From NCBI GenBank assembly GCA_030425485.1, contig JAUIAM010000009.1:1-64000 (forward strand): DNA of 64,000 bases. The letters are read 5' to 3'. A program made the position numbers and the translations under genes. Each line of letters opens with the position of its first letter. Position 1 is the first letter of the stretch. Shown in pieces: positions 1 through 64,000 of this stretch. The notes under the pieces were generated by a model. The model was not told where the DNA came from, searched no databases, and saw only the letters and a list, made by a program, of their open reading frames with translations. The DNA is from Verrucomicrobiia bacterium. Its GTDB lineage: Bacteria > Verrucomicrobiota > Verrucomicrobiia > Opitutales > Cerasicoccaceae.

Positions 1-109
1 TCTTTTTCCGTTTTCTCAGTTCATGAATCTGGATTCACACCACTTCGAAAGCCGAAAAAATCCTCAAAATTACCTCTTTTTCCCTCGTTTCTTAATTTGA
101 AAACACAGC

Positions 110-958
110 CTAGGCGGCAGGCTGCTTTTTCCGTTTCAGGGCGTAGACCAGCATGGCCAGTCCGGCCAGGAAGGTGATGATCGAGTAGAAGGTGCCGCGG
201 CTCAGGCCCATGATGAGCGTGATTGAACCGCCGTCGGGCTCACGGAAGAACTCGCTAAAGATGCGTCCTATCGCGTAGAGCATGAGGAACTCCGCCGCCA
301 GCAGGCCAGCGGGGCGTTTCTTCGGGTCGCTCAGCCAGAAGCGCAGTTGCAGGTAAACCAGCAGGAGCAGCCCCTCGAAGAAGGCTTCGTAGAGCTGAGA
401 GGGGTGGCGCGGAGGAATCATCCACACGGGCGTACCGGGCTCGGCACTTTTGGGGAAAATCCAGGCCCAGGAGACGTCGGTCACCTTGCCCCAGAGCTCG
501 CCGTTGATGAAGTTCGCGACGCGGCCAAAGAGCACCCCTGCCGGGCCGAGCGTCACCACGATGTCGGCTACGTAGAAGAACGAGCGTTTGGTGTGGTGGG
601 CAAACCACCAGATGGCTATGCAAATGCCAACAAAGCCGCCGTGGCTGGCCATGCCGCCTTCCCATACCTTGAAGAGGTTGAGCGGGTTTTCCAGTAGCGA
701 CTCAGGGCGGTAGAGCAGGATGTACCCCAGCCGCCCGCCGACCAGCGTGCCGATGACGATCGCCGTCATCAGCGTCATCTGCTGGTCAGGATTGTAGGGG
801 GAGCGCCCGCACTTGTAGTAGAGGCGCAGGAGCAGCCCTGCTACGATGAAGCCCGCCACGTAGGCCAGCCCGTACCAGCGTACCCCTACGCTCTCCGAAA
901 ACTGGATGAGGAAGGGGTCGAAGTCACAAACGGGGTAGCTGGTCTCGTTGGGTGGCAT
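110..958 (-). CDS. lgt: Prolipoprotein diacylglyceryl transferase
   Basis: Inner-membrane enzyme that moves a diacylglyceryl group from phosphatidylglycerol onto the lipobox cysteine of prolipoproteins, the first step of lipoprotein maturation. The 282-aa protein has several hydrophobic helices and the family signatures GGMASHGGFVG, FGRVANFINGELWG and HPSQLYEAFFEG. Its length is normal for Lgt (about 260-300 aa). It lies 27 bp downstream of the start of no other gene; instead the lipoprotein gene at 986-1927, itself an Lgt substrate by its lipobox, is just upstream on the same strand, so the two may be co-transcribed. The ATG at 958 gives a sensible N-terminus. The identification is secure. 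Confidence 0.96.
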   Translation of the reverse strand: MPPNETSYPVCDFDPFLIQFSESVGVRWYGLAYVAGFIVAGLLLRLYYKCGRSPYNPDQQMTLMTAIVIGTLVGGRLGYILLYRPESLLENPLNLFKVWEGGMASHGGFVGICIAIWWFAHHTKRSFFYVADIVVTLGPAGVLFGRVANFINGELWGKVTDVSWAWIFPKSAEPGTPVWMIPPRHPSQLYEAFFEGLLLLVYLQLRFWLSDPKKRPAGLLAAEFLMLYAIGRIFSEFFREPDGGSITLIMGLSRGTFYSIITFLAGLAMLVYALKRKKQPAA

Positions 959-985
959 GCGGGCAGAGAGCGGTCGGGGGGCGAC

Positions 986-1927
986 TTACTTGTCGCCCAT
1001 GCAAATTTCCAGCACTTCGTCGAAGTCGCCCTGGCTGAGCGGCTCGTAGGTCAGGGTGCCGGAGACGCCCTCGCCCTCGATCAACTCCATGACCAGATAG
1101 CCGTCGCTATTGATGCTGGTTTGGTAGCGACTCACGATGGGCTCATCGAGTATCCTTTCGTCGCGGGTGCCGCCGTCCAGCGTGGGGATGCCGGTGTAGA
1201 TGTCGGAAAGCGTGAGCACGCCGTTACTGTCCAAAGACCAGTCGCTGAATATGACAAAGTCGTCGCCCTCGCGGCCAAAGAAGGTCATGCATGTGCCGTC
1301 ATCGCTATCGAGCCAGCGCAGGATGACGGTGTCGTCCTGCATGAGGCCCCAGTAGCCGACGATGCTGCTGGAATCGCTGCTGTCTGACTTGCTACCGATG
1401 CTGTACGAGTCGGTGCGGGTGGCTTCGTAGACGGGAATGAACAGGTCGTCGTAAGCGGTCGTTTGCATGGCTTTTTTCAGATCGGCACTGCTGGCCTCTG
1501 TCTCTTCGTAGCCCATCATGGCCAGGGTCATCTTGTCCCCCTGCACGGCCATGTCGAAGACCATGTAGCTACCGGCCACGTCGCTATCCGGATTTTGTGG
1601 ATTTTCCGTTTCCAGCCATTGCACCTGGAGGTAGGTCTTGCCATCGACGCTGAACGGATAGCCTCGGTAAATTACGAAATCACCCGCTTCATCCGTCATC
1701 ATGATGAGGTACTCGGTTTCGGAAAAACGGTAGAAGGCCACGTCGATCAGGGTGTCTTCATCATCATCAACGGACTTCATCTTCCAGAATCCGAGCGGGG
1801 CGGTATCAATCTTTTGCGAGGGCTGGGCGACGGGGTTTTCGTAGATGCACCCCGTGAGGGCGAAAACAGCTCCCAGCAGGAGGGCCGTGAGGAGCTGGCG
1901 CAGGTGTGTGACAGTAGGCATTTTCAT
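986..1927 (-). CDS. Predicted outer-membrane or periplasmic lipoprotein, unknown function
   Basis: A 313-aa protein with a signal peptide and lipobox (LLLGAVFALTGC), so the mature protein should be lipidated at Cys27. The rest is soluble, acidic and rich in Asp, Ser and Thr, with a Ser/Asp-rich linker near residues 180-190. The two halves have similar patterns (GFWKMKSVDDDED... and GYWGLMQDDTVI...), which suggests two related beta-rich repeats of a lipocalin-like or META-like kind. That reading is inference. I do not recognise a family. ATG at 1927 or at codon 3 both fit the signal peptide. Confidence 0.8.
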   Translation of the reverse strand: MKMPTVTHLRQLLTALLLGAVFALTGCIYENPVAQPSQKIDTAPLGFWKMKSVDDDEDTLIDVAFYRFSETEYLIMMTDEAGDFVIYRGYPFSVDGKTYLQVQWLETENPQNPDSDVAGSYMVFDMAVQGDKMTLAMMGYEETEASSADLKKAMQTTAYDDLFIPVYEATRTDSYSIGSKSDSSDSSSIVGYWGLMQDDTVILRWLDSDDGTCMTFFGREGDDFVIFSDWSLDSNGVLTLSDIYTGIPTLDGGTRDERILDEPIVSRYQTSINSDGYLVMELIEGEGVSGTLTYEPLSQGDFDEVLEICMGDK

Positions 1928-2056
1928 AGTTATGCGAGGATGAATAGAGGGACTACGCTGGCGATAATCGGCCTGTATGGAGCCCGACGCCAGCCTTGTT
2001 TAAGTGAACTTACTCCCTGTTTTACGCGCAGAGAGAAAAATCTTACGCGGACGCGT

Positions 2057-3127
2057 CTAATTCGTTGAGGGCGGTGTTTGTAGCTGGGCGGCCTGCTCGC
2101 TCTCAATTTGTTTTTGGCGGGCAAGTTCGCGCATGTCCACGGCAACATCGTCCTTTTCAAAGATTTCCGCTCCCAGGATGTGCTCGATGATGTCCTCCAT
2201 CGTAATCACGCCCGCAGTCGAGCCGAACTCGTCCACTACCACAGCGAGTTGCTGGTGGCTTTTGAGGAATTTCTCCAGCGCGCTGGCGCCCGAGGCGTTT
2301 TCCTGGATAAAGATCGCGTCCTGCATGATCTCTTCGACCCGGGTGCTGTCCTCGTCGTTGGCCTTGGCCTTGAGCAAGTCTCTGCGCCGGACCATGCCCA
2401 CGATGTTGTCGATATTGTCGTCGTAGACGGGCATGCGGGCAAAGGGGATGTTCGGGTGCTCGGCCAGCACCTCGCCCACGGTCTGGTCCTTCTCCATGGC
2501 GTGGACGACGGTGCGCGGAGTCATCTCGTCGCTGACACGGATTTCGTCGAGTTTCAGGGCATTGGAGATGATTTCGCTCTCGTCATGGGTGAGGGCACCG
2601 TCATTTGCACTTTTCTGGGCCAGCAGGCGGATTTCCTCATCGCCGATTTCCTCGACGTTCTTCCTGCCCGCTACGAGCAGGATCAAGCGGCCACAGAGCC
2701 AGGACACCGGAAGCATGGCCACACGCACCAGATACAGCGGGTAGACCATGTGCGGCTGCATGGTAGGGCGGTAAAGCACCCCAAGGTTCTTGGGCAGGAC
2801 CTCCGAAAGCAGAAGAATCGCGCCTGTCATGCCCAGGGGGATGGCATACTTTGCCAGCGCGCTGTCTCCCCCGTATATGTTAGCGGCCAGCACACCGGTA
2901 ACGGTCGCCCCGAGGGTGTTGGCCACGGTATTGAGCGAGAGGATGGCCGATGAGGTCTCCTCGATGTCCTCGCGGAACTTCTCCAGCAGTTGCCCCTTAC
3001 GTTTGTTTTTCTGCTTGAGGGTTTCGATCTCTGCCGCGGTGGTACTGAGAATCATCGCCTCCAGCAGTGAGCAGAAGGCGGATACGCCCAGCGTGAAAGC
3101 AACTGCAGTCCAAAAAGCTAACTGCAT
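2057..3127 (-). CDS. CNNM (DUF21) and CBS-domain membrane protein, CorC/HlyC family, lacking the C-terminal domain
   Basis: A 356-aa inner-membrane protein. The first ~190 residues are a CNNM/DUF21 transmembrane domain (SAFCSLLEAMILS helix, then LLSEVLPKNLG). It is followed by a CBS pair with MTPRTVVHAM and VVVDEFGSTAGVITMEDIIEHILG. Family members are linked to magnesium or cobalt export. Most carry a further ~80-aa CorC_HlyC domain; here the chain ends about 40 residues after the second CBS domain, so that domain is missing. A second, full-length paralogue lies at 28513-29823. The transport substrate cannot be read from the sequence. Confidence 0.9.
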   Translation of the reverse strand: MQLAFWTAVAFTLGVSAFCSLLEAMILSTTAAEIETLKQKNKRKGQLLEKFREDIEETSSAILSLNTVANTLGATVTGVLAANIYGGDSALAKYAIPLGMTGAILLLSEVLPKNLGVLYRPTMQPHMVYPLYLVRVAMLPVSWLCGRLILLVAGRKNVEEIGDEEIRLLAQKSANDGALTHDESEIISNALKLDEIRVSDEMTPRTVVHAMEKDQTVGEVLAEHPNIPFARMPVYDDNIDNIVGMVRRRDLLKAKANDEDSTRVEEIMQDAIFIQENASGASALEKFLKSHQQLAVVVDEFGSTAGVITMEDIIEHILGAEIFEKDDVAVDMRELARQKQIESEQAAQLQTPPSTN

Positions 3128-3441
3128 ATTGCGTAGGCGGTAGTGCCGCGTTGAGTTCTAGAGCCAGGGTCGTCGTCTTCCATAACAGGCGATATCGCTC
3201 CCTCTGGCCAGCAAATCGGCTGGCTCGTGCCAAGACGGTAGAGGTGTTTTGGGCGCAGGAGAGGTCATCGTATACCAATCAGTCGCACTTGCCGTGCACT
3301 CTGATGGCTTGAGGTGATACTTATTTGGACAATATCGAATTGGGCAAGCATAGTTTTGCTTGTTTTCTCAATTGGAATATTGTCATAATGCCTTGACGGC
3401 AAAAGCAGATGGCGCAAAATATATTATTAACTTTCTTGAAC
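3128..3441. other. Intergenic region between divergent genes
   Basis: About 310 bp between the CNNM gene (minus) and the PEGA lipoprotein (plus). I see no convincing gene or RNA. The right half is AT-rich and should hold the promoter of the PEGA gene: a weak candidate is TTGGAC at 3325-3330 with CATAGT at 3349-3354 (18-bp spacer). The left half contains only short incidental open frames. Confidence 0.4.
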
Positions 3442-3945
3442 ATGACTAAATATTTACCCCAATTTTTCGTTTTAGTTCTCATTCCTTTCCTCTACTTGGG
3501 CTGCACAGCCATGGAAAAGGGTTCACTTGAGACCGTGACTTTCCACAGCTTCCCCAGCGGAGCACACGTATACGCCAATGGCGACCTCGTGGGCATCACG
3601 CCGATGAGCATGGAGTTGCGCAACAAGACGGTGACCGGCATCCGTGTCGAAAAGCCCGGCTACAAGCCACGCCGCTACACCATCAAGCCTGTGCCCAACG
3701 AAAACGCCAAGGATTACGTGAAGTTCGGTATTCTTGACGAGTTCGGCTACTACCAGGAACTTTCTCCCAATCCGGTGACCGTACAGCTCGTACCGGTAGA
3801 GCTTCCCCGCTCGCGCAGCCTGGACCAGTTCGAGGAGATGAACTTCCTCATTTCCCAGATCGACATGCAGCGTGAAAACGGCGAAATCGATCCCGTTGAG
3901 CACAAGTACAAGGTAGAGAAAATCATCGAGTACTTCACTAACTAA
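3442..3945 (+). CDS. PEGA-domain lipoprotein
   Basis: Start set at the ATG at 3442 because it gives a clean lipoprotein signal (MTKYLPQFFVLVLIPFLYLGC, lipid Cys near residue 21) where an upstream in-frame ATG at 3409 would add a poor extension. The 167-aa product then has a PEGA domain (TFHSFPSGAHVYANGDLVGITPM...GYKPRRY, roughly residues 30-80), a beta-rich module seen in surface lipoproteins. The C-terminal third is charged and probably helical. It is a single gene with its own upstream region. Function beyond envelope location is unknown. Confidence 0.85.
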   Translation: MTKYLPQFFVLVLIPFLYLGCTAMEKGSLETVTFHSFPSGAHVYANGDLVGITPMSMELRNKTVTGIRVEKPGYKPRRYTIKPVPNENAKDYVKFGILDEFGYYQELSPNPVTVQLVPVELPRSRSLDQFEEMNFLISQIDMQRENGEIDPVEHKYKVEKIIEYFTN

Positions 3946-4056
3946 GCGGTCGTTATCATCTTGGCCGTTAGTGCTTGGCACTTACCTGCCAATAATTTCT
4001 TCGACGGTTAAGTTTTAATCTTTCCAGCGGGTTTTGCCCGTGGCATGCTACGCAAT

Positions 4057-4437
4057 ATGTCTAAGATTCCAGGGGAACTCCTTTATACTGCAGAGCACGA
4101 GTGGGTGAAACTTCTAGACGGGGGAGAAGCGCTGGTCGGCATTACCGATCACGCTCAAAGCAGCCTCGGCGATATCACCTTTGTTGATTTGCCCGACGAG
4201 GGCGCGGCCTTTGACAAGGGCGAGACTTTTGGCGCGGTTGAGTCGGTGAAAGCCGCTTCGGACCTCTACATGCCCCTCAAGGGCGAAGTCCTCGAAGTGA
4301 ATGCTGACCTCGACGCCACTCCGGAAGTGGTCAACAACGACCCCTACACCGGCGGTTGGTTAATCAAGATCAAGGTGGCCGACGCCAGCGAAGTCGAGTC
4401 CTTGCTCGACCCTGCTGCCTACGAGAAGGTCCTCTAG
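4057..4437 (+). CDS. gcvH: Glycine cleavage system H protein
   Basis: Lipoyl carrier that shuttles the aminomethyl group between the P, T and L proteins of glycine cleavage in the cytoplasm. The 126-aa product is the usual size, begins MSKIPGELLYTAEHEWV as in the family, and carries the lipoylation site AVESVKAASDLY with Lys65. An earlier ATG at 4045 adds four residues; I prefer 4057 on family alignment. No gcvT or gcvP lies nearby, so this is a stand-alone gcvH. A lipoate-protein ligase at 25526-26215 could supply its cofactor. The dispersed repeat at 4438 begins directly after its stop codon. Confidence 0.95.
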   Translation: MSKIPGELLYTAEHEWVKLLDGGEALVGITDHAQSSLGDITFVDLPDEGAAFDKGETFGAVESVKAASDLYMPLKGEVLEVNADLDATPEVVNNDPYTGGWLIKIKVADASEVESLLDPAAYEKVL

Positions 4438-4545
4438 GTCGTGTTAGCTTAGTCCCTATCTTAAATAGCTCACGCAAAGGCGCAGAGACGCAAGGCTGTT
4501 TCTAGCGGCTAAAGTTGTTTGCTAATAGCGGCTAAGTTGCTGGTT
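4438..4545 (+). repeat. Dispersed stop-anchored repeat, copy 1
   Basis: Begins at the base after the gcvH stop codon. Its first ~50 bases (GTGTTAGCTTAGT, then a CACGCAAAGGCGCAGAG core at about 4471-4487) match copy 2 at 12411 and copy 3 (minus strand) at 14279. The right part carries two copies of TAGCGGCTAA and does not match the other copies well. Noncoding. Confidence 0.75.
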
Positions 4546-4550
4546 TCTCG

Positions 4551-5567
4551 TTATTTATCCGTGCTGGAGCGACGCTTCAGGGCGCGTGCGACCGGGCGCT
4601 CGAAGCCGTATGTCATGGCCGCAGCCAGGGCCAGTGCAATGGCTCCGGCCCAGAAAATAGCCCAATAGGCGTGCACACCCATGTCCTTGAGTTCGCGTAT
4701 GGCGATGTAGCCCACGTTCTGATGGATGAGATACAGACAGTAGGAAATGCCCCCCAGCCAGCGCAATAGCGGGTGCCCCAGCGGCTTGAGCCAGCCCGCG
4801 AGCATCCCGGCAAAAACCACGAAAAACCCGCTCGCGATCAGGGCGGTATCCAGCGGCATCGTCAGCCAGATGGCCCCCAGACAAGCCCCCAGACTGAGTG
4901 CTTTCCAGCGGTTTAGGCCTTCTTCGTGCGCACGGTAAAAGAGGATGCCGGCAAAGAAGTAGGGCCAGAAATTCAGCAACAGGGTTTGGTTCAGCGCGCC
5001 GCTGTCGACGACACCGCTCAGGGAGAGCAGCACCGTGACGCCCAGCCAGAGATTGCCCAGCAACACAATGGATTTGAGGGCTCGCAGTGCGAGCAGGAGG
5101 CCGATCCAGAGGTAAAATGACAGCTCGATCCCGAGCGTCCAGTACACCCCGTCTGCGTGGGGCACGCCGAGCCAGGACTGCAGCATGCTCACGTTGAGCA
5201 GAGCCTGCCCGGGGCTTATTTCCCTGCCGGGCAGGCCCAGCGTCCAGACTGCGCACAGGGTGAGGAGCAGGGCAAGCCAGTACGCGGGATAGAGACGGCA
5301 AAAGCGCGACCAGGCGAATCGCTTGATCGAGGGTTTGCCCCGGAGGCTCATGTAGATGACAAAGCCGCTTATCATGAAGAAGAGCGTTATGCCGTGCAGC
5401 CCATAGACCGTCTGCCAGGGCACCCAAATGCTTGGGTGGCCGTAGAGCTCGTTGTAGCGGTAGACGTAGTGGTAAATCAGTACCGCAATCGCAGCCAAAC
5501 CGCGCAGCCCGTCCAGCTCAGTAATGCGTCTTTGCTTCTTGGGGACGGTTGTGGCAGGCGTGCTTAT
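4551..5567 (-). CDS. Acyltransferase family 3 (OafA/YrhL-like) membrane O-acyltransferase
   Basis: Multi-pass inner-membrane protein with about ten hydrophobic helices, of the family that acetylates or acylates surface glycans. The conserved N-terminal motif ELDGLRGLAAIAVLIYHY is present but lies partly upstream of TTG (5498), and no in-frame ATG, GTG or TTG exists before it. The best start is ATA at 5565-5567: it overlaps the speA stop as ATAA, sits 7 nt after AAAAGGA, and would give a natural N-terminus (STPATTVPKKQRR...). From there the protein is 338 aa, normal for the family. The C-terminus (FERPVARAL) is also typical. Substrate unknown. Confidence 0.85.
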   Translation of the reverse strand: MSTPATTVPKKQRRITELDGLRGLAAIAVLIYHYVYRYNELYGHPSIWVPWQTVYGLHGITLFFMISGFVIYMSLRGKPSIKRFAWSRFCRLYPAYWLALLLTLCAVWTLGLPGREISPGQALLNVSMLQSWLGVPHADGVYWTLGIELSFYLWIGLLLALRALKSIVLLGNLWLGVTVLLSLSGVVDSGALNQTLLLNFWPYFFAGILFYRAHEEGLNRWKALSLGACLGAIWLTMPLDTALIASGFFVVFAGMLAGWLKPLGHPLLRWLGGISYCLYLIHQNVGYIAIRELKDMGVHAYWAIFWAGAIALALAAAMTYGFERPVARALKRRSSTDK

Positions 5568-7525
5568 GAGCTGGTCCTTTTGCGGCGTGTTTTCTTGGGG
5601 ATTTCCGGCGTGAGGTAGGTTTTCTGCCCGATCATATCTGTGTAAAGATTGAGCATGCGCATGCCCTCGCGCGGCTTGACGTGGTCGTTGCGGGTAGCGC
5701 GGTCGATCTGCTTTTTCATCTGGCGGATCAGGTCGGAGCCCTTGTGCTGGATAAAGGCCAGGACCTCATCGGTGGTAAAGCCGCGGATGCTCTCCTCGAT
5801 GTAGTAACCATCCTCCTCATCTTCCTCCAGAAAGACGTGGACCTCGTCCACCCGGCCAAAGAGGTTGTGCAGGTCGCCCATGATGTCCTGATAGGCGCCC
5901 ACGAGAAACACGCCCAGGTGGTAGGGCTTGCCGCGCTCAAAGCTGTGCAGGCGCAGGGACTGCTTGACGTCCTCCAGATCGATGAAGTGGTTTACCTTGC
6001 CGTCGCTGTCGCAGGTGATGTCCACGAGCGTGGTTTCTACCGTGGGCTCTTCATTGAGGCGGTGAAGCGGAGCCACGGGAAAGAGCTGGTCCAGCGCCCA
6101 GTGGTCGAGCAGGGACTGGAAGACGGAAAAGTTGCATACGTATTGCTCGGCCAGGGTGGGGCGCAGGTCGGCCAGCTCCTCGGGGATGTAGCCTCGCTGC
6201 TCGGTCTGGGCCTGCAGGCGACGGCAGATTTCCCAGTACAGGCGCTCGGTTTCGGCCCGGTGTTCGAGGTCGAGGTAGCCGAGGTTGAAGAGGGTTTGCG
6301 CCTCTTCCTTTTTCTGCTGGGCGTCGTGAAAGCGTTCGAGCGGGCTGTAGCGGTCCTCGTTTTCGAGGATCTCCCGCAGGTCAGCCACGACGGAGGGGGT
6401 CTTCTTCGAGCGCCGCTTGGGGGCGGGCTCGCTATGCTCAGTCGTCTTGGCAATGCGGTCCACCACCTCCACCACAAGGATCGAGTGCAGGGCCACGAGC
6501 GCACGTCCGCTCTCGGACACGATGTCCGGCACGGGCACATCGGCGCTTTCGCACACGCTTTTGATGTTAAAGACCATGTCGCGGGCGTACTCCTGCAGGG
6601 AGTAGTTGGCCGAGCTGTCGAAGTTACTGCGGCTGCCGTCGTAGTCGATCCCCAGGCCACCGCCGACATCGAGGTACTGCATGGGCAGGCCCATGTGGTA
6701 AAGCTCGCAGTAGTAGCGGGCGGCTTCGAGTACGGCTTTCTTCAGGGTGTTGATGCTTGGCACCTGAGAGCCGATGTGAAAGTGGACCAGACGGATGGCG
6801 TCCTTGAGTCCGGCGCGCTTGAGCTTTTTAACCACGCTGACGATCTCCGGCGCACTGAGCCCGAACTTGGCGTGGTCGCCGCTGGAGGTGGACCAACGCC
6901 CTTCGCCGGTCGCGCTGAGCTTCAGGCGCAGGCCGATCGTTGGGGTGACGCCGGTTTCCTTGGCTAGGGCGATGATGAGGTCGGCCTCGGAGGGCTGCTC
7001 GATCACGATGATAACTTTCTTGCCCAGGCGGATACCGAGCAGGGCCAGGCGGATGTAGTCGGCGTCCTTGTAGCCGTTGCATACGAGCAGAGCGCCCTTG
7101 GTCTGGAGCATGGCCAGCGCGATAAGGAGCTCGGGCTTGCTCCCGGCTTCGAGGCCAAACTTCCACGGTTCGCCGGCGTCAAGAATCTCATCCACCACCT
7201 CGCGCAGTTGGTTGACCTTGATCGGGAAGACACCCTGATAGTGGCCCTGGTACTGTTCGGCCTTGATGGCGTCGGCAAAGGCTTCGTTGAGCTCGACTAC
7301 GCGGCGGCGCAGCATGTCCTGCACACGGATGGTCAGCGGGGCGCTGAGGCCCATTTGTTTGGCCTCTTCGAGCACGTCCGGGATGCGGATGCGTCGCTCG
7401 TCCCCCATGGGGTGGACGCACAGTGCGCCGTCGTCATCGATGGAGAAGGTGCCTTTGCCCCAGCGGGAAAACCCGTAGTAGGCGTCGGCGTCGGTCGTCG
7501 TCCAAGGTGTGGGATCCGTTTTCAA
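5564..7525 (-). CDS. speA: Biosynthetic arginine decarboxylase
   Basis: PLP enzyme converting arginine to agmatine, the first step of one putrescine/spermidine route. The 653-aa length fits SpeA (about 630-660). Seen motifs: PLP lysine in YQGVFPIKVNQ (Lys103), HIGSQVPS, DVGGGLGIDYDGS for phosphate binding, and the catalytic cysteine loop VDITCDSDG near the C-terminal barrel. The C-terminal tail is very basic (KKTRRKRTSS). Its TAA stop overlaps the apparent ATA start of the acyltransferase, so the two are probably one transcript. The gene is divergent from yajC, with about 180 bp between them. No other polyamine gene is adjacent. Confidence 0.97.
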   Translation of the reverse strand: MKTDPTPWTTTDADAYYGFSRWGKGTFSIDDDGALCVHPMGDERRIRIPDVLEEAKQMGLSAPLTIRVQDMLRRRVVELNEAFADAIKAEQYQGHYQGVFPIKVNQLREVVDEILDAGEPWKFGLEAGSKPELLIALAMLQTKGALLVCNGYKDADYIRLALLGIRLGKKVIIVIEQPSEADLIIALAKETGVTPTIGLRLKLSATGEGRWSTSSGDHAKFGLSAPEIVSVVKKLKRAGLKDAIRLVHFHIGSQVPSINTLKKAVLEAARYYCELYHMGLPMQYLDVGGGLGIDYDGSRSNFDSSANYSLQEYARDMVFNIKSVCESADVPVPDIVSESGRALVALHSILVVEVVDRIAKTTEHSEPAPKRRSKKTPSVVADLREILENEDRYSPLERFHDAQQKKEEAQTLFNLGYLDLEHRAETERLYWEICRRLQAQTEQRGYIPEELADLRPTLAEQYVCNFSVFQSLLDHWALDQLFPVAPLHRLNEEPTVETTLVDITCDSDGKVNHFIDLEDVKQSLRLHSFERGKPYHLGVFLVGAYQDIMGDLHNLFGRVDEVHVFLEEDEEDGYYIEESIRGFTTDEVLAFIQHKGSDLIRQMKKQIDRATRNDHVKPREGMRMLNLYTDMIGQKTYLTPEIPKKTRRKRTSS

Positions 7526-7707
7526 GCCTCTCTGCTAGTGGTATTTCCTGCGGGAATCAAGGCCTGAGGCGTGAGAATCCTGCTACAATTGCGTGGCTGC
7601 CCGCTGGACGCAGTTGTGGGGTGGTTTTCGGCGTGTCGGTGCGTCCGCACAATCCGCTTGCCTTTTGAGGTGGGGTGCCCTTACCTCGACGGTTTTCTTT
7701 CTACGAT

Positions 7708-8079
7708 ATGAGCGCATACGAATTCTTTACAACTCTGGCCATGGCACCTGCTCCGGCCGGTCCCGACGGCGCCCCCGGTGGTGGCGGTCCGGACATGTTT
7801 ATCATCCTCATCCTGATGTTTGTCGGGATGTACTTCCTCATCATCGCTCCCCAGCGCAAGAAGCAGAAGCAGCACGAAAAGCGTATCGCTGCCCTCAAGA
7901 GCGGGGACAAGATCGTGACCAGCGGCGGGCTCTACGGCACCGTGGTCAACGTCAAGGACGACCGCCTCGTGCTCAAGCTCGGCGAGAACATCAAGGTCGA
8001 GTTGGCCAAGCAGTTCGTCGCCTACGCCGTTGATCCGGACAAGGAAAAGGCGGACACCTCCGCTGACGAAAAGAAGTAA
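7708..8079 (+). CDS. yajC: Preprotein translocase subunit YajC
   Basis: Small accessory subunit of the SecDF complex. From the ATG at 7708 the product is 123 aa: a Gly/Pro-rich N-terminus, one membrane helix (MFIILILMFVGMYFLIIAPQ), then the typical RKKQKQHEKRIAALKSGDKIVTSGGLYGTV segment in shortened form. The family match is clear. An upstream in-frame ATG at 7675 adds 11 basic residues and is less likely. secDF follows after 23 bp, the usual arrangement. Confidence 0.95.
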   Translation: MSAYEFFTTLAMAPAPAGPDGAPGGGGPDMFIILILMFVGMYFLIIAPQRKKQKQHEKRIAALKSGDKIVTSGGLYGTVVNVKDDRLVLKLGENIKVELAKQFVAYAVDPDKEKADTSADEKK

Positions 8080-8102
8080 CGTTTTTCCACCTTCACCCCG
8101 CC

Positions 8103-10709
8103 ATGAACATTTCCGTTATCTGGAAGCTCCTCGTCTCAGTCCTCGTTGTCGGCTGGGCGCTCGCAAACCTGCTCCCGCTTGAAGACAAGGACTTCGGGGA
8201 CTATCTGGAGGCACGCGCGACGGCCAACCCGGTCGAGTACACCGCCTTTCTTGAGCGGGCCAAGGCTAACGTAAACGACGAGACGCCGCTCATCCTCGCC
8301 GTGAAGCAGACGGCTAACGCCGAGAAGCTCGACCTCTACGGCGAGTTCTTTCCGGAGGTGAACCTCGTCGAGGTCAAGAACCTCGAAAAGCGTAATAACA
8401 TCCTCGTGGATGTGCTCTACGACCACTCCCGTGGCAAGCTCCGCAAGGGGCTCGACCTCGCCGGCGGCGTGGCTTTTACCCTTGAGATGGACGAAGAGGT
8501 CGCCGACGAGACGGCGGCCGGCAAGCGCCTCGAAAAGGCGACCGAGATCATGCAGGACCGCGTCAACGGTCTGGGTGTGGCCGAGCCGATCATTCGCGCT
8601 ATCCCGCCGAACAAGCTCGAAGTCCAGCTCCCCGGTCTCGACCTTAAAAAAAATCCCGAGGCTGCCGACGAGCTTAAGAAGCCCGCCCGCCTCAGCTTCC
8701 ACCTTGTGCACCGCGACCTCATCCCCGGACCCGGTGTCCAGACCCCTCCCGGCTACATGGCCATGACGGAGGAGTTTGAGGACAAGGAAACCGGCGAGAT
8801 GATGGAACGTCAGTACTTTATCACCCGCTTGCCCTACGCCAGCGGTTCGATTGTAGACAACGCCCGCGCCACAATGGGAGCTTTTGGGGGCTACGAAGTC
8901 AGCCTCAACCTGACCGACGAAGGGGGGCAGATTTTTGGTGAAATGACCGAAGAGGTCGACCGCGAGGACCAGCGCCGCGAAGCACAAGGTCGTCCGGCCC
9001 GCGGTCTGATCGCGACCGTGCTTGACGGCAAGCTCTACTCTGCGGTGGGCTTGAGCAATGGTGCTATCTGGGGCGGTGCGGCCAGCATCACCGGTAACTA
9101 CACCCTGCTCGAAGCGCAGGAGCTGGCCAACGTCCTTAACAACCCGCTCGAATACGAACTCAAGGTAGGCGAAAAGTACGAAGTCAGCCCCACGCTGGCC
9201 GAAGATGCCCGCGACTCCTCGGTCAAGGCTGCCCTGACCGGTGCTGGCCTCGTGGTAGCCTTCATGATCCTTTACTACTTCGTGGCCGGCTTTATCGCCA
9301 TGATCTCCGTCAGCCTGGCTATCATCATTGTGCTGGGTGTGCTGATGAGCGTCGGTGGCACGCTGACCCTGCCCGGGGTCGCCGCGCTGGTCCTGACTAT
9401 CGGTATGGCGGTGGACGCGAACATCCTCATCTTTGAGCGTATCCGCGAAGAGCTGCGCACGGGCAAATCACTCAAGGCCGCGCTCCAGAGCGGTTACGAC
9501 AAGGCTTTCTCCACTATCATCGACGCCAACGTCACGACCCTTATCACGGCCTCCATCCTGATCTGGCTCGGTACGGGCCCGGTCAAGGGCTTTGGTGTCA
9601 CCCTGGCTATCGGTATCGGTGCCTCCATGTTTGGCGCGCTCATCATCAGCCGCTGGATGCTCGAGCTGCTCGTGAATATCGGGCTGATGAAAAAGATGCT
9701 GCCCTTTAACCTGCTGAAGTCGGCCAAGTTCACCTTTCTCAACTACCGCAAGCCCGCCTTCATTATTTCCTGGCTCATCGTGGCTGCCGGTGTCGTTGCT
9801 GTGCTTACCCATCGTGACCACATCCTCGGGATCGACTTCCGCGGCGGGGTCGAGCTGACTTTCGACTTCGACCAGGCTAACAAGCCATCCCTGACGGACA
9901 TCTACGAACTCGCCGATGCCAATGACCTCGGCGAAGTCCAGCCCGGCTACCTGAGCCTTATCGGCGAGGACGCCGAGCGCCTCAAGGTACAGATCGATCT
10001 CGACGAAGGCCGCTCTGAGCAGGTTATTACCGTTTTGGAAACCGCCTTCCCGGACGCCAAGCTGGTCAAGATCAGCGAGAACCTGATCGGCGGCTCGGTC
10101 AGTCACGCTATCACGCAGAACGCCTTTGCCTCCATTGCTGTAGCCCTCTTTGGCATCCTGCTTTACATCTGGCTGCGCTTCGAGTTTGGTTACGGTCTTG
10201 GGGCCGTTGTGGCCACGATCCACGACTTACTTATGTCGATCGGAATCTACGTCATCCTGGGGCAGTTCTTTGAAATCGGCAGCGGGCAGTTTACCGCACC
10301 GATGGTGGCCGCCGTGCTCATGATCGTGGGTTACTCCATCAACGATACCATCGTCGTCTTTGACCGCATCCGCGAGGAGCTCGACCTCAATCCCGACATG
10401 ACCCTCTTCGACGTGGTCAACCTCGGGATCAACCGCACCCTCTCGCGTACCTTGCTCACCAGTATCACGACCTTGATGGCCGCGCTTGCGCTCTTCATCT
10501 TCGGTGCGGGTGTGGTGACGGACTTCGCGCTCATCTTCATCATCGGCATCATCACCGGTACGTTCTCGTCTATCTTCATCGCCAGCCCGGTATTCTTCTG
10601 GTACCACAAGGGCGACCGCGACCACGTCACCTCGACTCACCTCGAGCGCCCGACCTACGAATGGGAGACGACCACCCGCCGCGCCAAGGACGAAGCCGAA
10701 AAGGCCTGA
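8103..10709 (+). CDS. secDF: Protein translocase subunits SecD and SecF as one fused protein
   Basis: An 868-aa inner-membrane RND-like protein that uses the proton gradient to help pull proteins through SecYEG. The SecD part spans about residues 1-530, with a first helix at the N-terminus, a large periplasmic region starting after GKLRKGLDLAGG, and the helix block around AALVLTIGMAVDANILIFERIREELRTG (given here in parts: GMAVDANIL, FERIREEL). SecF begins near residue 540 (FTFLNYRKPAF; GIDFRGGVEL) and has its own GYSINDTIVVFDRIREEL motif. The fusion is common in this phylum. It lies in an operon with yajC and recJ (9-bp gap to recJ). Confidence 0.97.
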   Translation: MNISVIWKLLVSVLVVGWALANLLPLEDKDFGDYLEARATANPVEYTAFLERAKANVNDETPLILAVKQTANAEKLDLYGEFFPEVNLVEVKNLEKRNNILVDVLYDHSRGKLRKGLDLAGGVAFTLEMDEEVADETAAGKRLEKATEIMQDRVNGLGVAEPIIRAIPPNKLEVQLPGLDLKKNPEAADELKKPARLSFHLVHRDLIPGPGVQTPPGYMAMTEEFEDKETGEMMERQYFITRLPYASGSIVDNARATMGAFGGYEVSLNLTDEGGQIFGEMTEEVDREDQRREAQGRPARGLIATVLDGKLYSAVGLSNGAIWGGAASITGNYTLLEAQELANVLNNPLEYELKVGEKYEVSPTLAEDARDSSVKAALTGAGLVVAFMILYYFVAGFIAMISVSLAIIIVLGVLMSVGGTLTLPGVAALVLTIGMAVDANILIFERIREELRTGKSLKAALQSGYDKAFSTIIDANVTTLITASILIWLGTGPVKGFGVTLAIGIGASMFGALIISRWMLELLVNIGLMKKMLPFNLLKSAKFTFLNYRKPAFIISWLIVAAGVVAVLTHRDHILGIDFRGGVELTFDFDQANKPSLTDIYELADANDLGEVQPGYLSLIGEDAERLKVQIDLDEGRSEQVITVLETAFPDAKLVKISENLIGGSVSHAITQNAFASIAVALFGILLYIWLRFEFGYGLGAVVATIHDLLMSIGIYVILGQFFEIGSGQFTAPMVAAVLMIVGYSINDTIVVFDRIREELDLNPDMTLFDVVNLGINRTLSRTLLTSITTLMAALALFIFGAGVVTDFALIFIIGIITGTFSSIFIASPVFFWYHKGDRDHVTSTHLERPTYEWETTTRRAKDEAEKA

Positions 10710-10718
10710 TTTTAGACA

Positions 10719-12410
10719 ATGCACTGGGTACACACGCCACCGCCGGAGCAAGCAGTGCGCACACTGCAATCCGAGCATGGACTGGCGCGTGTGCTGGCCG
10801 AGTTGCTCGCGGGGCGCATGACCCCCGAGCACGGCAGCGTGGAGCAGTTCCTCGACCCGCGCCTGCGCGACATCTGCGACCCTTTTGAGCTGAATATGCT
10901 CCCGGAGGCGGTCGAACGCCTCATCGCGGCCCTCGGAGCCGGCGAGGACATCCTCATTGTGGGCGACTACGATGTCGATGGCATGACCAGCACCGCGCAG
11001 TTGGTGGACGCCTTACGCTACTTTGGCGGAAATCCACGCTACCAGCTCCCACGCCGTATGGAGGAGGGCTACGGCCTCAGCGCTGCGATGGTGGAGCGCA
11101 TTCTGGAGGGGCAGCCTCCGCAGCTTCTCGTCGCGCTAGACTGCGGGACAAACTCTGTCGAAGAGGTCGCCCGCCTGCGCCAGCTCGGTGTCGAGGTGCT
11201 CATCGTGGATCACCATGAGGCCAAGCACGCTGTCCCCGCCGACTGCCTGCTCATCAACCCAAAACTTTACCCCGGCTGTCCCTGTGAGGAGCTCTGCACT
11301 GCGGGATTGGTTTTCAAGCTCGTGCATGGGCTGGTCAAGCGCCTGCGCCAGTTAAACGATCGCCGGGCCCACGCACTTAAGCTCAAGCCCTGGCTGGACC
11401 TCGTTGCGCTGGGAACGGTGGCCGACCTCGTGCCGCTCCGGGGTGAGAACCGCGTCTACGCCCACGAGGGTTTGTCTCAACTGGCTAACACCACGCGACC
11501 CGGGCTCAAGGCGTTGCTGGAGATTGCCGGACTGGGCAAGGGGCACGCGCTCTGTGGCGCAGATGTCGCCTACAAGCTCGGGCCGCGCCTCAATGCAGGC
11601 GGACGCCTGGCCGATGCCACCATGCCGCTGGAACTGCTCCTGACCGACAAGTTTGCCGAGGGCTTTAAAATGGCTACCGAGCTCGACACGCTCAACCGTG
11701 AGCGCCAAGCCATCGAACGCCAGATGTACGACGAGGCCCAAGCCTCCGTTCATGGGACTGTGCCCGAGGCCATCGTGGTGGCGGGGGATGAGTGGCACGC
11801 GGGCGTGGTCGGCATCGTCGCCGGGCGCCTGGCCCGCCACTACTACCGCCCCAGCATCGTGCTCTGCCGCGACGGCGAGCTCTACCGCGGCTCAGGCCGC
11901 AGCATTGCCGAGGTGGATCTGCAAGAGGTGCTCCACGATTGCAATGACCTGCTGGAGGAGTGGGGTGGCCACCGCATGGCTGTCGGCCTGGCCGTGAGTG
12001 AGGCTAAACTCCATGCCTTTCAGGAGGCGTTTTCGGCCCGCGTCGGGACGTGCTTTGGCGAGACCCTGCCCGAGCCCTCGCAGACGATTGACGCCTGGAT
12101 GCAGGCCGACGAACTCGGCCCCGACCTGCTGGCCCAGCTCGATCAGCTTCGCCCCTTTGGTATGGAAAATCCGGAGCCCGTCCTTGGGCTAAAGCGAGCC
12201 GTCCTGCCCCGCGCACCGACGGTTTTTGCCCAGCGACACCTCAAGTTTGAGCTCAACGGTCAGCACGGACGCCGCATCAGTGGCATCGCCTGGGGCGCGG
12301 CGGATAACCCGCCCCCCGCTGGACGCGAACTCGACCTCGCCATCCGCTTTACCTGGAACATCTGGCAGGGCAAACGCTCCCCCCGCATCGAGCTGGTCGG
12401 CTGGCGCTAG
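10719..12410 (+). CDS. recJ: Single-stranded-DNA-specific exonuclease RecJ
   Basis: 5'-3' ssDNA exonuclease of recombination and base-excision repair. The 563-aa protein shows the DHH-family metal motifs GDYDVDGMTS (about residues 82-91), DHHEAKH (about 163), ALGTVADLVPL and LNAGGRLADA, and the DHHA1 motif GGHRMAVGLAV. A C-terminal OB-like region follows. Length is normal. The ATG is 9 bp after secDF, and a yajC-secDF-recJ order is frequent in bacteria. The stop is followed at once by repeat copy 2. Confidence 0.96.
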   Translation: MHWVHTPPPEQAVRTLQSEHGLARVLAELLAGRMTPEHGSVEQFLDPRLRDICDPFELNMLPEAVERLIAALGAGEDILIVGDYDVDGMTSTAQLVDALRYFGGNPRYQLPRRMEEGYGLSAAMVERILEGQPPQLLVALDCGTNSVEEVARLRQLGVEVLIVDHHEAKHAVPADCLLINPKLYPGCPCEELCTAGLVFKLVHGLVKRLRQLNDRRAHALKLKPWLDLVALGTVADLVPLRGENRVYAHEGLSQLANTTRPGLKALLEIAGLGKGHALCGADVAYKLGPRLNAGGRLADATMPLELLLTDKFAEGFKMATELDTLNRERQAIERQMYDEAQASVHGTVPEAIVVAGDEWHAGVVGIVAGRLARHYYRPSIVLCRDGELYRGSGRSIAEVDLQEVLHDCNDLLEEWGGHRMAVGLAVSEAKLHAFQEAFSARVGTCFGETLPEPSQTIDAWMQADELGPDLLAQLDQLRPFGMENPEPVLGLKRAVLPRAPTVFAQRHLKFELNGQHGRRISGIAWGAADNPPPAGRELDLAIRFTWNIWQGKRSPRIELVGWR

Positions 12411-12555
12411 CGTCGTGTTCGCTTAGTTTCTATCTAAAAAAGTTCACGCAAAGGCGCAGAGCTGTTTGGCCACCTCTTAGGCATTCTCTGTTTTTTGTGC
12501 CTTTTTGTGGCCATCTGCATTTTGTAATGAACTTGGCTAACGGCCCACTAGCAGG
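12411..12555 (+). repeat. Dispersed stop-anchored repeat, copy 2 (left arm of inverted pair)
   Basis: Starts at the base after the recJ stop. It shares GTGTT.GCTTAGT and the CACGCAAAGGCGCAGAG core with copy 1. From 12493 to about 12555 it matches the reverse complement of 14111-14177, including a perfect 31-bp block (12493-12523 against 14147-14177). The pair brackets the LamG-domain gene. Noncoding. Confidence 0.8.
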
Positions 12556-12581
12556 TGCTTTTTGCCGCTCAGCAGGGCAGA

Positions 12582-13988
12582 CTACGGGGCAGGCGGTGCG
12601 CTAAATGCGCCCATCTCGATATCGCCCTGCTTGGGTATTTTAACTGAACCGTCAGCCCCGAGTATAATCTCGTTGGCGGTGCCCTCATTGAGGATGATGC
12701 CGCCATTGCCACGAATAGCGCTCTCGGCCAAGATGTCTCCCGAGACGTGAAGGTTTGCGGTGGGTTCGGACGTGCCGATGCCGACGTTGCCGTCGCTGTC
12801 GATGCGCATAGCCTCCATGCTATACGTCGCGACAGCGGCCTCCATGTCTTCCTTAATGATGTAGTAACCGGTTCCGGTACTATCATCCCAAAGTGCATTG
12901 TTAAAGGTATCGCCGGTAGCAGACATGGTGGCGGTGTAGCTGCCCGCCGGGATATGGTTGTTGCCAGTGTTTACTTCGATGCCGACTACGGCTTCACCGC
13001 CGCCTACGAAGACCAAATTGCCATTTTCATCGATTACGACTGGCCCCGAGTAAATTGCATAGTTGACATCCCCAGGGATAAGGGAAGAGGGGAGGGGCGT
13101 GCCGGAGCTATCAACAAATGCCAGCAAACTTGCTGGGTTGATGACATCTCCTGCCGCTGGTGTGACCGTCTCGGCTAATGAAATAGGGGCGTCTGCGGCC
13201 AAAAATGTCGTTTCGTCGGATAGCACATCGATTTCGTCGATTGTGAGGTGTCGGTCGTATAGTCTGAACTCAGCGATTTTTAAATTGGACGAATAGTAGT
13301 TTGTGGTAGAGCCTATGCCTAGTGGATTGGAGCTATTGCTGCGTGTATGGAAGCTTTCCCCTGTCACTGATTTTACCAATGCTCCATCAAGGTAGATTTC
13401 AAGCATGGCTACATTTGGGTTATCGCTCGTGGTTACATTCCAAGCGATGTGATGCCAGTCTTGTAGATTTAATACTCCTGAACTCGTTGAGTAGCTTGGC
13501 CATGCTACTGTTGAGCCATTCTCTTTGCGTATAAAGGCGCACATGATGTCTCTACGGCTTAGTTGTGTCCTCAATACATGGATGCCTGGACAATTTCCCA
13601 GGACATCCTGAAAAGGATATTGATTGGGATTGGCTCTAGTTGTGTCGTCAAACCACACCCAAATTGAGCCGCCTTCAACGTATCCTGAAGTGCCGTAAGC
13701 AGGCGTAATATTAGTGGCATCTATTTCCACATAACCTTCATGCGGGATCGGGTCATCATTGCCATCGCGGCGTATCGTGGTTTGAAGTACTTGCCCTTGC
13801 CCATCCGGCTTTGGGATCCAACTCGCACCGGTCAATAATGCGCCATGATTCCCTGTCGTTGAAAAATCCAATGCATCTCCATTGAGGGGCCAGTAGCCGA
13901 TCAGGCCGTCTTCGAGGTCGACGCTCTGGGCGTGAGACAGGGGGAGGACTCCTAGGAATAAACAGATTGAGGTGGCAATGCGCTTCAT
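12582..13988 (-). CDS. Secreted LamG/concanavalin A-like domain protein
   Basis: A 468-aa protein with a Sec signal peptide (MKRIATSICLFLGVLPLSHA, cut before QSVD). Residues ~25-240 look like a LamG-like jelly-roll domain: GLIGYWPLNGDALDFS...GNHGAL near the start, DWHHIAWNVT in the middle, and FRLYDRHLTIDEI near the end. The C-terminal part has MRIDSDGNVGIGTSEPTANLHVSG, a motif common in tail-fibre-like and surface proteins ahead of a trimerising or intramolecular chaperone domain, but the chain stops ~65 residues later without a recognisable chaperone. The gene is more AT-rich than its neighbours, and inverted repeats flank it. Function unknown; carbohydrate or surface binding is an inference. 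Confidence 0.82.
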   Translation of the reverse strand: MKRIATSICLFLGVLPLSHAQSVDLEDGLIGYWPLNGDALDFSTTGNHGALLTGASWIPKPDGQGQVLQTTIRRDGNDDPIPHEGYVEIDATNITPAYGTSGYVEGGSIWVWFDDTTRANPNQYPFQDVLGNCPGIHVLRTQLSRRDIMCAFIRKENGSTVAWPSYSTSSGVLNLQDWHHIAWNVTTSDNPNVAMLEIYLDGALVKSVTGESFHTRSNSSNPLGIGSTTNYYSSNLKIAEFRLYDRHLTIDEIDVLSDETTFLAADAPISLAETVTPAAGDVINPASLLAFVDSSGTPLPSSLIPGDVNYAIYSGPVVIDENGNLVFVGGGEAVVGIEVNTGNNHIPAGSYTATMSATGDTFNNALWDDSTGTGYYIIKEDMEAAVATYSMEAMRIDSDGNVGIGTSEPTANLHVSGDILAESAIRGNGGIILNEGTANEIILGADGSVKIPKQGDIEMGAFSAPPAP

Positions 13989-13999
13989 ATTAATTGCGT

Positions 14000-14027
14000 A
14001 TGATACAGCAATGCTTTCTGGTGTAAA
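14000..14027 (-). promoter_or_regulatory. Candidate sigma-70-type promoter of the LamG gene
   Basis: On the minus strand TTTACA (14022-14027) and TATCAT (14000-14005) are separated by 16 bp, each one base off consensus, and lie 12 bp before the ATG at 13988. Confidence 0.5.
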
Positions 14028-14110
14028 GGTTTTATCTTGGAAGGATATGTTGTGATGTAGCTGGATTGTAACAAAATCCTGCGATACGGCCGACCTTTAA
14101 CGAAATATCG

Positions 14111-14279
14111 CCTGCCGACTAGTGTACCGCTGGCCAAGTTCTTTGTAAAATGCAGATGGCCACAAAAAGGCACAAAACAGCCAAAGGGGCAGAGGGCATT
14201 GCCAGGGGGTAAGATTGAACCTGAAGCACTCTGCGTCTTTGCGGTGAAATCGTTTAGACAAGAACTAAGCTAACACAGC
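14111..14279 (-). repeat. Dispersed stop-anchored repeat, copy 3 (right arm of inverted pair)
   Basis: Read on the minus strand it begins at the base after the glyS stop with GCTGTGTTAGCTTAGT, then carries a CACCGCAAAGACGCAGAG core, then the block that is the perfect inverted copy of 12493-12523, then a diverged tail matching copy 2. Noncoding. It includes a GGGCATTGCC piece (about 14193-14202) also found in hairpins at 25509 and 29950. Confidence 0.8.
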
Positions 14280-15836
14280 CTAGCCGTCGATCTTCTCGGA
14301 GAGCCAGGCGATGGCTTCGTCTTCGGAGAGGCGGATCTGCTCGGTGGTGTCGCGGTCGCGGATGGTGACGCCAGCGCCCTTCTCGATCGTGTCGAAGTCC
14401 ACCGTGACGCCGTAGGGCGTACCGATCTCGTCCTGACGGCGGTAGCGGCGGCCGATGGCACCGGAGACGTCCCAGAAGCAGTTCCAGCGATTTTGCAGGC
14501 GTTCGTAAAAGGTGCGTGCGTGCTCCACCAGTTCGGGCTTGTTCTTGACCAGGGGGAAGACGGCCACCTTGTACGGGGCGATGCGCGGGTGGAATTTCAT
14601 CAGGCTGCGCTTCTCGGGCTGTCCCTTGTCGTTGGGGATTTCGTCCTCGGTGTAGGCAGCGGCGAGCACGGCAAGGAAGGTCCGGTCGACGCCGAGCGAG
14701 GGCTCGATGACGTGCGGGATGTACTTCTGCTTCTGTTGCTCGTCAAAGTACTCCATGGACTTGCCGGAGTGCTCCTGGTGCTGGGAGAGGTCAAAGTTAC
14801 CGCGGCAGGCGATGCCCCACAGCTCCTGCACGCCGTGCGGGAAGTCAAAGGTCAGGTCCGTGGTGCCCTTGGAGTAGTGGGAGAGTTTGTGTGCGGGGTG
14901 GACATCCTCACCGATGCCTTCGCGGGGCAGGCCGATGGAGACGAGCCAGTCGATGCACTTGTCGATCCATTCGCGGTGCAGGCTCTGCCAGTCCGCGTCG
15001 GGCTGGATGAAGTACTCGATCTCCATTTGCTCGAATTCGCGGGAGCGGAAAAGGAAGTTGCGCGGGGTGATCTCGTTGCGGAAGGCTTTACCGACCTGGG
15101 CGATACCGAAGGGCACCTTGATGCGGCCCGTATCGACCACGTTCTTGTAGTTGGCAAAGATGCCCTGAGCGGTTTCCGGGCGGAGGTAGGCGGTGGCGGA
15201 GCTGTCAGCCAGCGGCCCGACCTTGGTCTCAAACATGAGGTTGAAGTCGCGGGGCTCGGTCAGGGTCTCGGGGGCTTCGGCGTCCGGGCCCCAGGCCGAG
15301 GTCTGCTGCGCGTGGTCGGCCTCGGTAAATTCGATGATCTCGGCTTCGGTTTCACCGACGCTAAACTTGGCTTCAGTCTTTTTGCTCAGGAGCTTGGCAA
15401 TTTTCTTGGCTCGTGCGGCCAGGGCGGCTGCGTTGTCCTCGCTTTCGACGACAGTTACGTAGTGGCTCTGGTTTTCGGTTTCTTCCGAGGTAAAGGTGTA
15501 AGCTTGGATAAAGAGCTGGTCTGCGCGGTAGCGTAGCTTGGTTTCGCGGCAGTCAACCATCGGATCGGAAAAGCCGCCGACGTGACCGGAGGCGACCCAG
15601 ATCTTCGGGTGCATGATGATGGAGCTGTCCAGCCCGACGATGTCGTCGCGGCGGTGCACGAAGTCCTTCCACCAGGCATTCTTGATGTTGTTCTTCAGCT
15701 CAACGCCGAGGGGGCCGAAGTCAAAAAATCCCTGATAGCCGCCGTACACGTCGGAAGACGGGAAGACGAATCCGCGCCGCTTGCAGAGCGCGATCAGGGT
15801 TTCCATCGTTGGGGTGCTGGATGCTTCGTTGGACAT
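14280..15836 (-). CDS. glyS: Glycine--tRNA ligase, dimeric (alpha2) type
   Basis: Class II aminoacyl-tRNA synthetase that charges tRNA-Gly. The 518-aa single-chain form is of the homodimeric, eukaryote/Gram-positive type (often glyQS), not the alpha2beta2 form. Seen: N-terminal [18 protein letters not shown], motif 2 ([19 protein letters not shown]), [12 protein letters not shown], motif 3 ([13 protein letters not shown]), and a C-terminal anticodon-binding domain ([14 protein letters not shown]...). Length is slightly above the bacterial average because of an insertion around residues 130-190. Repeat copy 3 starts right after its stop. Confidence 0.96.
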
Positions 15837-16180
15837 AGAGGAGCCAGCATGAAAGGGCGGGGCAGGGGGTCAAGTCTCATTGCAGGGGGCTTTCGTTTGT
15901 AGAAGCACGCCGCGGGCTCTCATTTGCGTTTTAACAGCTACGGCTGGTCTGCCGGAAGGATGGGCCCACTACAGATTCTCGCATGCGCTGTGGTGGAAAA
16001 ATGGAGAGTGGAATTGCGCCAACGCCGTCGTCTCGGGAAAACTCCGTATGCACTTTAGTGAAAATGCAGTAGTATAATTTCCACTTTTCTTCTGGTCTGA
16101 TTTGGGTTGATGCGCTTAACTGCAAGCGACTTTAATAACGGTTTGCCCCCGTTTTCGGATATTTTGAGCTTCAAGGTTTT
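15837..16180. other. Intergenic region between glyS and the hybrid kinase
   Basis: About 340 bp between divergent genes. No gene or structured RNA is evident; a 65-codon open frame at 15880-16077 has no ribosome site and no recognisable content. A TATAAT at 16073-16078 lies about 100 bp before the kinase start and is a possible -10 element, without a good -35 partner. Confidence 0.4.
16073..16078 (+). promoter_or_regulatory. Possible -10 element for the hybrid kinase gene
   Basis: Perfect TATAAT in an AT-rich stretch about 100 bp upstream of the kinase ATG. No convincing -35 hexamer at the right distance, so this is weak. Confidence 0.3.
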
Positions 16181-18091
16181 ATGAGCGATTTTCCTATGGA
16201 GTCGGTGCTCTGCAAGGTGGTCGACAGGCTGGATATGGCTGTTGCGCTGCTGGAGTATCGGCAAGATGCAGCATGCCAGCGAAAGCTGATCTATGCCAAC
16301 CGCGCGCTCAGCACCTTGACGGGCTATGAAGAGGAAGAGCTCACGGGCGTTATCGCTCGTCTGTTGGCCGGGCTGACGTGCGAGGATCAGGCCCAGGAGC
16401 AGCTCTTTAACTCTTGTGTGATCGACCGCCGCGAGATCCGTTTTACCCGCAAGGACGGCTCTATGTTCTGGGCAGAGATCGAGCTTCTCCCGCTCCAGGA
16501 GCACGACAACGCCTGCTTTCTCCTCATGCGGGACATCAGCCGCCGCATGCGCGCCCTTGAGCACGAGGAGCAGGCCAGCGAAAAGCTTGCCGTTACGCTC
16601 GGGTCGATTGGCGACGGGGTCATGACCACCGACACCGAGGGCAACATCGACTACGCCAATTACGAGGCCGAACGACTACTGGAAATCCACAGTGACGAGC
16701 TCAAGGGCAAACGCCTCATGGATATCGTGCGCCTGAAGCAGGCGGACACCCACGAGGAGGTCCAACTGCCCATGGCGCAGGTTTTCCGTACGGGGGAGCC
16801 CGTCGGGGCGGCCAACGACAAGCTGCTTGTGCGTCGCAGTGGCGAGGAGCTCATCCTCAACTACCAGCTTTCGCCGATTCTCGATACTCAGGGGCGTATC
16901 AGTGGTTGCGTTTTTGTCTTTGCCGATATCTCCAAGCAGGCCCGCCTCGAACACGAGCTACAGAAAAACCAGCGCATGGAGTCCATCGCCTTGCTCTCCG
17001 GCGGCATTGCCCACGATTTTAACAACATCCTCACGGGTATCCTGGGCAACATCTCGCTCGCCCGTAACTGTAGCGACCCCAGCGACCAGGTTGCGTCCAT
17101 CCTCCGCTCGGCCGAGCGGGCCGCCTTGCGCGCGCGCGACCTCACCCAGCAGCTCCTGACTTTTTCCAAGGGCGGCGTCCCGGTCAAAACCCGTACCTCC
17201 CTCAACAGCCTCATTCGCGAGTCTTCGTCCTTCATCCTCAGCGGCTCAAACTGTCGCTGTCAGTGCAAGGTGCCCAAGGATCTCTGGGCGGTCGAGGTGG
17301 ACGAGGGGCAGATCAATCAGGTCATTAACAACCTCCTCATCAATGCTTCCCAGGCCATGAAACAGGGGGGCGACATCGAGGTGCGGGCGGAGAACGTCGA
17401 AATGGGCGCGCGCTTGTCTATCCCGCTTGAACCCGGCTTCTATGTGAAAATCGAGGTGATCGACAATGGTCCCGGCATTTCGCCCGAACATATTTCGCGT
17501 ATCTTCGATCCCTATTTTACGACCAAGCGCAACGGCTCCGGTCTCGGTCTGGCCACCAGCTATTCGATTATCAAGAGCCACGACGGCCATATCCTGGTTG
17601 ATTCCGAGCTCGATGTCGGCACAACCTTCACCTTTTACTTGCCTGCGATTCCCAGTGCGGTGCTGTACGCGGAAAAGGCCGAATATAAGCTCTACAACGG
17701 CTCCGGGCGCATTCTGCTCATGGATGACGAGAAGATGGTGCGCCGCATTATCAGCGATATGCTGAGCCACCTCGGTTATCAAGTCGATGCGGCGGGGGAG
17801 GGTCTGGAAGCCATTCGCATGTATCGTGAGGCCGCCGAGAGCGATCAACCCTACGATGTTTTGATCGTCGATCTCACGGTTCCCGGTGGCCTTGGGGGGC
17901 AGGATGTCGCCTCGATTCTGCTGCCGGACTACCCCGATGCCCGCATCATCGTCACCAGTGGATACACCAATAACCCCGTGCTCCTCAATTTCGCCGATTA
18001 CGGCTTCTGCGCGACCATCCAAAAACCCTATACTATCCAGCAGTTAAGCTGGAGTTTACATTCGGTCCTGGCCCGTAACGTACAGGCTTAA
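16181..18091 (+). CDS. PAS-PAS hybrid histidine kinase with C-terminal receiver
   Basis: A 636-aa, apparently soluble sensor. Two PAS domains (about residues 10-125, with NRALSTLTGYEEEEL, and 130-255, with GVMTTDTEGNIDYAN) lead to a HisKA region whose H-box is SGGIAHDFNNIL (His278). The ATPase part shows the N-box QVINNLLINASQAM, IEVIDNGPGIS and GSGLGLATSYSIIKSHDGHI. A receiver domain follows (LLMDDEKMVRR, phospho-acceptor Asp564 in VLIVDLTVPGG). The layout fits orphan hybrid kinases that need an Hpt partner; one candidate is at 61906. No membrane helix, no adjacent regulator, so the signal is likely cytoplasmic and unknown. Confidence 0.93.
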   Translation: MSDFPMESVLCKVVDRLDMAVALLEYRQDAACQRKLIYANRALSTLTGYEEEELTGVIARLLAGLTCEDQAQEQLFNSCVIDRREIRFTRKDGSMFWAEIELLPLQEHDNACFLLMRDISRRMRALEHEEQASEKLAVTLGSIGDGVMTTDTEGNIDYANYEAERLLEIHSDELKGKRLMDIVRLKQADTHEEVQLPMAQVFRTGEPVGAANDKLLVRRSGEELILNYQLSPILDTQGRISGCVFVFADISKQARLEHELQKNQRMESIALLSGGIAHDFNNILTGILGNISLARNCSDPSDQVASILRSAERAALRARDLTQQLLTFSKGGVPVKTRTSLNSLIRESSSFILSGSNCRCQCKVPKDLWAVEVDEGQINQVINNLLINASQAMKQGGDIEVRAENVEMGARLSIPLEPGFYVKIEVIDNGPGISPEHISRIFDPYFTTKRNGSGLGLATSYSIIKSHDGHILVDSELDVGTTFTFYLPAIPSAVLYAEKAEYKLYNGSGRILLMDDEKMVRRIISDMLSHLGYQVDAAGEGLEAIRMYREAAESDQPYDVLIVDLTVPGGLGGQDVASILLPDYPDARIIVTSGYTNNPVLLNFADYGFCATIQKPYTIQQLSWSLHSVLARNVQA

Positions 18092-18180
18092 TGATACTTC
18101 TGCGGAAAACTGCAAAATAGAGGGGGAAACTTTTTCCTTGATGTGGTACTTAATTTGACGACATTAGTCCTATTTACTCC

Positions 18181-18465
18181 ATGAAGAAATCCCTTGCATC
18201 CATTCTTGCCGCCCCGGTCTGTCTCGTAGCATTGATTGCAGCTGGCTGCAGCAGCGCTCCTGAAGGCGTCCACCCGGCATACCTGCGCAACAACGCCAAC
18301 AACGGTTTCAACGTTCTGGGGATCGTCGAGTACTCTCCCGGTTCATACCAGAAGCTCTACGATGACAACGGCAACGTTCGTACCAAGGAGCTGATTGACA
18401 CGGAGAATGTCTCCGGAGACAACGTAAGCTTCCTCTGGGGCGGTCTTGTTGTTGCGGACTACTAA
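18181..18465 (+). CDS. Small lipoprotein, unknown function
   Basis: A 94-aa product with a lipoprotein signal (CLVALIAAGCSSAPEG, lipid Cys near residue 23) and a short ~70-residue mature part containing GFNVLGIVEYSPGSYQKLYD. I know no family for it. The gene lies 18 bp upstream of oleC and 89 bp after the kinase, so it may share a transcript with oleC. Confidence 0.75.
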   Translation: MKKSLASILAAPVCLVALIAAGCSSAPEGVHPAYLRNNANNGFNVLGIVEYSPGSYQKLYDDNGNVRTKELIDTENVSGDNVSFLWGGLVVADY

Positions 18466-18483
18466 GTCCTGACCTCCTGAGCC

Positions 18484-20169
18484 GTGAGCGGGTCAGAGGG
18501 TGATGCCGTAGTCCAGTCTGCCAATGTCGCCCGGTATCTGGCCCGGTCTGCCGAGCGTACGCCGGATGCTCCGGCTGTGCGTCTGCCGTTGCGTGAGCAC
18601 GGTCAGCTGCATTATCGCACGATATCTTTTGCGGAGTTGCATGCCTGTGCGGGGAGGGCAACTTCTCTGTTTCATGGGCGGGGCATTGAGCCCGGCACCC
18701 GCGTCCTGCTCATGGTCAAGCCCGGCTTTGACCTCATCGTGAGCGTCTTTGCCCTTTTTCAGATGGGGGCTGTCCCGGTGGTTATCGACCCCGGCATGGG
18801 CTGGAAGCACTTCCGCAATTGCGTCCGCCAGAGTAAGCCCGAGGCCCTCGTTGGCATTCGCGCCGCCACCCTGCTTTCGCCGATTTTGCTGCGCGGTTAT
18901 CGTTTTCGCAGTAAGTACACCGTGGGCTCTCCGGCCTGGAATAAAGCCATCAAACAGGCCATCGACGGCCCAACGCCGGACTCGGGCACCCAAGGCCAGC
19001 AGTCAGCCGCGACCAACGCTTCGCAGTTGGCCGCCATTCTCTTTACCTCCGGCTCCACGGGCCCAGCCAAGGGCGTGTGCTACGAGCACGGCATGTTTGA
19101 GGCCCAGTTACGCCTCCTCAAGGAGCAGTACAGGATTTCTCTCGGCGAGGTAGATCTCACGCTGCTGCCCGTGTTTGCCCTCTTTAACCCCGCGCTGGGC
19201 ATGACTACGGTCGTCCCCGAGATGGACCCCGCGCGTCCGGCTCAGGCCGACCCTGCCAAGATCATCGAGGCGATCCAGCAGGCCGGCGTTACGAATAGTT
19301 TTGGCTCGCCCGCCCTCTGGGCAAACCTTGTGCGGCACTGCGAGGCCACGGGTAAGACCCTCCCCAGCGTGCGCCGGATTCAGATTGCCGGTGCCCCCGT
19401 TCCGCCTTCACTCATCCGTCGTTTGAAGGCCATCCTGCCCGCAGGCGAAGTCAACACCCCCTACGGTGCGACCGAGGCGCTGCCCATTGCCACGATCACC
19501 GGGACGGAAATCCTGGCCTCGACACAGGCTCTGACCGATGAGGGGCGTGGCACCTGCGTCGGGCGACCTTTCCCTGAGGTGCAGGTGCGGATTATCGCGG
19601 TGTCAGAGGGTGAGATCGCAGACATCGAGCAGGCGCAGATGATGCCCGCGGGTGAAATCGGTGAAATCCTGGTCAGCGGCCCTTCGGTGACGCGCATGTA
19701 TGAGTCCCGCCCCGCGGCGACGGCTGCGGCCAAGGTGGCCGACGTTGCCGCTCCCGGTGGCCTCTGGCACCGCATGGGCGACGTGGGCTACCTCGATACG
19801 GAGGGGCGTTTGTGGTTTTGTGGGAGAAAGGTTGAGCGCGTGCGCACGCTCAGGGGTGTGCTCTACACCGATTGCTGCGAGGCCATTGCCAATCAGCACC
19901 CGGATGTTTTCCGCTCCGCCCTCATTGGCATAGGCGAGCCCGGGCAGCAGAGCCCGGCTATGGTGATTGAGCCCGAGCCCGGTAAATTCCCCATCGACAG
20001 TGTGGCCGAGTCCGCCTTTCGTGCCAGTGTGCTGGAGTGTCTGGCCGCCTCGTCCGTGACTTCGTCCATTGAGCAGGTCTTTTTCAAGCAGGCCTTTCCG
20101 GTCGACGTACGCCACAACGCCAAGATCCACCGCTTGGCCCTGGCGCGGGAGTTTACGGGGCGATTTTGA
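18484..20169 (+). CDS. oleC: AMP-dependent synthetase, OleC-type beta-lactone synthetase
   Basis: A 561-aa member of the acyl-adenylate superfamily with the AMP-binding motif ILFTSGSTGPAKGV, the YGATEALP motif, and a C-terminal MGDVGYLDTEGRLWFCGRK. Length and the absence of a typical CoA-ligase tail fit OleC, which turns a beta-hydroxy acid into a cis-beta-lactone in long-chain olefin synthesis. The oleD-like reductase at 22130 supports this call. Starts at GTG (18484), 18 bp after the small lipoprotein. Its last 17 bp overlap the convergent TMTC-like gene. Without the OleD neighbour I would have said only fatty-acid ligase. Confidence 0.8.
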   Translation: MSGSEGDAVVQSANVARYLARSAERTPDAPAVRLPLREHGQLHYRTISFAELHACAGRATSLFHGRGIEPGTRVLLMVKPGFDLIVSVFALFQMGAVPVVIDPGMGWKHFRNCVRQSKPEALVGIRAATLLSPILLRGYRFRSKYTVGSPAWNKAIKQAIDGPTPDSGTQGQQSAATNASQLAAILFTSGSTGPAKGVCYEHGMFEAQLRLLKEQYRISLGEVDLTLLPVFALFNPALGMTTVVPEMDPARPAQADPAKIIEAIQQAGVTNSFGSPALWANLVRHCEATGKTLPSVRRIQIAGAPVPPSLIRRLKAILPAGEVNTPYGATEALPIATITGTEILASTQALTDEGRGTCVGRPFPEVQVRIIAVSEGEIADIEQAQMMPAGEIGEILVSGPSVTRMYESRPAATAAAKVADVAAPGGLWHRMGDVGYLDTEGRLWFCGRKVERVRTLRGVLYTDCCEAIANQHPDVFRSALIGIGEPGQQSPAMVIEPEPGKFPIDSVAESAFRASVLECLAASSVTSSIEQVFFKQAFPVDVRHNAKIHRLALAREFTGRF

Positions 20170-22054
20170 GCAGATTTTGGTAAAGCTCTTCCACCGCCGG
20201 GCGTTTGGGTGAATCGGTGGGCAGCAGTTCCAGCACCATCGTCAGGTGTTTGCGCGCCAGGACGTAGTTTTGCTCTTCCAGGTCGAGTCGCACCAGTTCC
20301 TCCCAGGGCTCGAGCAGGCCGGGGTTGAGTATGCTGACGCGAGTAAAGTCCTGACGGGCACCGTGCAAGTCGCCCCTGTGCTTGTGGAGTAGGGCGCGGT
20401 TGTAGTAGGGTTCCCAGCGTGAGCTGTTCAGGGCCAGGGCCTGCGCATAGTCGTCGAGCGCGGGCTGGTGATGTCCCATGCGCTGATAGAGCAGCGCGCG
20501 GTTGACGTAAGCGGCAAAGATGGATTCGTCCAACTGCAGGGCAAAGTTCAGGTCAGACAGGGCGCCGGCCTCGTCCCCGGTGTCCATGCGCAGTTTACCT
20601 CGGCTGACATAGGGCTGTGGCGCGAGGGGGTTCCCGGCGATCGCGCGTTCGATGTCCGTCAAGGCTAGCTCCGGCTGCCCGAGGTCGAGGTAGAGCTCCC
20701 CGCGGGCGGCGTAAGCCTTGGTGTACTTCGGGTCGAGCTCGATCGCACGGTTCAGGTCCGCCAGCATCGCGTCCTGTTGGTCTGGGGGATGCCCGACGAT
20801 GGCCCGGCTGAAGTAGGCCACGTAGTTGCCCTCATCCACATCGATGGCCTGTGTCCACAGGGTCAGGTTGTTCTCCCAGATTTTCGTTTGCTGAAAGGTC
20901 AACCAGCCGGACAGGGCCAGCAGCACGAGCGCGGCCCATTCGCAGATCGGGGTGGAGACAGGGGTGCGGGTCGACAGGGCATGCCCGAGATAGCACAGCC
21001 CAAAGGCTAATACGATGCCCGCGACGTAGGTATAGCGGTCCGCTGCCAACTGCGAGCCGCTTTGCACCAGCCCTGAGACCGGTGCCAGGATGAGGGCGAA
21101 TATGAGCCACCCGACCAGCAGCCCCGGTTGCTTCTTGGCGCGCAGCAGCAGTGTGAGGCTTATCAGTGCGGTAACGCCAGCGCCGAACAGGTAGGGCCAG
21201 GTCCACGGCGTATAGTCGTGCTTGATAAGGTACAGCGGAGAGAGCTCCAGTGGCAGTGCGCTTTGCCAGAGGTAGAAGCTCGGGGACCACATGGCCTGTA
21301 CGATGCGTTCCGCCAGACCGTGTGACGCCAGCGAGGCCATGGCATATTCCGACTGTGCCCAGGCTGCGGCGAAGCCAGCCGCCACCGCGAGCGCGGCGTA
21401 GGGCAAGAGCAGGGCCAGTTGTCGCCCCCAGCTTTTTTTGCGCAGTGGGCACCAGATCAGCAGCAGGAGAATCAAGGGGAAGCTTACGCCCCAGGCTTTG
21501 GACAGGAGCGAAGCCGCAAAAGCCAGCAGCGCCACTCCGTACCACCACCACCTGCGCTTGCGAACATCCTGCATGCGAAACCAGGCCAGCAGGCTTATGA
21601 GTAAAAAGAAGAGCGAAAGCACGTCGCGGCGCTCTGTGACCCAGGCCACGGACTCGGCACGCAGCGGGTGTATTGCGTAAAAGAGCACCCCGAGCGCGGC
21701 CCATACCTCCCGCAGGCCCGTCTCCCGATGCGGCAGCAGGCGCATGAAGAGCAGAAAAATCAGCCCCGCGTTCAAGCCGTGCAGGATGAGGTTGGTGACC
21801 AGGTAGCTGCGTGCCGTCTCCGCCCCCAGCGCGACCTTGTTGAAGGCCAGGCTGAGCCAGGTTAACGGGGCGTAGTGCCCGGCGTGCCGCTCGGTAAACA
21901 TCGCCTTGATTTGGTCCGCGTCAAGTGACTGAATGAGCGGGTTGGTGTGCACGATCAGCTCGTCGTCCCAGACGAAGCCGTTATTGAGCACAGGTAAAAA
22001 CGGCAGCATGCTCAGTGCTCCGATCACGCAGGCAAGAGCGATGCGTGAGAGCAT
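20153..22054 (-). CDS. TMTC-like membrane glycosyltransferase with C-terminal TPR repeats
   Basis: From the ATG at 22054 the protein has 633 aa: a polytopic N-terminal half of 9-11 helices and a TPR-rich C-terminal ~200 residues (for example DLNRAIELDPKYTKAYAARG, SDLNFALQLDESIFAAYVNR). The first loop has NNGFVWDDELIVHTNP and HYAPLTWLSLAFN, and later LFYAIHPLRAESVAWVTERRD. These are hallmarks of the TMTC / PMT-like (GT39-related) family, which use lipid-linked sugars to O-glycosylate proteins. Upstream start codons reach 22174 but overlap oleD and add a non-hydrophobic extension. It sits between oleC and oleD on the opposite strand. Role inferred only. Confidence 0.83.
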   Translation of the reverse strand: MLSRIALACVIGALSMLPFLPVLNNGFVWDDELIVHTNPLIQSLDADQIKAMFTERHAGHYAPLTWLSLAFNKVALGAETARSYLVTNLILHGLNAGLIFLLFMRLLPHRETGLREVWAALGVLFYAIHPLRAESVAWVTERRDVLSLFFLLISLLAWFRMQDVRKRRWWWYGVALLAFAASLLSKAWGVSFPLILLLLIWCPLRKKSWGRQLALLLPYAALAVAAGFAAAWAQSEYAMASLASHGLAERIVQAMWSPSFYLWQSALPLELSPLYLIKHDYTPWTWPYLFGAGVTALISLTLLLRAKKQPGLLVGWLIFALILAPVSGLVQSGSQLAADRYTYVAGIVLAFGLCYLGHALSTRTPVSTPICEWAALVLLALSGWLTFQQTKIWENNLTLWTQAIDVDEGNYVAYFSRAIVGHPPDQQDAMLADLNRAIELDPKYTKAYAARGELYLDLGQPELALTDIERAIAGNPLAPQPYVSRGKLRMDTGDEAGALSDLNFALQLDESIFAAYVNRALLYQRMGHHQPALDDYAQALALNSSRWEPYYNRALLHKHRGDLHGARQDFTRVSILNPGLLEPWEELVRLDLEEQNYVLARKHLTMVLELLPTDSPKRPAVEELYQNLLKIAP

Positions 22055-22129
22055 TGTTGGACTCAACCCCATGCCCCGATGCTCGTGAAAAAGGGTTGGC
22101 AAGCAAGCCCTCAATAGCATCGTTAGTTT

Positions 22130-23122
22130 ATGGCAATACTGGTTACAGGTGGAGGCGGCTTTCTCGGGCGGCATATGGTGGATTTACTCCTGGCTCGCGG
22201 CGAGAAGGTGCGCATCCTCGGGCGCTCTGCTCAGAAGGATCTCGCCGCGCGCGGAGTGGAGGTCATCCGGGGGGATATGGCGGATGCTGCCGTCATCGAT
22301 ACCGCCGTGGCCGGTTGCACGGCGGTGTTCCACGTGGCGGCCAAGGCGGGTTTCTGGGGAGACTACGAATCGTATTTTCGCCCCAATGTATTAGCCACGC
22401 GTCACATCATCCAAGCCTGCCAAAAGCACGGCATAACGCGCCTCGTTTACACCAGTACTCCGAGCGTGGTCTTTAACGGCGAGCCCCTGAGTGGAGCCGA
22501 TGAGTCACTTCCTTACGGTGAGGATTTTCCCTGCCACTACCCCGAGACCAAGGCCATGGCCGAGCGCGAAGTTCTGGCGGCCAATGGTCAGAAGGGCTTG
22601 CTGACCTGTGCCCTGCGCCCGCACCTGATCTGGGGCGTGGGTGATCCGCACATCGTGCCGCGCATCGTCGAGCGGGCTCGGCAGGGGCGGCTGCGCATCG
22701 TGGGGCCGGGCACGAACCGCGTGGACATCACCCATGTTAAAAACGCAGCCACGGCGCATCTCCAAGCCTATGACGCGCTGCCTTCGGGCAGTTGCGCCGG
22801 GAAGGCCTACTTTATTTCGCAAGGCGAGCCTGTCATCCTCTGGGACTGGATCAACGATCTGCTCGCACGTCTGGGCGAGCCGCAGGTTACGGGCAAAATC
22901 AGTGCCGGAAAGGCCTACTGCCTCGGGGCGATTCTGGAGAAAGTGTACCGCTTCTTTCGGCTCAAGGGCGAACCGCCCATGACGCGCTTTCTCGCCGTCG
23001 AGTTTTCCAAAGACCACTGGTTTGATGTGCGCGCCGCGTATCGGGATTTTGGATACACACCTTCGCTTTCGACCGAAGACGGACTCGACGAGCTGATCGA
23101 GAGTTGGAAGGGCGCCTTGTAA
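22130..23122 (+). CDS. oleD: NAD(P)-dependent 3beta-HSD/epimerase-type reductase, OleD-like
   Basis: A 330-aa extended SDR with the Rossmann motif MAILVTGGGGFLGRHM and the YPETK catalytic Tyr/Lys motif preceded by TSTPSVVFNG. This matches 3beta-HSD-like OleD, which reduces 2-alkyl-3-ketoalkanoic acids before OleC closes the lactone. oleC lies 2 kb upstream on the same strand, interrupted by the minus-strand TMTC-like gene. oleA and oleB are not in the window. A sterol or terpenoid dehydrogenase role cannot be excluded from sequence alone. Confidence 0.82.
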   Translation: MAILVTGGGGFLGRHMVDLLLARGEKVRILGRSAQKDLAARGVEVIRGDMADAAVIDTAVAGCTAVFHVAAKAGFWGDYESYFRPNVLATRHIIQACQKHGITRLVYTSTPSVVFNGEPLSGADESLPYGEDFPCHYPETKAMAEREVLAANGQKGLLTCALRPHLIWGVGDPHIVPRIVERARQGRLRIVGPGTNRVDITHVKNAATAHLQAYDALPSGSCAGKAYFISQGEPVILWDWINDLLARLGEPQVTGKISAGKAYCLGAILEKVYRFFRLKGEPPMTRFLAVEFSKDHWFDVRAAYRDFGYTPSLSTEDGLDELIESWKGAL

Positions 23123-23178
23123 TTTTTGCCGCCGTTTCATGCCTTTGCCACAAGCTAAGGTATCGGTGGCCCGCAGGG

Positions 23179-23994
23179 TTACAGGTGCAGGACTTGTCCT
23201 GCCTCACGTTGGCGGACCGCTTCGAAGAGTACGACGGCTGCGCTGACGGAGACGTTGAGCGAGTCGCCGCTGCCCTGTAGTGGGATTTGGATACACGTGT
23301 TGGCGGCCTTGAGCCAAAATTCGCTCAGCCCGTCGGCTTCACTGCCTAGTAGCAGTGCGCTCGGGGCAGCGAGGTCGGCCTGCCAGTGAGGGATTGTCGC
23401 CGCTGGCGTGGTAGCGAGGAGGTTTAGCTCGTGAGATTTTAGCCAGGTGAGGGCGGCCTCGTTGGGCAGTGCGATAACAGGCAGGGAGAAAACGAGTCCG
23501 CGCGAGTTGCGGATGACGTGGGGGTTGTAGAGGTCCGCGCGTTCACCCGCCACCAGCACGGCGTCGGCTCCGGCAACTTCTGCGCTGCGGATGATTGCTC
23601 CGAGATTGCCGGGTTTTTCCACGCCTTCGGTGACGACGACGAGCGGGCACGCGCTGAGCTTCACACTGTCCGCTGCTGCCTCGGGCATGGCAAAGACCGC
23701 CACGATTCCGTCCGGGTTTTCGCGCGAGGCGATTTTTTCCAACACCGGCTTGGGCACGAGAAAGGTTTCGGCGGCCGCGGCGGCTAAAGTCTCGGCGAGG
23801 GCAGCGTCGTAGCCCGCATAGTCTGGGCACTGCCAACATTCGCGGCAGCTGAGGCCTGCGGACAGGGCGCGCTCAAGCTCGAGCCTGCCCTCGACCAGAA
23901 AAGTGCCTGTTTCGAGGCGTCCGCGCCGTTCGCGCAGGCGCACGCTTTGCTTGACGCGTGGGTTTTGACGTGAGGTGATCTCGGAGGTGGGCAT
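23179..23994 (-). CDS. TrmH/SpoU-family RNA 2'-O-ribose methyltransferase
   Basis: A 271-aa protein: an N-terminal substrate-binding domain (residues ~1-110, NPRVKQSVRLRERRGR...FLVEGRLELERAL) and a C-terminal trefoil-knot SPOUT domain. Motif 1 is GVEKPGNLGAIIRSAEVAGAD, given here as KPGNLGAIIRSAEV; motif 2 is LLLGSEADGLSE; motif 3 is DSLNVSVSAAVVLFE. It probably modifies a 23S rRNA or tRNA ribose, as RlmB or TsnR relatives do; the exact site cannot be told. Confidence 0.92.
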   Translation of the reverse strand: MPTSEITSRQNPRVKQSVRLRERRGRLETGTFLVEGRLELERALSAGLSCRECWQCPDYAGYDAALAETLAAAAAETFLVPKPVLEKIASRENPDGIVAVFAMPEAAADSVKLSACPLVVVTEGVEKPGNLGAIIRSAEVAGADAVLVAGERADLYNPHVIRNSRGLVFSLPVIALPNEAALTWLKSHELNLLATTPAATIPHWQADLAAPSALLLGSEADGLSEFWLKAANTCIQIPLQGSGDSLNVSVSAAVVLFEAVRQREAGQVLHL

Positions 23995-24061
23995 AATTGG
24001 CTCGCTTTAATCAGGGAGCTTCAACTTTGTACTCTCAACTTTCAACCCCCAACTCCAGCCC

Positions 24062-25312
24062 ATGTCGCATCCGCAAGCGCCGAAAAATTTTAAGCCAGAG
24101 CCTTTTGAATACCATCAGGAGCTCGACTTGCGCGTCGACACGCTGACCAATCTCGGGGTCGGCCTCGGACGGCACGAGGGCTGGGTGGTCATGGTTCCCT
24201 TTGCCCTGCCCGGCGAGCTCGTGCGGGCCCGCGTTTACCGCAACCACAAGCAGCACTCCGATGCGGACCTCATCGCGGTGATCGAGCGTTCGCCTGAGCG
24301 GCAGGAGCCGTTTTGTGAGCTTTTTGGCAAGTGCGGCGGTTGCCAGTACCAGCACATGAGCTACGCCTCGCAAAAGGAGTGGAAACGCCAGCAGGTGAGC
24401 GAGCTTTTTGAACGCCTGGCCGGGATAACACCCGAGGTGCTGCCCACGCATGGCTCGCCCCGCGAGCGCAACTACCGCTCGAAGCTCACCCCGCACTATC
24501 CGAAGCCTCGCAAGCCCAAGCCGACCGATACCGGTGTCGGGCGCGAGCTGCCCATCGGCTTTCTGCATCAGGGCCAGCGCAACCGCATCCTCGACGTGCC
24601 GCAGTGCCCGATCGCCACAGAGGCGATTAACGAGGCCATGCCCGTAGAACGCAAGAAGGTGCGCGAGAAGTCGGCCAAGCTGAAGAAGGGCGGCACGCTG
24701 TTGCTGCGTCATACGCTTGAGGGCGTGACCACGGACAACAAGGAGACGGTTTCCGAGACCATTGGCAAAACGGTCTTCCAGTTTCTGGCGGGCGACTTTT
24801 TTCAAAACAATCCCTTCATCTTGCCCGAGTTGGTGGACTTCGTGCTGGAGCATGCCTGCACGCCGGATACGCGTTTTCTGGTCGATGCCTACTGCGGTGT
24901 GGGTGTCTTCGCCCTCTGCGCGGCCAAGCGCTTCGAGGCCGTGGCCGGGGTCGAGGTAAATGCTTCGGCGGTCCGCTGGGCCAATGGCAACGCGGCCATC
25001 AACGGCATCAAAAACGCCGAGTTTATCATCGGTGAGGCAGAGGCGATTTTTGCCTCGCTCAAGTTCCCCGGCGATGAAACCGCGATGATTATCGACCCAC
25101 CACGCGCGGGTTGCGACGAAGCCTTTCTGCGCCAGTTGCTCGACTTCGGTCCGCGCCGCGTGGTCTATGTCTCCTGTGATCCATCCACCCAGGCCCGCGA
25201 TGTGAAACTCCTCCTCGCCGGGGGCTACAAACTGAAGCGGGTACAGCCCTTCGACCTCTTTCCGCAGACTCGCCACATCGAAAACGTCTGCGTCCTGAGT
25301 AAAGGAAGCTGA
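24062..25312 (+). CDS. Class I SAM-dependent RNA uracil-5-methyltransferase, RlmD/TrmA family
   Basis: A 416-aa protein. It has an N-terminal TRAM-like region (residues ~20-75), an iron-sulfur cysteine cluster (FCELFGKCGGCQYQHM plus a later QCPIA), the SAM site VDAYCGVGVFAL, the IIDPPRAGCDEAFL motif and the catalytic Cys in VVYVSCDPSTQARD. These are the marks of RumA/RlmD-like enzymes that make m5U in 23S rRNA or tRNA. The gene is divergent from the SpoU methyltransferase, with 67 bp between starts. Which uridine it targets is unclear. Confidence 0.92.
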   Translation: MSHPQAPKNFKPEPFEYHQELDLRVDTLTNLGVGLGRHEGWVVMVPFALPGELVRARVYRNHKQHSDADLIAVIERSPERQEPFCELFGKCGGCQYQHMSYASQKEWKRQQVSELFERLAGITPEVLPTHGSPRERNYRSKLTPHYPKPRKPKPTDTGVGRELPIGFLHQGQRNRILDVPQCPIATEAINEAMPVERKKVREKSAKLKKGGTLLLRHTLEGVTTDNKETVSETIGKTVFQFLAGDFFQNNPFILPELVDFVLEHACTPDTRFLVDAYCGVGVFALCAAKRFEAVAGVEVNASAVRWANGNAAINGIKNAEFIIGEAEAIFASLKFPGDETAMIIDPPRAGCDEAFLRQLLDFGPRRVVYVSCDPSTQARDVKLLLAGGYKLKRVQPFDLFPQTRHIENVCVLSKGS

Positions 25313-25330
25313 TGCAGCTTCACCCCATTA

Positions 25331-25362
25331 AGGGGCTTCGCCCCTACGGCGCTTGTTGCGCC
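25331..25362. repeat. Tandem hairpin pair between convergent genes
   Basis: Two back-to-back inverted repeats: AGGGGC-TTC-GCCCCT at 25331-25345 and GGCGC-TTGTT-GCGCC at 25348-25362. They lie 18 bp after the methyltransferase stop, without a T-run. They resemble REP-like extragenic hairpins and may end or protect transcripts. Confidence 0.55.
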
Positions 25363-25508
25363 TACCCCGGTGCCTGACGTTTATTCCGATTCGGGAGCGT
25401 GATTGTGCTATTGCTACCGATTGTCGCTACTTCTGATTTTACAGAGCTTTCTGAAAAGGTCGGCAACGCATAAACGAGTCAAGAAAGTGATGCGCAAGCA
25501 TCACAGGT

Positions 25509-25525
25509 GAAGGGCATTGCCCTTC
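25509..25525. repeat. GGGCATTGCCC hairpin, next to lipoate ligase stop
   Basis: Perfect palindrome GAAGGGCATTGCCCTTC ending one base before the minus-strand stop codon at 25526. The same core appears at 29950-29964, again just past a minus-strand gene, and in part at about 14193. Confidence 0.6.
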
Positions 25526-26215
25526 CTAGCGACGCTGGTTCCAGGCGGCGGAGCGGAAGAGTTCCGTTTTTTCGGAGAGGAGTTCCGGGTCCATCTCGGG
25601 CCATTCAACGGGTTCGGGTTTGCCGTCAAAGTACTTGGCCAGGCCTTGGGTGAAGACCTCGGTAAAGGCGTCCCACTTCACGGGCCAGGGGAGGGCGCGC
25701 ATGATGCTGCCTTGGACGAGCAGACCGTAGCGGTTGCGTTTCTGGGCCGCCCCGGCGATTTTCTTTCCGTCAGGTAGGACGATGTCGAAGCGCTCCGGCT
25801 GGGTAAAGCAGACCGGGCGCAGGCCGTCTGTATTGAGATCCTGATACAGCGTCGCGGGGATGCCCTGGGCGGCAAAACCTTCTACGATTTTCTCGTGCAC
25901 GAGTTGATAAAGCTCGCTCGGGTTGCCCCGATAGGCGGGGGAGGTGGTCGGCACGACGAGGGTATAGGTGTAGTCGTCGGCGTGATCGACGAGTCCGCCC
26001 CCGGTGGGGCGGCGCACGACTTCGTCCGCGTGCTGCCCAATGTTTTTCAGGGTGGCCTCCCAGCTCTGCGAGAGGCCAAAGCTCCAGGCGGAGGGGTTCG
26101 TCCAGCCGTAGTGGCGAAAGCGTGGTTGCTCGGGCTGCGGGTAGTTCTCCAGCAGCAGGAGGTCGGTCGCCATGTTGGCGTAGGCGTGGTCTTTGCGATA
26201 GGGCAGGACGTGCAT
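25526..26215 (-). CDS. lplA: Lipoate-protein ligase A family protein
   Basis: A 229-aa cofactor transferase that attaches lipoate, or an octanoyl group, to carrier lysines such as that of GcvH. Seen motifs: RRPTGGGLVDHADDYTY (nucleotide/lipoyl loop) and KKIAGAAQKRNRYGLLVQGS with the conserved lysine. It lacks the C-terminal domain of long LplA, so ligase activity may need a partner, or it could be an octanoyltransferase of the LipM type. It lies alone, 139 bp downstream of the RmlD-like gene on the same strand. Confidence 0.85.
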   Translation of the reverse strand: MHVLPYRKDHAYANMATDLLLLENYPQPEQPRFRHYGWTNPSAWSFGLSQSWEATLKNIGQHADEVVRRPTGGGLVDHADDYTYTLVVPTTSPAYRGNPSELYQLVHEKIVEGFAAQGIPATLYQDLNTDGLRPVCFTQPERFDIVLPDGKKIAGAAQKRNRYGLLVQGSIMRALPWPVKWDAFTEVFTQGLAKYFDGKPEPVEWPEMDPELLSEKTELFRSAAWNQRR

Positions 26216-26318
26216 CTCTGGGGAGTGATGAATGCTGAGTGATGAGTTATGAATGAGGCCCTAGGCTGCGTTTTTGCCTCATTGCTGATATGAGACTGGA
26301 AGCGTTCAGAGCGACTAA

Positions 26319-26342
26319 CCTTTGTGCCTTTGTGGTTAAGGA
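26319..26342. repeat. Possible diverged fragment of the dispersed repeat
   Basis: The spacer between the lplA start and the RmlD-like stop contains a TTTGTGCCTTTGTGG core resembling TTTGTGCCTTTTTGTGG of copies 2 and 3. The flanking sequence does not match clearly. Confidence 0.35.
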
Positions 26343-26354
26343 AAGATTGTTCTC

Positions 26355-27305
26355 CTAAAAATCGATGCCTTTGCGCAGACGGACGGGGGCGGCTTTCTGG
26401 CCCGTGGCTTGCTCGTACCACGGGCGGCAGGCGGCGGGTACGGTCATGTGCTGGAGCTGGTTATCGAAGGAAAGGGGCGCGGTGTTGATCTTTGCCACCA
26501 GCGGGAGCAGTTCGAAGCGCAGGTCCGAGGGTCGCCCGGTGCCCTCGCAGGTGGCGGCTTCGATCAAGTCTTCGCTCAGGCCAAAGTGTTTGAGGATTTT
26601 CGCCGCCATGTCATAGCGGGAAATGGTCTCGTTACCCGCCCAGTGGAAGAGGCCGTGCAGGTTGGGGCGTTCGCACAGTTCGGCCAAGACCTCACCGAGG
26701 TTCATCGCGCTGAGAGGCTGGCGGATTTCATCGGTAAAAAACTTCGGGCGTTCACCGCGGACGAGGGCATGGAAGAGCTTCTCGTGGACGCTACGTGCGC
26801 CCGAGGGGCTGTCCCCGGTCAGGATGGTGATGCGCATGACAGTGGCCTCGTCCACACCATGCTCAAGCACTTCGCGTTCGGCCAAGAGCTTGAGCTGTCC
26901 GTAGAGGCCGCTCGGGTTGGGCAGGTCGGTCGAACGATAGGGGGCGTCGTGCCCGTCGAAAACCATATCCGTGGACAGGTGGACGAGGCGCGCGCCGAGG
27001 TGATGGGCGAGCTGGGCCAGGCGGCGGGGCAGGGCGACGTTCAGTTTCTCGGCCAGCTCGGGGTTTGCGTCCACGTCGGCTGGACTGGAAATGGCGGCGG
27101 CGTGGATGATGACGTCTGGAAAGAGCGAGAGGACGGGTGCGTCGAGCGCGTCGGGCTTGCTGAGGTCAACCTGTTGCAGTTTGGCTCCCGGCAGGAGAGG
27201 CTCGTTTGCATGATAGAGGGCGTGGACTTCGTGTCCGCGCGCGAGGCAGGCGCGAGCGGCGTGATACCCGGCGAGGCCGGAGGCTCCTGTGACGACGATT
27301 TTCAT
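26355..27305 (-). CDS. RmlD-like NAD(P)-dependent sugar-nucleotide reductase (SDR)
   Basis: A 316-aa extended SDR. It has the Rossmann motif VVTGASGLAGYHAARACLARG, LVHLSTDMVFDG (as in RmlD) and the catalytic YGQLKLLAEREVL. It resembles dTDP-4-dehydrorhamnose reductase (RfbD). The other dTDP-rhamnose genes (rmlA, rmlB, rmlC) are absent here, so the substrate is uncertain. It is divergent from hisC, with 77 bp between the starts. Confidence 0.85.
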   Translation of the reverse strand: MKIVVTGASGLAGYHAARACLARGHEVHALYHANEPLLPGAKLQQVDLSKPDALDAPVLSLFPDVIIHAAAISSPADVDANPELAEKLNVALPRRLAQLAHHLGARLVHLSTDMVFDGHDAPYRSTDLPNPSGLYGQLKLLAEREVLEHGVDEATVMRITILTGDSPSGARSVHEKLFHALVRGERPKFFTDEIRQPLSAMNLGEVLAELCERPNLHGLFHWAGNETISRYDMAAKILKHFGLSEDLIEAATCEGTGRPSDLRFELLPLVAKINTAPLSFDNQLQHMTVPAACRPWYEQATGQKAAPVRLRKGIDF

Positions 27306-27382
27306 GTTAAAGTACAGCTTGTGCCTGTTGCTTTAGCATTGCAAGCTGGCGCGGTTGTGGCAGTTTTTCCCGTTCAGTACAA

Positions 27383-28522
27383 ATGAAATACCAAGAATTG
27401 GTAAAGCCGGGGGTACTCTCCCAGCCCGTGTATGAACCCGGGCGTCCCATTGAGGACGTTGCGCGTGAGTTTGGTCTCGACCCGGACGGCGTGCTCAAGA
27501 TGGCCTCGAACGAAAATCCGCTCGGGCCCTCTCCGCTTGCCCTGGAGGCTGCGGCCAAGGCCATGCGCCAGGCCCATCTCTACCCGGATGGCGGGGCCAA
27601 CCGCCTGCGTGAGAAGCTCGCGTCTACGCACGCGCTCAAGCCGGAGCAGTTCTTCATCGGCACGGGCTCAAACGAAGTCATGGTGCTGCTGGCCCAGGCT
27701 TTTGTCGGGGCCGGGGACGAGGTCATTTTTGGCGAACACGCCTTCATCGTGTACAAGTTTGCCACCCTGCTCTTTGGCGGGACGCCCGTCGCGGTACCCA
27801 TGCCGGGGCTCAAGCACGACCTCAACGCGATGGCCCGGGCCGTCACGGACAAGACGCGCATCATCTTTCTGCCCAGTCCGAACAACCCGACCGGGATGGC
27901 GAATGACCCGGCAGAACTGTTGGCCTTTGCCGCCGATCTGCCCGAGCACGTCATTTTCTGCTTCGACGAGGCCTATGCTGAGTACCTTGAGGCCCCGGCG
28001 GATATGCGTCCGCTGATCGAGGCCGGGCGCAAGGTCTTCTGCACGCGCACGTTTTCCAAGATTTACGGACTGGCCTCGTTCCGCATCGGCTACGGCTACG
28101 GCAGCCCGGAAATCATTCGCTTGCTCAATCAGGTGCGCCAACCCTTTAACAGCAATGGGGTGGGGCAGGCTGCGGCGGTGGCCGCACTCGACGACCACGA
28201 CTTTGTGGCCCGTTCGCGTGAAGTGAACCGCGCGGGGATGGATCAACTGCGGGCTGGCTTTGGGCGGCTGGGCTTTGCCTGCCCTGAGAGCGCGGCCAAC
28301 TTCGTGCTTTTGGAAGTTGAAAATCCCGGCCAAATCTTCAAGGCTCTCCAGCAACGTGGCATTATCGTTCGACCACTTCAAGGATACGGCCTTCCGCGCC
28401 ATCTACGTGTGACCGTGGGTACGGCCGAAGAAAACACCAGGCTGCTCAATACGCTGGAGGAAATGCTGGCGGGCCCGGAAGCCGCTTGGCTCAAAAAGGA
28501 AGCGACTGAGCGGTGCAACTAA
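27383..28522 (+). CDS. hisC: Histidinol-phosphate aminotransferase
   Basis: PLP-dependent class I/II aminotransferase of histidine synthesis. The 379-aa protein begins LSQPVYEPGRPIEDVAREFG, typical for HisC, and shows MASNENPLGPSP, SPNNPTGM, the FDEAYAEY aspartate that binds PLP, the Schiff-base lysine in TRTFSKIYGL (Lys226) and RIGYG. No other his gene is in the window. Its last 10 bp overlap the CNNM gene, so the two are probably coupled although their functions are unrelated. Confidence 0.94.
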   Translation: MKYQELVKPGVLSQPVYEPGRPIEDVAREFGLDPDGVLKMASNENPLGPSPLALEAAAKAMRQAHLYPDGGANRLREKLASTHALKPEQFFIGTGSNEVMVLLAQAFVGAGDEVIFGEHAFIVYKFATLLFGGTPVAVPMPGLKHDLNAMARAVTDKTRIIFLPSPNNPTGMANDPAELLAFAADLPEHVIFCFDEAYAEYLEAPADMRPLIEAGRKVFCTRTFSKIYGLASFRIGYGYGSPEIIRLLNQVRQPFNSNGVGQAAAVAALDDHDFVARSREVNRAGMDQLRAGFGRLGFACPESAANFVLLEVENPGQIFKALQQRGIIVRPLQGYGLPRHLRVTVGTAEENTRLLNTLEEMLAGPEAAWLKKEATERCN

Positions 28523-29823
28523 CCGGCATCGACTTTTTGCTCTACGGCGCGGCCCTGCTCATCCTGCTGGTAACCAATGCGCTCCTTGTGGCCTGCGAAA
28601 TCAGCATGGTCAAGGTCCGCTACAGCCTGATCGATGACGAGCAGATGGAGCGCCTGCGTAAGAACCGCCGGGTTGCGCTTCTGCTGGACCGTAGCGGGCA
28701 GGTGGCCCAGGTGCTGCGCTTTGGCGTGCTCATGGTCACGGTGGGCCTCGGGCTGGTGCTCCTCCCGCTGATTTTCTATCTGGCCGGTAAGATCGGCTGG
28801 TTTGCCCAGCAGCCGGGCAAGTCCGTCCTGTTCTTCCTGGCCTACATCCTGGCCGTATCTGTGCTGAGCATCTTTGGCTTTGTGCTGCCGCGCAGCATTG
28901 CTCTGGCTCATCCGCAGGACACCCTGCGTTTCAGCTCCAAGTTCGTGCTCATGTTTGTGCGGCTCATCACGCCCTGGTCGGCCCTGTTGCGCAGCTGTGC
29001 CCGGGCCATTCTGAGCATCTTCAAGCTCCCGCTGAACCAGGGCTTTAACGTACTGGACTACGAGGTGCAGATCCGGGCCATGGGCGAGGAGGATGTCACC
29101 CTGAGCCCGCGCATCCGCAATATCCTGAGCAATACTCTTCGGGTGCGTGAGCTGGACGTGTCCGACGTGCTGCTGCCGCGTAATCAGGTCAAATACATCG
29201 ATATCGAGGACGCCGTCGAGGTGAACCTTGATATGGCGCGGGAAACCGGCCACACGCGTTTCCCTATTTGCGAAGGCGACCTTGACCGCTGTCTGGGCCT
29301 GATACACATCAAGGACATCTTTCGCCAGGGCGACCACCAGGTGGACTTCCAGCGGCTCACACGCACGATCCTGAGCTTTCAGGAGGCCACGCCGCTGGAG
29401 GAAGCGCTGGAGCAGTTGCTACAGCACAATATCCACATGGCGATCGTGAAGGACGAGTTCGGCGGCGCGGTGGGACTCGTTACTCTGGAGGGCATCCTGG
29501 AGGTGCTGGTGGGGGACATTCAGGACGAGTTCGATGGCACCGAGACCGCTATGGTCCACTCCCTGAGCAAAGAAGACTTTCACGTGGATGGCCTCACGCC
29601 GTTGCATGACCTCGAAGAGGCGCTCGGCATCAGTGTGGGCGAAACCGAAGCGGCTACTTTTGGCGGTTGGATCACCGACGAGCTGGGGCGCATGCCCGAG
29701 GCGGGCGAAAGCATCATTACCGAAGCGCCGCCGCTGCAGATCACCATTCAGGAGGCCGACGAAAAACGCATCCTCTCGGCCAACATCACGGTGCTGCCCG
29801 AGGCCCGCGACGGCGAAAGCTAA
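28513..29823 (+). CDS. CNNM (DUF21), CBS and CorC_HlyC domain membrane protein
   Basis: Full-length 436-aa paralogue of the gene at 2057. It starts at GTG 28513 inside the end of hisC. The N-terminal CNNM domain has four helices (LLILLVTNALLVACEISMV, FGFVLPRSIAL); the CBS pair spans ~residues 215-340 (VLLPRNQVKYIDIED, DEFGGAVGLVTLEGILEVLVG); a CorC_HlyC domain ends the protein (FGGWITDELGRMPEAGESI). Role in cation efflux is inferred from the family. Confidence 0.9.
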   Translation: MQLTGIDFLLYGAALLILLVTNALLVACEISMVKVRYSLIDDEQMERLRKNRRVALLLDRSGQVAQVLRFGVLMVTVGLGLVLLPLIFYLAGKIGWFAQQPGKSVLFFLAYILAVSVLSIFGFVLPRSIALAHPQDTLRFSSKFVLMFVRLITPWSALLRSCARAILSIFKLPLNQGFNVLDYEVQIRAMGEEDVTLSPRIRNILSNTLRVRELDVSDVLLPRNQVKYIDIEDAVEVNLDMARETGHTRFPICEGDLDRCLGLIHIKDIFRQGDHQVDFQRLTRTILSFQEATPLEEALEQLLQHNIHMAIVKDEFGGAVGLVTLEGILEVLVGDIQDEFDGTETAMVHSLSKEDFHVDGLTPLHDLEEALGISVGETEAATFGGWITDELGRMPEAGESIITEAPPLQITIQEADEKRILSANITVLPEARDGES

Positions 29824-29949
29824 GGGGGCTGCGGCCTGAAAGCTTCTAGAGCTTCTTCGTTTTAATAAGTCGCACGAGGCCATGCAGCGGGCGCGCATGA
29901 TCTCAGTGCATCCGCCTACTCTGCGGCCAAAGCCATGCAAAGATGACAG

Positions 29950-29964
29950 GAGGGCATTGCCCTC
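29950..29964. repeat. GGGCATTGCCC hairpin, next to TPR gene stop
   Basis: Palindrome GAGGGCATTGCCCTC, 25 bp past the minus-strand stop of the TPR gene. Same core as at 25509. Confidence 0.55.
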
Positions 29965-29989
29965 TTCTTCGCAGGGTGCGCTTACAACC

Positions 29990-31636
29990 TTAGCTGGGCT
30001 GCTTGTCTGGATTGAGAATCGTGTCCAGCTCGATGAGCAGGGCCTCACGGTTCTGGGTAAAAATGAAGCGGTCACTGCCCAGGCTACGGTAGGCTTTTTC
30101 CAACAGCTCGACCGAGGGGCGGCGCATTTCGAGCAGAGCCTTGAGGTAGTCGCCGAGCTGGGAAGAGTTCCCCATGTCAATTTCCAGTTCAATGAGGTTG
30201 GAGAGCGCGGTCTGGTTTGATTCGTTATCCTGGACGGCCTTGACAAGGATTTTGCGGGCCTGCTCCTTGCCGCCGAGCTTGATGTAGCGGCGGGATACCG
30301 CCATGAGCGTCTCCACCCGCACATTGCTCTCCTTGAGGAACTGGTTGAGGAAAATATCGCTGTAGTCGCTGTTACCGACGCCGTAGTAAGCCACCGCGCG
30401 CAGGCTGTTGAAGACAGGCATCTCGCGCTCCAGCCATTCGGGGTTCTCGTTGGCGAGCTGCTCGGTGAAGTTGATCGCGCCCTGATAGTCGCCGCCGGTG
30501 ATGTGGGCTTCGATCAGCAAGAGGGCGAAGGGGGCCACGTTGAAGTCATTCTCGAGCGCTTGCTCATAGATGCGACGTGCCAGCTCCACGCGCCCGGACT
30601 CCGTGCCGTAGTTGGCCAGAGCCAGCAGGCTACGCTCATCGTTGCCAAACTGCCTCAGGATGGCCTCGGCCTCGCGGTCGGCCTCTTCGCGCTTGTCGGT
30701 CTTGTCCAGGCTGAGGAGATAGTCAATGCGCGGCGCTACGCTGAGGGGAGAGTTCACCCCGCGCAACACGGCGTACTGGCGGGCTTTTTCATAATTCTCC
30801 AACGTGCGGTAAAAATTACTCAACTGGGCGTAAATCGGCTCGTCGCTGACGAATTTCCCGATTGAGAACTCGAGCTTGGAAATGGCGGCCTGACGCTGAC
30901 CGCGCTCCCAGCTGACACGCGCCGACAGCAGGGTGCCCTCGAGTTGGTCGTCCAGATTGTACTCACGGATATAGTCTTCGGAGGCGTCGAAGTTGCCGCG
31001 GTAGAAATTCGCGGTAGCCGCTGCCAGGGCCAGGAACGTCTCCGTTTCTTCATCGGGCTGCTTGCTGAGCAATTTATCGGTCACTTCCATGACCTCAAAG
31101 TCCATCTGGTACTTGAGCAGGAGCTGGATGTAGCGCTTGAGGTAATCGACATTGTTCTGGGCATAGGGAATGCCGCCCTGGAGCGTCCTGATCGCCGCGT
31201 CTGGGGACTTCCTGTTCGTCATGATCTGAAACTCCGAGAGCAGCATGCGGCCTTCCAGGTTGCTCGGGCTGTGGGCCACCCCGGCCATGAGGTAGAAGTA
31301 GGCTTCCTTGAATTTGCCGTCCTCCATCAAGGCGATGGCCTTCTCGATCTCGTAGTCTCCACGCCGGGTTTCGACGCTTTTGTAGTCGAAGGGCAGGGAA
31401 AAGGCCTGTCCCATCGTCATGTCATCATAATTGCGGAAATTTTTGAGAAAAAAGTACAGCCCGACGGTAGCCGCCAGATAGCCTAAGACAAAGAGCGCGA
31501 GAAATAAACCGACAATCCGGCCCCATAGAAAGTGGATGCGCCATTTTCCACTGGGAGCACGCTGGCGTAGAGCCAAGCCCAGGAGTACGGTGTTTCGCTT
31601 CTGCTTGCTGGAGGATTTCTTGGATGACTTGGGCAT
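29990..31636 (-). CDS. Membrane-anchored TPR protein, divergent from EPS export genes
   Basis: A 548-aa protein with a very basic cytoplasmic start (MPKSSKKSSSKQKR), one transmembrane helix at about residues 45-68 (IVGLFLALFVLGYLAATVGLYFF), and a long alpha-helical periplasmic part made of TPR-like repeats (~residues 100-530). It is divergent from the barrel-Wza-Wzc genes, with about 290 bp between. TPR scaffolds often help assemble EPS export machines (compare AlgK or PgaA), so it may work with them; that is inference from position. Confidence 0.8.
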   Translation of the reverse strand: MPKSSKKSSSKQKRNTVLLGLALRQRAPSGKWRIHFLWGRIVGLFLALFVLGYLAATVGLYFFLKNFRNYDDMTMGQAFSLPFDYKSVETRRGDYEIEKAIALMEDGKFKEAYFYLMAGVAHSPSNLEGRMLLSEFQIMTNRKSPDAAIRTLQGGIPYAQNNVDYLKRYIQLLLKYQMDFEVMEVTDKLLSKQPDEETETFLALAAATANFYRGNFDASEDYIREYNLDDQLEGTLLSARVSWERGQRQAAISKLEFSIGKFVSDEPIYAQLSNFYRTLENYEKARQYAVLRGVNSPLSVAPRIDYLLSLDKTDKREEADREAEAILRQFGNDERSLLALANYGTESGRVELARRIYEQALENDFNVAPFALLLIEAHITGGDYQGAINFTEQLANENPEWLEREMPVFNSLRAVAYYGVGNSDYSDIFLNQFLKESNVRVETLMAVSRRYIKLGGKEQARKILVKAVQDNESNQTALSNLIELEIDMGNSSQLGDYLKALLEMRRPSVELLEKAYRSLGSDRFIFTQNREALLIELDTILNPDKQPS

Positions 31637-31777
31637 GGCGCTTTTTTAAATAAATGAAAAAATCTAATTATGCGGACACAGGATAAACAGGAACGTTTCC
31701 TATAAATCAATGCACTTTATACAGTATTTTCACGCACCCACACCTGCATCAATCCTCTGGAGGTGTTAATTTGGGTG

Positions 31778-31807
31778 TTGACCAAATCTGTTTATCCTCT
31801 TTGGAAT
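31778..31807 (+). promoter_or_regulatory. Candidate promoter of the EPS export genes
   Basis: TTGACC (31778-31783) and TGGAAT (31802-31807), 18 bp apart, about 120 bp upstream of the barrel gene. The rest of the ~290-bp AT-rich spacer (31637-31927) holds no gene I can see. Confidence 0.35.
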
Positions 31808-31927
31808 GATGTCCTTATCTCGAATTTTTTATACAAATGCTTGCTTTCTGCAAGTCATCTGCTAGACACATGGCCAATAGTGACCACAAGTATCTAATCA
31901 TTACCTAACTGCTGCACATAATTGTTT

Positions 31928-33115
31928 ATGAAACTTTTACAACGAATCACCCTCGGCGTTGCGCTTGCCACCTCGCTTGGCGCAATGGCTCCTGTAAGTG
32001 CCTCTCCGCTCATCAGCGTCGGCGACTCGGTTAACATCTTCTTCGATGGTCGCACTGCTCTGCGCTACCAGACGAACGTTTTCAATAACCCCAATGCGCA
32101 GGATGACGTTTCGTTCATCATCGGGCCAGGGGTGGTCATTGATGTGGGTAACAACAGCCCGGTCTTCAACATGACCGTCCGTTACCGTGAGGATTTCTAC
32201 TTCTACACGAAGTACACGGACCTGAATATCGCTCGCGCCAATGTGTATCTGGATGCCTCTTATGTACGTGGCCCTCTCAGCACCTCCGGTGGCTTTTCCT
32301 TTGTTCAGACCCAGCAAAACAACGAACTGAACCTCGGCCTTCCCCAACTGGCTAACACGCTCATCAAGCGTAACCTCTATAACGCTTACGCCAAGGGAAG
32401 TTACGCCATCTCTGACAAATACTGGATGCGTGCAGGAGCAGATTGGTACCGCGAAGCGTTTACCAACAACTCTATTTACGGGTATGCCTACCAAGACCGC
32501 GACATTTACAGCTTCCCGGTAGATCTTTTCTACAAGGTGACGCCCAAGTGGAGCATCGGTCCCGGTTTCCGCTATCGCTACACCAACCTTCAGCAAAACT
32601 CTGCTAACGCGCACCGCTACTATGCGGACTGGTTTGCAAACCTCGCCATCACCGGTGAAGTCTTCCCCAAGCTGGATGTTAACCTGAACATTGGTTATCA
32701 GGTTCGCGACGGTTCCATTAACGACGATGGTCGCTTCTCCCTGGTCTCCTCCTTCGTGTACGACCTCTCCGAAAAGACCGACCTCTTCTTCGACGTCACC
32801 AAGGACTTCGAAACCTCTGGTGCTGGTAGCTCCGTTGACGCGATTGACGTGGGTATCGGTGCTCGTTACAACATCAACAGCTACCTCTTTACGAGTGCTG
32901 AATTCGATTATACCCGTAACGACTACCAAAACCTCGCAGCTCAGGGGCGCGTTGATAATATCTACGGTATCTTCCTCTCACTCGGTTGGTCACCTCCTTC
33001 TTACACACACGTAAGTGCAGTTCTGAGCTACGGCTACTATAAGAATGATTCCAACGCTCCGGGTGTCAGCTACGACAACAATACGGTGAACTTGCAGCTC
33101 AATTTCCGGTACTAA
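31928..33115 (+). CDS. Outer-membrane beta-barrel protein, EPS-associated
   Basis: Start set at ATG 31928 (an earlier in-frame TTG adds two residues). The 395-aa product has a signal peptide (MKLLQRITLGVALATSLGAMAPVSA) and then alternating hydrophobic and polar strands with many aromatic residues, ending in NNTVNLQLNFRY, a C-terminal aromatic barrel-insertion signal. It resembles outer-membrane barrels found in EPS clusters of Verrucomicrobia and Proteobacteria. It may form or support the export pore. Wza-like and Wzc-like genes follow directly. Confidence 0.82.
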   Translation: MKLLQRITLGVALATSLGAMAPVSASPLISVGDSVNIFFDGRTALRYQTNVFNNPNAQDDVSFIIGPGVVIDVGNNSPVFNMTVRYREDFYFYTKYTDLNIARANVYLDASYVRGPLSTSGGFSFVQTQQNNELNLGLPQLANTLIKRNLYNAYAKGSYAISDKYWMRAGADWYREAFTNNSIYGYAYQDRDIYSFPVDLFYKVTPKWSIGPGFRYRYTNLQQNSANAHRYYADWFANLAITGEVFPKLDVNLNIGYQVRDGSINDDGRFSLVSSFVYDLSEKTDLFFDVTKDFETSGAGSSVDAIDVGIGARYNINSYLFTSAEFDYTRNDYQNLAAQGRVDNIYGIFLSLGWSPPSYTHVSAVLSYGYYKNDSNAPGVSYDNNTVNLQLNFRY

Positions 33116-33142
33116 GCGAGAATTTAGCTGAACTTTTATACT

Positions 33143-33178
33143 GCGGGAAGGTCTCATAGATACCTTCCCGCTTTGTTT
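33143..33178 (+). terminator. Terminator or attenuator between barrel and Wza-like genes
   Basis: A 10-bp perfect stem (GCGGGAAGGT at 33143-33152, ACCTTCCCGC at 33162-33171) with a 9-nt loop and a broken T-run (TTTGTTTG). It lies inside the predicted operon and may lower downstream expression instead of ending it. Confidence 0.6.
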
Positions 33179-33193
33179 GTCTTTCTCACTACC

Positions 33194-33880
33194 ATGACCA
33201 CACCTGCAAAAACCTCTCTCTTCCTGCTGGCTATCTTCGGGATGGCCGGAACCATCTTTGCCCAGCCTTCTGGTGGCGAAGGCAGCAGCGGCTACGGCAA
33301 TTCAGGAAGCTACGATACCACACCTGCCACCTCCAGCTTTGTTGGTGCGGGTGCTTCAAATCTCGGCGCGGTAGCGGGTAATTATGTGCTCAAGCCACTC
33401 GATAGTATCGTTATCACCTTTTTTCAGGAGCCAACCTTGGAAACTCAGGCCCGCATTTCGGCGGACGGTTCGATTTCTATGCCAATGGTAGGGGAGCTTA
33501 TTATCGGTAACATGACCGTTTCTGATGCTCAGAAGCTGATTGCTGATGCCTATCGTGGCGACTATCTGATCAACCCGCATGTCACGATTATAGTCACTGC
33601 CTACCAGCAGCGACAGATTTTCGTCCATGGTCACGTGCATAAGCCCGGTCCTGTCTTTATCCCGCCTGAGCGCGAGTTGACCCTCACGGAAGCGATTAAC
33701 AATGCCGGTGGCGTTACGCGTATGGCTCGCAAGGGTAACATCAAGATTCGCCGCCTCACTGAAGAGGGGAAAACCGAGATTATCGAAGTCGATCTGGATG
33801 AGGTACTTGAAGACCCAGACCAACCGGATATTATCCTGCGGGACGGTGACCAAATCATCGTTGATGAGCGCATTATTTAA
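33194..33880 (+). CDS. Polysaccharide export protein, Wza-like (Poly_export/SLBB)
   Basis: Start set at ATG 33194 (an upstream TTG at 33173 adds 7 residues). The 228-aa protein has a signal peptide (ending GTIFAQ) and a Gly/Ser/Tyr-rich linker (GEGSSGYGNSGSY). The Poly_export domain follows (LKPLDSIVITFFQEPTLETQARIS..., about residues 65-135), then an SLBB domain (QIFVHGHVHKPGPVF). There is no lipobox cysteine, unlike Wza of E. coli. The short length (Wza is about 380) suggests it needs the barrel upstream as the outer-membrane part. Followed by the tyrosine kinase after 19 bp. Confidence 0.88.
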   Translation: MTTPAKTSLFLLAIFGMAGTIFAQPSGGEGSSGYGNSGSYDTTPATSSFVGAGASNLGAVAGNYVLKPLDSIVITFFQEPTLETQARISADGSISMPMVGELIIGNMTVSDAQKLIADAYRGDYLINPHVTIIVTAYQQRQIFVHGHVHKPGPVFIPPERELTLTEAINNAGGVTRMARKGNIKIRRLTEEGKTEIIEVDLDEVLEDPDQPDIILRDGDQIIVDERII

Positions 33881-33899
33881 CTCTTTCAACTAATTTCCC

Positions 33900-36278
33900 A
33901 TGAGCGAAGATCAGGGTAACAAAGATTCTTCAGGTAATAAAGGCTACGGCGGCTACGGCAGTTCTGGTTATGGTGGCTATGGCTACGGTCAGGGCTATCC
34001 TGGTTATTCAAACTACGGTGGTGGTGGAGGCAACTACGGTGGCTACTACTACGGCTATGGCTATAACTATGGTGGTGGAGGCCAAGGTGGTGGTGGCGAC
34101 AGCACCCCGCAGCGCAGCTTCAAAGACTATCTGCTTATCCTCCGCGAGCGTATTTGGTATTTTGTTGTCACCTTCTTTATTGTTTTTGTCGGTACACTGC
34201 TCTTTACCTACAACACAACTGAGTATTTTCGTTCTCAGGCCAAAATTCAGTTGAAGCGCAGCGCTCCGGACGTGCTGGGTGATGGCAGTATTGAGGAGAC
34301 ATACGTTATTGGGGCTGAGGACTTCGGAACCCAGGTGGAGGTGATAAGAACCATAGAGATGGCCACGGCAGTGGCTTCGCGCTTCAAAGACGAGGACCGT
34401 GAGCGTTTTATCGCACCTTTCCGCGGCACCGTTCGCTTCTCGCAGGATCCGAGTATGGTTGAGATCCTGTTGTACAACCTCCAGGTTCAGAGTATTCGTT
34501 CTACCCGCATTATCGGGATTGCCTTTTTGCACCCGGATGCTAAGATGGCTAAGCTCGCGGCTTCCTATTACGCGGATGAGTACATCCAGTACAACCTGCG
34601 CCTGAGTATCGATGCATCTATGCGAGCGGTAGATGACCTGCGCGACCGCGCAGCAAGTCAGGAGCAGCATGTTGAGCAGTTGCGTAAAGACTTGGTCCGC
34701 TATCGGCAAGATGCTAACCGTACATCGCTTGAGCACGATGAGGACATTGAGAAGGAAACGCTCTTTCACCTGAACCAAATGGTTAACAATGCGGAAACGG
34801 ATTTTGACCTGATGGAGAATCGCTGGGGCCTGACTCAGGAGTACATTGCTGAAGGTAAGAATCTCTGGGAGCTGCCCTTTATCTCCTCGCACGATCGCAT
34901 CCTTCCTCTCTTGTCTCGCCTCAGTGACTATGAGATTGAGCTTTCTTCGATGCGGCGTCGCTATGGTCCCAAGTGGCCCGACTTGATGCAGCTTGAGAAG
35001 TCCAAGGAGCAGACTCAGGCGGAGCTCGATGATGCGACTCAAGCGGTTGTGCAGGAAGTACGCGTTTCGTATCTGGAGAGTAAGAAGAATTACGATCTTG
35101 CCCGCCAGCGTCTGAAGGCGGCGGAAGAGGACATTAAGGAGCTGCAAAACCTGTCCATTGGTTACGATGCATTGCTTAATAAGCTCACGGTAAGCGAGAG
35201 CCTGCTTTCGCAGATTAACCACCGCCTTGAGCAGGAGAAGACCAATATCAATCTTGCCCTGCCTAACGCCCGGATTATCGAGCAACCTATGGAGGCGCTG
35301 GAGCCGGCCTACCCGAACATTGCCCTCAACCTCGGTATCGGTGCCATTGCGGGTATTTTCCTTGGCCTCGGTTTGGTATTTGTCGTTGCGTTTCTGGATG
35401 ATCGCATCAAAACGGCCTTCGACATTGAGAGCGCCGTCGGCTTGCCGCTCATCGGCATTGTGCCACGTATCAAGCGTCTCAATTCGATGGAGAAGGCCCG
35501 CGCAGTCGCAGCTAATGCTGACCGCCGCGTTACGGAGTCCTTCCGCGCCATTCACTCTGCACTGAAGATCAACGAGACCAGCCGTAACGCCAAGATCATC
35601 GTTACTACCAGTACGACCCCTTCAGAAGGTAAAACCTTCGTCACGACCAATCTTGCACTTACATACGCCATCCACGGTGAAAAGACACTGATCGTTGACG
35701 GTGACTTGCGTATGCCGAACGTGGCCAAGTCGATGGAAATTCCGCCGACCAAGGGGATTATCAATGTTTTCGATAATGACGTCACGCTGGACGAAGCCAT
35801 CATTCCTGAGCTTTACCCCAACCTCGACGTCCTCACTGCAGGTGGTAAGGCGAAAAACCCGACGCAGATCCTCAACAGCCCGCGTTACGAGCAGATCATT
35901 CACGACTTGCGTTCACGCTACGATCGCATCTTTATCGACTCTCCGCCGATCGGCGCTGTTAGTGACGTACTTACGATTCTACCGCACGCCGATGGTATCA
36001 TCTACGTGATCAAGTTCAATGCGGTGAAGCGCAAGACGGCCAAGGCTAACCTGCGCCGCATTGTCGAGTCCAATACGCCCGTCTTTGGGGCGATCCTGAA
36101 CCAGATCAGCGTGGCAGTTGCTAGCTACTACTACGCGAATTACTACGACAAGTCTTATCAGGCTTACTACGGCTCCAATGAATCGGAGGAGGATTTGGTT
36201 GAGTCCAAGCGCAGGGATCCTGAGCCCGATGCAGAGGCTGTGGCTGCCCTTGAGCGCGAAAAGGAGCAAAGCAAATAG
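33900..36278 (+). CDS. Wzc-type tyrosine autokinase / polysaccharide co-polymerase
   Basis: A 792-aa bitopic protein. Residues 10-66 are an unusual Gly/Tyr-rich cytoplasmic tail with 15 Tyr between 16 and 57. Next come helix 1 (~86-106), the Wzz domain, a periplasmic coiled coil (~240-450), helix 2 (IALNLGIGAIAGIFLGLGLV, shortened), and the BY-kinase. Its Walker A is TTPSEGKTFVTTNLA (~573-587), Walker A' TLIVDGDLRMP and Walker B RIFIDSPPIGAVSD. A C-terminal Tyr cluster (SYYYANYYDKSYQAYYG, ~741-757) is the expected autophosphorylation site. It should control EPS chain length and export. Confidence 0.93.
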   Translation: MSEDQGNKDSSGNKGYGGYGSSGYGGYGYGQGYPGYSNYGGGGGNYGGYYYGYGYNYGGGGQGGGGDSTPQRSFKDYLLILRERIWYFVVTFFIVFVGTLLFTYNTTEYFRSQAKIQLKRSAPDVLGDGSIEETYVIGAEDFGTQVEVIRTIEMATAVASRFKDEDRERFIAPFRGTVRFSQDPSMVEILLYNLQVQSIRSTRIIGIAFLHPDAKMAKLAASYYADEYIQYNLRLSIDASMRAVDDLRDRAASQEQHVEQLRKDLVRYRQDANRTSLEHDEDIEKETLFHLNQMVNNAETDFDLMENRWGLTQEYIAEGKNLWELPFISSHDRILPLLSRLSDYEIELSSMRRRYGPKWPDLMQLEKSKEQTQAELDDATQAVVQEVRVSYLESKKNYDLARQRLKAAEEDIKELQNLSIGYDALLNKLTVSESLLSQINHRLEQEKTNINLALPNARIIEQPMEALEPAYPNIALNLGIGAIAGIFLGLGLVFVVAFLDDRIKTAFDIESAVGLPLIGIVPRIKRLNSMEKARAVAANADRRVTESFRAIHSALKINETSRNAKIIVTTSTTPSEGKTFVTTNLALTYAIHGEKTLIVDGDLRMPNVAKSMEIPPTKGIINVFDNDVTLDEAIIPELYPNLDVLTAGGKAKNPTQILNSPRYEQIIHDLRSRYDRIFIDSPPIGAVSDVLTILPHADGIIYVIKFNAVKRKTAKANLRRIVESNTPVFGAILNQISVAVASYYYANYYDKSYQAYYGSNESEEDLVESKRRDPEPDAEAVAALEREKEQSK

Positions 36279-36306
36279 CCCGCGAGCTCCCAGGCATATT
36301 TTCTCC

Positions 36307-36341
36307 AACGGCGAGGCCTACCATGGCTTCGCCGTTTTTTT
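36307..36341 (+). terminator. Rho-independent terminator of the EPS operon
   Basis: A 12-bp stem with one G-T pair (AACGGCGAGGCC at 36307-36318, GGCTTCGCCGTT at 36325-36336), a 6-nt loop, then seven T. It lies 29 bp after the kinase stop. It is plus-strand only, since the other side lacks a T-run. Confidence 0.88.
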
Positions 36342-37335
36342 AGCGGGATGCCGCCCGCTGGAGGCGGTCGGCCAGGGCCAGGCCTACACCCGTCTTCGCT
36401 GGCTCCTCAACATAGAGATGATCCAGTCCCTGACTGTCTAGCTTGCGGAGTAGAGAAAAAAGTGCGGCTGCGGCTTCATCCAGATTACCGGTTTCGCTCA
36501 ACCAGTACCGTGCGTAGCCCCTTGGGGCGTTCTGCGCGCTCGCACGTGAGAGGGCAAGCCAGGCGGCTTGTCCGCCTCGGGCCGGGGGAGGGAGCTGTCC
36601 GCAGGGAATTAAAGTCATGTCTGTGCGCGGGCTGTAGTGGCGCGTCAGCATGCCGGGCGCTTCGACGGGGATGTCTTCCCGCTCGGACTTGGTAGCGACG
36701 GCGATGGAGTCTATCCCCAGTGCGCTTGCGATGGCTTCTGGAGGGATGGGGCCGGGGCGTAGCAGGCGTGGCTTTTCACCGCTCACATCAACGATGGTCG
36801 ACTCCAGACCGCGCTCACAGGGTCCCCCATCGACGATCCACGCGATGCGCTCGCCGAGTGAATCCGCGACATGCTGTGCCGTGGTGGGGCTGATGTAGCC
36901 AAAGGGGTTCGCACTGGGGGCGGCCAGCGGCAGGCCGGATGCTTGCAGGATGCTCCTGGCCAGCGGGTGGGCGGGCATGCGCAGGGCGACGGTGGGGTTT
37001 CCGGCGGTGACAAGCTCCGGGACGCTTTCTGCCTTGGGCAGGATCATCGTTAGCGGACCAGGCCAGAATGCCTTGGCCAACAGGCGCGCTGCTTCGGGCT
37101 GGGCGCTGGTCAGTGCTTCGAGCTGCTCCCAGTGTGCGATGTGCACGATGAGCGGATCAATCAGGGGGCGCCCCTTGACTCTAAAGATATTGGTAACCGC
37201 TTCTTTATTAAGGGCATGTCCAGCGAGCCCATATACGGTTTCCGTAGGCAGGGCGACGAGTTGCCCTGCGCGCAGGTATTGGGATGCGCGTGCTACCGTA
37301 TCTGCCGTGCCGGCCAGTATCTGTGCCTTCGGCAT
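36340..37335 (-). CDS. sua5: Threonylcarbamoyl-AMP synthase, Sua5 type
   Basis: Makes threonylcarbamoyl-AMP from threonine, bicarbonate and ATP for t6A37 of ANN-decoding tRNAs. The YrdC domain spans ~residues 10-200 (AGQLVALPTETVYGLAGHA, KGRPLIDPLIVHI, and SANPFGYISPT). A C-terminal Sua5 domain follows after a linker (LTRHYSPRTDM, which may close over the active site), so it is the long Sua5 form (331 aa) and not short TsaC. rpsR lies 32 bp upstream on the same strand. Both genes serve translation. Confidence 0.93.
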   Translation of the reverse strand: MPKAQILAGTADTVARASQYLRAGQLVALPTETVYGLAGHALNKEAVTNIFRVKGRPLIDPLIVHIAHWEQLEALTSAQPEAARLLAKAFWPGPLTMILPKAESVPELVTAGNPTVALRMPAHPLARSILQASGLPLAAPSANPFGYISPTTAQHVADSLGERIAWIVDGGPCERGLESTIVDVSGEKPRLLRPGPIPPEAIASALGIDSIAVATKSEREDIPVEAPGMLTRHYSPRTDMTLIPCGQLPPPARGGQAAWLALSRASAQNAPRGYARYWLSETGNLDEAAAALFSLLRKLDSQGLDHLYVEEPAKTGVGLALADRLQRAASR

Positions 37336-37367
37336 GGTGGCGCGCGTTACGAGTCCGCAGCCTGCAC

Positions 37368-37556
37368 CTACTTCATGAGCAGCATGTTGCGTGCACGCTT
37401 GATAGCTTTGGTCACGCGACGTTGCTGCAGGGCGGTCAGGCCCGTGATGCGGCGGGGCAGGATCTTGCCGGTATCCGTAACGTAGCGCTTGAGGATATCG
37501 ACATCATTAAAATCCAGCCCTTGCGGGGTCTTGCTCTGTGATTTGACTTCTGACAT
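37368..37556 (-). CDS. rpsR: 30S ribosomal protein bS18
   Basis: A 62-aa ribosomal protein with the bS18 core [19 protein letters not shown], then [20 protein letters not shown]. Its usual partners rpsF, ssb and rplI are not adjacent. It is followed by sua5 and preceded by lptF after 77 bp. Confidence 0.96.
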
Positions 37557-37633
37557 GGGAAAAAGCGTGTGATAAAAGCCGATTCTTACCGTATGGCAAG
37601 CAAAATGACGCGTTTTCCTGCCCGATGACTGAT

Positions 37634-38728
37634 TTAGTGGCGATTGACGCGGCTGATGAGGTAAAAGCCGAGTCCCTGGTAGAGCAGATTAGGCAGCCAA
37701 ATGAGCAGGTCCGGGCGCAGGGCAGGGTGCTTTTCGATCCATGAGATCATCACCATGAGGAAAAAATAGAGTAGCCACAGGGCGACGGCGATGGCCAGGT
37801 TGGCGTAGGTCTCCGAGCGGCTGGCCTTGATGCCGAGGGGGATGGCGATGGCGCACAGGGAGAGGACGGAGAAGGCCATGGCGGCCTTTTTCTGGAAAGT
37901 CAGTTGGACCTGATTGATGCGGTGGGGCAGTATCTCCTCCGGCAGGTCGTCCGGGTTGTCGATCAGGTACTGCCGTCTGCCCAGGAGTTCGTTCAGGTTC
38001 ATGTAGGAGAGTTTTTTCTCGCTGCTTTTTCCACCAAAAACCCCGTCGAGCGGGAAGCGAATCTGCCATTCCTCGAAAATGGCGGTAAACTTGGTTTTGA
38101 GCTGGCCGTCTCGTGTATTTCTCAGTTCTGCGGCCGCTTCGTGAGGGCGGAGCACGATGGAGTCGGTCGCGTCATCGTAAGTGATTGCCGCTGTGTTGCT
38201 CTTCATGAAGGCCGAGACCTTCCCGTCGTCTCCCAGTTTCCAGGTGTACAGGCGGTGGACCTCGTTTCCGGACATTTCTTCGAAATAGAAGACGTAGCCG
38301 GGGAACTCTTTGACGAAGGTCTTGGGCTGAAAGAAGCGCAGGGGGTTGTCCCGCACGATATTGGTCAGCGTGTTGCGGTAGAGGGTGTCAGCCATGGGGC
38401 CGTAGTAAAAGGCTACGACCAGCGCGAAAACTGTCCCACCCAGGGCGATGAGGATGATGGGGGCAGCGATGCGGTAGAGGCTGATTCCGGCGGCTTTCAT
38501 GGCCAGTATCTCGCCTTGCGCGGAGAGCCTGCCCAGCACGAGCAATACGCCGGTGAGCATCCCCAGCGGCATAGCCAGGGGGATGACGCGCGGGATCAGC
38601 ACTGCCATGAGGAAGAGGAAATCGCTCCAGCCCATGCGGCCCGAAGCCAGCAGGCCCAGGACTTCTTTGATCGCGTTGCCTGCGACGAGGACAAAAACAA
38701 ACATGGCGACCGAGAAGAACGTCGCCAC
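37634..38728 (-). CDS. lptF: LptF/LptG-family LPS export permease (LptF-like)
   Basis: A 364-aa (from GTG 38728) inner-membrane permease of the LptB2FG transporter that extracts LPS and pushes it to the LptC/A bridge. It has helices at the N-terminus, a periplasmic jelly-roll in the middle, and three helices at the C-terminus ([11 protein letters not shown]). However, the family-typical start ([17 protein letters not shown]) lies upstream of the GTG and contains no ATG, GTG or TTG between it and an in-frame TAA at 38774-38776; an ATC at 38762-38764 is the only initiator-like codon. The paralogue at 56952 starts normally (MSLLDRYVF). Confidence 0.88.
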
Positions 38729-38986
38729 GAGTATGGAGCGGAAGATGTACCGATGGAGGAGGATGGGGCAAAATTACGGCTTAGGTATATTCTCTGACAA
38801 GAGCGCAGTTAGGCTTCCGCCGCTTTTTCCTCGTATTTGATAGATTAGTCATGCAATGCCCTGTGCAAGTGATACATAACTACCGCGCCTTTTTTCTGGA
38901 AATGTGCGGGAGATTTGGCATTTTTAGCTACTTACAGCACCTTATCTCACCCCACCAATACAACATACGCTTAAGCTATCCACCCC

Positions 38987-41900
38987 GTGACACCTACGGT
39001 ACGCACAGTTTCATTTATACTTTTGCTAACTCTTCTTGGCCTGAGTGCGCTTCCGCACAAGGGGCAAGCCCAGGACGCTTCCACCTACACGCTCACTGAG
39101 CTGCAGGACGAGGCCCAGGCGCTCATCGAGTCCAAGTCCTTTGTGGCGGCACGGCCTTTCCTGTCCGAGCTCGTTGCCCGCTTTGAGAACGAGTCCGAAG
39201 AGCTGCGTAAAAACCTCGAGCCGGTCTACTTTTACCTCGGGATCGGCTATATGGTCGAGTACAGTGAGACGCTAAACAAGGAGGAGCTGGCCAAGGCAAC
39301 GGAATGGTTCGTGCGCCTGAACAAGGAATTTCCCGATGGCAAATTCGCGGTCATGTCAAACCTCGCGTTGGCAGACTGCTACCGCGGCCAGCAGAAGTTG
39401 AAGGAGGCCGCCAACGTCTACAAAAGACTCCTTTCGTCGCCGCTTGAGTATCGCCTGAAAGTGTCCGAGCGCGAAGAGTGCCTGCGCAAAATCACCGAAG
39501 CCTACTACGTCGAAAGCGCTTGGGCAGAAGGTGTTCCGTGGTTCAAGCGCTTCCTCGATGAAGCCCGTAGCCCCGACGATCAGGCCGATGCCGCTGCCGC
39601 CCTCATGGAGGCTTATATCGCGCAGGGGATGTTCAACGAGACAATCGCTCTGCTGCCGAGTCTGGTGGGCGACTCTCCCGCCCGCTACAAGCTCAAGCTC
39701 AATGTCGCCCTGATGACTGCCGGGGACAAGCTGGCAACAAACGAGATCCAGCGCTACAACGAGGCCATGCTCATGTACCGCATGGTACTGACGGTTGACG
39801 AGATCCTCGTCTGGCAAGAGGCCCGCCTGGCCGACCTCCAGAGCCAGCTCAACCTCTTGCGCTTAAGCAGCACGACGGTGACGGACCGTGCCGTCGAGCT
39901 GGAGACAGAGATTTTTAACACTCAGGCCCAGATTGATGGCCTGAAGAAAATGCAAAATGAGGGCAAGTCATACACCGCTGACCTCCAACTGCGCATTGCC
40001 CGCACCTACCTTTTGACCGGGCGCGACTGGGAGTCCTTCTACGCCTATTTGGCCCTGATCGAAGCCTATCCCGATCACCCGAACGTGGAAGACTTCCTCT
40101 ACGCGGCCTTTTCCGCCGCTACGGAGCTTCACTTGACCGAGGACGTTATCAAGCTCGGCGAGAAATCGCTCTCCAACCCCAAGTTTAAGAAGTACCAGCC
40201 GGACGTCGCCATTAAGCTGGCCCAGTTCTACCTCGAAGACGAGGAGTATGAGGCATTTTACGTCCTGGCCCAGGATTTCATCTCGAAAAACCCTGACAAC
40301 CGCTACTCGGCCCAGTTTGTCTTCCTGCTCGGTAGCGCTTACATCAAGCAGCAGCGCATCGATGAACTGCTCAATGTCTTTAGCGGATACCTCAAGAAAT
40401 ACAAGGAGCGCCCCGTGCGCGAAGGCTCGCTCTATTGGGTCGGCCTGGGCCAGATCTTCGTTGGTCAATACGTCGAGGCCGAGAAAACCTTTACCACCAT
40501 ACTGGATGAATACAGCGACGGGCCCTACGCCGAGGACGCCCTCTACCGCCGCGGTATTTGCTACTTCGGCCTGCAGGACTATACCCGCGCTCAGGAGGAC
40601 TTGGAAACCTTTGTCGAAAAGTACCCCAACAGTAAGCTGCGTGGTGAAACCGAGTACTTCCTCGGCGACATCAACGCCACACTGGCCAATGTCGGAAAGG
40701 CGCTGAAGCACTACGACAACGTGGAAAAGTACACCAACAGCCGGGAGTACATCCGCAACGCCTATTTCCAGAAGGGCAAACTGCTTGAAGCTAACGAGCG
40801 TTACGCCGAAATGGTGGAGAATTTCCAGCAGTACATGAACAAATACAGGGCGGATGGTGACCTGACCGGGGCGCTCTTTGAACTGGGCCGCGCCCGCGAA
40901 CTCCAGGGCCGCCCCCACGAGATGCTTAGCGAGTACTACGACGGCATCATGCGCTTTGGTAACGATCCCATGGCCTACGGCATTGACCAAATCCTCAACG
41001 CCTACGCGGAAAAGTATGAGTCTAACCGCCTCGAAATCGACGAGTCACTCGCTTTTCTGAAGAAGCTCAAGCAGGACCAGGCCTTCCGGGACAAGTTTAT
41101 CAGCGACCGCGCCTTCATGTTCAGCTATTTTGACGAACATCCGGCCATTACCACAGACGTTCAGGAGATGTTCTACCCGCGCGATTTCCGGGATTCCCTC
41201 AAAAAGGACATGACTCCGGTCAACGACCTGCTGGCCGTTTACCAGAAGCGTGAACAGGACTTTCCGCGCGAGACGCCGGCTGAAACCTTCCGCAAGGGCC
41301 TGACTCAGGCCGAGTCTTCCCAGCAGGAGACGCTTGCCCTGCGTCTTGCCATGGCGCTTGACCGCCTCGACGGCTCCCAGAGCGGACGACTCTTCTCTGA
41401 GCGTGACATCGTTTTCGCCAGCCCCGAAACGCTACTCTGGATTGGTAACAGCGTGAAAGACTACGACGACCAGCTCGCGATCAGTGCCTATAGTACCGTG
41501 GTGGAGTCCCACGTCGGCGCCGAGCAAAGCGTTCTCAATGCCCTGCTCGCGCTCGGCGACCTCTACACGGATACGCAGGATTTCAATCAGGCCATTTACG
41601 CCTATACCGAGGCCGAGAACCGTTTCCCTGCTGACCCGGCTATCGTGCGAGCGGTTTTGGGCAAGGCCAACGCCCTGCTTGAATCGCGCCAGTTTAACAG
41701 TGCCCGCGAGGAGTACGAAAAGGTGGTTGCCCGCCGCGACTGGCGTGGCGAGCCCCAGGCTGAGGCCCTCTTCATGATGGGGCTCTCCTACTACGAGCAG
41801 CAGAAGTGGGAAGAAGCTCAGGCCTATTTTCAACGCGTCTACATCGGTTACTTTGCCTTTGCCGACTGGGCCTCTGCCGCCTATTACTACAGCGGTCAAA

Positions 41901-42022
41901 CCTTGCTCAAGATGGGGGATCGCGATGCGGCCAAGAGAACCTACGAGGAATTCCTTGCAAACGAAGCCTTGCGTGGTTCCGAGTACGACCAGAAAATCCA
42001 AGACGCAATGTCCAACTTGTAA
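38987..42022 (+). CDS. Large periplasmic TPR-repeat protein of a Ton-like operon
   Basis: Starts at GTG 38987 and gives 1011 aa with a signal peptide (FILLLTLLGLSALPHKGQAQ). The rest is almost all helical with many TPR motifs (for example EDALYRRGICYFGLQDYTRAQEDLE, cited as YRRGICYFGLQDYTRA; and EAQAYFQRVYIGYFAFADWA). It should act as a periplasmic scaffold. It is the first gene of a run with tight spacing: its TAA shares an A with the ATG of the next gene, and ExbB, ExbD, ExbD and a TonB-like protein follow. Such TPR plus ExbBD sets occur in several phyla; their job is mostly undefined. Confidence 0.85.
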   Translation: MTPTVRTVSFILLLTLLGLSALPHKGQAQDASTYTLTELQDEAQALIESKSFVAARPFLSELVARFENESEELRKNLEPVYFYLGIGYMVEYSETLNKEELAKATEWFVRLNKEFPDGKFAVMSNLALADCYRGQQKLKEAANVYKRLLSSPLEYRLKVSEREECLRKITEAYYVESAWAEGVPWFKRFLDEARSPDDQADAAAALMEAYIAQGMFNETIALLPSLVGDSPARYKLKLNVALMTAGDKLATNEIQRYNEAMLMYRMVLTVDEILVWQEARLADLQSQLNLLRLSSTTVTDRAVELETEIFNTQAQIDGLKKMQNEGKSYTADLQLRIARTYLLTGRDWESFYAYLALIEAYPDHPNVEDFLYAAFSAATELHLTEDVIKLGEKSLSNPKFKKYQPDVAIKLAQFYLEDEEYEAFYVLAQDFISKNPDNRYSAQFVFLLGSAYIKQQRIDELLNVFSGYLKKYKERPVREGSLYWVGLGQIFVGQYVEAEKTFTTILDEYSDGPYAEDALYRRGICYFGLQDYTRAQEDLETFVEKYPNSKLRGETEYFLGDINATLANVGKALKHYDNVEKYTNSREYIRNAYFQKGKLLEANERYAEMVENFQQYMNKYRADGDLTGALFELGRARELQGRPHEMLSEYYDGIMRFGNDPMAYGIDQILNAYAEKYESNRLEIDESLAFLKKLKQDQAFRDKFISDRAFMFSYFDEHPAITTDVQEMFYPRDFRDSLKKDMTPVNDLLAVYQKREQDFPRETPAETFRKGLTQAESSQQETLALRLAMALDRLDGSQSGRLFSERDIVFASPETLLWIGNSVKDYDDQLAISAYSTVVESHVGAEQSVLNALLALGDLYTDTQDFNQAIYAYTEAENRFPADPAIVRAVLGKANALLESRQFNSAREEYEKVVARRDWRGEPQAEALFMMGLSYYEQQKWEEAQAYFQRVYIGYFAFADWASAAYYYSGQTLLKMGDRDAAKRTYEEFLANEALRGSEYDQKIQDAMSNL

Positions 42023-43134
42023 TGACTCCTTTACGACAGATTGCTTGCCTGCTCGCCCTGGTCATCCCCACGGCGGCCTTTGCCCAAAACAGCTACTTAC
42101 TCGAATACGGGACCAAGCCCGTGCCCGTGCGCAACCGTACCGGCGGCGCGGATACCCAGCTCTACCTCATGGGGGTCGATATGGGCGAGCTCATCCTGCG
42201 TTACGATCCCAACTCGCGCCAGGAGATTGTTATCCCTCTGGACGAGGCCGGCCTGCAGCTTTACTTTGCCCCGCCCAAGGAGTACAACGACCACATCGCT
42301 TTGATTGAGGCGGGCCGCTACGATCGGGCGGTCGATGAGATGCGCAGCTACGCCTATCCGCTCGTGCAGTACATCCAGCTCCCTCCGGAGAATGTAAATT
42401 TCCACCCTATTCTGGAGCGCTTTATCTTTGCCCTGAGCAATAGCAGCCACTTCGACGAGGCGATTGCCATGATGCAGTTCCTGCCCTTTGACTCGATCGA
42501 CCCACGCTACGTCAACTATGCTTTTACGGTGACGGAGCGCCTTGTCGATGCGGGCCGCACCAACGATGCCCTTGCTCTGCTCAACCGCCTGCCTATCGAT
42601 GAGTCCCGCGCCGAGCTCCTGCCCAAGCTCATGAACTTTGCCAATCGCCAGCGCGAAGCCGGTAACATGACTGAGGCGCTCTTCCTCTACGAACGCATCC
42701 AGGCCGTACGTAATTCGGATCTGGCCGACGAGGCCACCCTCTGGACCGCCTACTGCAACCTGGAGATGAGCAACGTCGAGAAGGCCAAGCTCTTTGTGGA
42801 GATGGTGGGCCCCTTCCAGCCTGAGCAGGCCGCTTATGCGCTGGAAAAGCTGGTGCAGGGCCGCATTTATCTCGAGCAGGGGGACGACTTTGAAGCTATG
42901 CGCAACATCACGCAGGGTGTTGTGGCTGGTAGCGTGAGCGACTCCGCTATGCCCGAGTTGCTTTACCTGAGTGCCACGCTCTACGAGGGCAGAGAAAAGC
43001 CCGATGTGGCCCGCGAAATTTACGGCGAAGTCGATCTCTTCTACACCCGTACATCATGGGGAGAGAAGAGCCGCGAGCGCCTGGCCGAGCTACCCGCTCC
43101 TACCCCGGAAGAGAGCACCGAGGCCACCCAGTAA
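42022..43134 (+). CDS. Exported TPR-like protein of the Ton-like operon
   Basis: Start at ATG 42022, overlapping the previous TAA as TAATG, which points to coupled translation. The 370-aa product has a signal peptide (MTPLRQIACLLALVIPTAAFAQ), a short beta-rich part (LYLMGVDMGELILRYDPNSR, ~residues 45-75), then helical repeats. I recognise no specific family. ExbB follows after 43 bp. Confidence 0.8.
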   Translation: MTPLRQIACLLALVIPTAAFAQNSYLLEYGTKPVPVRNRTGGADTQLYLMGVDMGELILRYDPNSRQEIVIPLDEAGLQLYFAPPKEYNDHIALIEAGRYDRAVDEMRSYAYPLVQYIQLPPENVNFHPILERFIFALSNSSHFDEAIAMMQFLPFDSIDPRYVNYAFTVTERLVDAGRTNDALALLNRLPIDESRAELLPKLMNFANRQREAGNMTEALFLYERIQAVRNSDLADEATLWTAYCNLEMSNVEKAKLFVEMVGPFQPEQAAYALEKLVQGRIYLEQGDDFEAMRNITQGVVAGSVSDSAMPELLYLSATLYEGREKPDVAREIYGEVDLFYTRTSWGEKSRERLAELPAPTPEESTEATQ

Positions 43135-43177
43135 CCCCTTTCACTATCCTGAATTTTCAACCTGAAACCTGAGTCAT

Positions 43178-43972
43178 ATGTATTACCTGAAACCATTCAT
43201 CCTGACGCTTGCCGTGGCTTTCGCTGCCCTTTTTGCCGCGCCTTACACCGCTTCTGCGCAAGATAGCGAAGAGCCCGCTGCCGCGGAAACTACCCCTGCC
43301 GAAGGCGAAGAGGACGCCAATGTGGCCGCAAGCAAGACGGTCTGGGGCTACTTCCAGGCGGGTGGTCCGGCCATGTATGTGCTGCTGCTTTTCTCCGTTT
43401 GCGGTGTTGGCCTGATTATCTACAACTTCCTCATGATCCGGCCCAAGCCGTTTCTGCGCCCCGACCTGGTCGAGCAGCTTGAGCCCGCGCTGGAGAACCT
43501 GCAGTTCGACGAGGCCCGCCGCATCTGCGACGAAAACCCCTCCGTCATTACGAACATCATCAGTGCCGGCATGGACCGTATCGATGGCGAGCACATCGAC
43601 CCGGAAGCCATGAAGGAGGCTATGGAAGAGTCTTCCACCGAAGAGCTCGCGGCTCCCTTCATCATGATTAACATGCTTTCGCTCGTGGCTACGCTTTCCC
43701 CGATGGTGGGTCTGCTCGGTACCGTTTCCGGTATGGTTAAGGCCTTCGACGCCATCGCCGCACAGGGCATGGGTAACCCGCAGGGCCTGAGCTCGAACAT
43801 CTCCGAGGCTCTTATCACCACGGCCAGCGGTCTTATCGTCGCCATCCCGGCCATGTTCTTCTACATCTTCTTCAAGAACACCTACGGCAAGATTTCCTCA
43901 CGGGTGGACAAGCAGGTCGGTGACCTCTTCCACGCCATCATGAAGGGTATCCGCCGCCACACCGCGTCCTAG
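43178..43972 (+). CDS. exbB: MotA/TolQ/ExbB proton channel protein
   Basis: A 264-aa proton-channel subunit. An N-terminal signal peptide (ending TASAQ) and an acidic Ala/Pro linker (~residues 28-55) precede helix 1 (AMYVLLLFSVCGVGLIIYNF). The ExbB core has LSLVATLSPMVGLLGTVSGMVKAF and ITTASGLIVAIPAMFFYIFF. This is ExbB/TolQ chemistry: with ExbD it turns proton flow into motion of a TonB-like rod. The signal peptide puts the extended N-terminus outside. Confidence 0.92.
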   Translation: MYYLKPFILTLAVAFAALFAAPYTASAQDSEEPAAAETTPAEGEEDANVAASKTVWGYFQAGGPAMYVLLLFSVCGVGLIIYNFLMIRPKPFLRPDLVEQLEPALENLQFDEARRICDENPSVITNIISAGMDRIDGEHIDPEAMKEAMEESSTEELAAPFIMINMLSLVATLSPMVGLLGTVSGMVKAFDAIAAQGMGNPQGLSSNISEALITTASGLIVAIPAMFFYIFFKNTYGKISSRVDKQVGDLFHAIMKGIRRHTAS

Positions 43973-43993
43973 CGCACACTCAGGAGTACAGGC

Positions 43994-44392
43994 ATGAAAG
44001 CACGCCGCCCAGAAACGCCAGACCAGGAGTTTGACATCACGCCGATGATCGACGTGGTCTTCCTGCTCATTGTCTTCTTCATGGTCGTGGCTGCGCAAAT
44101 CACCGAAAAGGTGGAGATTGTCGTCCCCACGGCGGACAAGGCCGTCGTACCCGAGGACAATAGCCGTCGTCTCGAGGTTACCGTGGTTGAAAATGGTGAC
44201 GCCTACGTGGGCATGATGCCCGTTTCCCGCGAGGCGTTGGCAGCCCGCGTCCTGCAGGACAACAACACCGTCCCGGGCTTTCGGGTCTACCTGCGCGCAG
44301 ACTCGAACACCCCGCACAAACACATTCAGGAGATTATGATGCTCTGCGCCGAAAACGGGGTTTACGACGTCATCTTCGCCACCCTTCAGTAG
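43994..44392 (+). CDS. exbD: ExbD/TolR biopolymer transport protein, first copy
   Basis: A 132-aa single-helix protein with the conserved proton-carrying Asp in FDITPMIDVVFLLIVFFMV. The periplasmic domain (~residues 45-132) ends in CAENGVYDVIFATLQ, as in ExbD. It lies 21 bp after exbB. A second ExbD follows after 9 bp; two ExbDs per operon are usual in this kind of locus. Confidence 0.92.
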   Translation: MKARRPETPDQEFDITPMIDVVFLLIVFFMVVAAQITEKVEIVVPTADKAVVPEDNSRRLEVTVVENGDAYVGMMPVSREALAARVLQDNNTVPGFRVYLRADSNTPHKHIQEIMMLCAENGVYDVIFATLQ

Positions 44393-44401
44393 AAAACAGA
44401 C

Positions 44402-44833
44402 ATGTCCAAACGTAAGCGACCCGATGCCCTGTCCGAGGAGCAAAAAGCCGATCTCACCCCGATGATCGACGTGGTGTTCCTCATGCTGGCCTTCTTTATG
44501 GTGACGACGGATCTGACTCAGGAGGCCGACCTGGGGCTCAAGCTCCCGGCCAATGTTCCGCCGGACCCTACCGTGCAGCTTCCCAATGAGCACGTGGTCG
44601 ACATCGAGCCCAGCGGGCAGGTTTTCCTCAACGGCATCCCCATGGACGCCGTGAGCAGCCGCACCATGCCACAGCTGGTTAACACCCTGCGCCGCCTGAA
44701 GGCTTCCGCCGGTGATGTGAAGACCGCGGTGACCATCATGGCCGACCCGGAGTCGCTTCACCAGCGCTCCATAGATGTCATGAATGCTTGCGCTCAGGCA
44801 GAAATCAAGTATGTTTCCTTCTCCGCAGAGTAG
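44402..44833 (+). CDS. exbD: ExbD/TolR biopolymer transport protein, second copy
   Basis: A 143-aa paralogue with LTPMIDVVFLMLAFFMVTT (proton Asp kept) and a periplasmic domain. It differs from the first copy in the helix after the Asp. The two may form a hetero-dimer in the ExbB ring; that is inference. The next gene begins 2 bp after its stop. Confidence 0.92.
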   Translation: MSKRKRPDALSEEQKADLTPMIDVVFLMLAFFMVTTDLTQEADLGLKLPANVPPDPTVQLPNEHVVDIEPSGQVFLNGIPMDAVSSRTMPQLVNTLRRLKASAGDVKTAVTIMADPESLHQRSIDVMNACAQAEIKYVSFSAE

Positions 44834-44835
44834 CT

Positions 44836-45222
44836 ATGGCTAACATTGTAAAAAAGCTCCTCCACACCCGTATGCGCGTCGATGACCTCGACCGCACCGT
44901 CGATTTTTACAAAGACGTGCTCGGCCTCGAAGAGATCAACCGCAAGGAGTCTCCCCGCGGCAGCAAGCTCGTTTTCCTCAAGGTTCCCGGCAGCGAAGAG
45001 CTGCTCGAGATCACTTACTTCCCGGATTCCGGTCCGGTCCAGGTGCAGGAGGATCTCATGCACCTCGCCTTCGAGGTCGAAGACCTTGAGGCTTTTGGCC
45101 AGCATCTGGCCAAGTTTGGCCTGTCCTTTTCAGACGGCCCCACCAAGAGCTCGTCCGGCACCTTTGCCTTTATCGATGCCCCCGAGGGCTACGAGATCGA
45201 GCTGATCGCCTACGACAAATGA
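44836..45222 (+). CDS. gloA: VOC-family metalloenzyme, glyoxalase I-like
   Basis: From ATG 44836 the protein has 128 aa (an earlier in-frame ATG lies within exbD). It has the two betaalphabetabetabeta modules of the VOC fold and a complete metal-ligand set: His10 in LLHTRMRV, a Glu in EELLEITYF, a His in LMHLAFEV and a Glu in YEIELIAY. It fits lactoylglutathione lyase, which clears methylglyoxal. Its place between exbD and the TonB-like gene (4 bp on each side or less) is odd for a cytoplasmic detox enzyme. Confidence 0.86.
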   Translation: MANIVKKLLHTRMRVDDLDRTVDFYKDVLGLEEINRKESPRGSKLVFLKVPGSEELLEITYFPDSGPVQVQEDLMHLAFEVEDLEAFGQHLAKFGLSFSDGPTKSSSGTFAFIDAPEGYEIELIAYDK

Positions 45223-45226
45223 AGCC

Positions 45227-46516
45227 ATGAAAAAGCGCAAAGTTAACCTGCCCCTTATCGAGGTGATTATTGTCAGCCTCATCGTTCACGTCGTGGCCAT
45301 CGTGGTGCTGGGCGGTATCACCATTTACACCGCCCTCATGCCGGAAGAGCCGGAGTTGGAGGCACCACCACCGCCGGAGCGCATCGAGCCACAGAAGCTC
45401 CAGCACAAGGTGCAACTCCAGAAGCAGCAGAAAAAGAGCCAGCGCCCGCCGCAGAAAATTACGGTTCAGCAGGTTTCTCAAATCAACATGCCCACGCTGG
45501 ACCTCGACATCCCTACCGTGGACACGCGTGTCTCCGTGGGTACGGCTAACTTCGCCGGAGCTGGTGGCATCGGCGGAAATCGCGGCGGAGCTGGCATTGA
45601 GTTCAGTAAATCTTCGGTCGACTTCTTCGGGATTAAATCCTCGGGTGAACGCGTCTTCTTCATCGTGGATGCCAGTAAGTACATGCTTGTGGACGAAAAA
45701 GGCGGTATCCCTGCCTACAACATCATTAAGGACGAGATCACGATGATGGTGAACAAGCTCGCCCCCGGTACACTGTTTAACGTCATGTTTTACGACGGCA
45801 GTAAGTTGTCCTCTTTCTCCAGTAAGCTCATTCCCGCAACCACGCAGAACAAGGAGCGCTTTAAGGCTTGGATTCAGCCCATCAACAAGGACTTTGCTTC
45901 TATCGGAAAGCTGAAAAGCAACACCGATATCGTAACCAAGGACATTGAGCCGATGACGGACAAGCCCCGGTACTGGGTGCGTGCGCTTCAGTCTGCGATG
46001 GAGCAGGGGAGTGATACGATCAACATCCTCGTCTCAAGTTGGCAGTTCCACGGCCGCGGCCTCAAGGGTGATGAGCTCACCGCATGGTACAAGTCTGTTG
46101 GCTGGGGCGAAAAAGAAGAGGCCGAATGGGACGCGCACGTCAAGAAGGCTCAAGAGTGGCTGAAAAACGAAAACAAGAAACGTCGCGATGCAGGAAAGCC
46201 CGAGCGCGTCGTAACGTGGATTGGTACGGTTGTCTCTGAGCAGTGGCCTAAGGTACGCCGTAAGCCCGCCGCTAGCTTCTCTGTCGAGGAGGTCATGGAT
46301 CATATTGATGAGGTTTCCGATATCTATTATCGTGACCAGGACCTGCGCCGTCCGCCGGTCAATGTCGTGCTCTTCCTTGGAAAGGAGCAGGATCCTGATT
46401 CCAGCAGCAGTGCCCGACACTTCGAAGACCTGGTCCGCAAGAATCGTGGCCGGATGCAAATTCTCGAGGGCATGGAGGCCCTGAAGAACGTTACCGGTGC
46501 TCAGGGCAGCAGCTAG
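45227..46516 (+). CDS. TonB-like single-helix protein with degenerate VWA domain
   Basis: A 429-aa protein. A short cytoplasmic start and one helix (~residues 9-37, IEVIIVSLIVHVVAIVVLGG) are followed by a Pro/Gln/Lys-rich rod (PPPPERIEPQKLQHK...), as in TonB and TolA. A Gly-rich stretch (~105-125) then leads to a VWA-like domain (ERVFFIVDASKYMLVDEKGG). The MIDAS motif DxSxS is altered to DASKY, so metal binding may be lost. There is no TonB C-terminal domain. It is the last gene of the operon; its end overlaps the convergent ogg1 by 4 bp. Confidence 0.8.
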   Translation: MKKRKVNLPLIEVIIVSLIVHVVAIVVLGGITIYTALMPEEPELEAPPPPERIEPQKLQHKVQLQKQQKKSQRPPQKITVQQVSQINMPTLDLDIPTVDTRVSVGTANFAGAGGIGGNRGGAGIEFSKSSVDFFGIKSSGERVFFIVDASKYMLVDEKGGIPAYNIIKDEITMMVNKLAPGTLFNVMFYDGSKLSSFSSKLIPATTQNKERFKAWIQPINKDFASIGKLKSNTDIVTKDIEPMTDKPRYWVRALQSAMEQGSDTINILVSSWQFHGRGLKGDELTAWYKSVGWGEKEEAEWDAHVKKAQEWLKNENKKRRDAGKPERVVTWIGTVVSEQWPKVRRKPAASFSVEEVMDHIDEVSDIYYRDQDLRRPPVNVVLFLGKEQDPDSSSSARHFEDLVRKNRGRMQILEGMEALKNVTGAQGSS

Positions 46517-47373
46517 CGGCTGCGCTCACCGGCGAAGATATATTGCTGCGCCAGTCCGGCCCCCGCCCCAAAGTGCACCCGCCCGAAGTGGGCGATCTGC
46601 TCGTGCGACCAGCCGCTCAGCGCGTACTGGCGTGACATGGCTTTGAGTATCCACGTGTCCACGGGAAAGGCTTCCAGCCGACGTGCGCCAAAGAGTAACA
46701 CGCAGTCGGCGATTTTTCCGCCCACGCCCGGCAGTGCCATGAGCTTGGCTCGGGCCTCGGGGTAGGGGAGCTGCTCCAGATCGTCCAGCCAGCCTGGATG
46801 TTGAGCCAGATGTTGGGCAGTGCCCTTGATGTAGCGGGCCCGGTAACCCAGACGGCAGGCCCGGAGGTCATCCTCGGTCGCAGCATAGAGTTGCTCCCAG
46901 TTTGGCAGGCGATTGACGCCCTCGTGCAGAGGGCTGCCAAAGACTTGGGCCAGGTCTGTGCAAATTTGTTTTATCTGCGGGATTTGCTTGGTCGAGCTGC
47001 ACAGAAAGGTCAGAAGCGTTTCTTCCAGCGGTTGCCGCAGGATGCGCAGTCCGCGCCATTGCTCCATCAGGCGTGCCAGCACAGGGTCGCTCCGCCACGG
47101 CATGTTGTCCACGGCGAGCTCCCAGTCTTCGCCCAGGGCGAGGTAGTCCTTGAGTGCACACGCGGTGCTTTGGCCGACGTCGTTCGGGCCGGACCATTCG
47201 AGGCAGTGGGCAGCGTTTAGGCGCAGGCGTACCAGCCAGCTATCCCAAACACCTGTCCAGACGCCGTCCGTTTCATACCAGCGAAAGGCCTGCCCGCCGT
47301 CGAGCAACTCACGCAACACGCGCGCGTCAAGGCGAAACGTGGGCGACAGTTCGCCCCAGGGCGTCCAGTCCAT
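46513..47373 (-). CDS. ogg: 8-oxoguanine DNA glycosylase/AP lyase, OGG1 type
   Basis: A 286-aa base-excision enzyme removing 8-oxoG paired with C. The N-terminal OGG_N domain (residues ~10-115) includes GGQAFRWYETDGVW. The HhH-GPD part has LMALPGVGGKIADCVLLFG with catalytic Lys220 and FPVDTWI with Asp239. This is the eukaryote-like OGG1 class, present in scattered bacteria, and not MutM. It is the last gene of a minus-strand set starting at 47991; its stop overlaps the convergent TonB-like gene. Confidence 0.92.
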   Translation of the reverse strand: MDWTPWGELSPTFRLDARVLRELLDGGQAFRWYETDGVWTGVWDSWLVRLRLNAAHCLEWSGPNDVGQSTACALKDYLALGEDWELAVDNMPWRSDPVLARLMEQWRGLRILRQPLEETLLTFLCSSTKQIPQIKQICTDLAQVFGSPLHEGVNRLPNWEQLYAATEDDLRACRLGYRARYIKGTAQHLAQHPGWLDDLEQLPYPEARAKLMALPGVGGKIADCVLLFGARRLEAFPVDTWILKAMSRQYALSGWSHEQIAHFGRVHFGAGAGLAQQYIFAGERSR

Positions 47374-47398
47374 CGTGACTTCGAGGGGTGGTGGGGGC

Positions 47399-47890
47399 TT
47401 AGTCCTGCTTTTCTACGTCCGGGTGCTCCCAGAGAAAGCTCTTGTGGTGGGTGTACACCTCGCCTTTGGGGCTGTAGATGACAACCATCCAGGCGACGAC
47501 GGGCTTTTGGTCCGCGGGGGCATCCTCACCGGTCAGGCCGATCCAGATTTCGCTGGCATCGGGGATCGGAGTAGGCAGGCTGGTGGCCTTGACGATCTCG
47601 CCCTTTTGATCGGGGCTGATGTACTTCAGGCCGATGCGTGTGCCCTCGGGGTAGTCCGAGGCGTCGTCATCGAGCGATAGCACGAGGTAGTAGCCATCGC
47701 GCTGGCTGGGGTCCGTGCGCAGGATAATCTTGCCGCTTTGGTTTTCCTCCCCGTCGAAGTACTCCGAGACGCGCTTGAAGACGGTATCGTCGGCATAGCG
47801 CCCGCGTACGTACTCGATCTCAGGGTAGGAGCGGGCCTGGAGCAGAGGGCTCAGGCCGAGAGTCAGGAGCAAGATCAGCCCAAGCTTCAC
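47399..47890 (-). CDS. Exported protein, unknown function
   Basis: Starts at GTG 47890, which overlaps the stop of the upstream 34-aa gene as GTGA. The 163-aa product has a signal peptide (MKLGLILLLTLGLSPLLQA) and a soluble beta-rich domain with ILRTDPSQRDGYYLVLSLDDDASDYP (in part) and SEIWIGLTGEDAPADQKPVVAW. I know no family for it. It lies 25 bp before ogg1. Confidence 0.8.
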   Translation of the reverse strand: MKLGLILLLTLGLSPLLQARSYPEIEYVRGRYADDTVFKRVSEYFDGEENQSGKIILRTDPSQRDGYYLVLSLDDDASDYPEGTRIGLKYISPDQKGEIVKATSLPTPIPDASEIWIGLTGEDAPADQKPVVAWMVVIYSPKGEVYTHHKSFLWEHPDVEKQD

Positions 47891-47991
47891 GCTTTACCCT
47901 TTTTGGCGTTGGCGGCCAGAGCTGCTTTTCTGCGAGACTTATAGGCTGCGAGGCGTTTACGCTTTTCGACTTTGTTGTATTGTTTTCCCAT
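47887..47991 (-). CDS. 34-aa highly basic protein, possibly ribosome-associated
   Basis: Short frame with about 40% Lys/Arg (begins MGKQYNKVEKRKRLAAYKS, ends KKGKA). Its TGA overlaps the GTG of the next gene, which supports real translation. Composition recalls very small ribosomal proteins (bL36 or bTHX kind), but it has no zinc cysteines and I recognise no family. Divergent from pabB. Confidence 0.6.
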   Translation of the reverse strand: MGKQYNKVEKRKRLAAYKSRRKAALAANAKKGKA

Positions 47992-48068
47992 GATAGCTTG
48001 CCATCTTGCGTAAAGTCCTGAGCCGTGACAAGTCCAATGCCTGTTACGCCCCAAAGGAATTTTTTGCT

Positions 48069-49511
48069 ATGGAATGCACCCGTTTTGAGCAGTGGAAGTC
48101 GGCCTCGCACGCGCATGCGTGCCTGCCCTTTGCGCTTCGGGTGGAGGGCATAGGACCACCTGTGTGCTGGCAGCCCTACCTCGGAGCAGAGTCGCTCCTG
48201 CTCGACAGTGCCCGCGATGGTCAGTACACGATTTATGTGCCCCGTGTGCGTGAGCGGCTCAGTTTTACCACTGATGCCGCGGGTGGGCCTGTGCTTGGGC
48301 AACTGCGAGCTTTTTTCCAACAGCGCAGTGCGCCTCGCTTTGCCGGCCTGCCGCCTTTTACCGGGGGGCTGGTTGGCTGCATGTCTTACGACTTGGCCCG
48401 GGAGATAGAACGCTTGCCTGCAACTGCCCGCGATGACCTTGGTTTGCCGCTGGCGGCGTTTGCCGTGGTGGACGAGGCGCTGGTTTTCGACCTGCGCGCC
48501 AAGGCGCTTTACGTGATCGTGGTGGCTGACCGCTCTCCTGAGCGCGAGCTGCCAGAGCTGTTTGAGCAAGCCCGCGCCCGTGCACATGCCCTGTTGGAGG
48601 ATTGGCAGTCTGGGGCAATGACGGCACCCGTGGGGGCGCGTGGGCGGGTTTCTCCGCAGCACAATGCTACGCCTGCCTTGTCGCTCGACGGGGTGAGTTA
48701 CCCCGAGGCGGTCCGTCGGGCGCAAGCGTATATTGCTTCGGGTGACACCTATCAGGTTAATCTTTCCGTACGGGAGGCCCGGCCGCTTGGGGCGCACCCT
48801 GCGCATATTTACGAAACCCTGCGGCGCATCAACCCTTCACCCTACATGGCCTATTTGCCCTTTGACGGGTGGACGCTGGTTTGCGGCTCGCCGGAGCTGC
48901 TCGTGCGTTCCATCGGGGGTAAGGTCGAGGCGCGCCCCATCGCCGGGTCGCGTCCGCGCGGCCAGTGCAGCGAGAGCGATGCCGCCCTGGGGGGCGAACT
49001 GCTGGCCCATCCCAAAGAGCGGGCCGAGCACCTGATGCTGGTCGATCTTATCCGTAACGATCTCGGCCGGGTTTGCCGCTACGGCAGCATTGAGGTGACG
49101 GACTTCATGGTGCTGGAGGGCTATTCGCACGTGCAGCATATCGTGTCGCACATCATGGGCGAACTTGACGCCGAGCACGACCGCTTTGACCTCATCGCGT
49201 CGTGCTTTCCGGGCGGTACCATTACGGGCGCGCCCAAGGTGCGCACGATGGAAATCATTGAAGAGCTCGAACCCGTGCGTCGTGGGTTCTATACGGGGTC
49301 TGTTGGCTGGCTGGGCTATGCCGGGGATTTTGAGCTAAACATCGTTATCCGTACCCTGCTGGCCAAGGACGGCGTTGCCTACGTGCAGGCCGGGGCCGGA
49401 GTCGTGGCTGACTCCGTGCCGGAGCACGAGTACGAAGAATCCCTGAACAAGGCCCGCGCACTCTGGGCCGCGCTGGAGGAGGCAGCGACCGATGCTCATT
49501 TACCGCGGTAA
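48069..49511 (+). CDS. pabB: Aminodeoxychorismate synthase component I
   Basis: Joins ammonia from glutaminase PabA to chorismate, giving aminodeoxychorismate for p-aminobenzoate. From ATG 48069 it has 480 aa; upstream TTG at 48006 adds a poor extension. The chorismate-binding domain (~residues 210-470) has SGDTYQVNLS, LMLVDLIRNDLGRV, CFPGGTITGAPKVRTMEII and YVQAGAGVVADSVPEHEYEE (each within 20 residues). The site that is PIKGT in E. coli PabB reads PIAGS here (Ala292), as in TrpE. Context (pabC and three fol genes) argues for PabB. No pabA/trpG is nearby. Confidence 0.85.
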   Translation: MECTRFEQWKSASHAHACLPFALRVEGIGPPVCWQPYLGAESLLLDSARDGQYTIYVPRVRERLSFTTDAAGGPVLGQLRAFFQQRSAPRFAGLPPFTGGLVGCMSYDLAREIERLPATARDDLGLPLAAFAVVDEALVFDLRAKALYVIVVADRSPERELPELFEQARARAHALLEDWQSGAMTAPVGARGRVSPQHNATPALSLDGVSYPEAVRRAQAYIASGDTYQVNLSVREARPLGAHPAHIYETLRRINPSPYMAYLPFDGWTLVCGSPELLVRSIGGKVEARPIAGSRPRGQCSESDAALGGELLAHPKERAEHLMLVDLIRNDLGRVCRYGSIEVTDFMVLEGYSHVQHIVSHIMGELDAEHDRFDLIASCFPGGTITGAPKVRTMEIIEELEPVRRGFYTGSVGWLGYAGDFELNIVIRTLLAKDGVAYVQAGAGVVADSVPEHEYEESLNKARALWAALEEAATDAHLPR

Positions 49512-50364
49512 ACTCGTCACTCCGGAGGAAGCACTTGTGCCTGCGGACGACCACGGCCTGCTCTACGGGGCGGGAGGCTTTGAGACCTTCCGTACCTTCG
49601 CCGGGAAGGGCTTTTTGCTGGATAAACACCTCGAACGCTTACGCCGTACGCTGTCTCTGATGTGTATCGAGAATTTGGATACACTTTTGATGGTCTCAGA
49701 GGAGCGCCTCACTCGGGCCGTGGATGAGTTGCTTACCGCGACGGGTCGCACGGACGGGGTCTTTCGCTACGGCGTTTCCGCCGGGCCTGCCGGGCACCAT
49801 TTGCCGCAGGGGCCTTACACTCGGCCCTGGGATATGCTCACCGTGCGCGATCTGCCTGCGGCAGCACCCGAAGGCGGCCTCACGCTCCGGCTGTTGCAGA
49901 CGCCGCGCGATAGCGGCGAAGTCAGTCCACGCGGAAAATCATTCGCGTACCTCAATAGCCTGATCGCCTGGCGTGAGCGGCAGGGGTGTGAAGGAGCGCA
50001 CGAGGGACTGATGCTCAATGCCGCCGGGCAAATTTGCGAAGGCGTGACCTGTAATGTCTTTTGGATACACGCGGGTGAGTTGAAGACGCCATCGGTGGAG
50101 ATGGGGTTGCTGCCGGGGGTCCATCGCGGGCACTTGCTGGAGCTGGCCCGGGCCGAGGGCATTACGGTGTGCGAAGGCAAGTTTAGCTGGGAGGAGTTCT
50201 TGCAGGCCGAAGCCATTGGCACGATCAACGCTGCCACGGGGCCGCGCCGGGTAGGAACGGTGCAGGACCGCGTGGGCGTGTCCGTTTGGCGTGCGAATCC
50301 CGTTGCGCCGGAGGCATTTTCGCGTATAGTTGAGTTATACCACGCATCCTTACCCCAGGCATGA
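49492..50364 (+). CDS. pabC: Aminodeoxychorismate lyase (class IV aminotransferase fold)
   Basis: PLP lyase releasing pyruvate from aminodeoxychorismate to give p-aminobenzoate. The 290-aa protein shows the fold-type IV features DDHGLLYGAGGFETFRTF, the PLP lysine in SPRGKSFAYLNSL and EGVTCNVFWIHAGEL. A branched-chain or D-amino acid aminotransferase is the alternative; the overlap with pabB (20 bp) and with folP (ATGA) makes PabC likely. Confidence 0.87.
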   Translation: MLIYRGKLVTPEEALVPADDHGLLYGAGGFETFRTFAGKGFLLDKHLERLRRTLSLMCIENLDTLLMVSEERLTRAVDELLTATGRTDGVFRYGVSAGPAGHHLPQGPYTRPWDMLTVRDLPAAAPEGGLTLRLLQTPRDSGEVSPRGKSFAYLNSLIAWRERQGCEGAHEGLMLNAAGQICEGVTCNVFWIHAGELKTPSVEMGLLPGVHRGHLLELARAEGITVCEGKFSWEEFLQAEAIGTINAATGPRRVGTVQDRVGVSVWRANPVAPEAFSRIVELYHASLPQA

Positions 50365-51296
50365 GCGAGCGCGCACATTGGACCAGCCCTCACGGGCGAG
50401 AGCTTCCCCGGGTGGGGCAGCGCACGCTGCTTATGGGCATCCTGAATGTGACGCCCGATTCCTTTTCGGACGGGGGTAAGTTTACCGGGCAAGCACAGGC
50501 CCTCTGGCAGGTTGAGCGTATGCTGAGCGCAGGCGTGGATGTGGTGGACATCGGCGGTGAGTCTACCCGTCCCGGTGCGACCCACGTCAACACCCACGAG
50601 GAGTTGGCCCGCGTGCTGCCGGTCATCGAGGCCATCCGCAGCGAGTTTACCCGCCTGCCCTTGTCGATCGATACTTACAAGGCCGATGTGGCCCGCCGGG
50701 CAGTCGAGGCCGGGGCGGACATGATTAACGACATCTGGGGGGCGCGTTACGGCCTGGAGCCTGCGGTGCAAAATGCCTGGCTTACGGCGGTTGAACAGGG
50801 GGCGGCGACAGATGCTCTACCGGTCTCGCCTATGGCGCGTATCGCGGCGGAGCTTCAGTGCCCGATCTTTTTGATGCATAACCGCGCGCTGCCGCAGTAC
50901 CGGGATTTTTGGCACGATGTGCTGCTGGATATGCGGGTCTGCCTTGGGCTGGCCCGGCAGGCCGGCGTGCCCGATCACCAGCTCTGGATCGACCCGGGCT
51001 TTGGTTTTGGTAAAACCCCGCCTCACAATCTCGAAGTCCTGCGCGGCTTGGACAAGCTGGTTGCCTTGGGCTACCCGGTGCTGCTGGGGACCTCGCGCAA
51101 GTCAACCATTGGCCTCGTGCTGGACCAGCCCGTGGATAAACGCGAGGGCGGGACGCAGACCACGCATGCCTGGGGCATCGCCAAGGGTTGTCACATGGTG
51201 CGGGCGCACGACGTCGAGCTCGCCCGCGATACGGTGCGCATGGCGGACGCTATCGCCTCGGGGTTGACCTACGGGCAGAAAAAAGAGCAGGATTAA
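50361..51296 (+). CDS. folP: Dihydropteroate synthase
   Basis: Condenses p-aminobenzoate with 6-hydroxymethyl-dihydropterin diphosphate; the sulfonamide target. The 311-aa TIM barrel has LLMGILNVTPDSFSDGGKF, DIGGESTRPGA, DMINDIWGA, PIFLMHNR, WIDPGFGFGKTPPHNLE and LLGTSRKSTIG. A ~20-residue insertion follows MINDIWGA (around WLTAVEQGAATDALPV). Its ATG overlaps the pabC stop by 4 bp. Confidence 0.96.
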   Translation: MSERAHWTSPHGRELPRVGQRTLLMGILNVTPDSFSDGGKFTGQAQALWQVERMLSAGVDVVDIGGESTRPGATHVNTHEELARVLPVIEAIRSEFTRLPLSIDTYKADVARRAVEAGADMINDIWGARYGLEPAVQNAWLTAVEQGAATDALPVSPMARIAAELQCPIFLMHNRALPQYRDFWHDVLLDMRVCLGLARQAGVPDHQLWIDPGFGFGKTPPHNLEVLRGLDKLVALGYPVLLGTSRKSTIGLVLDQPVDKREGGTQTTHAWGIAKGCHMVRAHDVELARDTVRMADAIASGLTYGQKKEQD

Positions 51297-51300
51297 GGGA

Positions 51301-51669
51301 ATGGATAGTTTGCGCATACATGACATTTCGGCCAAGGGCTATCATGGGGTCTTCAAGCACGAGCGCGAAAACGGTCAGCTCTTTCGCGCTTCGGTTACAC
51401 TGGAGTTTTCCCTGCTTGCCGTTGGGGTGACGGATGCGCTGGAGGACACCGTGGACTATTCGCTTGTGGTGCACGAGGTGCTCGAAGTGCTGACTGGGCC
51501 GCCTTTTAACACGATCGAAGCCGTGGCGGCGCAGATCGCTGAGTGTATCCTGAAAAAGCACTTGCGGGTGCAGGCGGTCGAGGTGGCGGTGACGAAACCC
51601 GAGCCTCCGGTCAAGGCCGCCTTTAACGGGGTCACGGCAACGATACGGCGCGAACGTAAGCAGCCATGA
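51301..51669 (+). CDS. folB: Dihydroneopterin aldolase
   Basis: Makes 6-hydroxymethyl-dihydropterin. The 122-aa tunnelling-fold protein has HDISAKGYHGVFKHERENGQ (typical GxxGvxxxER pattern), DTVDYSLVVHEVLEV and VAVTKPEPPVKAAFNGV. It follows folP by 4 bp and overlaps folK by 4 bp. Confidence 0.93.
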   Translation: MDSLRIHDISAKGYHGVFKHERENGQLFRASVTLEFSLLAVGVTDALEDTVDYSLVVHEVLEVLTGPPFNTIEAVAAQIAECILKKHLRVQAVEVAVTKPEPPVKAAFNGVTATIRRERKQP

Positions 51670-52169
51670 AGGCGGTGCAAGTCATCCTCGGTCTGGGCTC
51701 CAACCTGGGCGACCGTACGGCGACGCTGCGTTCGGCGAGGGCAAGCCTGAGCCAGCAACACCGGCTGCTGGGGGTGAGTTCGCTCTACGAGACAGAGCCG
51801 ATTGGTTTGCGTGAGCAGCCCGCATTTCTCAATCAGGTTGTGGCGGTGGAGACATCGCTTTCTCCCCAGGTGTTACTCGAAGCATGCCTGGGGATCGAGC
51901 GCGCGCACGGGCGCGAACGCGGTTTACCCAATGGTCCGCGCACCCTCGATATTGATCTGCTCTTTTACGGGCAAGAGGCGGTGCGCACGGAAACTTTGCG
52001 GGTGCCGCACCCGCGCTGGCGCGAGCGTGCTTTTGTGGTTGAGCCGCTGCGAGAGCTCCTTTCTGCGGAGCCGTTGCTCAGCGCATTACAGTGGGATGGG
52101 CTGCGGGCCGAGCTGGTGGAGCATCACGGTAGCGGTGAAATTGTTCGCTTCGGTGATGCACTGTCCTGA
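51666..52169 (+). CDS. folK: 6-hydroxymethyl-7,8-dihydropterin pyrophosphokinase
   Basis: Adds the diphosphate that FolP needs. The 167-aa protein has LGLGSNLGDR near the start, SSLYETEPIG, FLNQVVAVET and the signature GPRTLDIDLLFYG. It ends the folate operon, which covers PABA formation and the late pterin steps. Confidence 0.95.
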   Translation: MKAVQVILGLGSNLGDRTATLRSARASLSQQHRLLGVSSLYETEPIGLREQPAFLNQVVAVETSLSPQVLLEACLGIERAHGRERGLPNGPRTLDIDLLFYGQEAVRTETLRVPHPRWRERAFVVEPLRELLSAEPLLSALQWDGLRAELVEHHGSGEIVRFGDALS

Positions 52170-52195
52170 TTTTTCTGATACATACGCTTTACCCT

Positions 52196-53161
52196 ATGAA
52201 AACCGTAGTACTCGATGCCGGAACCTTCCACTTTGACAGCCCCGAGCCGTGGGCATTTCTCCAGACCCTGGGGGAGGTCGAGCTGCACACGCTCACGCCG
52301 TACGCGGATGAGGAGATCGTCAATCTCTGCCGCGGGGCGGAGTTTGTGCTCACGAACAAAGTACCGCTCTCGCAGGCGGTGCTGGAGCAGTTACCTGAGT
52401 TGAAGTGCATCAGCGTGCTGGCCACGGGCTACAACATCATCGATCTGGACGCCGCGCGTGAAGCGGGCGTTACCGTGTGCAACGTACCGGGCTACAGCAC
52501 GGCCTGCGTGGTTCAGCACACGCTGGCGCTCATGCTGGAGCTGTGCAACCATGTCGGATCGCTCAGCCAGACGGTTCATGCGGGCGATTGGGTGCGCAGC
52601 CCGCTGTTTTCGTACTGGCCTAAGCCACTGATTGAGCTCCAGGGGTTGACGGTGGGCATCATCGGTTATGGTGAGATCGGTGGGCAGGTCGGGGATGTTG
52701 TGCACGCGTTAGGGGCCGAGGTGCTTGGCTATCGGCGGAGTCGTCGCGACGGGCCATCGTGGGATGGCTTTGCCTGGGCCGAGGTGGAAGAAATTTGCGA
52801 GCGGGCGGACATCATCTCGCTGCACTGCCCGCAGACGCCGGACAACGCTAAGTTTATCAACGCCGACTTCCTCCGGCGGATGAAGCCGACCGCCATGCTC
52901 GTGAATACGGCCCGCGGTGGGTTGATCGACGAGGCTGCACTGGCCGATGCCTTACGCCGTGGCGAGATTGCCGGCGCGGCGCTCGACGTGGTGACGCACG
53001 AGCCGATGCGCGAAGATTGCCCCCTGTTGGGCGTGGAAAATTGCCTGATTACGCCACACGTGGCCTGGAGTGGATTGCCCAGCAGGATGCGCTTGCTGGA
53101 TACGACTGAGGCGAATCTGCGGGCCTACCTCGCGGGGAAGCCGCAAAACGTGGTCAGCTAA
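52196..53161 (+). CDS. D-2-hydroxyacid dehydrogenase (glycerate dehydrogenase-like)
   Basis: A 321-aa NAD-dependent enzyme with the Rossmann motif VGIIGYGEIGGQVG, LHCPQTPDNAKFIN, and the catalytic Arg/Glu/His set in NTARGGLIDEAAL, DVVTHEP and ITPHVAWSG. The N-terminal region (TNKVPLSQAVLEQLPELKCI, VLATGYNIIDLDAAREAGV) is closest to hydroxypyruvate/glycerate reductases. It lies 26 bp after folK on the same strand and may be read from the same transcript. Confidence 0.9.
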   Translation: MKTVVLDAGTFHFDSPEPWAFLQTLGEVELHTLTPYADEEIVNLCRGAEFVLTNKVPLSQAVLEQLPELKCISVLATGYNIIDLDAAREAGVTVCNVPGYSTACVVQHTLALMLELCNHVGSLSQTVHAGDWVRSPLFSYWPKPLIELQGLTVGIIGYGEIGGQVGDVVHALGAEVLGYRRSRRDGPSWDGFAWAEVEEICERADIISLHCPQTPDNAKFINADFLRRMKPTAMLVNTARGGLIDEAALADALRRGEIAGAALDVVTHEPMREDCPLLGVENCLITPHVAWSGLPSRMRLLDTTEANLRAYLAGKPQNVVS

Positions 53162-53180
53162 CGATTTTTGGCCGAGGGCC

Positions 53181-53495
53181 TTATTCGCCGACGGAGAACA
53201 CGCGGTGCAGGCGCAGGAGCTCGATCACGCTAACCACGTTGGGTTTGGCGTTGAGCAGGCGAATGGGCTGGCTGCCGGTGCTGAGACGCTTCTGCACACT
53301 CAGGAGTGCGCCGATGCCGGAGCTATCGATAAACTCCACCTTGCCGAAGTCGATGTCTACGCTGGTGATGGTCGGCTTCCAACTGCTCTCAAGTTGCTGC
53401 TTGAACTCGCCCACACTGGAGGCGTCAAACTTCGCCTTTTTGATGGTGATGAGGAGCTGTGAGTCGCTTTGTGCTTCGAAGGTGTAGTCGGCCAT
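53181..53495 (-). CDS. STAS-domain anti-sigma factor antagonist
   Basis: A 104-aa SpoIIAA/RsbV-like protein with the phosphorylation loop VEFIDSSGIGALLS (Ser58 or Ser59). Unphosphorylated, such proteins bind an RsbW-type kinase and free its target. It is divergent from the fused kinase/phosphatase at 53647, which carries both opposing activities. The fold, size and place make it the natural substrate. Confidence 0.9.
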   Translation of the reverse strand: MADYTFEAQSDSQLLITIKKAKFDASSVGEFKQQLESSWKPTITSVDIDFGKVEFIDSSGIGALLSVQKRLSTGSQPIRLLNAKPNVVSVIELLRLHRVFSVGE

Positions 53496-53503
53496 AATGC
53501 TTT

Positions 53504-53537
53504 ATAATAATATTTGCGGGTTCGCTTGATGTGTCAA
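53504..53537 (-). promoter_or_regulatory. Candidate promoter of the STAS gene
   Basis: On the minus strand a perfect TTGACA (53532-53537) precedes an AT-rich TATTATTAT run (53504-53512) by 17-19 bp. The predicted start site is only a few bases before the ATG at 53495, and no Shine-Dalgarno is present, so the mRNA could be nearly leaderless. Confidence 0.5.
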
Positions 53538-53646
53538 GTGTACGTGACGCCTCGGGCTTTGGCTGCTGGCGGCGTGATAACGCTTGGCCTTTGACCGAGA
53601 GTTGGTATTTTGTGGGCAATGTTAGTGTTAATCCATCCCGTACGTC

Positions 53647-55356
53647 ATGTCTGAAGAATTTGTCAGAGGTGATTGTCGGGTGCTGCATGCACGGGTCGAG
53701 CTGGTGGAAACCTTGCGTGAGGATTTTTCGATTTTTCTGTCCGACCTTGGTCTGGACAAGAAAGACATCGATTTTTGGCAGCTCATGCTGAGTGAGTCCG
53801 TGGTCAATGCCATGCTGCACGGTTGCCAGGGGGATGTGGAGGCTACGGTGCGGGTGCGCTGGACCTGCTGCGGCGAGGAAATCCGCCTGGAGGTGCAAGA
53901 TCCGGGGCCGGGGCCTGCCGATAGCGTCATCAACGAGCCCTCCCTGCCGACGGATCCATACCAGTCACACGGGCGCGGCATTTACCTGCTCCAGAGCTAC
54001 GCGGATCGGCTCGAACACTGGAAGAGCGCTGCGGGTTACCTGCAGCGGATCGTCAAGCGGCACGAGGGGATGAGCAAAGACCAGGAGCGCGACACGGTGC
54101 TCGAGCAGACGCTGAACGAACTCTCTGTCAGCTACGAAAGCCTGGCTGCCTTTTACCGGCTCGGAGATGGCCTCGTGCGGGCCGAGAGCGTGACGCATTT
54201 TATATCCCAGGCGGTGGAAGACCTGCGTAAGGTGGTCCGCTGCCATGACCTGACCTTGTACCTCAGTGACAAGTTGCAGGAGGCCTTGCACGGAGAGCTG
54301 GCCACGCTGCCCTTTATCCGCTCCTGGTCTGGCCTGGGTGGCTTGCAGCAGGAGGTCGTGGCTACCCGCGTGGAGCAGATATGGGAGAGCTATACGGAGG
54401 TGGAGCACGACGCCTTGCTCAAGCCCTACGCCTGCGGTATCTGCTATCCGGTCATGGCCGGGGGCAAGCAGTACGGCGTCATCACGGTGGTGCGCCGGGA
54501 GTTGCCCTACTACATTGCGGGCGAGCTCAACACCGTGCGGACGTTTGCGGATTTGTTCGGCATCGCTATTGCCAACGCCGACAACACCATCGTGCGCACG
54601 CACGAGCAGCGTGCTTTCCAGGAACTGGCGATTGCGACGGAGATTCAAAAAACACTTCTGCCGCTGCCGGATGTCACCTGCCCGCCGGAGTGGAATCTCT
54701 TCACGGCCCGGCGCTCGGCGCGGGACGTGGCGGGTGATTACCTCGAGGTTCACCGCCACCGCAGTGGGGACACGCTTTTTGCCGTGGTCGACGTGATGGG
54801 CAAGGGGGTCTCGGCGGCCTTTCTCGCTGCGATGTTCCGCACGGCCTTTAATGTGCTGGTCGGCACAGATACGGACCTTCTGGGGCTGGCCCACTCGCTG
54901 AATCAGGTGCTTTGCAGCCACATTGGCGACATGACGCTCTTTGCCACCTGCGCGCTGGTCAGCATCCCGCCGAGTCTCGACAGGGTGACGGTGATCAACG
55001 CCGGTCACTGCCCGGTCATTCTCTCGAACGAAGACGGTACCCTGCGCGAAGCCGAGCCCTCGGGGCCACCGTTCGGGCTGTTCCCGGACGCGGTCTATGA
55101 GTGCGAAACGCTGCCCGTCACGCCCCAGGACAAGCTCCTGCTTTTCACCGACGGCCTGTACGAGTGGGAGACCAAGGACGGGTTCTGGGGTTGGGAAGCA
55201 TTTCTTGACTTCTTACGGCAAGAGGCGGCAAGCTCCCCAGCTGACATTTGGAAAAAACTGCTGCGTAAAATGGAGCGGGAATGCCAAGACTTTGCAGACA
55301 CCCACGATGACCTTACCCTCCTGGTCTGGGGAGCAAATCCACCACCTGAAAAATGA
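53647..55356 (+). CDS. Fused RsbW-type kinase, GAF domain and RsbU/SpoIIE-type PP2C phosphatase
   Basis: A 569-aa regulator. Residues ~1-140 are a HATPase_c domain of the anti-sigma kinase type (LSESVVNAMLHGCQG N-box, EVQDPGPGP, SHGRGIYLLQSYAD). A short coiled coil (~145-175) leads to a GAF domain (~180-320) and then a SpoIIE/PP2C phosphatase (~335-565), with ATEIQKTLLPLPD, ARDVAGDYLEV, FAVVDVMGKGVSAAFLAA, VINAGHCPVIL, LLLFTDGLYEWE and THDDLTLLVW. One chain thus holds a kinase and a phosphatase for a STAS protein. A response regulator overlaps its end (ATGA). Confidence 0.9.
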   Translation: MSEEFVRGDCRVLHARVELVETLREDFSIFLSDLGLDKKDIDFWQLMLSESVVNAMLHGCQGDVEATVRVRWTCCGEEIRLEVQDPGPGPADSVINEPSLPTDPYQSHGRGIYLLQSYADRLEHWKSAAGYLQRIVKRHEGMSKDQERDTVLEQTLNELSVSYESLAAFYRLGDGLVRAESVTHFISQAVEDLRKVVRCHDLTLYLSDKLQEALHGELATLPFIRSWSGLGGLQQEVVATRVEQIWESYTEVEHDALLKPYACGICYPVMAGGKQYGVITVVRRELPYYIAGELNTVRTFADLFGIAIANADNTIVRTHEQRAFQELAIATEIQKTLLPLPDVTCPPEWNLFTARRSARDVAGDYLEVHRHRSGDTLFAVVDVMGKGVSAAFLAAMFRTAFNVLVGTDTDLLGLAHSLNQVLCSHIGDMTLFATCALVSIPPSLDRVTVINAGHCPVILSNEDGTLREAEPSGPPFGLFPDAVYECETLPVTPQDKLLLFTDGLYEWETKDGFWGWEAFLDFLRQEAASSPADIWKKLLRKMERECQDFADTHDDLTLLVWGANPPPEK

Positions 55357-55727
55357 GTAACATCCTTATCGCTGACGATGATCCCGTCATGGTGAAACTC
55401 CTGGAGTTTAACCTGAAGCGTTCGGGCTACACTGTAACCGTCTGCCGCGAGGGGCTCTCAGTCATGCCTCAGGCGATGGAGAAGCGGCCAGTCTTGGCGA
55501 TTTTCGACCTCATGCTACCGGGACGTTCCGGCCTGGAGCTGATCCATGATTTCAAGGACAGCAAGGAACTGGCCGAGCTCCCCATCATCGTGGTGACGGG
55601 GCAGGGCAAGGGCAGCACCAAGCAGGAACTGCTCGGCGCGGGGGCCAGCACGGTCTTTACCAAGCCGTTCAGCCCCACTATTCTCATGAGCCGCATAGAT
55701 GAGCTCCTGCAGGGCGTACCGGAGTAG
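55353..55727 (+). CDS. Single-domain response regulator
   Basis: A 124-aa receiver domain only: IADDDPVMVKLL acidic pocket, phospho-acceptor Asp52 in LAIFDLMLPGRSG, PIIVVTGQGKG and the conserved Lys in FTKPFSP. Its ATG overlaps the stop of the fused phosphatase, so it probably controls, or is controlled by, that protein. No kinase is adjacent. Confidence 0.93.
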   Translation: MSNILIADDDPVMVKLLEFNLKRSGYTVTVCREGLSVMPQAMEKRPVLAIFDLMLPGRSGLELIHDFKDSKELAELPIIVVTGQGKGSTKQELLGAGASTVFTKPFSPTILMSRIDELLQGVPE

Positions 55728-55730
55728 ATT

Positions 55731-56918
55731 CTAGCGCAGTTCGAGGATTGCGCCCTTGAGGTAATGGCTTTCGGGCATGGTGAGCAGGACGGGATGGTCG
55801 GCGGGCTGCCCGGTTTCTGCCAGTACGATGGCCTCGCGGCGGGCGTCAGCCGCAGCTTCGCAGAGGACGTCGTTAAAGAGCTGTGAGGTGACGTGCTGTG
55901 AGCACGAGTAGGTGGCGAGGATGCCGCCCGGGCTGAGCATCCGCATTGCGCGCAGGTTGAGCTCCTTGTAGCCACGCAGTGCGCCCTTGAGTGATTTCTT
56001 ATTCCGGGCAAAGGAGGGTGGGTCGAGCACGATGAGGTCAAACTGCGCCTCGCGATTGTCCGTAAACCAGTCGAAGAGATTCTTGGCTTCGAAGTCGATC
56101 GCGAGCTGATTCTTACCCGCGTTGAGACGCGCAGCCTGGATGCACTCTTCAGAGATGTCCACCGCTAGCACAGCGCTGGCCCCGGCCTTGGCGCAGTGCA
56201 GGGCGAAGCCGCCCTGGTGGCAGCACCCGTCGAGTACGCGTCGGCCCTTGGCGTAGCTGGCCACGTGCTGATGTTGCTCGCGTTGGTCGAGGTAAAACCC
56301 GGTCTTGTGCCCGGCTTGCAGGTCGACGAAGTACTCGATGCCGTCGAGGTTGAACCAGGTGGCTCCGGCGCGCTCGCCGCTGTGGGTAAAGACGGATTGC
56401 TCCAGGCCTTCTAGCTTTCGGCTGGGTGCGTCGTTGCGAAAAACAATGTCAGCGGGCTTGAGCAGCTTTTGCAGGGCCTGCGCGATCTGTGGCTGCACGG
56501 CATCCATCCCTGCGGTGAGGATTTGCACGACGAGGACGTCGCCGAACTGGTCCACGACGAGCCCGGGCAGGCCGTCGGCCTCGGCCCAGACGAGGCGTCG
56601 CGCGGTGTCCGGTTTACGGCGGGCGATGGCGGCAGCCAGTTGGGATTCGAGAAAGGCGAGGTCGAGCTCAACGCGGTCGCGGCTAAGCCGTCGCCAGATG
56701 ATCTGCGAGCGCCCATTGTAAATACCACTCCCGAGCATGCGTCCGCGAGCATCGCGAAGCTCGACGACTTGTCCGTTGAACTCGGCCGGAAGCAGCTTGG
56801 CGACCTCATTGGTATAGACCCAGGGGTGCCCCTTGAGGACGCGCGGCGAGGGACCGGGCTTGAGCTTGAGGATGTTGGCCGCGTTGGAGTCGGCCGTGGC
56901 GGAGGTTCCGTCAGACAT
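55731..56918 (-). CDS. rlmI: 23S rRNA (cytosine-5)-methyltransferase, RlmI-like
   Basis: A 395-aa class I methyltransferase. An N-terminal PUA domain (GPSPRVLKGHPWVYTNEV) is followed by a hairpin (GHKTGFYLDQREQHQHV) and the SAM domain VLDGCCHQGGFALHCAKAGA, LIVLDPPSFAR and YSCSQHVTSQLF with the catalytic Cys. RlmI makes m5C1962 of 23S rRNA; this is the best guess, RlmK-like members being close. Convergent with the response regulator, 3 bp apart. Confidence 0.9.
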   Translation of the reverse strand: MSDGTSATADSNAANILKLKPGPSPRVLKGHPWVYTNEVAKLLPAEFNGQVVELRDARGRMLGSGIYNGRSQIIWRRLSRDRVELDLAFLESQLAAAIARRKPDTARRLVWAEADGLPGLVVDQFGDVLVVQILTAGMDAVQPQIAQALQKLLKPADIVFRNDAPSRKLEGLEQSVFTHSGERAGATWFNLDGIEYFVDLQAGHKTGFYLDQREQHQHVASYAKGRRVLDGCCHQGGFALHCAKAGASAVLAVDISEECIQAARLNAGKNQLAIDFEAKNLFDWFTDNREAQFDLIVLDPPSFARNKKSLKGALRGYKELNLRAMRMLSPGGILATYSCSQHVTSQLFNDVLCEAAADARREAIVLAETGQPADHPVLLTMPESHYLKGAILELR

Positions 56919-56951
56919 TAGATTGAGGGCTTGTGTGAAAGATTATCGGGC

Positions 56952-58064
56952 CTAGGCGACTTTGCGGAACAGGTAAAAGGCGACGCCAAGCATGAGGATG
57001 AGCGGAAGCCAGGCCGAGAGAAGCAGGGGAAGTAATTGCTGCTCTCCGAGCAGGCGGCACATGCTGGCTACGATGTAGTAGAGCAAGAAGAGTCCGACGG
57101 ACTTGGACACGCCCACGAGAGGGTTCGTGCGCACGCCGGCTACAGCAAAGGGGATCGCTATGCCCACCACGACGAGGCAGCGAAAGGGGCTGGCCAGGAT
57201 GTTCTGCAGGCGGACTTCGTAGGACTTCATGGCGGGGTTGGACTCGGGCGGGATTTTGTCCAGAAGCATTTGCAACTCGAAGTAAGAGAGGTCGGAGGGC
57301 TTTTTGCTGAGGGTTTTCATCAGCTCCGGCTCTTCATTAAAATCCGGGTAGGCCCGCTCGTCGAAGTAGTCCTCCTCGTAGACTTCGCCCGAGTCTGCAT
57401 CGACGCTTTTTTCCACGCCGTTTTGAAAAACCCAGTGCTCTTCCAGATCGTCGAAGTAGCCTTCAAGGGCCAGCACCCGGCCTATCTCGCGTCCCTGCTC
57501 GTCACGCTGGTAGACGTTGATGCCGTAGCCCTCGTAGGAGTACTCGCTAAAGGCGTCCATAAACCAGAGGCGTCCGGACTCCTGATTGTCAAACGAGAGC
57601 AGGGGGATGAGGCCGATCTGGTCGTCGTCGACGCGCTCGGCTTCGGCGCTAAAGCGCAGGTTGTCCTTGAGGATGCGGCTTTGCTCAACTGACCACGGTA
57701 CGAGGCGGGCGTTGAGAAAAAGTAGCAGGATGGACAGCAGCACGCCCGCGATCCAGAGCCCGCGCGAAATGCGTCCGAGACTCATCCCGGCTGCGCGCAT
57801 GGCGATGATCTCGTTGTTGCGGTGGAGATTGCCGAGGGAAAAGAGCAGGCTGATGAGCAGGCTTATGGGGATGATAGTCGGCAGAAAGCTCGGCGTATAC
57901 AGCGCGAAATATTTAATCGTTTCCCCGGTGGTGGCGCCCCAGTCGAAGAAATCGGTCAGGTCGTCATAGAGGCGTTCCAACAGGAGAATGCCGAGAGTAG
58001 CGGCCACGGCGAGAAGGAATATCTTCAGCCATTCCGAAAAGACATAGCGGTCGAGCAAACTCAT
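56952..58064 (-). CDS. lptG: LptF/LptG-family LPS export permease (LptG-like)
   Basis: A 370-aa permease with the normal start MSLLDRYVFSEWLKIFLLAV, helices 1-3, a periplasmic beta domain (~residues 130-260) and C-terminal helices (PFAVAGVRTNPLVGVSKSVG, FLLYYIVASMCRLLGEQQ). It should pair with the permease at 37634 to form LptB2FG. The two genes are usually adjacent; here they are about 19 kb apart. Which is F and which is G is not decidable by eye. Confidence 0.9.
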   Translation of the reverse strand: MSLLDRYVFSEWLKIFLLAVAATLGILLLERLYDDLTDFFDWGATTGETIKYFALYTPSFLPTIIPISLLISLLFSLGNLHRNNEIIAMRAAGMSLGRISRGLWIAGVLLSILLLFLNARLVPWSVEQSRILKDNLRFSAEAERVDDDQIGLIPLLSFDNQESGRLWFMDAFSEYSYEGYGINVYQRDEQGREIGRVLALEGYFDDLEEHWVFQNGVEKSVDADSGEVYEEDYFDERAYPDFNEEPELMKTLSKKPSDLSYFELQMLLDKIPPESNPAMKSYEVRLQNILASPFRCLVVVGIAIPFAVAGVRTNPLVGVSKSVGLFLLYYIVASMCRLLGEQQLLPLLLSAWLPLILMLGVAFYLFRKVA

Positions 58065-58364
58065 GGGTGTAATAAAGGCATCACCTGGACATCGGTGTGG
58101 GGCCGGCCTGACTGCGCAAACAGGGGAGTCGGGCGGCGGGTTAACTTGGAGATTAAGCGTGAGCGACTTGGGACTGTCAAGGCTTGGGCAGACGAGGTAA
58201 AGCGGGGTTGAGGACGTTTGCGCGGGGGCTTCTTGGTGGCATGTTTGCCTTTTTGTTTTACTGCGGGCTCCCAGGTCAGCCTGCGCATGGGCGGTACAGT
58301 TAGGCTAGGCGAGTGCCATTTTCTTCTGGCCTTTGTTTTGCTAATACCTTGTATGCAAAGGCAC
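58065..58364. other. Intergenic region between lptG and the NSS transporter
   Basis: 300 bp between divergent genes. A minus-strand frame (58061-58378 at most) ends with TGA overlapping the lptG ATG as ATGA; it is Pro/Arg/Lys-rich with no domain. I see no clear promoter or RNA. Confidence 0.4.
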
Positions 58365-60353
58365 ATGGCGAGTCCCAAACGTAAAGACGGTTGGAATTCC
58401 CGACTAGGTGTTATCCTGGCAGTAGCGGGTAGCGCAGTAGGGTTGGGAAATTTTCTACGTTTCCCGGGTCTGGCGGCCCAGCATGGAGGAGGCGGGTTTA
58501 TGATCGCCTACTTCATTTCCTTTTTAATCATTGGTCTGCCCATTTGCTGGGCTGAATGGACGATGGGGCGCCACGGCGGTCAGCGGGGTTTTAATTCCAG
58601 CCCGGGCATTTTTAATGCTATATGGAAGCACCCGGCGGCCAAGTATCTCGGTATCATTGGGGTGATTATTCCCGTGGTTATCTACATGTACTACGTGTAC
58701 ATCGAGGCGTGGTGCCTGGGGTATGCTGTCAACTTCCTGGCCGGGAATCTGGAGTTCGACAGTCCCGTGCAATCTGCCCGCTGGTGGGACACGTTTATCG
58801 GAGTCAACGAAAACGGCTCGGCCCTCAAGTCCTTTGGGCTCGAGCAAGTGGGCATCTACCTGTTGCTGGCTTTCGTGCTGAATTTCATCCTGATCTATCG
58901 AGGCGTATCCAAGGGGATCGAGCTGTTTTGCAAAATCGCGGTTCCTACCTTGGTTTTGCTGGCTATCGTTATCCTGGTACGCGTGCTGACGCTCGGTGCG
59001 CCGCAGGCTAACCAGCCAGATGAGAGCGTTGCCAACGGCCTTGGGTTTATGTGGAACCCGACCAAGCATATCCTCTACGTAGGTGCCGAGGCTGATGCGG
59101 GTCAGTTTGAGATTCGCGAAATCGTCGACCGCACACGTATTGCGGAGATTGAAAAAGCGGCGGGCAAAGCCGTGCCTTTCCGTCTGGTCACGCAGCCCGT
59201 TTCCAAAGGGGAAATGGAAGGGCTGAGTGAGGAGCAGATCGCCGAGTTGGTGCCACCGCGGACCCTCGAAGCGCAACTGATTCCCGATGGTGACTGGGTG
59301 CACATCATGACTTATCGGGGCAGTGCTGCGGCCATTGACCCCAAGGATGATGACGAATCCATCGCCGAAGAGTTAACCTCCATACTCGCGGCTACAGGGG
59401 GTGCCCCGCAGGTCAAGCTGGAGAAGATTGGAATCGCGGAACAACTGATGAGCCCTGAGCTCTGGCTGGCGGCTGCCGGGCAAATTTTCTTTTCCCTCTC
59501 GGTCGGCTTCGGAGTCATCATTGTTTACTCCAGCTACATGCGAAAGCGCGATGACGTCGTCCTGAGTGGTCTCTCCGCTACCAGCGCGAATGAGTTTTGT
59601 GAAGTGTGCCTCGGGGGCATGATTACGGTACCCGCCGCAGTCGCCTTTATTGGTGTGGCTGGTCTGGCTGGGGTAGGGCTGGGTAGCTTTGACCTCGGGT
59701 TCAAGGTGTTGCCGCTCGTTTTCTCCGAAATGAATATTGGCGACCAGGCCGGGATGGGTAACCTCTTTGGCTTCCTTTGGTTTTTCCTGCTCTTCCTGGC
59801 CGCTGTGACCAGCTCGATCTCCATGCTTCAACCAGGTATCGCCTTTATCGAGGAAACGCTTCGGTTGGACCGCAAGCGTTCAAGCGCGTTGCTGGGGCTC
59901 ATCACTGCTTTGGGTTGCGGTTTTATCGTTTACTTCAGCGGAGGGATTAAGGCACTCGATACACTCGATTTCTGGGTGGGAACCTTTCTCCTCTTTGTCC
60001 TGGCGACGATCCAGATTATCCTTTTCGGCTGGGTGTTTGGGATAAAGCGCGGCTTTGAAGAGGCTCACACGGGAGCGGCTATACGCATCCCCGGCATCTA
60101 CCGCGTGATTATGAAGTACATCACGCCCGTATTCCTGATTGTTATTTTTGTACTCTGGGTGCTGACGAGTGTGTTTGGGGTTAGCCTGACCGGAGGCGAC
60201 GCGAAGCTCAGCGGCTACATCGTAGATCTATTTGTAGAGCCCAATCACGTGGCCTGGATCAGCATTGGGCTGGTCGCGCTGCTCTTCATTTTCTTTGCTT
60301 TGATCGTATCCGGCGTACAGCGATACAAAACCTTCCACAAGGAGGATGCATGA
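58365..60353 (+). CDS. NSS (SNF)-family sodium-dependent transporter with a large inserted region
   Basis: From ATG 58365, 662 aa (family typically 440-520). Helix 1 has the sodium/substrate motif [20 protein letters not shown]. The order of helices is like LeuT: WMGRHG-like [11 protein letters not shown], helix 3 [17 protein letters not shown], and helix 6 in [21 protein letters not shown]. Between [10 protein letters not shown] (~residue 233) and that segment (~363) lies ~125 soluble residues ([35 protein letters not shown]) not found in ordinary members. Substrate likely an amino acid. A 47-aa membrane peptide overlaps its stop. Confidence 0.9.
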
Positions 60354-60493
60354 CCACAGGTGGTTGGATAGTTCTCATCATTTCCGTTGGCACCGTGCTG
60401 ACGCTCTTTGGCTGGTGCATGATAAAGGTCATGACCACACCGGATGAAGCCGATCACCTCAAAGGGGTGACGGATCACACGCCGGACGAGTAA
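60350..60493 (+). CDS. Small single-helix membrane protein coupled to the NSS transporter (MetS-like)
   Basis: A 47-aa product with one membrane helix ([20 protein letters not shown]) and an acidic tail ending HTPDE. Its ATG overlaps the transporter's TGA as ATGA, and GGAGG precedes it by 4 nt. Corynebacterial NSS carriers have a small subunit, MetS, of this size and place; similarity here is in size, topology and context, not shown in sequence. Confidence 0.72.
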
Positions 60494-60534
60494 CAGCATC
60501 ACGCGACTTTTATACGGATGCTTTCGGTGCAGTT

Positions 60535-61884
60535 TTAACCGAGTACTTCGAGCAGTTCGCCTTCGACGAAGTCGGCGCTGATGCTTTGCAGGCGGACGCG
60601 TCCGAGGCGGTTACGGACTTGCAGGGGGTCGTCCATCGGCACGACTACGCGCACGTAGTTATCGGTCAGCGCGGGGGCAATGCCCTCGCGGGGATCTTCA
60701 AAGAGCACGCGAACCTCGTGGCCGAGGTGTTGCTCGTGCCAGCGGTAGCGAAGACGCTCAGCCTGCGCGCGTAGTTTGGCACTGCGTCGGTGGCGTTCGG
60801 CCATCGGGAGGTGGTCATCGCGGCGGGCGGCGAGGGTGCCATCGCGCTCGGAGTAGGTAAAGACATGGGCCCAGGCCACGGGATTGTCCGTGAGCATGTT
60901 GCAGGTGTCTTCAAAGTCTGTTTCGGTCTCGCCGGGAAAGCCGACCATGACATCCGTGCCCACGTAGAGCCCGGGTACGGCTTCGACCGCCTGCCGGATA
61001 AAGTCCGCCCATTCGGCTGCGGTGTGGCGACGGCGCATTTCCCGCAGGATGCGTTCGCTGCCGCTTTGCAGGGGCAGGTGGAGAAAAGGCAGGAGCGCGT
61101 GAGAGTCGTCGGCCATGCGGGCGAAAAGCTCGCTCGGCACGGTGGTGGGCTCAATGCTGCTGATGCGGATGCGGTCGAGCCCGGGTACGCCGTCGAGGGC
61201 ATCGACGAGGCCCACGATGTCGAGCTTGGCGTCTGCGGCGTCGATGCTGGCCTGATAGGTGCCTATGTTGACCCCGGTCAGGACGAGTTCGCGCACGCCG
61301 CGTGCGACCTGACTCTCCACCTCGCGCATGAGATCGCCAAAGTCGCGGCTGCGGGCGCGTCCGCGGGCAAAGGGGATGATGCAAAAGGAGCAGAGAAAGT
61401 CGCAGCCATCCTGCACCTTGAGGTTGGCCCGCTGGTTAAAGGGCCGCTCTCCGGCGAAGTGCATGCTGAAGTCACGCTTGTCAATCTTCTCGCGCACGAT
61501 GACGGGCCGCTCCTGCTTCTCGCGGTCACCGATATGCTTGAGCACACCGAGCTTGTCCTGATTACCGAGGATGAGGTCCACGCCGTCAATTTCAGCGACT
61601 TCCTTGGCTCCCATTTGCGAGTAGCAACCGACGACAGCGGTGTAGGCCTCGGGGTTGTGCTTGATGAAGTTACGAATGACCTGGCGGCACTTCGAGTCGG
61701 CCTGCGCGGTAACGGTGCAGGTGTTGATGATGCCCAGGTCGGCCTTTTGCCCAAAGGGCACGATCTCGTAGCCTTCGTTGATGAGTTGCTCGCGCAGGGC
61801 GTGGGTTTCGCTCTGGTTGAGGCGACAGCCGAGGGTGTGCAGTGATGCACGGGGTCGTGCCGACTTTGCCCTCTCCTTCATCAC
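60535..61884 (-). CDS. mtaB: tRNA (t6A37) methylthiotransferase MtaB
   Basis: Radical-SAM enzyme that converts t6A37 to ms2t6A37. The 449-aa protein has an N-terminal MTTase domain with three cluster cysteines (HTLGCRLNQSE, INTCTVT, AVVGCYSQ), the radical-SAM motif VQDGCDFLCSFCIIPFARG, and a C-terminal TRAM-like region. CxLNQxE and the overall length fit MtaB more than MiaB or RimO. Sua5 at 36340 makes its substrate modification. Starts ATG-ATG; either could be used. Confidence 0.93.
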   Translation of the reverse strand: MMKERAKSARPRASLHTLGCRLNQSETHALREQLINEGYEIVPFGQKADLGIINTCTVTAQADSKCRQVIRNFIKHNPEAYTAVVGCYSQMGAKEVAEIDGVDLILGNQDKLGVLKHIGDREKQERPVIVREKIDKRDFSMHFAGERPFNQRANLKVQDGCDFLCSFCIIPFARGRARSRDFGDLMREVESQVARGVRELVLTGVNIGTYQASIDAADAKLDIVGLVDALDGVPGLDRIRISSIEPTTVPSELFARMADDSHALLPFLHLPLQSGSERILREMRRRHTAAEWADFIRQAVEAVPGLYVGTDVMVGFPGETETDFEDTCNMLTDNPVAWAHVFTYSERDGTLAARRDDHLPMAERHRRSAKLRAQAERLRYRWHEQHLGHEVRVLFEDPREGIAPALTDNYVRVVVPMDDPLQVRNRLGRVRLQSISADFVEGELLEVLG

Positions 61885-61905
61885 TCAGCTAAATCGTACT
61901 GCTGT

Positions 61906-62304
61906 CTAGCGGGACATGATCTTGTCCAACTCGCTGAGGCCGCGATCGTACTCGTAGCGGACGAGCTGCGGGGTATCTGCGTAGTGGGAGAAGGTGCCCG
62001 CATCGAGTTGGCACTCCACGCGGCGGCAGAGTTCGGACAAACGCTGTAGTCCGGTGTTGGCTGCGCTGCCTGCGATAAAGTGGATGTGCTTGCGCAATTC
62101 GTCGTTATTTTGTGCAGCGGCTTCGGCGGCAATCAGATCCAGTCGGGGAGCACATTCTTCGCGAAAGGAGGTCATGATTTCTTCCATGAACTCAGAGCCA
62201 GCCTCGCCCACTGCTTCCATGAGGACGTCCAATTGCTCTTGGTCGAGGACGCTAAAGTCCTCATTAAGCTGGAAGTATGTGCGTTCGAGTTCCACCGGGC
62301 TCAT
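61906..62304 (-). CDS. Histidine phosphotransfer (Hpt) domain protein
   Basis: Single Hpt domain: KHIHFIAGSAANTGLQRLSEL (in part) with the phospho-His in HFIAGS. I set the start at ATG 62304 (132 aa); a GTG at 62331 would leave almost no leader after the TATAAT at 62346-62351, and a GTG at 62295 has the better ribosome-site spacing (AGGAGA, 9 nt). It could link the hybrid kinase at 16181 to the regulator at 55353, but nothing in the sequence proves that. Confidence 0.82.
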   Translation of the reverse strand: MSPVELERTYFQLNEDFSVLDQEQLDVLMEAVGEAGSEFMEEIMTSFREECAPRLDLIAAEAAAQNNDELRKHIHFIAGSAANTGLQRLSELCRRVECQLDAGTFSHYADTPQLVRYEYDRGLSELDKIMSR

Positions 62305-62345
62305 TCTCCTAAGAGATTGATAATTCAGCACCTATTGCAACTAAT

Positions 62346-62373
62346 ATTATAAAATCGGCCCGTTTTAGGCCAA
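62346..62373 (-). promoter_or_regulatory. Candidate promoter of the Hpt gene
   Basis: On the minus strand TTGGCC (62368-62373) and a perfect TATAAT (62346-62351), 16 bp apart, about 40 bp before the ATG at 62304. Confidence 0.45.
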
Positions 62374-62436
62374 CTTAAGCCGAAAATGCGATAGGCCGTA
62401 TTTTGCTATGCTACGGAGCGATAGGAAAAAGACCAT

Positions 62437-62901
62437 TCAGGCGTTAGAGCCTGTCTTTTTTTGCTCCGCGTACTCCTCTATTTCCACTTCGACGGCTCGG
62501 AGGGACCAAATGACGTCGTAAAGCAGGCCGCCGCTGGCCACGGCAATGCCTACGGTGGAGAGAATCAACAGGGTGCCGATTATCAGGTCACCCACACGGA
62601 AAAGGCCGATCTCGCCAATGGCGTTGAGTACGAGCAGGATGCCGCTGCAAAAAATACTGCTGCACAGGGATGCAATGGCCATGCGCAGCATGCGCGCGCG
62701 GTGGTGCAGCACGCGGACCTGCTTTTCTCTCCGCACGGAGTAGCCCAACTGCATGAGTGAGCGCAGGCGGTCCGAGACGTGCAGGATGCGGCCGCTCATC
62801 ACCAGCAGCAGGAGCCCGATGCCCGAGATGAGAATAATCGGGGCCGTGCTGCTGCCGAGGAGCTCGGTTACATTGGTTGAGGCAAATGTCGGGATGACCA
62901 T
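62437..62901 (-). CDS. DUF2721 membrane protein
   Basis: From ATG 62901, 154 aa (a longer frame upstream lies inside pyk and is not hydrophobic). Helix 1 is ILISGIGLLLLVMSGRILHV; then a basic loop RLRSLMQLG...QVRVLHHRARML; then two more helices and the tail VEVEIEEYAEQKK. This pattern fits the DUF2721 family of unknown role. It lies 4 bp after pyk on the same strand, so it is probably co-transcribed. Confidence 0.82.
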   Translation of the reverse strand: MVIPTFASTNVTELLGSSTAPIILISGIGLLLLVMSGRILHVSDRLRSLMQLGYSVRREKQVRVLHHRARMLRMAIASLCSSIFCSGILLVLNAIGEIGLFRVGDLIIGTLLILSTVGIAVASGGLLYDVIWSLRAVEVEIEEYAEQKKTGSNA

Positions 62902-62905
62902 AGCA

Positions 62906-64000
62906 TTACTCCACTTGGCGAAGCTGTATGCTGTCCACGAGGCAGTCGCTTTCGAGCACATTGGTGACGACGACCATCCATTCTCCGGGCTGAGCCCACT
63001 CGATGCGGCCTTCGTAGAGTTTTTTGAAAGCGTTCTGGATCGTGGCTTCGGTTTCGTCCTCAAATTTCATGAGGAAGGGTTCCACGCCCCACATGAGCAG
63101 CATCTGCTTAAAAGTGCGCTCGTTGTCGGTAAAGGCAAAGATGGGCACCTGTGTGGGGCGCAGGGAAGACAGGATATGGGTCAGCAGGCCGCGCTTGGTA
63201 AAGACCATGAGGCCCGCCTTGTCCATGTCCTGAGCCAGGTGTACGGCGGCCCGGAGCATCTTGGCCTTGGGCAGATCAAGCTGGATGTTTTCGTAGGTTT
63301 TCTTGGGCAGGTTGCCTTCGATCTGCCGCGCGATGCGGTTCATGACCTGTGCGCACTCCACGGGGTACTTGCCCGTCGTGGTTTCACCGGAGAGCATGAT
63401 GCAGTCGGCTTTCTCATAAACGGCGTTGGCGATGTCCGTCACCTCGGCGCGGGTGGGAATGGGTTGCTCGATCATCGACTCCAGCATGTGCGTGGCAATG
63501 ATGACCGGAGTCTTCTTCTGAATGCAGGTTTCGACTGCGCGGCGCTGGATGATGGGCAGCTCCTCGTAGGGGCATTCGATGCCGAGGTCGCCCCGCGCCA
63601 CCATGAGGGCGTCGGTCAGGGTGATGATCTCGTCGAGGTGGGAAATGGCGGACTGGTCCTCGATCTTGGCGATAATGCGTGCGTCGGAGTTGTGCTCCTT
63701 CAGGTATTGTCGGAGGGTGGTGAGGTCCTTGCCCCTGCGGACAAAGGAGAGCGCGAAAAACTCGACCTGATGCTTGATGCCGACGGCGATGTCGGCCTTG
63801 TCCTTTTCGGTCAGAGAGGGGAGGTTGACCTTGACCCCGGGCAGGTTGATGTGGCGGCGGTTGCCCATGGGGCCGGGGATCATGACCTTGCAGCGCACGC
63901 GGTCGTCCAGGATTTCCATGACCTGCATGCGCACCAGTCCGCTGTCTACCAGCAGGGTGGAGCCCACGGTGACATCGAGGTGCATGCCCGGGTAGTTTAC
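62906..64000 (-). CDS. pyk: Pyruvate kinase, 5' end beyond the window
   Basis: Last step of glycolysis, phosphoenolpyruvate plus ADP to pyruvate plus ATP. The 365 residues present run from the B-domain edge (VNYPGMHLDVTVG) to the C-terminus. They include FALSFVRRGKDL, IIAKIEDQSAI with the catalytic Lys, MVARGDLGIECPYEELP, ATHMLESMIEQPIPTRAEVTDIANA (within the window as two parts) and MLSGETTTGKYP. The frame stays open to the window edge; the first ~110 residues are missing. Confidence 0.95.
   Translation of the reverse strand, partial: VNYPGMHLDVTVGSTLLVDSGLVRMQVMEILDDRVRCKVMIPGPMGNRRHINLPGVKVNLPSLTEKDKADIAVGIKHQVEFFALSFVRRGKDLTTLRQYLKEHNSDARIIAKIEDQSAISHLDEIITLTDALMVARGDLGIECPYEELPIIQRRAVETCIQKKTPVIIATHMLESMIEQPIPTRAEVTDIANAVYEKADCIMLSGETTTGKYPVECAQVMNRIARQIEGNLPKKTYENIQLDLPKAKMLRAAVHLAQDMDKAGLMVFTKRGLLTHILSSLRPTQVPIFAFTDNERTFKQMLLMWGVEPFLMKFEDETEATIQNAFKKLYEGRIEWAQPGEWMVVVTNVLESDCLVDSIQLRQVE

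Follow-up and report, generated by a model that had tools for sequence, protein, structure and literature searches.

A conserved operon of Verrucomicrobiota that probably encodes a vWA-class envelope force transducer powered by the proton motive force

We found that six genes of a Verrucomicrobiia bacterium, encoding two TPR proteins (TPR1 and TPR2), an ExbB, two ExbDs, and a membrane-anchored rod with a VWA-fold head, form a conserved operon, which we judge with a probability of about 0.78 to encode a trans-envelope force transducer of the vWA class that is driven by the proton motive force (PMF). The operon lies in the window, i.e., the whole stretch of 64,000 nucleotides that was analysed (contig JAUIAM010000009.1 of assembly GCA_030425485.1). 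As an earlier note on this DNA had described, seven genes follow one another on one strand with small gaps or overlaps, and all seven open reading frames were present on the plus strand exactly where that note had placed them. The first, TPR1 (38987..42022), opens with a GTG start codon at 38987 and encodes a large exported TPR solenoid of 1011 aa (Pfam TPR_6, 1.4e-27). The ATG of TPR2 at 42022 overlaps the TPR1 stop codon (TAATG), and the gene (42022..43134) encodes an exported protein of 370 aa that in its AlphaFold2 fold joins a small N-terminal beta domain to TPR-type helices. These are followed by an ExbB/TolQ-like motor subunit (43178..43972; PF01618, 1.1e-29), an ExbD1/TolR-like gene (43994..44392; PF02472, 1.4e-24), a second, distinct ExbD2/TolR-like gene (44402..44833; PF02472, 6.5e-23), an optional VOC/glyoxalase I-like gene (44836..45222; PF00903, 1.4e-20), and the rod of 429 aa (45227..46516), which consists of a TM helix, a linker, and the VWA-fold head (AlphaFold2, VIA). 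Across the seven genes, Pfam thus returned TPR, MotA_ExbB, two ExbD, and glyoxalase/VOC domains, and left the rod without a match. Pfam and the TPR2 fold bore out the two TPR proteins, two ExbDs, and glyoxalase-like gene of the earlier note; as for its claims of export and of an ExbB with its own signal peptide, the N-termini of TPR1, TPR2, and ExbB appear signal-peptide-like upon reading of the sequence, and the same recurs in relatives. The operon is flanked by opposite-strand genes of LptF/LptG-like and OGG type (Pfam), and the neighbours of the operon and its orthologs include LptG-like, OGG, ABC-F-like, and RecN-like genes.

The gene order, whose absence in relatives the earlier note had named as a result that would speak against its proposal, turned out to be widely kept. 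A rod relative occurs in 58 of the 103 genomes of the order (search with P0004), and at E 1e-30 the TPR1 profile has matches in 74 of the 251 good genomes examined from the phylum; an initial scan of genome contigs with only the rod as query gave no relatives, which the TPR1 alignment did find. We compared 49 order-level loci that were untruncated, non-redundant, and high-scoring for TPR1: the series TPR1-TPR2-ExbB-ExbD1-ExbD2-(VOC)-rod was complete in 28, TPR1-TPR2-rod occurred without adjacent ExbBD in 14, and an adjacent recognisable rod was absent in 7. Median gaps along the operon were -1, 49.5, 29, 3, and 24 bases. Beyond the order, in 16 further phylum-wide loci that were picked by their TPR1 match alone, the rod followed ExbD2 in 14. 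Because this order is maintained at 25-35% identity over many families, the arrangement is not due to chance.

The VOC gene behaves differently from the other six. It stands beside the operon in few lineages only (the window, L149, L034/L085, which are one locus, L167, and L217), at a position that varies between before and after the rod. We conclude that its association with the operon is old but optional, and the earlier note's inclusion of it as an integral part did not hold; as a core part, it was rejected. The product aligns to E. coli glyoxalase I (1f9z, E 1.1e-13) and to other solved glyoxalase I structures but falls below the NCBIfam glyoxalase cut-off; its role as an enzyme is putative.

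The rod has the architecture of a transducer. Its AlphaFold2 model, built with 20 relatives (mean pLDDT 80.5), displays a TM helix at residues 8-37, a short helix at 55-70, disorder at 72-126, and a well-predicted domain from ~127 onward, with a VWA fold at residues 127-425. The linker (residues 38-126, i.e., ~90 residues) contains 11 Pro and has a pLDDT below 50 at 72-126. In line with the VWA-like domain of the earlier note, the head compares best with inter-alpha-inhibitor heavy chain 1 (VIA Z 17.1, rmsd 2.4, 168 residues), with the VWA domains of Rpn10 and TFIIH ranking just after it, and the domain contains an inserted helical stretch. The rod yielded no match in Pfam, NCBIfam, or a PDB sequence profile; sequence profiles being silent, it is the predicted structure that identifies the head as VWA. 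The TM helix carries S17, H21, L28, and T32, where a Thr takes the place of the last Ser, at a spacing that we take to be that of the SHLS motif of TonB and TolA. The motif His was present in 40/40 alignable ExbB-linked rods as well as in 18/18 alignable stand-alone rods. D148, the first MIDAS Asp, is invariant in alignment A1, and the full DxSxS motif was found in 1 of ~56 scorable long rods and is retained in several short paralogs, where these counts are approximate since the motif was located by a simple pattern. With this metal site missing, metal-dependent ligand binding by the head is unlikely. As a side observation, an Akkermansiaceae genome carries, separate from its TPR1 cassette (L147), an ExbB-ExbD-ExbD-VWA rod operon (L209) whose rod of 339 aa has an apparently intact DxSxS metal site.

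The motor genes retain the residues expected of a working motor. The window ExbB could be aligned with solved structures of ExbB and of TolQ; its T182, E210, and T215 are conserved, and the GTV...EAL..T motif is present in 60/60 relatives; we presume this motif to be the site of the functional Thr/Glu/Thr of ExbB. ExbD1 was aligned to solved ExbD/TolR and ExbD2 to solved ExbD, which placed the proton-site Asp at Asp20 and Asp23, respectively, and the Asp motif recurs in 57 of 59 ExbD1 and 53 of 59 ExbD2. Together with the conserved docking motif, these residues support the earlier expectation that ExbBD would energise the rod. By analogy with Ton/Tol biology, an expected ExbB pentamer and an ExbD1/ExbD2 pair would form the inner-membrane motor, and the rod would dock on ExbB with the Ser/His/Leu/Thr motif of its TM helix, as TonB and TolA do. 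PMF would then power the motor such that the rod pulls or rotates its head, which the flexible linker of ~90 residues could carry into or across the periplasm, where the head may bind a partner in the periplasm or at the outer membrane. The two TPR proteins would be periplasmic solenoids, most likely a scaffold or hub that is pulled by the head or that places the machine.

This architecture has been described before. The accessible part of Williams-Jones et al. 2025 (PMC12204202) reports a family of vWA force transducers with synteny in the PVC group, which have a TMH with an SHLS motif, a proline-rich/disordered linker of ~100 residues, a vWA head, and no TonB CTD, and whose genes are preceded by TPR and tolQ-like genes and by two different tolR-like genes; their function is given there as unknown. 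As far as this description goes, the window operon shares the SHLS-type TM helix, the linker, the vWA fold, and the TPR/tolQ/two-tolR synteny, and the conserved motor residues would fit the PMF-driven force transduction of that class. Hence, the operon is a member of this vWA class, and the proposal in the earlier note of an undescribed machine has to be withdrawn. Compared to the same part of the source, our data extend the description by a second conserved TPR gene and an optional VOC gene, a degenerate MIDAS, a lineage with a separated motor and a lost rod His, exchangeable heads, including relatives whose operon has a toroid head in the same place, and paralogous rods close to genes for glycan degradation. 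The source also treats a TPH-vWA/TolQ class, in which, as here, a vWA domain is driven by a TolQ-like motor; as described there, however, that class has no ExbD/TolR, no SHLS, and an Asp-bearing TPH in the vWA protein, whereas the window operon has two ExbDs and an SHLS-type motif. A role in gliding is proposed by analogy in PMC12204202, and the operon could accordingly be imagined to drive surface motility or secretion, like the Agl or Gld/Por motors. TPR1 does match the T9SS protein PorW/SprE, but at 51.6 bits this match is far under the cut-off of 250, and no component of a gliding or T9SS machinery was seen adjoining the operon; we regard such a drive as improbable.

The same operon content separates the vWA-class transducer from the two classical systems. 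With TonB-ExbB-ExbD, it has the ExbB/ExbD residues and the TM docking motif in common, and one could regard it as an ordinary TonB system with a diverged TonB. Yet, Pfam found no TonB_C domain on the rod, whose head is predicted to be a VWA fold instead, and the operon has no nearby receptor, two different ExbDs, and two TPR proteins. Elsewhere in the genome, a canonical TonB_C gene occurs with ExbB, ExbD, and a nearby receptor gene on contig C43, which also holds the sole plug-domain match of the genome; further TonB_C matches were confined to C54. No TonB-dependent receptor or TonB_C domain was found on the contig of the operon, and the claims of the earlier note that both are missing here thus stand. 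A diverged TonB was rejected on operon content and is contradicted by the predicted head fold, which leaves it a very slim chance. With Tol-Pal (TolQRA-TolB-Pal-CpoB), the operon shares a TolQ/TolR-like motor and a partly CpoB-like TPR protein, but it lacks the TolA CTD and starts with the TPR genes; no TolB was found among the seven genes and their neighbours, and no OmpA/Pal family match in the seven genes (Pfam, NCBIfam). A Tol-Pal operon was rejected on this content. The genome contains 8 MotA/ExbB-family genes; C54 carries a TonB_2/TolA-like gene accompanied by ExbB/ExbD, and C60 has a strong TolB-like match. Since separate TonB_C/receptor and TolB-like loci exist, the window operon is an additional, third Ton/Tol-like motor. 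The same genome also holds a distant second TPR1-like/284-aa/ExbB cassette (L205, C39:9000-25000), with a DUF4159 gene and a repeat protein upstream and no rod seen adjacent.

A lineage in which motor and rod have parted bears on the partner of the head. In the f17 lineage (L199, L200, L201; L048, L049, L088-L098), TPR1-TPR2-rod stands without adjacent ExbBD. The same ExbB-ExbD1-ExbD2 subtype was found elsewhere in the genome in the three f17 genomes checked, where the relocated ExbB scores 321-330 and most of the other scored ExbB genes stay <90. The motif His of the f17 rods is replaced in 17/17 cases (Gln in 16, Met in 1), probably in one evolutionary event, and given this replacement, docking of the rod may differ in this lineage. 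Because the TPR genes remain linked to the rod even where the motor moved away, TPR1 and TPR2 are the leading candidates for the partner of the head, and the large TPR protein is a plausible target of the rod. TPR1 is the first gene of the operon, a position conserved in relatives, and TPR2 orthologs occur in all high-score TPR1 operons at the order level. The TPR2 model has a pLDDT of 88, with TPR fold matches that span residues 96-367, and its fold search returned generic TPR proteins and nothing more specific.

What the vWA-class transducer does is the least certain part of our reading; we favour a job in which large cargo is moved or remodelled at the outer membrane, and we give similar odds to glycan acquisition and to maintenance of the envelope as its ultimate purpose. 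It may be a Tol-like envelope-integrity machine, whose motor and rod would work on the outer membrane or the peptidoglycan while the cell grows or divides, with TPR1 as the CpoB. TPR1 indeed scores above the cut-off for NCBIfam CpoB/YbgF-type and BamD-type TPR models, though such models match many TPR proteins; the operon is present in small genomes of 1.3-1.7 Mb (G010, G065, G079), as expected of a core function, and it adjoins housekeeping rather than nutrient genes. Given the separate TolB-like and TonB_2/TolA-like loci and an operon without Pal or TolB, we hold this task to be a real but minority possibility. We place at the same level a machine that powers polysaccharide acquisition through the outer membrane by a route other than SusCD/TonB receptors, in which the dispersed rods would be substrate-specific transducers on one motor. 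Polymer uptake into the periplasm is known from Verrucomicrobiota; in Akkermansia, it depends on mul genes, including a periplasmic protein complex (PMC13174399, PMC12928651). The own genome encodes just one receptor with a plug domain.

Paralogs of the operon hint at a link to glycans. The cassette TPR1-TPR2-ExbB-ExbD1-ExbD2 recurs in paralogous form in L131-L134, L139, L141, L145, L157, and others, and at L134:3767-20262 it lies in a starch-type cluster, downstream of an alpha-amylase gene and followed by genes that, by sequence reading only, resemble malQ and a sugar transporter. Near stand-alone rods, 8/20 genes had a GH/CBM domain above the Pfam cut-off, versus 1/20 random control genes (Fisher p 0.02), a small enrichment that concerns paralogs in GH-rich genomes with partly non-independent loci. 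The near-rod genes were picked before annotation and the controls came from random places in the same genome group, under non-identical rules. The glycan link of the stand-alone rods is thus suggestive and applies to paralogs only; against it as the task of the window operon, no glycan genes were found next to the operon or its orthologs, and the statistics are modest. After ExbD2, L134 (as well as L131-L133, L139, and L141) encodes a divergent rod along with a ~283-aa exported protein that has no Pfam match.

The head of the rod is exchangeable. At the same operon position, L151:15798-17477, L224:7923-9809, and L226:2877-4748 encode rods of ~560-630 aa with toroid rather than VWA heads, which match squalene-hopene cyclase/prenyltransferase above the Pfam cut-off in L151 and L224 and just under it in L226. 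Short VWA heads occur in L227-L229, and a PA14 match on an alternative head in L225 (E 0.018) is weak and carries no weight. Since other heads occupy the rod position, the five-gene cassette is the constant part and the head the exchangeable one. One could go further and view the cassette as a motor and scaffold shared across the phylum by exchangeable heads (VWA, squalene-cyclase-like toroid), with more rods in glycan clusters, which together would constitute a TonB-receptor-independent, PMF-driven polysaccharide acquisition of Verrucomicrobiota; we consider this rather unlikely as a whole and put it forward tentatively. Although Verrucomicrobiota bring large glycans into their periplasm, one plug-domain receptor is all that the own genome shows. 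A conserved third motor whose heads can be exchanged, with two co-inherited scaffolds and with paralogs beside glycan enzymes, is a testable candidate driver of outer-membrane traffic in the phylum and would broaden the known range of tasks of 5:2-type motors. Among the rod arrangements, L222:2231-5110 carries two tandem rods behind a single motor cassette, and L124 and L174 have several rod matches after ExbD2.
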